DNA from: Lysobacterales bacterium
GTDB taxonomy: Bacteria; Pseudomonadota; Gammaproteobacteria; Xanthomonadales; Xanthomonadaceae
NCBI GenBank assembly: GCA_019510195.1
Contig: JAEKKW010000065.1
Location: forward strand, 1-33,080
Length of the DNA stretch: 33,080 nucleotides
Reading direction: 5' to 3'
The notes beneath the pieces are model-generated. The model was not told the origin of the DNA and did not search any database. It was given only the letters and a program-made list of their open reading frames with translations. Both the position numbers and the translations under genes were made by a program. Of the stretch, positions 1-33,080 are shown piece by piece. Each line of letters opens with the position of its first letter. Within the stretch, counting starts at the first letter, position 1.

Positions 1-1
1 G

Positions 2-673
2 GAAGTCTGGGGCGGTCGTCCGGTGCAGATATCCGCGGCCATCGACGCGCTCCTGCACGATCCGCGCTGGAGTCCGCTGATCGACCCCGGCCGCATCGGC
101 GTGGCCGGGTTTTCCAACGGCGGCTACACCGCGTTGACGCTGGTGGGCGCCAGGGCGCATGTCCCGCGGTTCGCGGACTATTGCCAACGCTATGCACACG
201 ATGCGATGTGCGCCGGCGCCGATGTCTATCGTGCCGAGGCTGCGCGCCGCGGCCAGACGCTGGAACAATTCCTGCAAGGCATCCAGGATCACCTCGGCGA
301 CTGGGGCCACACGTCCGATCCGCGGGTGAAGTCCGCCTTCGCGATGGCGCCGATGAGCGTGATGTTCGACGCCGACAGCCTGTCCGGCATCGACCGGCCG
401 GTGTTCCTCTACTACGGCGAGGCCGACACGGTATTGCGCCCGTCGGAAAACGCGGCGCGCATCCGGCCGCTGTTGAAGACACTGGTCGGCGTGCGCGCGA
501 TCCCGAAGGCCGACCATTGGGTCTTCATCCCGCCATGCACGCGCGAACTGGCCAGCGAAGTGCCCGACATTTGCCAGGATCCGCCGGGCGTCGATCGCGC
601 GGCGGAACACGTGCGGATCAATGCCGATGCGCTGGCATTCTTCCGCAAGACGCTGGGCGGCGGCGCCCGCTGA
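2..673 (+). CDS. alpha/beta hydrolase, dienelactone hydrolase-like (5' partial)
   Basis: The reading frame is open from the window edge, so the N-terminus (probably with a signal peptide) lies upstream. What remains is the C-terminal part of an alpha/beta-hydrolase fold. The nucleophile elbow GFSNGG gives the catalytic Ser. An Asp follows in GEADTVLRP and a His in KADHWVFIPPC, which completes a plausible triad in the correct order. The spacing and the cysteine-containing C-terminal part resemble the 'predicted dienelactone hydrolase' group, which includes secreted esterases and PAF-acetylhydrolase-like enzymes. The substrate cannot be told from sequence. It converges on glyA with only 6 bp between the stop codons, so no terminator fits between them. 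Family assignment is fairly sure; the specific function is unknown. Confidence 0.75.
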   Translation, partial: EVWGGRPVQISAAIDALLHDPRWSPLIDPGRIGVAGFSNGGYTALTLVGARAHVPRFADYCQRYAHDAMCAGADVYRAEAARRGQTLEQFLQGIQDHLGDWGHTSDPRVKSAFAMAPMSVMFDADSLSGIDRPVFLYYGEADTVLRPSENAARIRPLLKTLVGVRAIPKADHWVFIPPCTRELASEVPDICQDPPGVDRAAEHVRINADALAFFRKTLGGGAR

Positions 674-679
674 CTCCGC

Positions 680-1942
680 TCAGCCGTATACCGGGAACTG
701 CTTGCACTGCAGTTCGACGTTGGCGCGGACGCCGGCGATCACTTCTTCCGACTTCGGATTGTCCAGCACGTCGCAGATCCATTCCGCCAGCGCCACGCAC
801 TCCGGTTCCCTGTAACCGCGGGTGGTCACCGCCGGCGTGCCGATGCGCAGGCCGGACGTCACGAACGGCTTTTGCGGATCATTCGGCACCGCGTTCTTGT
901 TGACGGTGATGTGGGCGCGGCCCAGCGCTTCCTCGGCGGCCTTTCCGGTCACGCCCTTGCCGATCATGTCGATCAGCATCAGGTGGTTGTCGGTGCCGCC
1001 GGACACGATCTTGTAGCCGCGCGCAACGATCGTCTTCGCCATCGCCTGGGCGTTCTTCACCACCTGCTGCTGGTAGTCCTTGAACGCCGGATCCAGCGCT
1101 TCCTTGAACGCCACCGCCTTGGCCGCGATCACGTGCATCAGCGGACCGCCCTGGATGCCCGGGAACACGATCGACTGCAGCTTCTTGGTCATCTCGTCGA
1201 ACTGCTCGCCGGCGCCCTTGGCGACGATGATGCCGCCACGCGGGCCGCGCAGCGTCTTGTGGGTGGTCGAGGTCACCACGTGCGCATGCGGCAGCGGGCT
1301 CGGATAGGCGCCGGCGGCGATCAGGCCGGCGACGTGCGCCATGTCGACGAAGAAGATCGCGCCGATCTTGTCGGCGATCGCGCGCATGCGCGCCCAGTCG
1401 ACCACGCGGGAATACGCGGAGAAACCGCCGACCAGCATCTTCGGCTTGTGTTCGACAGCGAGGCGCTCGACTTCGTCGTAATCGATCAGGCCTTCATCGT
1501 TGACGCCGTACTGCACGGCGTTGAACAGCTTGCCGCTGACGTTGACCTTGGCGCCGTGGGTGAGGTGTCCACCGTGGGCCAGCGACATGCCGAGGATGGT
1601 GTCGCCGGGATTGAGCAGCGCGAGATAGACAGCCTGATTGGCCTGCGAACCCGAATGCGGCTGCACGTTGGCGTAATCGGCATCGAACAATTGCTTCAGG
1701 CGATCGATCGCCAGCTGCTCGGCGACGTCGACGAATTCGCAGCCACCGTAATAGCGCTTGCCCGGATAGCCTTCGGCGTACTTGTTGGTGAGCTGGCTGC
1801 CCTGCGCTTCCATCACCCGCGGACTGGCGTAGTTCTCGGAAGCGATCAACTCGACGTGATCTTCCTGGCGGCGATTTTCGCCAGCGATGGCGGCGGCGAG
1901 TTCTGGGTCGAATCCTTCGATGCGGCTGTCGCGGGGGAACAT
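680..1942 (-). CDS. glyA: serine hydroxymethyltransferase
   Basis: This is a 420-residue cytosolic PLP enzyme, close to the usual 417. It interconverts serine plus tetrahydrofolate with glycine plus 5,10-methylene-THF, the main source of one-carbon units for purine, thymidylate and methionine synthesis. The PLP lysine is K229 in [13 protein letters not shown]. The N-terminal [10 protein letters not shown] block, the PHSGSQAN segment and the VDMAHVAGL strand are all conserved. The start is the ATG at 1942, with a GGAG ribosome-binding sequence 6 nt upstream (1949-1952). A TACAAT -10-like box lies about 28 nt upstream of the start. The preceding gene on this strand (RcnB-like) ends in its own terminator, so glyA is probably transcribed alone. 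It shows nothing unusual. Confidence 0.97.
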
Positions 1943-1969
1943 CGGGCACTCCGGAAGGCGGAAACCCCC

Positions 1970-1975
1970 ATTGTA
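1970..1975 (-). promoter_or_regulatory. probable -10 element of glyA
   Basis: The minus strand reads TACAAT here, about 28 nt upstream of the glyA ATG, which would give a 5' leader of about 20 nt. No good -35 hexamer is seen at the normal distance. The sequence CCGCTACAAT recurs in front of purL. Confidence 0.4.
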
Positions 1976-2011
1976 GCGGCGCGTCAGCGCCTGATTCGGG
2001 GCTCCAACGGA

Positions 2012-2035
2012 AAAGGCGCGCCGAAGCGCGCCTTT
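2012..2035 (-). terminator. rho-independent terminator after the first RcnB-like gene
   Basis: A perfect 10-bp stem (2012-2021 paired with 2026-2035) closes a 4-nt loop. On the minus strand the stem is AAAGGCGCGC, the loop is the very stable TTCG, and the 3' arm runs into TTTTCC. It lies 41 nt beyond the stop codon at 2077 and just upstream of the glyA promoter, so it insulates the two genes. Confidence 0.8.
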
Positions 2036-2076
2036 CCTCCATCCAGCCTACCGCTGTCGGATCAAATCGGACTGAT

Positions 2077-2553
2077 TCAGAGCCCGGCGCCGCGGATCAG
2101 GACGTCGGCGATGATGCCCGAGGCGATCGCCACCAGCATGTAGTGGCCGCCATCGTCGCGGACCCAGCGATAACCGGGGCGCGGCGCGTACAGGCGATGT
2201 GGGCGGTAGTCCGCATAGGGCACCACGTAGACGTTGCGGTAGCCATAACTGCGGTAGTCGTGGCCACGCGCCCACGACGGCGGACCGCGGCGGCCGTTGT
2301 CCCAGTGGCCGTTCTTGTGGTAGCGGCGATCACGGTCGTCGCGATCGCCGTAGTAGCGGCGGTCATCGCCACGGTAGTGGCCGCGGCCCTGGTCATCGTC
2401 GTCGCGATCATGGCCCCGCCCGCGGCCATGTCCATCATCGCCGTAGGCGACGTAGTACGGACGGCCGTCGCCGTGATCCTTCGCCATCGCCGGCAGCGAT
2501 ACGGCGCCAAGCACGGCCAGTGCCATCGAGGCAAGCTTGAGCGTGGTTTTCAT
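2077..2553 (-). CDS. RcnB-family periplasmic protein (copy 1)
   Basis: This 158-residue protein has a signal peptide (MKTTLKLASMALAVLGAVSL, cleavage near AMA-KD). The central part is very rich in Asp, Arg, Gly, His and Tyr. The conserved C-terminal block contains the motif PGYRWVRDDGGHYMLVAIAS followed by GIIADVLI. That last block marks the RcnB family, named after the E. coli periplasmic protein that modulates nickel/cobalt export. Most members have no known role and there is no rcnA exporter nearby, so a metal function is only a suggestion. The start at 2553 is preceded by GGGAGA and gives a proper signal peptide; a longer in-frame version would not. The next gene upstream on this strand is a paralogue with the same tail. 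Confidence 0.8.
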   Translation of the reverse strand: MKTTLKLASMALAVLGAVSLPAMAKDHGDGRPYYVAYGDDGHGRGRGHDRDDDDQGRGHYRGDDRRYYGDRDDRDRRYHKNGHWDNGRRGPPSWARGHDYRSYGYRNVYVVPYADYRPHRLYAPRPGYRWVRDDGGHYMLVAIASGIIADVLIRGAGL

Positions 2554-2573
2554 GTCAGGTCTCCCATCGGGGT

Positions 2574-2586
2574 GTGCACCATGCAC
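2574..2586. repeat. short inverted repeat upstream of RcnB-like copy 1
   Basis: GTGCA-CCA-TGCAC is a perfect 5-bp inverted repeat with a 3-nt spacer, about 20 bp upstream of the copy-1 start codon. It could be a small operator half-site pair. The arms are short, so chance is a fair alternative. Confidence 0.25.
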
Positions 2587-2682
2587 GCTATCGAATTTAC
2601 CGGAGCCGCCTGAACGGAGATTGGCTTTCCGGAACGGCCGCTCCATCCATTCAGGTTGAAGCGGCCCTGCCCTTTCGGACCA

Positions 2683-3366
2683 TCAGTGACCGAACAACAG
2701 GTCGGCGATGATGCCGCTGGTGATCGCGACCAGCAGGTAGTGGCCGAAGTCGTCGCGACGCCAGCCATAGCCGCGCGGCGGGTCGTACAGGCCGTAATCG
2801 CCGTAATCGTCGACGCTGTAGGTCGGGGCGTAATCGTCGCCGTAATAGACGTTGCCGACGGTCCATACCGGTTGCGGGCGATAGCCATACCCGATGCTGT
2901 AGTAGCCACGACCGCGGCTCGGGGAGTAGGTGCGCGGCGGCGGGGCGTAGCGGTAGTCGCGATCACGGTCATGGTCGCGATAGCCGTAATTGCCGCCACG
3001 CCCGTAATAGTTGTTGACCTGTTGCGGCGGCGGCATCTGCGGACGCGAGCCATAGCCACCACGCTGCCAACCACCACGATCGCCCCAGCGGCGGTCATTG
3101 TTGCCGTTGTCTCGATTCGTCCAGCCAGGATTGCCATTGCCGGGATTGCCGTGAGCGCGATTGCCCCAGCCCGGGTTGCCGTTGCTGGCGCTATTGCCGT
3201 TGCTGCGATCAACGCGGCCGTGTTGTTGTCCGCCGTTGTTGCCATTGCCCGGCTGTTGCTGCTGGCCGCGGTCGCGTCCGTGGTTTTGCCAATCCTGGGC
3301 GGATGCGGCAAACGGGATCGCCGACAGGGCCAGGAACAGAGCCGCACCTTTCATCGTGGTTTTCAT
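2683..3366 (-). CDS. RcnB-family periplasmic protein (copy 2, low-complexity)
   Basis: This 227-residue protein starts with a signal peptide (MKTTMKGAALFLALSAIPFA, cleavage after ASA). A long disordered region follows, rich in Asn, Gly, Gln, Arg and Asp. It includes repeated NGNPGW units around residues 58-85 and a DHDRDRDYR stretch. The C-terminal block GYGWRRDDFGHYLLVAITSG then IIADLLF matches the tail of the neighbouring copy 1 and defines the RcnB family. A strong ribosome-binding site, GGGAGGT, precedes the ATG at 3366. The two genes lie in tandem with 129 bp between them and could be co-transcribed. Function is unknown. The disordered, charge-rich middle suggests an envelope-stress or metal-related role, which is speculation. 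Confidence 0.78.
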   Translation of the reverse strand: MKTTMKGAALFLALSAIPFAASAQDWQNHGRDRGQQQQPGNGNNGGQQHGRVDRSNGNSASNGNPGWGNRAHGNPGNGNPGWTNRDNGNNDRRWGDRGGWQRGGYGSRPQMPPPQQVNNYYGRGGNYGYRDHDRDRDYRYAPPPRTYSPSRGRGYYSIGYGYRPQPVWTVGNVYYGDDYAPTYSVDDYGDYGLYDPPRGYGWRRDDFGHYLLVAITSGIIADLLFGH

Positions 3367-3470
3367 GACGACCTCCCGGCCGCGCGTGTTGTGACGGCGC
3401 CAATATGCGCGTTTGCGGCTGAAGCGAAAGTGCTATCCCGCAAAGCATTTAGCTGCCGGAAAGTCCCGCA

Positions 3471-3499
3471 TTCAGGTTGCGGATGGGCACCGGTATAAT
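3471..3499 (+). promoter_or_regulatory. sigma-70 type promoter of ettA
   Basis: A perfect TATAAT lies at 3494-3499, with a 17-nt spacer to a weak -35 (TTCAGG, 3471-3476). Transcription would start near 3506, giving a leader of about 45 nt before ettA. It is the only consensus -10 found in this GC-rich window. Confidence 0.7.
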
Positions 3500-3550
3500 T
3501 GGCGACACCTTCCACAGAACCTGGGTGCCCTAGCGGGTGCCGGAGCGAGC

Positions 3551-5212
<1,662 letters not shown>

Positions 5213-5214
5213 CC

Positions 5215-5242
5215 GGAACGCCCGCGGCAACGTGGGCGTTTC
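5215..5242 (+). terminator. hairpin terminator after ettA
   Basis: A 12-bp stem (5215-5226 with 5231-5242, including two G-U pairs) closes a GCAA tetraloop 2 nt after the ettA stop codon. Only a short TTTCC follows, so termination may be partial, with read-through into pyrF, whose start is 24 bp downstream. Confidence 0.6.
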
Positions 5243-5266
5243 CACATGCGACCGAAGGAGATCGAG

Positions 5267-5899
5267 ATGGGCTTCACCGACACATTGCGCGCACGCTGGA
5301 CCGCCGCCAACTCGCTACTCTGCGTCGGCCTGGACCCCGACCCGGCGAAATTCCCCGATGCCTACGCCGACGACGACGATGCGCTGTTCGCGTTCTGCCG
5401 CGACATCGTCGATGCCACCGCCGAATACGCCTGCGCCTTCAAGCCGCAGATCGCCTACTTCGCCGCGCACAACGGTGGCGAGGCCGCGCTGCAACGGCTG
5501 ATCGCCCACATCAATGCCGAACACCCCGACGTGCCGGTGATCCTCGATGCCAAGCGTGGCGACATCGGCAGCACCGCCGAGCAGTACGCGGTCGAAGCCT
5601 TCGATCGCTTCGGCGCCGACGCGGTGACGCTCAATCCCTACATGGGCCGCGATTCCGCGCAACCGTTCCTGCAGCGCGGCGATCGCGGCTGCGTCTTCCT
5701 CTGCCATACATCGAATCCGGGCGCGCGTGATTTCCAGGAACTCACCGTGCCTGATGGAAGCGGCGGCGGCGAACCGCTCTACCAGCGCATCGCCCGCACG
5801 ATAGCCGGCGAATGGAACGGCGCGAACAATTGCGCACTGGTGGTCGGCGCGACTTTCCCGGAGGAGGAGTTGCGCGACACCATCAACCGCCATCGCTGA
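5267..5899 (+). CDS. pyrF: orotidine 5'-phosphate decarboxylase, apparently internally deleted
   Basis: PyrF converts OMP to UMP, the last step of de novo pyrimidine synthesis. This is the type-2 (about 265-280 residue) form. The N-terminal LLCVGLDPDP, the FKPQIAYFAAH strand and the catalytic ILDAKRGDIGSTA motif (K96, D99) are intact, as is LNPYMGRDS. The protein has only 210 residues. The family block beginning LVVGATFPEE is followed at once by LRDTINRHR, which resembles the normal C-terminal end. About 55 residues that should carry the phosphate-binding PGIGAQGGD loop and the last barrel strands are missing. The junction lies at a GAGGAGGAG run (5861-5869). Start at 5267 is chosen for its AAGGAG ribosome-binding site. 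The enzyme is probably inactive unless the gap is an assembly error. Confidence 0.85.
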   Translation: MGFTDTLRARWTAANSLLCVGLDPDPAKFPDAYADDDDALFAFCRDIVDATAEYACAFKPQIAYFAAHNGGEAALQRLIAHINAEHPDVPVILDAKRGDIGSTAEQYAVEAFDRFGADAVTLNPYMGRDSAQPFLQRGDRGCVFLCHTSNPGARDFQELTVPDGSGGGEPLYQRIARTIAGEWNGANNCALVVGATFPEEELRDTINRHR

Positions 5900-5907
5900 A
5901 ACCCTCG

Positions 5908-6744
5908 TTATCGGCGCGCGAACGCCCGCGACACTGCGAACGGAAACCGCGCCCAGATCATCGCGAAGACCGCGAGCCGCGCCAGCGGGCCGTGCTGGGC
6001 GGCATCGAATTTGCGGAAGTAGCGCCACAGACCGCGATGCTTGTGCCATTCGACGAAGACCGGGCGCGAGCGCGAGGACACTCCGCGCACATGGGTCACG
6101 ACGACGCTGTTGTCGATCGCGACGATGGCGCCCGCTTCGCGCACGCGTCGGCACAGGTCGAGATCCTCGGCATGCAGGCGATAGCTTGAATCGAAGCCAG
6201 CGATGCGTTCGAACAATGCACGCGGCACCAGCATCAAGGCACCGGACACCGCGGCGACGCGTTGCAGCGATTCGCCGTTCGATGGCACGGATAGATCGCG
6301 CATCGCGGGATTGCGCAACATCGCCACGAAATCGGGATCGCGACGACGCGCGGCGGGATCGTGGTCGCCGGCTTCATCGACCAGGTCGGCGCCAACCAGT
6401 GCTTCGCCGAGCAGCCTTGCATCGTCGCGCAAACGCGCCAGGGCATCCGCCGTCACCATCAGGTCGGGATTGACGAAGGCCAGCCATGGCGCATCGCTGT
6501 CATCCGCTCCCTGGTTGCAGCCGGCGGCGAACCCCTGGTTGTCGGGATTGGCGACGAAACGGATGCGCGGATCGACGGCCGCGTGCCGTTGCACGCACTC
6601 CATCGTGCCGTCGTCAGACGCATTGTCGATGACGCGGATCTGCACCACGTCATGCGCCGCGCGCAGATGGCGCAGGCAGGCGTCGATGGTGGACGCACTG
6701 CGATGGCTGACCACGATCGCGGCGATGCCTTCTCCCGCGCTCAT
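5908..6744 (-). CDS. glycosyltransferase family 2 (rhamnosyltransferase-like)
   Basis: This 278-residue GT-A fold enzyme transfers a sugar from a nucleotide donor, probably onto a surface glycan. The N-terminal strand IAAIVVSHRS, VIDNASDDGT (about 39-47), NPDNQGFAAGCNQG (67-79) and the metal-binding LAFVNPDL (NPD 92-94) are all present. The catalytic acid motif ED sits at residues 193-194 in YRLHAEDLDLC, and a conserved VTHVRGVSS follows. This layout is typical of WbbL/RfbN-like rhamnosyl- and related transferases; donor and acceptor are not deducible. The ATG overlaps the stop of the upstream glycosyltransferase (ATGA), so translation is coupled. Its 3' end lies 8 bp from the damaged pyrF, which it faces. 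Confidence 0.85.
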   Translation of the reverse strand: MSAGEGIAAIVVSHRSASTIDACLRHLRAAHDVVQIRVIDNASDDGTMECVQRHAAVDPRIRFVANPDNQGFAAGCNQGADDSDAPWLAFVNPDLMVTADALARLRDDARLLGEALVGADLVDEAGDHDPAARRRDPDFVAMLRNPAMRDLSVPSNGESLQRVAAVSGALMLVPRALFERIAGFDSSYRLHAEDLDLCRRVREAGAIVAIDNSVVVTHVRGVSSRSRPVFVEWHKHRGLWRYFRKFDAAQHGPLARLAVFAMIWARFPFAVSRAFARR

Positions 6745-7574
6745 TCGAACAACTCCGTCTGAGGCGGCAGCGGCTCGGCCACGGCGACGCGTTGCACCAG
6801 CTGTTCGCGCCATTCGTGCAGCGGATCGTTCATCAACATCGCCGCCATCCGCGAATACCAGTCGGGCCAGCGCACCGCCAGAGCGTCCTGGTCGCCATCC
6901 TGCAATTCGCCTTCGGCCAAACGACCCACAAACGCGGTTTCGCACAACACGTTGCGCCAGCCGAATCCGGCGAGTCGCAGCGACAGATCGGCCAGCGCCG
7001 CCGACCACGAGCCATAACTCGCATGATCGATGCCACCGGCCTTGCGCAGCGCGCGACCGCGCAACAGCACGGCATGCCCCACTGCTGCTGGCAATTCCGG
7101 ATGCACCGGCGGCATTCCGCGCAAGGCATTCGCCAAGCGCAGCGGCTCGTCGGGCAAGGGGTTGAGATCGCCAAGTCGCGGCCACGACGCCAATTCACCG
7201 AGATTGCTCCACGGTGTCGCGGTGCCGATCGCGCCGTCACGCGCAAAGCAGGCCTGCAACTGGTTGAGCCAGCCCGGCACCGGCACGGCATCACTGGCGA
7301 GCACCACGACATCGGCATCCCCGCAGATGTCGAGCGCTTCGGCCACATGCGCGCTTTCGCCAATGGCGCGAGCGCGACGCGTGTAATCGGGCTCCAGCTT
7401 CGTCTGCGCGATCCAGTGTTCGATCACGCGCGCACTGCGCGGGCCGGCCTGGGCATCATCGATCAGCCACACGCGCGCACCCGCCGGCGTCGAGGCATCG
7501 AGTGCGGCGAGACAGGCATCCAGCGCCACATCATCCGGGCCAACCGGCAACAGGATGATGGGCAGATCCGGCAT
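6741..7574 (-). CDS. glycosyltransferase family 2-like protein, divergent
   Basis: This 277-residue protein has the GT2 architecture: an N-terminal strand, VWLIDDA (35-41), the nucleotide/metal-site region DADVVVLASDAVPVPGWL (86-103) and a PWSNLGE loop (121-127) seen in many GT2 proteins. The segment that should hold the catalytic acid pair (usually EE/ED-[VN]DLCLR) reads YGSWSAALADLSLRLAGFGW (188-206), and the usual following His motif is absent. It may therefore be a non-catalytic partner or a divergent enzyme. Its ATG overlaps the purL stop by one base (TGATG), and its own stop overlaps the next glycosyltransferase. All three genes should be expressed from the purL promoter. Confidence 0.72.
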   Translation of the reverse strand: MPDLPIILLPVGPDDVALDACLAALDASTPAGARVWLIDDAQAGPRSARVIEHWIAQTKLEPDYTRRARAIGESAHVAEALDICGDADVVVLASDAVPVPGWLNQLQACFARDGAIGTATPWSNLGELASWPRLGDLNPLPDEPLRLANALRGMPPVHPELPAAVGHAVLLRGRALRKAGGIDHASYGSWSAALADLSLRLAGFGWRNVLCETAFVGRLAEGELQDGDQDALAVRWPDWYSRMAAMLMNDPLHEWREQLVQRVAVAEPLPPQTELFE

Positions 7575-10500
7575 CAACCAACCCAGGCCCGCGCGTTGCG
7601 GAACATCCGCGCCCACGGCGAGGTCTCGCCCCAGCTGTCGGGATGCCAGCTGAAGTTGGCGGTGATGCGCGTGCGTTCCGGATGCGGCATCAGGAGGGTG
7701 ACGCGGCCGTCATCGCTGCAAACGCCGGCCATGCCGTCGCGCGATCCGTTGGGATTGGTCGGGAAGCTCGTGGCGACGCGACCTTCGCCATCGACATAGC
7801 GCGCCACGACCGCGATTTTCGCCTGATCGCCGGCACTCGCGAATTGCATGCGACCTTCGCCATGCGCGACCACCACCGGAATGCGCGAACCGGCCATGCC
7901 ACGCAGCAGGATCGACGGCGACTCCGGCAGTTCCACCTGCGACAGGCGCGCTTCGTATTGCTCGCTGGCGTTGCGTTGCAGGTCGGGGAAATGCGCGGCG
8001 CCGGGAATGATGTCGCGCAACTGCGCCAGCATCTGGCAGCCGTTGCAGACGCCCAGCGTGAAGGTGTCGGAACGCGCGAAGAACCGCGCGAACATCGCGC
8101 GCAAGACCGGACGTTCGAGGATCGAGGTTGCCCAGCCGCGGCCGGCACCGAGCACGTCGCCGTAGCTGAAGCCGCCGCAGGCGGCGAGGCCGACGAAATC
8201 GTCGAGCGTGGCGCGGGCTGCGATCAGGTCGCTCATGTTCACGTCCACCGCATCGAATCCGGCAGCCATGAAGGCCGAGGCCATCTCGACCTGGCCGTTG
8301 ACGCCCTGCTCGCGCAGGATCGCCACGCGCGGACGCTTGCCTGGCGCGGTGAACGCTGCCGCGATGTCGTCCTCGGGATCGAAGGCCAGCTTGGGCACCA
8401 GACCCGGCGCATCGAAACGGCGCACGAGCTCGCGTTCCTGGTCGGCCGATTCCGGGTTGTCGCGCATGCGCTGCATCGCGTGCGTGACCGCCCACCAGGC
8501 GTCGAACAGTTCGTGCCAATGCCACTCGGCGACGGTCTTGCCGCCCGCCAGCACGCGGATGTCGTCAGCGGTGGTTGGCCTGGCGATGCGTTGCGCGCAT
8601 TCGATCAGGCCGTGACGCGCGACCATGTCGGCGAATTCGGCGCGATCCTCGCTGCGGATCTGCACCACCGCGCCGAGCTCCTCGTTGAACAGCACTTCCA
8701 GCGGATCATCGTCGTGGGCGGTGGCCCAGCCGTCGAGCACGATGTCGAGGCCGCGATGCGATGCGAAGGCCATTTCGCACAGGGCCGCAAAGGCGCCACC
8801 GTCGGAACGGTCGTGGTAGGCCAGCAGCAGGCCGGCTTCGCGCGCGTCACGCATCAATTCGAAGAAGCCACGCAGCAATTCGGGATCGTCGAGATCGGGC
8901 ACGTCGCCGCCGAAGCCATCGAAGCATTGCGCCAGGATCGAGCCGCCAAGACGACGCTGGCCGGCACCGAGGCCGATCAGCCACAGTTCGCTGTCGTCTT
9001 CGCGCGAGAGCAAAGGCGTCAGCTGCCTGCGCACGTCGTGCACCGGCGCGAACGCAGTGACGATCAGCGATACCGGCGATACCGATTTGTGCGCCTCGCC
9101 GTCGACCTGCCACTGCGCCTGCATCGACAGCGAATCCTTGCCGACCGGGATGCTCAGGCCGAGCGCCGGGCACAGCGCCATGCCCACCGCCTCCACCGCC
9201 GCATACAAACGCGCGTCTTCGCCCGGCGTGCCGGCGGCGGCCATCCAGTTGGCGGAAAGCTTGATGCGTTCGAGCGCGTCGACCGGCGCCGCGCACAGGT
9301 TGGTGATCGCTTCGCCGACCGCCATGCGCGCACTCGCGGCGGCATCCATCAGCGCCAGCGGCGTGCGTTCGCCGATCGCCATCGCTTCGCCGGCGTGGCC
9401 GTCGTAGCCGGCCAGGGTGATCGCGACGTCGGCCACCGGCATCTGCCACGGCCCGACCATCTGGTCGCGCGCGGTGAGGCCGCCGACGCTGCGGTCGCCA
9501 ATGGTGACGAGGAAGGATTTCGAGGCGACGGTCGGATGCGCCAGCACGCGCAAACCGGCCTCGCGCAATGACAGGCCAGCGGTCGCGAGTTCGTTCCAGC
9601 GTGGCGCCTTCGGCGATTCGGCGTCGCGATGCATCTTCGGCGCCTTGCCGAACAGCACGTCCATCGGCAGGTCGATGGGGTTGGCTTCGGTCCGGGGCAA
9701 CGCGATCGATTCCACCGTCGCGCCATGGCCCACCACCAGCCGTTCTTCCGCGGTCGCGTGGCCGACCACCGCGAACGGGCAGCGCTCGCGCGCGCACAGT
9801 GCGGCGAATTCGTCGACGCGATCGGCGGCGATCCCGAGGACGTAGCGTTCCTGCGATTCATTGCACCACAGCTGCATCGGCGACAGCGTGGGATCATCGC
9901 TGGGCACGCGGTCGAGATCGATCACGCCACCGACGCCGGAATCGTGCAGCAATTCGGGAATCGCGTTCGACAAGCCACCGGCGCCGACGTCGTGGATGCT
10001 GCGGATCGGATTGCGTTCGGCCAGGGCGACGCAGGCGTCGATCACTTCCTGCGCACGGCGTTCCATTTCCGGGTTGTCGCGCTGCACCGAAGCGAAATCG
10101 AGTTCCTCGGAACTCTGGCCCGATGCCAGCGAGCTCGCGGCGCCACCGCCAAGGCCGATCAGCATCGCCGGACCGCCGAGCACGATCACCGCGTCGCCCG
10201 GCTGCAGGCGGCGCTTCTCGACCAGTGCCGGTTCGATCGCGCCGAGACCGCCGGCGAGCATGATCGGCTTGTCGTAGGCGCGCACCAGGCCGTCGGGCTG
10301 TGCGATTTCGAACGTGCGGAAATAACCGGCGAGATTGGGACGGCCGAATTCGTTGTTGAATGCCGCCGCGCCGATCGGGCCTTCCAGCATGATCTGCAAT
10401 GCCGGTGCCATCCGCGGATTGAGCACCCGCGGGTGTTCCCACGGCTGCGGCAATGTCGGGATGCGCAACGCCGACACGCTGAAACCGCAGAGGCCGGCCT

Positions 10501-11479
10501 TGGGCTTGCCGCCACGACCGGTCGCACCCTCGTCGCGGATTTCGCCACCGGAACCGGTGGATGCACCGGCATACGGCGAGATCGCGGTCGGATGGTTGTG
10601 TGTCTCCACCTTGATCGCGAACGCCGACTCCTGCTCCGGCTTGAGCACCCATTCGTGGCTGACGGGATCGGCCTGCAGGCGTCGCGTCGCGTAGCCTTCC
10701 ACGACCGCGGCGTTGTCGCTGTACGCCGACAGCGTGTGCTGCGGCGTGCGCTGGTGGGTGTTCTTGATCATGCGGAACAGCGAACGTTCCTGCGCGTCGC
10801 CGTCCAGCGTCCAGCTGGCGTTGAAGATCTTGTGGCGGCAGTGCTCGGAATTGGCCTGCGCGAACATCATCAGTTCGACGTCGGCGGGATCGCGCTGCAA
10901 TTCGCCATATCTCTGCTGCAGGTATTCGACTTCGTCATCGGCCAGGGCGAGGCCGAGGCGGCGATTGGCGGCATCGAGATCGTCGAGCGGCACGCGCTCC
11001 AGCGCGGCACGCGGATGCGTCTCGAACAGGTGCGCGGCATCGGCGACGTCAGCGAGCAGCGACTGCGTCATCGGATCGTGCAGCACCTTCGACAGCGCGG
11101 CCTGGGTGGCGGCATCGACCGGCCAACCGGAGACATCGAGACGAATGCCGCGCTCGACCCGCAACACCGGCAAGCCGGCGCCCTGGAGCAGTTCGGCGGC
11201 CTTGCTCGCCCACGGCGAAATCGTGCCTAGGCGCGGACTGACGTAGCGCGAGATCGAACCGGGAGCGCGTGGCTGCGAATCCGTACTGGCCTGGAGAATG
11301 CGGCCGAGTTTGGCGATGTCGAGCTTGTCGGAACCCGGCGAAGCATCGTCCTGTGGCTGCACCCAGTAGGTGAACCAGCTTGCGGTGATGCCGAGTTCGG
11401 GGGCGATGGCGCGGAGGCGGGCTTCCAGCCGTTCGCGGCGGAACGGCGACAGGGCCGGCTGGCCCTCGAGCACGATCAT
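7574..11479 (-). CDS. purL: phosphoribosylformylglycinamidine synthase
   Basis: This 1301-residue, single-chain PurL catalyses step 4 of purine synthesis: FGAR + glutamine + ATP gives FGAM. Domains in order are an N-terminal PurS-like region, a linker, two AIRS-type synthetase halves ([22 protein letters not shown] in the first, [11 protein letters not shown] in the second) and a C-terminal class I glutamine amidotransferase. The amidotransferase triad is C1145 (LGVCNGCQM), H1266 and E1268 (MPHPERT), the same spacing as in E. coli PurL. Length matches the large proteobacterial form. A TACAAT box lies about 31 nt upstream of the ATG; no clear ribosome-binding site is seen. It leads an operon with two glycosyltransferases. 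Confidence 0.97.
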
Positions 11480-11509
11480 GTCCAGGAAAACCGTGGCGAA
11501 TGGCCGCCT

Positions 11510-11515
11510 ATTGTA
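11510..11515 (-). promoter_or_regulatory. probable -10 element of purL
   Basis: The minus strand reads TACAAT, about 31 nt upstream of the purL start, preceded by CCGC exactly as at glyA. The -35 region would lie inside the 3' end of the dsbC-like gene and is not convincing. Confidence 0.4.
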
Positions 11516-11527
11516 GCGGAGCGGGCC

Positions 11528-12331
11528 TTACTGCTTGGCCACCGAGTCCAGCCACTGCTTCATCCGCGACGGGTCGAGGTAGCCCGGCGCCGCCACGCCG
11601 TTGGGCGCGACGATCATCGGGGTACCGGTCAGGCCCAGGCGCTGGCCGAGGTCGTACTCCATCGCCACCGGGCTGCTGCAACGGGGCGCACTGATGCGCT
11701 TGCCATTCTTGGCGTCGGTCAGCGCCTTGCCGCGATCGGCCGAACACCACACCGCTTCCATCTGGCTGAAGTCGTCGCTGGCCGGCCCCATGCGCGGATA
11801 AGCGAGATATTCAACGGCGATGCCCTGGGCGTTGTACTGGGCAATCTGGCTGTGCAGCTTCTGGCAGAAGCCGCACTGGATGTCGGTGAACACGCTGACC
11901 GTGTATTTCGGATTGGCCGGCGCGAAGACGATGCGCTGGGATGCCGGGACCTTGGCCAGTTCCTCGCGGCGGAGCGCCGACATCGTGGCCTCGCTCAGAT
12001 CCTTCTTGGCCACGGTGTCATACAGGTTGCCCTGCATGACGTAGCGGCCATCATCGGAAACGTACAGGGTCTGGCCGGCGACGATGAGTTCGCGGAAGCC
12101 CGGCATCGGCGCGGCGGCGACGCGGTCGACCTTCAATTGCGGATTCGCCTTGTGGAGTGCATCGATCGCGCGCGCTTCGGGCGAGCCCGCGACCGGTTTG
12201 GCAGCCGCGGCGGCGATCGGCACCGGCGCGGGTTTCGCGTCGGCCTTGGCGGTTTCCGCAGCCATCGGCTTGGCGCAGGCGGTCAGGCTGGCGATCGCCA
12301 TCGTGGTGGCGAGGAAAAGACGCAAGTTCAT
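11528..12331 (-). CDS. dsbC: DsbC-like thiol:disulfide isomerase, predicted lipoprotein
   Basis: This 267-residue protein belongs to the DsbC/DsbG family, which repairs wrong disulfides in the periplasm. Residues 1-18 form a signal peptide ending in the lipobox LTAC (Cys19), followed by Ala at +2, so outer-membrane anchoring is predicted. An Ala/Pro/Lys-rich linker of about 35 residues precedes the N-terminal dimerisation region (ARAIDALHKANPQLKVDRV) and the thioredoxin domain. The active site is C153-G-F-C156 (TDIQCGFCQKL) and the cis-Pro loop is LTGTPMIV. A second Cys pair (VWCSAD, APRCSSP) matches the structural disulfide of DsbC. The gene follows xerD, the same order as E. coli xerD-dsbC. 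Upstream GTG starts are possible; the ATG at 12331 gives the cleanest signal peptide. Confidence 0.85.
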   Translation of the reverse strand: MNLRLFLATTMAIASLTACAKPMAAETAKADAKPAPVPIAAAAAKPVAGSPEARAIDALHKANPQLKVDRVAAAPMPGFRELIVAGQTLYVSDDGRYVMQGNLYDTVAKKDLSEATMSALRREELAKVPASQRIVFAPANPKYTVSVFTDIQCGFCQKLHSQIAQYNAQGIAVEYLAYPRMGPASDDFSQMEAVWCSADRGKALTDAKNGKRISAPRCSSPVAMEYDLGQRLGLTGTPMIVAPNGVAAPGYLDPSRMKQWLDSVAKQ

Positions 12332-12361
12332 CACGATCCGGGAAATTCTGGTCACCACGGC

Positions 12362-12381
12362 ATTTTCGCATGGATTTTCGC
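12362..12381. repeat. pair of ATTTTCGC direct repeats between xerD and dsbC
   Basis: ATTTTCGC occurs at 12362-12369 and again at 12374-12381, a 12-bp period close to one helical turn, in the 75-bp gap upstream of the dsbC-like gene. It could be a binding site or a chance duplication. Confidence 0.3.
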
Positions 12382-12406
12382 GGGAACGGCCCGGCAAGCT
12401 GAACGC

Positions 12407-13426
12407 CTAGCCCCGCGGATGATGGCGGGCGTGCAGCGACTTCAATTGTTCGCGCGCCACCAGCGTGTAGATCTGGGTGGTCGACAATGCACTGTGGCCG
12501 AGCAGCATCTGCAATGCGCGCAGGTCGGCGCCATGGTTGAGTAGATGGGTCGCGAAGCTGTGGCGCAGCGCATGCGGGCTGACGCGCGCAGGATCGATGC
12601 CGGCCAGCACGGCGTAGCGCTTGACCAGTGTCCAGAATGCCTGGCGGGTCAGCGGCTGGCCCTTCGCCGTGAGGAACAACGTTTCCAGCGATTTGGTCGC
12701 GTCCGTTTTTCTGGATTTCCCCGGCGCCGGCGATGGCGATGACGGCTGGGGATTTTTCCGTTGCGGTGGAATCAGTGTCGAGCGCACGCCCAGGTATTTC
12801 TCCAGCCAGTGCTGGGCTTCCTCTCCCAGCGGCACCAGTCGCTCCTTGCTCCCCTTGCCGCGGACACGCAGCACGCCTTGGCGCAGATTGGGTGCCGTAG
12901 CCGGAAGATCGACCAGTTCACTCACGCGCAAGCCGCAGGCGTACATCAGCTCCAGCATCGCGCGATCCCGCAGGCCTACCGTCGTATCGACGTCAGGCGC
13001 CGCCAGCAGCGCCTCGACCTGCCCTTCCGCCATCGCCTTGGGCAGGCTGCGCGGCATCTTCGGACTGTCGAGCAGCGCCACCGGATCGTCGCTGCGCACG
13101 CCGCGACGGATGCGATCGGCATAGAACATCCGCAGTGCCGACAACAGGCGCGCGGTACTTCGCGGCGAATAGCGCTGCTCGCTGCGCCACGCAAGCAACC
13201 CGTAGAGATCACTGCGACTGGCGTCGACCAGTTGCACGCGCTTGGTCGCGCACCAGCGCGACGCGCCCTCGAGATCGCGCCGATAGCTGTCCAGTGTCGC
13301 GCGCGCCAGGCCGTGTTCGGCCCACGCGGACTCCAGGCAGGATTCGATCGCGGCGATGTCGGCGTCGGCCGCGTCCGGCAGCTGCAGCGAGGCCATGCGG
13401 CGTTCGGCGGGAGTCCGTGCACTCAT
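12407..13426 (-). CDS. xerD: site-specific tyrosine recombinase XerD
   Basis: XerD works with XerC at dif to resolve chromosome dimers at division. The protein has an N-terminal SAM-like core-binding domain (about 25-115) and a C-terminal catalytic domain. All six catalytic residues are visible: R167 (CGLRVSEL), K191 (RGKGSKERLVPL), H285 and R288 (SPHALRHSFATHLLNHGADL), H311 (LLGHS) and Y320 (QIYT). The HHPRG end is the XerD C-terminus. At 339 residues it is longer than E. coli XerD (298). Part of the excess is a Pro/Ser/Lys-rich loop at about 216-245. Another part is the N-terminus, where M11 (13396) is an alternative start; neither start has a good ribosome-binding site. It is followed by the dsbC-like gene. 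Confidence 0.93.
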   Translation of the reverse strand: MSARTPAERRMASLQLPDAADADIAAIESCLESAWAEHGLARATLDSYRRDLEGASRWCATKRVQLVDASRSDLYGLLAWRSEQRYSPRSTARLLSALRMFYADRIRRGVRSDDPVALLDSPKMPRSLPKAMAEGQVEALLAAPDVDTTVGLRDRAMLELMYACGLRVSELVDLPATAPNLRQGVLRVRGKGSKERLVPLGEEAQHWLEKYLGVRSTLIPPQRKNPQPSSPSPAPGKSRKTDATKSLETLFLTAKGQPLTRQAFWTLVKRYAVLAGIDPARVSPHALRHSFATHLLNHGADLRALQMLLGHSALSTTQIYTLVAREQLKSLHARHHPRG

Positions 13427-13456
13427 GCGCGCAGCCTACCGCTTATCCTTGTGGCG

Positions 13457-13918
13457 ATGAACGCCCCCGATGCCATCCAACATCCACGCGCCCTGCTCGG
13501 CTGGCGCCTGCTGTGCCTCGTCTACGATTTCTTCCCGGCGTTGGCGCTGTGGTTCGTCACCATCATCGCCATGCTCGTGGCCAATGGCGGCAACGCAGTC
13601 CAGAGCGGCACCTGGGCCGGATGGCTGGAAACCCTGCTGATGTTCGTCGTCACCGGCGCGTACGCGACCGTCAGTTGGCGTCGCGGCGGACAGACGATCG
13701 GGATGAAACCGTGGCGGGTGTATGTCGATGCCGCATCAGGCGGACCGGCACCATTGCGCGCACTGTGGATCCGCTACCTGGTCGGCTGCGTGTCGCTGGC
13801 GTGCGGCGGACTCGGGTTCTGGTGGGCGCTGTTCGATCGCGATCGCCTGACCTGGCACGACCGCGCGAGCGGTACGCGCTTCGTGCGCGACCTGCAGCGG
13901 GATGCCGCGCGCGCCTAG
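13457..13918 (+). CDS. RDD-family membrane protein
   Basis: This 153-residue inner-membrane protein has an RDD-type layout. A first hydrophobic segment lies at about 18-42 after LLGWRLLCLVYDFFP, and a second at about 52-70. RRGGQTIGMKPWRVYV, the family's GQTxGK-like loop, follows. A third hydrophobic segment is near 105-125, and LTWHDRASGTRFV near the end is the family's hDxxsgT motif. RDD proteins have been linked to ion or sodium/proton transport in a few cases, but the role here is unknown. The gene diverges from xerD with only 30 bp between starts. No Shine-Dalgarno sequence is present; a TATCCT box at 13444-13449 would start transcription almost at the ATG, so it may be leaderless. Its TAG stop overlaps the lptG stop. 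Confidence 0.8.
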   Translation: MNAPDAIQHPRALLGWRLLCLVYDFFPALALWFVTIIAMLVANGGNAVQSGTWAGWLETLLMFVVTGAYATVSWRRGGQTIGMKPWRVYVDAASGGPAPLRALWIRYLVGCVSLACGGLGFWWALFDRDRLTWHDRASGTRFVRDLQRDAARA

Positions 13919-15018
13919 CTCGATCGCCGCCGGAACAGCAGCCACGAGATGCCCAGCATCACCACCACCGGGATCAGGTAGGCGATGCGGAAATCGAGTT
14001 TGAACGCCCCCGCGAGTCGCGCCATCTGCGTTTGCAGCATCATGAAACCGATCGCGAACACGATGCCGAGGAACAGCCGCTTGCCAAGGCCGCCGCTGCG
14101 CAACGTGCCGAACGCGAACGGAATCGCCGCGAGGCACAGCGCCAGCACGTTCAACGGATAGAACCAGTGCGACCAGTAGTGCTCCTCGACTTCGCCGGGG
14201 TCGAGCTGGTTGCGCTCGCGGTAATCCAGTGCCTGCCTGAGGTCATGCGTGCTCATGTAGCGCGGACGGCTCACCGTGCTGGCCAGCGCGGTGTCGTCGA
14301 GCGTCGACTTCCACTGTTCCTGGTCGGAATGGACCTTCTCTACCGAAGCGTCGGAAAAGGTGACGCGGTCGACGCCCTTCAGCACCCAGCCGCCGGGCCG
14401 GTGTTCGCCGCTCTGGACGTAGGCGATCGACTTCAGCCGCCCGTTCGATTCGAACTCGTACAGGCGCATGCCGCGCAATTCCAGCCAGCGGTCCTTGCCC
14501 TCGTCGTGGTTCTGGCCTTCGGTGGCGCTGATGAAGGTATCGCCCTCGCGCGCCCACACGCCCTTGAACTGCAGCATCACCGTGTCATTGGTCTTGCGCG
14601 CGGTGCGATAGGCGGCGGCGCGATCCTGTGCCCATGGCGACACGGTCTCGACGTTGGCCATCATCACCAGCGTCATCAGGCCGACCACCATCGCCACGGC
14701 GAAGCTGATGCGCCGGCGCGAGAGGCCAAGTGCACGCATCACCGTCAGTTCGGAGGTCGCCGCGAGTTGTCCCAATGCCAGCAGCGAACCGATCACCGCC
14801 GCGGTCGGGAAGTGGAAATACATCCTGTACGGCAGGGTGTAGAGGCTGACGACGACGGCATCGAGCGCGGTGAATGCACCCTTGCCGACGTTGCCCATCT
14901 CGGTGAGCACGCCGCCGATCATGAAGTCCATGCCGACGACGACGAACCACGCCGCCAGGACATAAGCCAGCACCACGCGGCCGATGTAGAGATCGTGGAT
15001 TTTCGGGAACGGCATCAT
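13915..15018 (-). CDS. lptG: LPS export ABC transporter permease LptG
   Basis: This 367-residue inner-membrane permease, with LptF and the LptB ATPase, extracts lipopolysaccharide from the inner membrane and feeds the LptC-A-D bridge. There are three N-terminal transmembrane segments (from about residue 12), a large periplasmic beta-jellyroll region (about 130-270), and three C-terminal segments (NVLALCLAAIPFAFGTL to the end). The coupling-helix region ALGLSRRRISFAVA matches LptG. The start is the first ATG of ATGATG, giving an ATGA overlap with the lptF stop. Its TAG stop lies in the same CTAG as the stop of the convergent RDD gene. lptB is not in the window. Confidence 0.93.
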   Translation of the reverse strand: MMPFPKIHDLYIGRVVLAYVLAAWFVVVGMDFMIGGVLTEMGNVGKGAFTALDAVVVSLYTLPYRMYFHFPTAAVIGSLLALGQLAATSELTVMRALGLSRRRISFAVAMVVGLMTLVMMANVETVSPWAQDRAAAYRTARKTNDTVMLQFKGVWAREGDTFISATEGQNHDEGKDRWLELRGMRLYEFESNGRLKSIAYVQSGEHRPGGWVLKGVDRVTFSDASVEKVHSDQEQWKSTLDDTALASTVSRPRYMSTHDLRQALDYRERNQLDPGEVEEHYWSHWFYPLNVLALCLAAIPFAFGTLRSGGLGKRLFLGIVFAIGFMMLQTQMARLAGAFKLDFRIAYLIPVVVMLGISWLLFRRRSS

Positions 15019-16097
15019 CGGCGCAGCCTCCCCGGATTGCCATCGCGGAAGTAGGCCCAGAAGGCCAGCGCCAGCAGCGGGACCACCAGCCACCACAGCC
15101 CGAGCGCGATCGGAATCTTGCCGCTGCCCAGCCACTGCTTGCCCAGCAGCATCAGCTGCGCGGCCAGCAGGTAGCCGACGACGCCGGTGACGATGCGGCC
15201 GTAGCGCGCCTGGCGCGGCGGGCTGCGCGACAGCGGGATCGCGAGCAAGGCCAGCGCCAATGCCACCAGCGGCGGCGCGATGCGCCAGTGCAATTCGGCC
15301 TTGGCCTCGCGTGCCGGCGCCGCCAGCAACGCCGACGTCGGCTGGCTCTGGACGCGGTCGTCGACGTCGCCGTTGTCGCGATCCGGCATCTTCACGTCAT
15401 TGGTCTTGTATTGCAGCAGGCGGTAATCGAGGGTGCCGGCGCCCAACGGTCCTTCCACCTCGAAACCGTCGGTCAGGCGCAGGTAGCGCGCGCGGCTGCC
15501 ATCCAGCCACACCGTGCCATCGGACGAGGTGGTCACGTCCATCCGGCCCTTCTTCTCGCGGTAGATGAAGACGCGGCGGAAACGGCTGCCATCTGCGGTC
15601 ATGTCGCCGACGTAGACAACTCCGTTGTTCGCGCCCGGCAGCTGGGTGAATTTGCCCGGTTCCAGTCCGGCGATCAGCATGTTGCGGTTGGCCTCTTTCA
15701 CCATCGCGCGGCCGTAACGGTCCGACCACGGCGCCAGCCACAGCGAGCACAGCGCGATCACCGCCACCATCGGCAGGATCACCGGCAGCAACGGTCCCAG
15801 CAGGCGGCGCGGGCCGACGCCGACCGAGGCCAGCACCGGCATCTCGGCATCACGGTAGAGGCGGCTCATCGCCAGCAACAGGCCCAGCATCAGCGCCAGC
15901 GGCAGGATCAGCGGCATCCAGCCGATCATCACCAGCCCGAGCTGGGCGAACATCATCCCCGCCGGCATGCGTCCGGTGGCGATGTCGCGCAGCACGTCCA
16001 TGAAGGCCGCTCCGACCATCACCATCAGCAACACCACGAGCGCGGCGAACACCGACTGCAGGAATTCACGCACCAGGTACTTGTCGAGCGTCTTCAT
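15015..16097 (-). CDS. lptF: LPS export ABC transporter permease LptF
   Basis: This 360-residue partner of LptG in the LptB2FG transporter opens with MKTLDKYLVREFLQSVFAAL, a typical LptF N-terminus, and the first transmembrane helix. A second and third helix flank the coupling sequence AMSRLYRDAEMPVLASVGVG. A periplasmic domain with the LEPGKFTQLPG and VVYVGDMTADG strands follows, then three C-terminal helices. The start at 16097 is the only ATG in this frame that begins the conserved N-terminus. It overlaps lptG by 4 bp and diverges from pepA over a 113-bp gap, the same arrangement as in E. coli. Confidence 0.94.
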   Translation of the reverse strand: MKTLDKYLVREFLQSVFAALVVLLMVMVGAAFMDVLRDIATGRMPAGMMFAQLGLVMIGWMPLILPLALMLGLLLAMSRLYRDAEMPVLASVGVGPRRLLGPLLPVILPMVAVIALCSLWLAPWSDRYGRAMVKEANRNMLIAGLEPGKFTQLPGANNGVVYVGDMTADGSRFRRVFIYREKKGRMDVTTSSDGTVWLDGSRARYLRLTDGFEVEGPLGAGTLDYRLLQYKTNDVKMPDRDNGDVDDRVQSQPTSALLAAPAREAKAELHWRIAPPLVALALALLAIPLSRSPPRQARYGRIVTGVVGYLLAAQLMLLGKQWLGSGKIPIALGLWWLVVPLLALAFWAYFRDGNPGRLRR

Positions 16098-16159
16098 TCG
16101 GGGCTTTGGGCCTGTTACCGCTAAACTAACGGGTTCACGCGACGCAGTCCTTGGACCGT

Positions 16160-16171
16160 CCCCGCGCGGGG
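16160..16171. repeat. GC palindrome in the lptF/pepA divergent region
   Basis: CCCCGCGCGGGG is a 12-bp perfect palindrome in the 113-bp divergent promoter region, followed by a second G-tract at 16176-16180. It may be part of a regulatory site for either gene. In GC-rich DNA such palindromes also arise by chance. Confidence 0.25.
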
Positions 16172-16210
16172 GGATGGGGGATTGTACGTAAGTCTGCAGG
16201 AATCTCGTTG

Positions 16211-17692
16211 ATGGCCCTCGAATTTGCACTGAACCACGCTGATCCCCTTCACTTCGACGGCGATTGCCTGGTGATCGGGCTGTTCGCCGACAAGACCTTC
16301 ACCGCCACCGGCCAGGCGGTGGATCGCGCCAGCGGCGGCCACCTGTCCCGGCTGGCCGAGCGCGACGACCTCTCCGGCAAGACCGGCGCCAGCGCCCTGC
16401 TCCATGACGTCGCCGGCGTGACCGCGCCGCGCGTGCTGGTGATCGGGTTGGGAGATGCCGACAAGTTCGCCACGCCGCAGTACCTCAAGGCCGTGGGCGA
16501 TGCCGCCCGCCCCCTGCGTACCGGCCCGGTCAAGCGCGCCCTCTTCACCTTGAGCGAAGTGGCGGTCAAGGACCGCGATGCCGCGTGGGCGATCCGCCAG
16601 GCCGCGATCGCCGCCGACCACGCCTGCTATCGCTACGTCCACACCCTGGGTCGCGACAACAAGAAGCGCGAAGAGACCGGCCTCGAACACCTTGCGATCC
16701 AGGGCAACGACGACTTGGCCCTGGCCCACGGCATCGCCATCGCCGGCGGCGTCGCCTTCGCGCGCGAACTCGGCAACCTGCCGCCGAACGTGTGCAATCC
16801 GTCCTACGTCGCCGAACAGGCGCAGTCCTTCGCCAAGGGCTTCGACAAGGTCGGCTGCGACGTGCTGGACGATGCCGCGATGGAAGCGCTCGGCATGGGC
16901 TCGCTGCTCGCCGTGGCGCGCGGTTCGGCCAATCGCCCGAAGCTGGTGGTCCTGAAGTACTCCAACGGCGGTGATGCCAAGCCGTTCGTCATGGTCGGCA
17001 AGGGCATCACCTTCGATACCGGTGGCGTCAATCTGAAGACCCAGGGCGGCATCGAGGAGATGAAGTACGACATGTGCGGCGCGGCCAGCGTGCTCGGCGC
17101 CTTCGTGTCGGCGGTCGGGATGGAGCTTCCGATCAATCTCGTCGCGATCGCCGCGGCGGTCGAAAACGCCATCGACGGCGACGCCTATCGTCCTTCCGAC
17201 GTCATCACCAGCATGTCGGGCAAGACCATCGAAGTCGGCAACACCGACGCCGAAGGCCGCCTGATCCTGTGCGACGCGCTGACCTATGCCCAGCGCTTCG
17301 AGCCTCAGGCGCTGATCGACGTCGCCACCCTGACCGGCGCGATGATGGTCGCGCTCGGCAAGTTCGCCACCGGCGTGATGACCAAGTCCGATGACGACCT
17401 CGCGCGCGAACTGATCGCTGCCGGCGAGACCGTGTTCGACCGCGCCTGGCAGATGCCGTTGTGGGACGAATACCAGACCATGCTCGATTCCGCCTTCGCC
17501 GACGTCTACAACATCGGCGGCCGCTGGGGCGGCGCGATCACCGCCGGCTGCTTCCTGTCGCGCTTCACCGAGGGCCAGCGCTGGGCGCACATGGACATTG
17601 CCGGCGTCGCCAATGGTGACGGCAAGATGGGCATGGCCACCGGCCGTCCGGTCGGCTTGCTCAGCCAGTGGCTGCTCGACCGCGTGGCGTGA
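16211..17692 (+). CDS. pepA: leucyl aminopeptidase (M17 family)
   Basis: This 493-residue, two-metal aminopeptidase removes N-terminal residues in the cytosol. In E. coli PepA also binds DNA in Xer recombination at plasmid sites and in carAB control. The metal and catalytic residues are all present: K264 and D269 ([11 protein letters not shown]), K276, D287 ([10 protein letters not shown]), and D346, E348 and R350 in the signature [17 protein letters not shown]. The N-terminal 170 residues form the non-catalytic domain. The start is the ATG at 16211, with CAGGAA upstream. It is the first gene of pepA-holC-valS and overlaps holC by 4 bp (GTGA). Confidence 0.96.
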
Positions 17693-18123
17693 ACCAGGTG
17701 GCGCGCGCGGATTTCTACCTGATCGACAAGCCGCGTTTCCGCGACGAACCGCTGCTGCTGGTGTGCGAGCTCGCGCGCAAGGCCTTCGAAGCCGGCCTCT
17801 ACTCCCTGGTGCTGACGCGCGACGCGACGCAGGCGGAAGCGCTCGACGACCTGCTGTGGTCGTTCGATCCCGACGCCTACATCCCGCACCAGATCGCCGG
17901 CAGCGACGACGACGAAGACGAAGCCGCGGTGCTGATCGCCGCGCCCGATGCCGATGTCGCGTTGCGCCCGCTCGTGATCAACCTGCGCGATGACGTGGTC
18001 GAAGGCACGTTCGATCGCGTGCTGGAAGTCGTGCCCGCCGATCCGGCCGCGCGCGCGCCGCTGCGCGAACGCTGGAAGCACTACCAGTCGCGCGGCTTCG
18101 ACGTCAAGAAACACGACATGTAA
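17689..18123 (+). CDS. holC: DNA polymerase III chi subunit
   Basis: Chi (HolC), here 144 residues, links the clamp-loader complex, through psi, to single-stranded DNA-binding protein at the replication fork. Visible features are [20 protein letters not shown] at the start, the LACELAR-like [12 protein letters not shown] helix, [17 protein letters not shown] and the PLVINLRDD strand, all typical of chi. The proposed GTG start overlaps the pepA stop (GTGA); a second GTG three codons later is possible. An acidic DDDEDE run at about residue 70 is a local peculiarity. Placement between pepA and valS is the classic gammaproteobacterial order. A probable psi subunit lies 3.3 kb downstream. Confidence 0.9.
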
Positions 18124-18133
18124 GGCAATGCAG

Positions 18134-20928
<2,795 letters not shown>

Positions 20929-20932
<4 letters not shown>

Positions 20933-21417
20933 TCCCCCAGCAACTCCATCGCCATCACGATCGCGTCTTCGCGCTGGCCGTTCGCGGCCGGGTAATAGCG
21001 TGGGCGCCGCCCGATCTCGTTGAAGCCGATGCCGTGGTACAGCGCGATCGCATGCGTGTTCGACGGCCGCACCTCGAGGAACATCTGGCGCGCACCACGC
21101 GTCCGCGCCAGTTGCAGCAGCGACGTCAGCAACGAACGCCCCACCCCGCGTGATTGCACCGACGGGTCCACGCACAGATTGAGCAGATGGCATTCGTCGG
21201 CGGCATGATTCAGGACGCCATAGCCGAGCACCGCGCCGGCACCATCTTCCAGCATCCACGCCGAGTATCCCGCGCGCAGGCAGTCGCGAAACACCTTGCG
21301 CGACCACGGATGCGGATAGCCGCGCTCTTCCACCACCATCACCGCGTCGAGATCGCTTTCTCGGATCGGGCGCAGGCGGCCGGACGGCATCTGCGGGGGC
21401 GAAGTCACCGCGCTCAC
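20929..21417 (-). CDS. rimI: ribosomal protein S18-alanine N-acetyltransferase
   Basis: This 162-residue GNAT-fold enzyme acetylates the N-terminal Ala of ribosomal protein S18 using acetyl-CoA. The segment [20 protein letters not shown] is the RimI core with the acetyl-CoA loop [26 protein letters not shown] then EIGRRPRYY is the highly conserved C-terminal half of RimI. The GTG at 21417 overlaps the stop of the preceding small gene (GTGA) and is taken as the start; ATG at 21390 is an alternative. E. coli rimI also directly follows holD, which supports the reading of the upstream gene. Confidence 0.92.
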
Positions 21418-21677
21418 GATCGTCGCAATCGCCTCAGCAACGGCCACAGCGCGCGCTTGGCGGCGGCATTGCCGCGCAGTCCCGACAACGGTTCCGCCAG
21501 CGCCAGTACCTTCTGTTCGCGGGCGTCGCCACCCGCCGCCTTCAACAGATGGCGCAATAACGCATCACCTGTTTCCACAGGGGCACGTGGTGCAGCGGCG
21601 ATATCCCCGCCCCCCAGTGCGTAGACCTCGATCCCCAGCTCGGCCAGGGCCTCGCGCTGGAATGCATCCCAATTCAC
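21414..21677 (-). CDS. holD: probable DNA polymerase III psi subunit (HolD-like)
   Basis: An 87-residue protein is encoded between pssA and rimI, with GTGA overlaps at both ends. The N-terminus ([20 protein letters not shown]) resembles the E. coli HolD start, where the segment DWQLQQLGITQWSL contacts chi and the clamp loader. The C-terminus LRGNAAAKRALWPLLRRL resembles HolD LRANPTARAALWQQI. The middle is about 50 residues shorter than in E. coli psi (137). Position directly upstream of rimI is the same as E. coli holD-rimI. Psi bridges chi to the clamp loader at the replication fork. Similarity was judged by eye, so the call is likely rather than certain. Confidence 0.65.
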   Translation of the reverse strand: MNWDAFQREALAELGIEVYALGGGDIAAAPRAPVETGDALLRHLLKAAGGDAREQKVLALAEPLSGLRGNAAAKRALWPLLRRLRRS

Positions 21678-22438
21678 GCAGGCGCACCCTGGCGACGGCG
21701 CACCAGCATCATCGCCGGTCCCGACAACGCATAAAGTCCGAACACGCAAAGCAAGGTGCGCGCGGGCGCCAATGCCAACGCGATCAACGCGATCACGACG
21801 CCGACCAGCATCATGAAAGGCACGCGTTCGGAACGCGGACCCTCGCCGCCGCCCTTGAAACTGGTGTAGCGCACGCGGCTGACCATCAGCAAGGCGACGA
21901 TCACCGTCAATCCGAGGACCGGCAGGCTCAACTCGTCACCCTCGGTCCAGCCCAGGCCATGGAACGTCCACACGAAACTCGCGAGCACCGCCGCCGCCGC
22001 CGGACTGGCGAGGCCGATGAACCAGCGCTTGTCCACCGCCTTCACCTGGCTGTTGAAGCGCGCCAGCCGCAGCGCCGCGCAGGCCGCATAGAGGAAGGCC
22101 GCCAGCCAGCCGAGCTTGCCGGCGGTCGCGCCCTGGTCGCGCAGCGATTCCAGCGCCCAGTGGTAGACCAGCAGCGCCGGCGCCATCCCGAAACTGATGA
22201 GGTCGGACAGCGAGTCGTATTGCACGCCGAATTCGCTCTGGGTGTTGGTCAGGCGCGCGACACGGCCATCGAGACCATCGAGAATGGCGGCGATGAAGAT
22301 GGCGATGCAGGCGTGTTCGACCAGTCCCTGCGACGAGGCGATGATCGAATAGAACCCGGAGAACAACGCTCCGGTGGTAAACAGGTTGGGCAGCAGGTAG
22401 ATGCTGCGGCGCGCGGGCGACGGGGTCGGGGCAGTCAT
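21674..22438 (-). CDS. pssA: CDP-diacylglycerol-serine O-phosphatidyltransferase
   Basis: This 254-residue integral membrane enzyme makes phosphatidylserine, the precursor of phosphatidylethanolamine, from CDP-diacylglycerol and serine. The CDP-alcohol phosphotransferase signature DG(x2)AR(x8)G(x3)D(x3)D is complete in the stretch that starts [17 protein letters not shown] and ends [21 protein letters not shown] precedes it and about six further hydrophobic segments follow. This is the Bacillus-type membrane PssA, not the E. coli phospholipase D-like form. The start at 22438 gives [19 protein letters not shown]. It overlaps the holD-like gene by GTGA and diverges from proS over 92 bp. Confidence 0.93.
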
Positions 22439-22530
22439 TGGCGGCAGTGTACCCGGGACACGCCGTTTCCGGCCGGAAACGCCTGCTGCATGGCACAATC
22501 GGGGGTCGCCGCACTCTGGATACTGCTGTA

Positions 22531-24249
22531 ATGCGCCTCTCGCAATTCCATCTCAGGACCGAGAAAGAAACCCCCGCCGAAGCCGAGCTGGCCAGCCACA
22601 AGCTGATGCTCAGGGCCGGGATGATCCGCAAGCTCGCCGCCGGGCTCTACACCTGGTCGCCGCTGGGCCTGCGCGTGCTGCGCAAGGTCGAGGGCATCGT
22701 CCGCGAGGAGATGAACCGCGCCGGCGCGATCGAGATGGCGTTGCCGCTGATCCAGCCCAGGGAACTGTGGGAGGAAACCGGGCGCTGGGAGAAGTTTGGC
22801 GGCCAGTTGCTGAAGATCAAGGATCGCAAGGAGCAGGAATACTGCTTCAGCCCCACCGCCGAGGAAGCGGTGACCGAGTTCGCGCGCAACGAACTGACCA
22901 GCTACAAGCAGTTGCCGGTCAATCTCTACCAGATCAGCACCAAGTTCCGAGACGAGATCCGCCCGCGCTTCGGCGTGATGCGCGCGCGCGAGTTCCTGAT
23001 GAAGGACGCCTATTCCTTCCATCTCGACGACGAATCGCTGCACGCCGAATACCGCAACATGTACGACACCTACACCCGCATCTTCACCCGCCTCGGGCTG
23101 AAGTTCCGCGCGGTGGCGGCGGATACCGGCGCGATCGGCGGCAGCGCCTCGCACGAATTCCAGGTGCTGGCCGATTCCGGCGAGGACGCCACGGTGTTCT
23201 CGGATGGTTCCGACTACGCCGCCAATGTCGAACTGGCGGAAGCGGTGTCACCCGGCCCGCGCGGTGCCGCGACGGAAGCCTTGCGCGACATCGACACGCC
23301 CACCCAGAAGACCTGCGAGGACGTCGCCGCGTTGATGGGCATCCCGCTGCAGCGCACCGCGAAATCGGTGGCGATCATCGGAACCGACAGCGACGGCAAC
23401 GACCAGTTCGTGCTGGCGCTGGTGCGTGGCGACCACATGATCAACGAGATCAAGCTGGCCAAGCTGCCCGGTCTCGGCGAATACCGCCTCGCCACCGAAG
23501 CGGAAATCCTCGACCACCTCGGCAGCGAGCCCGGTTTCCTCGGCCCGCTGAACGCATCGAGGCCGATCCGCGTGATCGCCGATCGCAGCGTCGCCGCGAT
23601 GTCCGACTTCGTGGTCGGCGCCAACAAGCCGGGCTTCCACATCGCTGGCGTCAACTGGGGCCGCGACCTGGCGGAACCCGATGGGGGCGACGTCGCCGAC
23701 ATCCGCAACGTCGTCGCCGGTGATCCCTCGCCGGACGGCAAGGGCGTGCTGCAGATCGCCCGTGGCATCGAGGTCGGCCACGTGTTCGCGCTCGGCCGCA
23801 AGTATTCCGAGGCGATGAAGGCCACCGTGCTCGACGCCAACGGCAAGACGGTCAACCCGGCGATGGGTTGCTATGGCGTCGGCGTGTCACGCATCGTCGC
23901 CGCGGCGATCGAACAGAACCACGATGCCGCCGGGATCATCTGGCCCGACGCGATGGCACCGTGGTCGGTCGCGGTCTGCGTGATCAACCCCAAGAACGAT
24001 CCCGCAGTGGCCACCGCCGCCCAGGCGCTGCACGACGAACTGCAGCAGCGCGGCATCGACGTGGTGCTGGACGATCGCGGCCTGCGCCCCGGCGCGATGT
24101 TCGCCGACATGGAGCTGATCGGCATTCCGCACCGCGTGGTGGTGTCCGAACGCGGCCTCGCCGCCGGCCAGTTCGAATATCGCCATCGCCGCGCCGCCGA
24201 GGCGGAATCGCTGGACCGTGACGCACTGCTCGCCAGGCTGGGTGCCTGA
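22531..24249 (+). CDS. proS: prolyl-tRNA synthetase
   Basis: This 572-residue, bacterial-type class II synthetase charges tRNA-Pro. The N-terminus [20 protein letters not shown], motif 2 ([19 protein letters not shown]) and motif 3 ([14 protein letters not shown]) are clear. An editing (INS) domain lies between motifs 2 and 3 at about 225-385, with TAKSVAII and [10 protein letters not shown] typical of the YbaK-like deacylase that removes Ala-tRNA-Pro. The C-terminal anticodon-binding domain covers roughly the last 105 residues. Length equals the E. coli enzyme. The start is chosen by homology; there is no strong ribosome-binding site. Confidence 0.96.
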
Positions 24250-24292
24250 CGCGCGAGAATCCTTCACCGCCACTCATGACCAGGGATGTGAC

Positions 24293-24493
24293 ATGACCAC
24301 GAAGAAGACCGCGAAAAAGGGCGCCAGCAAAAAGGCGCCTGCCAAGAAGGTCCCCGCAAAGAAGGCCATCGCCAAAAAGGCTGCAACGAAGAAAGCGCCG
24401 GGCAAGAAGCAGCCGCCCCCGCCTCCGCCCATGCTGGCGATGGAATCGGCGCCGACGCCTCCTCCCGGCAGCAAGGACTTCCAGACCGGCTGA
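24293..24493 (+). CDS. small lysine/alanine-rich histone H1-like protein
   Basis: This 66-residue basic protein is built from KKxxAKK repeats over residues 3-45, the composition of eukaryotic H1 tails and of bacterial AlgP/HctB-like nucleoid proteins. A run of six prolines follows at about 46-51. The neutral-acidic tail ends in SKDFQTG. Binding to DNA or RNA by charge is the likely property; a specific role is unknown. Translation of the proline run would depend on elongation factor P. The ATG at 24293 has GGGATG upstream. It lies 43 bp after proS and could be co-transcribed, and its end faces the ThrE-type gene 13 bp away. Confidence 0.75.
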   Translation: MTTKKTAKKGASKKAPAKKVPAKKAIAKKAATKKAPGKKQPPPPPPMLAMESAPTPPPGSKDFQTG

Positions 24494-24506
24494 AGCCGCG
24501 GTCGCG

Positions 24507-25751
24507 TCAAAGGTTGCGTCGCGCCGAAATCACCAGGTTGCCGAACAACAATCCGGCGATCAGCGCACCAAGGATGTTGAGCACCGCCAGCAGCGCTGCC
24601 TGGCCGGCCGATGCATTCTGTTCCTGCACCATCGTCATCAAGCCGCGCAGGCTCGCGCTTCCCGGCACCAGCAGGATGATGCCGGGCAGCCGCACGATCG
24701 CGCCGGGACGATTGAACAGGCGCGCGTAGGCATTGCCGATCGCGGTCATCGCGAATGCGGCGAGGAAGGTGCCGGCGACACCGTCGCCCGCCTGTCCGGC
24801 GAAACGCGAAATCAGGTAGCCGGCGATGGCCGATGACATCACCACCAGTCCGTCGCGGCGATCGGCGCGGAATACCACCACGAACGTGGCGGCGGCCAGC
24901 AGCAAGCCGGCGCCTTCCACCCAGTCCGGTTGCGGGCGCGCATAGCGGATCTGGGGGTCGATGCCGAGCGCATCGGCGCAGGCCAGCGCGATCATCACGC
25001 CGATGGTGAGCTTGAGGATCAGCGTCAGCGCACCGGCGAAGCGCGCGGTGCCCGAGACCAGGTGCTGGCTGGTGAGTTCGTTGATGGCGTTGGTGAACGA
25101 CATGCCGGGCAGCAGCACCACCAGCGATGCGATCACCACGGTATTGAGGTTGAGTGGTGCGATGAAGGTCGCGACCAGGATGGCGACGGTCGCGGCGAGG
25201 ATGCCGGCCATCGCCTCGGAACTTTCCTTGAGGAAACTGCGGCGACCGACGTAGTTCATCCAGCCACCGATCAGCATGCCGGCGACGCCCGCGGTGCCGA
25301 TGTCGAGCCAGGGCAGGCGCAGCAACGCGGCGACCGCCAGCGAAATCAGGCCGAAACTCAGGGCATCGGTCCAGAAGCGCGGCGGCTTGCGGCGTGCATC
25401 GAGCGCGCGCAACGCTTCCTGGCCTTCCTGCAGGCCGATGTGCCCGGCCATCACGTCTTCGGCGATGCGATCGGTTTCACTCAGGCGGTAGAGATCGGTA
25501 TCGCCGGGATTCAACCGGATCACCCGCGTCTCGGTGAGCGGGCTGGCCTGCGCCGGATCGCGGAACGACAGGATCATCCCGGTCGGGTTCGACCACGGTT
25601 CGCATTCCACCTTCAGCCGCCGCGCGACGCCAAGCACCGCGCCTTCGAGGCGCTGCGCGGTGGTGCCGCAGGTGTGCAGATGGGTCGCCAGCGCGACCAG
25701 GAAGTCGACGCGGGACTGGAACGGCGCGAGGGCAGGCGTGGACGGCGGCAT
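24507..25751 (-). CDS. threonine/serine exporter, ThrE family
   Basis: This 414-residue membrane protein joins in one chain the two parts found separately in some bacteria. The N-terminal soluble region has FLVALATHLHTCGTTAQRLEG and a WSNPTGMIL strand, as in the ThrE/DUF1212 domain. About ten transmembrane segments follow from about residue 128, including the hallmark VVLLPGMSFTNAINELTSQH (about 212-231) and a second set ending in IILLVPGSASLRGLM. Characterised ThrE exports threonine and serine in corynebacteria; the substrate here is inferred only. The ATG at 25751 is chosen because a longer start would run into the divergent mlaE-like gene; no good ribosome-binding site is seen. Confidence 0.83.
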   Translation of the reverse strand: MPPSTPALAPFQSRVDFLVALATHLHTCGTTAQRLEGAVLGVARRLKVECEPWSNPTGMILSFRDPAQASPLTETRVIRLNPGDTDLYRLSETDRIAEDVMAGHIGLQEGQEALRALDARRKPPRFWTDALSFGLISLAVAALLRLPWLDIGTAGVAGMLIGGWMNYVGRRSFLKESSEAMAGILAATVAILVATFIAPLNLNTVVIASLVVLLPGMSFTNAINELTSQHLVSGTARFAGALTLILKLTIGVMIALACADALGIDPQIRYARPQPDWVEGAGLLLAAATFVVVFRADRRDGLVVMSSAIAGYLISRFAGQAGDGVAGTFLAAFAMTAIGNAYARLFNRPGAIVRLPGIILLVPGSASLRGLMTMVQEQNASAGQAALLAVLNILGALIAGLLFGNLVISARRNL

Positions 25752-25828
25752 CCGGATAGGATCGCACGCCGCAACACAACGATCAGCATCGACGCGGTAG
25801 GCTTGCCGGACCGCCAGTTCCCGCATCC

Positions 25829-26941
25829 ATGGCCGATCCCGATTCCACCATCCGCCCCACCCTGCGTCGCGACGGCAACACGCTGCTGTTGTCCGGCGAC
25901 TGGACGCTGCGCAACGTCGACGCGATCACCGCGTTGATGAAAGGACTGGCGCCGGGCCCGCGCGCGATCGATGCCACTGCCATCCGGGTGCTGGACTCGC
26001 TGGGCGCGCTGGCGCTGTTGCACCTGGCGCGCATCGTCAACATCGGCGAAGACGCGATCCACTTCAATGACAACCAGTACGCGCTGATCGAGGCGATCCG
26101 CGAAGTCTCCGACGACCGCCCCGCACCGCCGCGCGACTTCGGCTTTCGCGCCGTGCTCGATCGCATGGGCCGCAGCGTGGTGCGCAACTGGCAGCAGATC
26201 GTCACGCTGGTCGGCTTCCTCGGCGAAACGCTGGCGAAGATGGTGCGCCTGGTCGGCCAGCCGCAGCGGATCCGGCTGACCTCGGTGGTGTTCCAGATGG
26301 AACAGGTCGGGCTCGATGCGGTGCCGTTGATCCTCCTGCTCAATTTCCTGGTCGGCGCCGTGGTCGCCTTCCTCGGCGCCAACGTACTCAAGGATTTCGG
26401 CGCGACCATCTTCGTGGTGGAACTGGTCGATGTCGCCTTCTTGCGCGAATTCGCCGTGCTGCTTACCGCGATCGTGCTCGCCGGCCGCACCGCCAGCGCC
26501 TTCGCCGCCCAGATCGGCGCGATGGTCAGCCGCGAGGAAGTCGACGCGATGCGCACGCTCGGGCTCGACCCGGTCGACGTGCTGGTGATCCCGCGGGTGA
26601 TCGCCCTGCTGGTGATGCTGCCGCTGCTCACCTTCCTGGCGATGCTGGCCGGCCTGTTCGGCGGCATGACCGTCGGCGCCATGAGCCTCGACATCCCGAT
26701 GCAGGCGTGGCTGTCGCGCATGGACAGCACCATCCACGTGCGCCACTTCCTGGTCGGCATCAGCAAGGCGCCGTTCTTCGCCATGGTGATCGCCCTGATC
26801 GGCTGCCTGCAGGGCCTGCAGGTGGAAGGCACCGCGCAATCGGTGGGCGAACGCACCACCGCCAGCGTGGTGCAATCGATTTCGCTGGTGATCGTGCTGG
26901 ATGCGCTCGCCGCGATGTGGTTCATGTACATGGACTTCTGA
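25829..26941 (+). CDS. MCE-type ABC transporter permease with N-terminal STAS domain (MlaE-like)
   Basis: This 370-residue inner-membrane permease belongs to a lipid-transport ABC system. Residues 1-95 form a STAS domain (IDATAIRVLDSLGALALLHL), the role filled in E. coli Mla by the separate protein MlaB. The MlaE domain follows, with SVVFQMEQVGLDAVPLILLL, LVGAVVAFLGANVLKDFGA, FVVELVDVAFLREFAVLLTA and IVLAGRTASAFAAQIGAM, the conserved core, then MRTLGLDPVDVLVIPR. Its stop overlaps the ATPase start (TGATG). It heads a four-gene operon and diverges from the ThrE-type gene over 77 bp; no Shine-Dalgarno is apparent. Confidence 0.9.
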   Translation: MADPDSTIRPTLRRDGNTLLLSGDWTLRNVDAITALMKGLAPGPRAIDATAIRVLDSLGALALLHLARIVNIGEDAIHFNDNQYALIEAIREVSDDRPAPPRDFGFRAVLDRMGRSVVRNWQQIVTLVGFLGETLAKMVRLVGQPQRIRLTSVVFQMEQVGLDAVPLILLLNFLVGAVVAFLGANVLKDFGATIFVVELVDVAFLREFAVLLTAIVLAGRTASAFAAQIGAMVSREEVDAMRTLGLDPVDVLVIPRVIALLVMLPLLTFLAMLAGLFGGMTVGAMSLDIPMQAWLSRMDSTIHVRHFLVGISKAPFFAMVIALIGCLQGLQVEGTAQSVGERTTASVVQSISLVIVLDALAAMWFMYMDF

Positions 26942-27768
26942 TGGAGAAGCACGGCGCCACCACCGGACAAGACGATCCCGGCCTCGCGATCCGCGTGCGC
27001 GGACTGGTCAACCGCTTCGGCGCGCAAGTCGTGCACGATGGCCTCGACCTCGATGTCCGCAAGGGCGAGATCCAGGGCATCGTCGGCGGATCCGGCACCG
27101 GCAAATCGGTGCTGATGCGCACCATCCTCGGCCTCAACCAGCCGGACGACGGCGACGTGCGCGTGCTCGGCCACGATCCCTTCGGCAGCAGCGCCGATCG
27201 CCACGCCATCGAGCGCAATACCGGCGTGCTGTTCCAGGATGGCGCGCTGTTCTCCTCGCTCACCGTCGGCGAGAACGTCGAGGTGCCGCTGAAGGAACAT
27301 CATCCCGACCTCGAGCCGCGCATCCGCGAGGAACTCGCCCTGCTCAAGGTCAAGCTCGCCGGCCTGCCCGCCGATGCCGTCGCCAAGCTGCCATCGCAGT
27401 TGTCGGGCGGCATGCGCAAGCGCGCCGGACTGGCGCGGGCGCTGGCACTGGATCCGCCGATCCTGTTCCTCGACGAACCGACCGCCGGCCTCGACCCCAT
27501 CGGCGCCTCGCAGTTCGATGAACTCATCCTCACCCTCAAGCACGCGCTGGGGCTGACGGTGTTCCTCATCACCCACGATCTCGATACCCTGTATGCCATC
27601 TGCGACCGGGTCGCGGTGCTGGCCGATCGCAAGGTGCTGATCAACGCGCCGTTGTCCGAAGTGGAACGCTTTGACCAGCCATGGGTGCAGGAATACTTTC
27701 ACGGACCCCGCGGGCGGGCGGCGCAAACTATCCACCAGCGCAACCTCATCGACCACACGACCAGCTAG
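26941..27768 (+). CDS. MCE-type ABC transporter ATPase (MlaF-like)
   Basis: This 275-residue ATPase drives the MlaE-like permease. Walker A is GGSGTGKS (49-56), the Q-loop lies in VLFQDGALFSSLTV, the signature is LSGGMRKRAGLARAL, Walker B is ILFLDEPTAGLDP and the H-loop is LITHDLDTLY. The replacement of the usual Q by M-R in SGGMRKR is typical of MlaF-type ATPases. About 10 extra residues precede the nucleotide-binding domain, and the tail RAAQTIHQRNLIDHTTS continues past it. The start ATG shares a base with the permease stop. Confidence 0.92.
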   Translation: MEKHGATTGQDDPGLAIRVRGLVNRFGAQVVHDGLDLDVRKGEIQGIVGGSGTGKSVLMRTILGLNQPDDGDVRVLGHDPFGSSADRHAIERNTGVLFQDGALFSSLTVGENVEVPLKEHHPDLEPRIREELALLKVKLAGLPADAVAKLPSQLSGGMRKRAGLARALALDPPILFLDEPTAGLDPIGASQFDELILTLKHALGLTVFLITHDLDTLYAICDRVAVLADRKVLINAPLSEVERFDQPWVQEYFHGPRGRAAQTIHQRNLIDHTTS

Positions 27769-27771
27769 ACG

Positions 27772-28698
27772 ATGGAAACCAAGGCCAATTACGTTCTGAT
27801 CGGTGCCTTCACGCTGCTCGTCTCGGTGGGATTGCTGCTGTTCGGCCTGTGGGCGGCGAAGTTCGCCTCCGACCGCAACTGGAACCGCTACGAGGTGATC
27901 TTCAGCGAAGCGGTGACCGGCCTGACCGAAGGATCGTCGGTGCAGTACAACGGCATCAGCGTCGGCACGGTCGAACGCCTCAAGCTCGATCCGCGCGATC
28001 CGCGCCGCGTGCGCGCACTGCTCAAGCTCAGTGCCGACGCACCGATCAAGGTCGATACCCGCGCCAAACTGTCGCAACAGGGCATCACCGGCAGCCCCTT
28101 CATCCAGCTCTCGGGCGGATCGCCGCAGTCGGCAGCGCTGCTGCCGAGCGAAAGCAACGAGGTCCCGATCATCCAGACCGAACCATCGACGCTGCAGAAC
28201 ATTTCCGACGTCGCCAGCAAGCTGGTCACGCGCCTCGACGAGATGCTGAGCGAGGACAACATCAAGCGCATCTCGGCGACGCTGGAAAACCTCAAGGCGA
28301 CCACCGACAGCATCGCCTCGCAGCGCGAAGACATCCGCCAGTTGCTGGTCAACGCGCGCCAGGCCAGCGAGGACCTGCGCACCACGCTGAAGAGCGCCAA
28401 TGGCGCGATCGACAGCGTGAACCGCGGCGTGATCGACAAGCTGCCGGCGACGATGGACAAACTCGACAAGACCATCGCATCGCTGCAGGCGGCCGGCCAG
28501 AACGCCAACCTGCTGATCGACGAAAACCGCGCGCCGCTGCGCAGCTTCACCCGCGACGGCCTGCAGCAGCTTGCACCGACGCTGGAAGAACTGCGCGCGC
28601 TGACGCGTGACCTGCGCGGCGTCGCCAACGGCCTCAACCGCAGTCCCGCCGGCTACATCCTGGGTCGCCAGCAGCCGAAGGAGTTCACGCCGAAATGA
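27772..28698 (+). CDS. MCE-domain lipid-binding protein (MlaD-like)
   Basis: This 308-residue protein is anchored by one N-terminal transmembrane helix (about 5-27). An MCE domain at about 35-120 (VIFSEAVTGLTEGSSVQYNG, GTVERL, ALLKLSADAPI, SQQGITGSPFIQLSGG) would form the hexameric periplasmic ring through which phospholipids pass. The remaining 170 residues are mostly helical, with repeated LDEML / TLENLKA / TMDKLDKTI patterns. They suggest a needle-like coiled-coil extension, longer than in E. coli MlaD (183 residues). The stop overlaps the next ATG (ATGA). Confidence 0.9.
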   Translation: METKANYVLIGAFTLLVSVGLLLFGLWAAKFASDRNWNRYEVIFSEAVTGLTEGSSVQYNGISVGTVERLKLDPRDPRRVRALLKLSADAPIKVDTRAKLSQQGITGSPFIQLSGGSPQSAALLPSESNEVPIIQTEPSTLQNISDVASKLVTRLDEMLSEDNIKRISATLENLKATTDSIASQREDIRQLLVNARQASEDLRTTLKSANGAIDSVNRGVIDKLPATMDKLDKTIASLQAAGQNANLLIDENRAPLRSFTRDGLQQLAPTLEELRALTRDLRGVANGLNRSPAGYILGRQQPKEFTPK

Positions 28699-29315
28699 AG
28701 TCCACGCAGATGAAGACCACGCGCACCCTGGCCGTTGTCGCGATGCTGGCCATGCTTGCCGGTTGCAGCATCCTGCCCAAGCGCGAGGATTTCGCGATCC
28801 ATACCGCGGTAACGCATGCCACGCCGGATCCCGCGTGGCCACAGGTGCGCGTGCAACTGGTGATCGCGCGACCGACCGCGGAACGCATGCTGGCTGATCC
28901 ACGCATCGTGGTGCGGCCATCGCCCGATGAACTGCAGGTCTACCACGGCGCGACCTGGGCGGAATCGCCGCCGGAAATGGTGCAGCGCTCGCTGTTGCAG
29001 CTGCTGGAAGACAGCGGTCGGCTCAAGGGCGTGGCGACGCGCGGCGGCGGCCTCAGCGGCGACTACGAGCTGGCGATGGACATCCGTCGCTTCGATTCCG
29101 ATTACGCCGGTGGCGCGACGCCAAACGCGGTGGTGGAGATCGGCGCGCGCCTGGTGTCGAAGGATGGCAGCGTGGTCGCGTTCCGGGTGTTCCGCGCGGA
29201 TGCAGCGGCATCCTCCACCGCTGTTCCGGCCGTCGTCCAGGCGTTCCAGCAGGCGCTGGCGAAGGACAGCCAGGGCATCGCGGGCTGGGCGCTGGGCGCA
29301 ATGGCGCGCCGATAG
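28695..29315 (+). CDS. ABC-type transport auxiliary lipoprotein (PqiC/YmbA-like)
   Basis: This 206-residue lipoprotein has a signal peptide and lipobox LAGC (Cys24), with Ser at +2, which predicts outer-membrane sorting. The mature part matches the ABC_trans_aux/PqiC layout: VQLVIARPTAERMLADPRIV, YHGATWAESPPEMVQRSLLQ then LLEDSG, and a final pair of strands with VVEIGARLVSKDGSVVAFRVF. Such lipoproteins accompany MCE transporters and probably dock the periplasmic ring to the outer membrane. It completes the operon, overlapping the MlaD-like gene by ATGA. Confidence 0.85.
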   Translation: MKSTQMKTTRTLAVVAMLAMLAGCSILPKREDFAIHTAVTHATPDPAWPQVRVQLVIARPTAERMLADPRIVVRPSPDELQVYHGATWAESPPEMVQRSLLQLLEDSGRLKGVATRGGGLSGDYELAMDIRRFDSDYAGGATPNAVVEIGARLVSKDGSVVAFRVFRADAAASSTAVPAVVQAFQQALAKDSQGIAGWALGAMARR

Positions 29316-29318
29316 CAC

Positions 29319-29332
29319 CCGCCGGCTGGCGG
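29319..29332. terminator. weak hairpin between the MCE operon and the AlkB-family gene
   Basis: CCGCC-GGCT-GGCGG is a 5-bp GC stem with a 4-nt loop in the 23-bp gap between the convergent genes. There is no T-run on either side, so it is at best a weak bidirectional terminator. Confidence 0.3.
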
Positions 29333-29338
29333 ATGTCG

Positions 29339-29920
29339 TTATCCTTCGCCCGGCCGCACCACGCGGAACGTGAGATTGATCCGTGGCTGCTTCACCTTCG
29401 CGCTTTTCGGCAGTGCATGCTTCCAATGCTGCTGCGTGCTGCCCGCCATCACCAGCAGGTCGCCGTGCTGCAGTGACCATTCCTGCCGGCGCTGCGGATC
29501 ATCATTCGCGCGCAACACGAAGCGCCGCGTCGCCCCCAGGCTGATCGATGCGATGAACGGATGCGGCCCGAGTTCGCGCTCGTTGTCGCGATGCCAGCCG
29601 ACGTAGTCATTGCCGTCGCGATAGAGATTGGCCAGCGCGCTGTTGAACGGCGCCTCGAGTTCCAGCGCCAGGCGTTCGCGCAATTCCGCCAGGATCGGCG
29701 GCCACGGCAGCGGTTCGAAGCGCCCGCCCGAATAGGCGTAATCGGTGCCGGGATCGCCCAGCCAGCAACTGAGTCGCGGCGAGTCCACCCAACGCCCGAA
29801 CATGCGGATGCGATGCACCGACCATGGCAGCTCGCGCTTCAACACATCGAACAGACGGTCGGCCACCGATGCAGGCAGCCAATCGCGTTCCAGCAGGACA
29901 TCGGGATCGGGCACGGCCAT
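29339..29920 (-). CDS. AlkB-family 2-oxoglutarate/Fe(II) dioxygenase
   Basis: This 193-residue demethylase repairs alkylated bases such as 1-methyladenine and 3-methylcytosine. The iron ligands are H110 and D112 (VGWHRDNE) and H168 (WKHALPK). The 2-oxoglutarate-binding arginines are R180 and R186 in RINLTFR. The sequences NSALANLYRDGNDYVGWHRD, ISLGATRRFVLR and HGDLLVMAG fit the ALKBH2/3-like branch more than E. coli AlkB. ATG at 29920 is taken as the start; an upstream GTG at 29938 is possible. It diverges from the ETF-QO gene over 65 bp. Confidence 0.9.
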   Translation of the reverse strand: MAVPDPDVLLERDWLPASVADRLFDVLKRELPWSVHRIRMFGRWVDSPRLSCWLGDPGTDYAYSGGRFEPLPWPPILAELRERLALELEAPFNSALANLYRDGNDYVGWHRDNERELGPHPFIASISLGATRRFVLRANDDPQRRQEWSLQHGDLLVMAGSTQQHWKHALPKSAKVKQPRINLTFRVVRPGEG

Positions 29921-29985
29921 GGCCCAAGTTTGCCGCACCGCCGTGAAACCCGGACAATCGCGGTCATATCGACGAGGAACGCGGC

Positions 29986-31614
29986 ATGAGCCAGCTTGAA
30001 CAGAGCCCGATCGAGCGGGACATCATGGAATACGACGTGGTCGTGGTCGGCGCGGGGCCGGCCGGCGTGTCCTTCGCGATCCGCCTCAAGCAGCTCAGCC
30101 CGGAAACATCGGTCTGCGTGATCGAGAAAGGCGCCACCGTCGGCGCCCACATCCTGTCGGGCGCCGTGATCGAACCCGCTCCGCTCGATGCCCTTCTCCC
30201 GGGCTGGCGCGATGCCCCGCCGCCGATCTGCGTGCCCGCCAGCGAAGACGAATTCTGGATGCTGTCGAAGACCGGCCATCGCAAGCTGCCGCTACCTCCG
30301 GGCATGCACAACCACGGCAACTTCATCGTCTCGCTGGGCGCGCTGTGCGCGTGGCTGGCGCCGCAGGCGGAGGCATTGGGCGTCGAGATCTTCCCCGGCT
30401 TCGCCGCCGCGGAAACCTTGCACGATGAAGGTGGCAAGGTGATCGGCGTGCGCATCGGCGACATGGGCATCGCGAAAGACGGATCGCACAAGCCGGGCTT
30501 CACCGCCGGCATCGACATCCACGCCAAGGTCACCGTGCTCGGCGAAGGCGCGCGCGGCTCGCTCACCAAGCAGCTCGTCAGGCGTTTCGCGCTGGACGCC
30601 AATTCCGATCCGCAGAGCTATTCGATCGGCATCAAGGAACTGTGGCAATTGCCGGCCGGTCGCGTCACCCCGGGCAAGATCGTCCATACCTTCGGCTGGC
30701 CCGCCGACAATCGCACCTACGGCGGCAGCTTCCTTTATCACCTCGACAAGGATCGCGTCGCGATCGGCTACGTCAGCGGACTCGACTACCACGATCCCGA
30801 CTACAAGCCGTGGGAAGCGTTCCAGCAATGGAAGGCGCACCCGCTGATCGCGCCGTTGCTGGAAGGCGGCAACATCGTCTCCGCGGGTGCGCGCGCGATC
30901 GTCACCGGCGGCTGGCAGTCGCTGCCGAAGGTGGAGATGCCGGGTGCATTGCTGATCGGTGACGGCGCTGGCCTGCTCAACGTGCCGAAGGTGAAAGGCA
31001 CGCACCAGGCGATCCGTTCCGGCATGCTCGCCGCCGAACACCTGGCCGCGACGCAGCTGGTCGCCGATGGTTTCGACGCCAGGCTGCGCGCGTCGGACGC
31101 GATGAAGGAACTCAAGAAGGTTCGCAACATCAAGCCCGGTTTCAAGAAGGGATTGTGGTTCGGCATGGCCAATGCCGCGTGGGAAACCGTGACCGGTGGA
31201 CTGTCGCCGTGGACGCTGAAGCAGAGCGCGGACTGGTCGTCACTCGACCGCCTCGGCACCGCCGAGCCTGCGCACGACTACGTGCAGCGCACGCTGGTGC
31301 CACGCGATCGCCTGCAGGGCGTGTTCTTCGCTTCGACCTCGCACGACGAGGACCAGCCGATCCACCTCAAGGTTGCCGACACCAACATCTGCGCAACCAA
31401 GTGCGTCGAGGAATTCGGCAATCCCTGCACGCGCTTCTGCCCGGCCGCGGTATACGAGATGGTCGAGGATTCCAGCCAGCCGTACGGCAAGCGTCTGCAG
31501 ATCAATGCTGCCAACTGCGTGCACTGCAAGACCTGCGACATCAAAGATCCCTACGAGATCATCAACTGGGTCACGCCGGAAGGCGGGAGCGGGCCGAATT
31601 ACCAGAATTTGTGA
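29986..31614 (+). CDS. electron transfer flavoprotein-ubiquinone oxidoreductase
   Basis: This 542-residue membrane-associated flavoprotein passes electrons from ETF (fatty-acid and amino-acid oxidation) to ubiquinone. The FAD-binding Rossmann motif VVVGAGPAGVSF lies at about 19-30. The quinone/FAD region includes GSFLYHLDKDRVAIGYVSGL and the membrane-facing GDGAGLLNVPKVKGTHQAIR. The C-terminal [4Fe-4S] ligands are C485 followed by C511, C514 and C517 (CVHCKTCDIKDP). Length and domains match the family. A GAGG ribosome-binding site lies upstream of ATG 29986. The etfA/etfB genes are not in the window. Base composition changes sharply right after its stop. Confidence 0.96.
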   Translation: MSQLEQSPIERDIMEYDVVVVGAGPAGVSFAIRLKQLSPETSVCVIEKGATVGAHILSGAVIEPAPLDALLPGWRDAPPPICVPASEDEFWMLSKTGHRKLPLPPGMHNHGNFIVSLGALCAWLAPQAEALGVEIFPGFAAAETLHDEGGKVIGVRIGDMGIAKDGSHKPGFTAGIDIHAKVTVLGEGARGSLTKQLVRRFALDANSDPQSYSIGIKELWQLPAGRVTPGKIVHTFGWPADNRTYGGSFLYHLDKDRVAIGYVSGLDYHDPDYKPWEAFQQWKAHPLIAPLLEGGNIVSAGARAIVTGGWQSLPKVEMPGALLIGDGAGLLNVPKVKGTHQAIRSGMLAAEHLAATQLVADGFDARLRASDAMKELKKVRNIKPGFKKGLWFGMANAAWETVTGGLSPWTLKQSADWSSLDRLGTAEPAHDYVQRTLVPRDRLQGVFFASTSHDEDQPIHLKVADTNICATKCVEEFGNPCTRFCPAAVYEMVEDSSQPYGKRLQINAANCVHCKTCDIKDPYEIINWVTPEGGSGPNYQNL

Positions 31615-31618
31615 GGTG
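31613..31618 (+). promoter_or_regulatory. ribosome-binding site overlapping the ETF-QO stop codon
   Basis: GAGGTG starts inside the ETF-QO TGA stop and sits 7 nt before the ATG at 31626. It fixes the start of the downstream gene and suggests coupled translation, even though the two genes differ strongly in base composition. Confidence 0.65.
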
Positions 31619-33080
31619 CTTTCCCATGACAGGCGCCTTTTTCCAGCCGACGAAAATCAGAACCGTTGCATGGCTATTTTTTTACACCGCTCTGTTTTGG
31701 GGTGTTGTGTTCTCCATGCAATGGCACTATGGGTTTGATCCCGCGGATGAGGGCCTGCTCTGGTACGTTGCGCAGAGAACCGCGAAGGGGGAAATGCCTA
31801 TCGACGATGGTCTTCTGCAGTTGCGCATAGCCAATACCGTCTTCGGGCTGATCGGTTTTTTGGCCGTCATGATCGCTATCCGTCATGCCCATATCCCATG
31901 GCCAATTGCCTTGATCGCCGGCTTGGCGCTTTGCGTGATGATGTGTTTTCCACGCCATAAAATATATGAGCAGTCGCTGGTTTTGATCTTGTGCGCTACT
32001 GGATATCTCGTCTTGAGTTCAGTATCGAGAAACCGATGGCTTGTACTAGGGATAACCACAGGCATCGCGGCACTCATAGGACGCAACTCTGGCATCTATT
32101 TTCTTGGCGCGTCCCTGGCACTGGGAATTACTTGCTGGGCGAGAACACAACCGAAAACCCGACCCAACTTGAAAAGCATATTGCTATGGGCATGCGGAAT
32201 CCTAATCGGTTATGCGCCACTGCTTTACATGGCTATCGTCAACAGTCCATTCCGCGACGCCTTCTTCGAATCAGTACGTGCAGTTGGCAGCTGGCAAGCC
32301 CGCCTGCCGATCATGTGGCCATGGCGCGTCACCTGGAGTGGAAGCCTCAACACCTATCAACACCAATTGCAGATGCTTAGCATCTTCTGCCTGTCTTTGC
32401 CTATCCTAGCACGGTCCGTTGCATCGTTGGCCGGAAGCTCAGCAATCGCCGGACTTGCCTATCTGCACCATGCATTTGACAGTGCAGACTTCGCGCATGC
32501 CTCACAAGCTGGCGTTGCTGCAATTATCTCCATTGCCGCCATCTGCGCTTATCTAATCAGCCACGGCAATCGCGCCTCATATATTGGAGGCATGATTATA
32601 GGAACGTTTTTCTTCTTGCTGGACTTTGCCCTGTGGCTGCCCTTCGGACCGATGATGGCATATCGGTTAAGTCCAAGCAGCTACACATCCCTTGAAATTC
32701 ACAGATCCAAATTTCTTGTGCCTAACTCATTCAACTTGATGGTCAATCAAGCCAATGAAGCATTGAGCCAATGCGTCAAACGTGATGGTCAAATATGGGT
32801 TGCTCCTTATGGACCTGGACTTTATTCATTTCTAGGACTGCGCGCACCATTCTGGGAACTTTATTATTCATATCCCAGGCTCGAAAAAATGCAAGAAGCG
32901 CATATAGAAGCAATGCATAAAATGCATACGGGAATTGCTCTCTTCAATCGCGAACAAACAATCGATGAACGCCCGGAACTTCGGTTAGCCAGAACTTACC
33001 CCCTGCTGATGAGCTCCATCGAATCCAGTTGTCGGAAGGTCGCGGGCGAATCAGGCACTCTCGAAACCTGGATTCGCGCC
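31615..33080. other. low-GC segment, start of a probable transferred island
   Basis: Sampled lines after 31615 are about 48-50 % GC, against about 70 % in the ETF-QO gene. A/T-ending codons and codons such as ATA, AGA, TTA and CTA, which are rare elsewhere in the window, become common. The change coincides with the ETF-QO stop and continues to the window edge. In Xanthomonas the highly variable LPS O-antigen locus also abuts ETF genes. Confidence 0.7.
31626..33080 (+). CDS. multi-pass membrane protein, GT-C glycosyltransferase-like (3' partial)
   Basis: The frame is open for 485 codons to the window edge with no stop, so the gene continues beyond it. The first transmembrane segment (about 12-31) is followed by the loop HYGFDPADEGLLWYVAQRTA then KGEMPIDD. 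An acidic DE pair in the first periplasmic loop before a Y-x-A-x(5)-G-x-x-P-x-D pattern is characteristic of GT-C glycosyltransferases that use lipid-linked sugars. About nine further hydrophobic segments follow to about residue 350. A soluble C-terminal domain has DGQIWVAPYGPGLYSFLGLR, as in PMT/ArnT-like proteins of polysaccharide clusters. Composition is clearly AT-richer than the rest of the window. The sugar and acceptor are unknown. Confident as a membrane protein, moderate on the glycosyltransferase call. Confidence 0.7.
   Translation, partial: MTGAFFQPTKIRTVAWLFFYTALFWGVVFSMQWHYGFDPADEGLLWYVAQRTAKGEMPIDDGLLQLRIANTVFGLIGFLAVMIAIRHAHIPWPIALIAGLALCVMMCFPRHKIYEQSLVLILCATGYLVLSSVSRNRWLVLGITTGIAALIGRNSGIYFLGASLALGITCWARTQPKTRPNLKSILLWACGILIGYAPLLYMAIVNSPFRDAFFESVRAVGSWQARLPIMWPWRVTWSGSLNTYQHQLQMLSIFCLSLPILARSVASLAGSSAIAGLAYLHHAFDSADFAHASQAGVAAIISIAAICAYLISHGNRASYIGGMIIGTFFFLLDFALWLPFGPMMAYRLSPSSYTSLEIHRSKFLVPNSFNLMVNQANEALSQCVKRDGQIWVAPYGPGLYSFLGLRAPFWELYYSYPRLEKMQEAHIEAMHKMHTGIALFNREQTIDERPELRLARTYPLLMSSIESSCRKVAGESGTLETWIRA

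Follow-up and report, generated by a model that had tools for sequence, protein, structure and literature searches.

A probable recent in-frame deletion in the only pyrF gene found in a Solilutibacter-like bacterium

Introduction

Loss-of-function alleles of pyrF lead to uracil auxotrophy, as in laboratory 5-FOA mutants. The pyrF gene of a Solilutibacter-like bacterium (Lysobacterales; assembly GCA_019510195.1) codes for a protein of 210 residues, and the question raised by this locus is whether a part of the gene has been lost from the organism or only from its assembly. The genome consists of 2.19 Mb in 149 contigs and is 90.39% complete and 0.12% contaminated. The stretch of DNA analysed here, called the window, is the whole of contig C130 (JAEKKW010000065.1, 33,080 nucleotides). 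Among the open-access papers listed on the subject, most deal with fungi, archaea, laboratory strains and engineering.

Results

The shortened pyrF gene and its product

The features of the locus are collected in Table 1. The reading frame of 210 residues, its coordinates, the KRGD motif and the GAGGAGGAG run were all found as the initial annotation had described them. A second in-frame ATG at position 5246 gives a reading frame of 217 codons. The product scored 185.7 bits against the NCBIfam profile TIGR02127 (pyrF_sub2, type-2 orotidine-5'-phosphate decarboxylase), which is over the cut-off of 110.6, but the match covers profile positions 1–201 of 261 only. Similarly, the Pfam profile PF00215 is matched only at positions 2–128 of 221. 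The residues D94, K96, R97, G98, and D99 of the DAKRGD block, which we take to be the catalytic residues, are invariant in 35 alignment rows, the window included. The alignment with relatives also showed that the PGxGAQGG loop, presumably the phosphate loop, is absent from the window PyrF.

Table 1. Coordinates of pyrF, its parts and its neighbours in the window.
Feature	Position	Strand	Basis or remark
ABC-F type ATPase, upstream neighbour	3413–5212	+	96.6% identical, same place in L. silvestris
pyrF	5267–5899	+	ATG at 5267, stop codon at 5897–5899, 210 codons/residues
pyrF, retained codons 1–200 with predicted strands 1–6 and the DAKRGD block	5267–5866	+	profile match, alignment, model
GAGGAGGAG run over the junction 5866/5867, where 198 nt are absent in comparison with the relatives measured	5861–5869	+	sequence, alignment
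pyrF, retained last 10 codons (ELRDTINRHR) and stop codon	5867–5899	+	identical to the C-terminus of L006, L007, and L008
Family-2 glycosyltransferase, downstream convergent neighbour	5908–6738	-	conserved position in L. silvestris, whose 277-residue ORF served to estimate the start

The block missing from pyrF

All 16 other genomes of the genus carry pyrF, with 80–94% identity over approximately residues 1–200. The window gene tracks its five closest genus mates at 90–94% identity up to PEE (nt 5866), and the DNA alignment of nine rows (the window and eight relatives) places the junction, PEE/ELRDTINRHR, between nucleotides 5866 and 5867. Three genus mates (L006, L007, and L008) end in the same ten residues as the window PyrF. 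Judged by the sequences, this is an identity that chance does not give, in line with the earlier reading of this end as resembling the native C-terminus of the family. The block missing at the junction amounts to 66 codons, or exactly 198 nt, in all 14 relatives measured, which were taken from 109 PyrF loci (L004–L112). The in-frame internal deletion that had been proposed is thus seen in the alignment, but its size is 66 residues rather than the approximately 55 given initially.

The flanks are collinear with Lysobacter (Solilutibacter) silvestris, where the regions matching window positions 2683–5865 and 5867–12688 lie 199 bases apart. The pyrF gene of L. silvestris AM20-91 (L033) likewise lies between the genes for the ABC-F ATPase and the glycosyltransferase, and its product is 94% identical to the window PyrF over residues 1–200. 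It has 276 residues, however, including the 66-residue block, with predicted strands 7 and 8, that is missing from the window.

Measured from match start to stop, the 80 orthologues have 268–281 residues each, so the 210-residue window PyrF falls short of the full-length domain; the PGxGAQGG motif is present in 79 of them. The initial annotation had given about 265–280 residues for type-2 PyrF, with a PGIGAQGGD phosphate-binding loop in the lost segment. The alignment that had been suggested as a check found the block in every relative measured; none of the 80 orthologues has the 210-residue form. The block also holds an SSR motif, and 22 of its positions are invariant among 34 relatives (34-row alignment).

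A survey of 395 genomes of the family gave matches to the intact protein in 217. Among the matches listed, that of the window is the only one to stop at residue 200, every other match reaches residue 274–276, and no other internal loss of such a kind was found. Nine low-scoring genomes were followed. In three of them, pyrF was full length or nearly so; in four, the match was cut by contig ends, as judged by the locus lengths; one (G088) had pyrF matched in two pieces within a single open frame of 316; and one (G221) gave a weak match of 71 residues. The short pyrF matches in other genomes of the family, considered as similar losses, were thus otherwise explained in the nine followed. In the PyrF of G088 (L132/L137), query residues 180–207 are unmatched between the two pieces.

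Predicted effect on the protein

For the intact relative, the structural model (mean pLDDT 92.2) has barrel strands at residues 18–22, 55–61, 91–94, 119–122, 141–147, 189–193, 213–215, and 240–244. The missing block corresponds to residues 201–266 and holds the last two, the predicted strands 7 and 8. The model of the window PyrF (mean pLDDT 86.8, a confidence driven by the alignment rows of intact relatives) contains only the six barrel strands that precede the block. By prediction, therefore, the window protein lacks the eight-strand barrel, and the loss of the last barrel strands together with the phosphate loop, as claimed in the initial annotation, is borne out by the position of strands 7 and 8 and of PGxGAQGG in the block. 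A structure search with the remnant model alone still returned OMP decarboxylases first, with Leishmania enzymes at ranks 1 and 2 (rank 1: TM 0.75 by query length, rmsd 6.7 Å).

Since strands 7 and 8 and the 22 invariant positions of the block are lost along with the loop, we expect from the models that the 210-residue PyrF would be inactive. Such a product would be unable to close the eight-strand barrel or to hold the phosphate of OMP. With an inactive PyrF, de novo UMP synthesis would be halted at OMP.

Search for a second pyrF and for the pathway genes

No second pyrF was found in the 2.19-Mb, 149-contig, 90%-complete genome, whether it was searched with the protein of the intact relative, with PF00215 or with the relative's 198-nt block; this genome-wide search had also been suggested as a check. 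The protein search returned only the window pyrF and one weak match, and PF00215 returned the window pyrF and one match below the cut-off. The weak matches on C56 and C99 were rejected as a second pyrF, as their ORFs read as a response regulator and a ribulose-phosphate epimerase, and the PF00215 match below the cut-off lies in the ORF that reads as the epimerase; both names are our own readings of the sequence. With 40 of the 104 candidates scored, the best match to the 198-nt block elsewhere in the genome was 29 bases at 90%, and any one match covered at most 52 of the 198 positions. Across the genus, just a single place over the PF00215 cut-off was found in 17 of 17 genomes (16 genus mates and the genome of the window). 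As this genome is fragmented and 90.39% complete, another pyrF could sit in the missing part.

The genes pyrB, pyrD, and pyrE are present over their cut-offs, as is upp, which codes for uracil phosphoribosyltransferase. A TGA reported inside pyrD proved to be the normal stop codon, and pyrD, read from end to end, is normal.

Origin of the junction

The left end of the block in the 14 relatives measured is PEE followed by a Leu codon. At the right end, 11 of the 14 have Arg, GAR, and a Leu codon; in the other three (L010, L035, and L037), Glu is replaced by another residue. The 11 relatives have a Glu-Leu codon pair (GAR and a Leu codon) at each end of the block. A swap at these shared codons predicts the junction PE-ELRD with two Glu codons, whereas the window has PEE-ELRD with three. 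The recombination at the GAGGAGGAG run that had been proposed is thus not borne out as it was put: a simple repeat-mediated deletion, which leaves one GAG of the window unaccounted for, is rejected as the sole cause unless the ancestor differed by a codon. With that same proviso, the extra GAG implies that the join was blunt or came with a gained triplet.

In L. silvestris, no direct repeat of at least 10 nt pairs both breakpoints at the spacing of 198 nt. The repeat search over positions 3560–3850 of this relative gave three weak direct-repeat pairs with spacings of 42, 83, and 238, none of 198. Since no such repeat pairs the breakpoints, a repeat collapse is unlikely. The most likely origin of the junction is an illegitimate replication or repair join.

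Selection on the retained codons

The dN/dS values of the retained pyrF codons are 0.06–0.12 between the window and five genus mates, against 0.04–0.15 among the mates. The mean dN of the retained pyrF to 12 outgroups is 0.137 for the window and 0.136–0.147 for the five genus mates. At the level of the codons compared, the retained pyrF shows no sign of relaxed selection or of a long time without selection, from which it follows that the break, if real, would be young. On these sequences, the lack of decay fits a young deletion and an assembly error equally.

The rest of the window

The window was compared with L. silvestris over 24 non-overlapping ORF pairs, picked by score, between positions 680 and 31614. 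Among them, pyrF is the only well-conserved ORF that is missing a block, and neighbouring genes, including the upstream ABC-F ATPase, which is presumably EttA-like, showed no frameshift or comparable loss. Two of the ORFs picked, 25783–28920 and 28653–29480 on the minus strand, overlap + strand ORFs that run end to end, and these two minus-strand ORFs are probably shadows.

Two other gaps of about 260–300 bases relative to L. silvestris, near 18124 and 20930, are both intergenic; as pyrF alone among the well-conserved ORFs of 680–31614 is missing a block, a pattern of pyrF-like losses along the contig was rejected. At window positions 18124–18134 (compared with L125/L126, G007), L. silvestris has approximately 260 more bases between two genes, which apparently contain a small membrane-protein gene absent from the window. 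At 20928–20937, the window has about 9 intergenic bases and L. silvestris approximately 300 more, downstream of a gene that we take to be valyl-tRNA synthetase-like. The tyrosine recombinase at 12407–13426 (minus strand), presumably of the XerC/XerD type, has a loop near 12688–12791 with 22 residues more than its counterparts in L. silvestris and G002; it lies between the GKGxKERLVPL and ALRHSFATHLL stretches and leaves the frame intact. The ORF 2683–3366 (minus strand) shares 55% identity with the corresponding ORF of L. silvestris, in an alignment with 41 gapped columns, against mostly 80–97% in the rest of the window, and the small ORF 21414–21749 has 10 gapped columns.

Discussion

We conclude that the window probably records a recent in-frame loss-of-function deletion of 198 nt in pyrF, a gene of which no second copy was found in the genome of this Solilutibacter-like bacterium. 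A single replication or repair error may have joined sites 198 nt apart, either bluntly or with the addition of one GAG, in the sampled strain or in a part of its population.

The main alternative, clearly the less probable but one to be taken seriously, is an assembly error, in which pyrF is intact in the organism itself and the assembler misjoined the flanks because of a chimeric read, a wrongly closed gap or the choice of a minor variant path over the main one. A genome of 149 contigs at 90.39% completeness leaves room for it; the absence of relaxed selection in the retained pyrF and the presence of all the pathway genes searched are what an error would be expected to give, and among the matches listed in 217 of 395 genomes the window alone stops at residue 200. 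On the other hand, no direct repeat of at least 10 nt pairs the breakpoints in L. silvestris, and a search of the genome for the lost block gave nothing better than 29 bases at 90%, with 40 of the 104 candidates scored. In addition, the adjoining genes have no frameshift or comparable loss relative to L. silvestris, and the join preserves the reading frame, as one error in three would. Deletion or assembly collapse had both been considered in the initial annotation; the lack of a pairing repeat and the intact look of the other genes in the window somewhat favour deletion.

It is very unlikely that the six-strand remnant is a working enzyme that decarboxylates OMP, perhaps as an oligomer completing the barrel between subunits. 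The kept reading frame and DAKRGD block, the low dN/dS of the retained part, the confident model (mean pLDDT 86.8, driven by the rows of intact relatives) and the best solved match of the remnant model, still an OMP decarboxylase, would all suit such an enzyme, but two predicted strands, the phosphate loop and 22 positions invariant in 34 rows are gone, and no such form occurs in 80 orthologues. We give an equally low probability to a 210-residue form that is real, fixed in the species and under selection, with the barrel completed between subunits or with a binding or regulatory role. Least probable of all is a second OMP decarboxylase, encoded in the tenth of the genome that is missing from the assembly, that would have let the window copy break: a completeness of 90.39% leaves space for it, but 17 of 17 genomes of the genus, that of the window included, have only a single place over the Pfam cut-off.

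If the deletion is real, de novo UMP synthesis would stop at OMP, and the cell would subsist on imported uracil or uridine, which Upp would convert; the organism is thus a presumed uracil auxotroph. The likeness to the laboratory 5-FOA alleles of pyrF lies in the break of the last step of de novo UMP synthesis; unlike them, the break in the window is seen in a draft genome assembly. Such breakage of a gene is ordinary, or possibly an assembly error, and does not amount to a new system. If it is an assembly error, it serves as a warning that a gene with a neat in-frame loss in a draft assembly may exceed the curated cut-off of its family and be named a working pyrF. If it is real, this strain or population of Lysobacteraceae would be a recent pyrimidine auxotroph relying on outside uracil, with the loss of pyrF caught before the other genes of the pathway had decayed.
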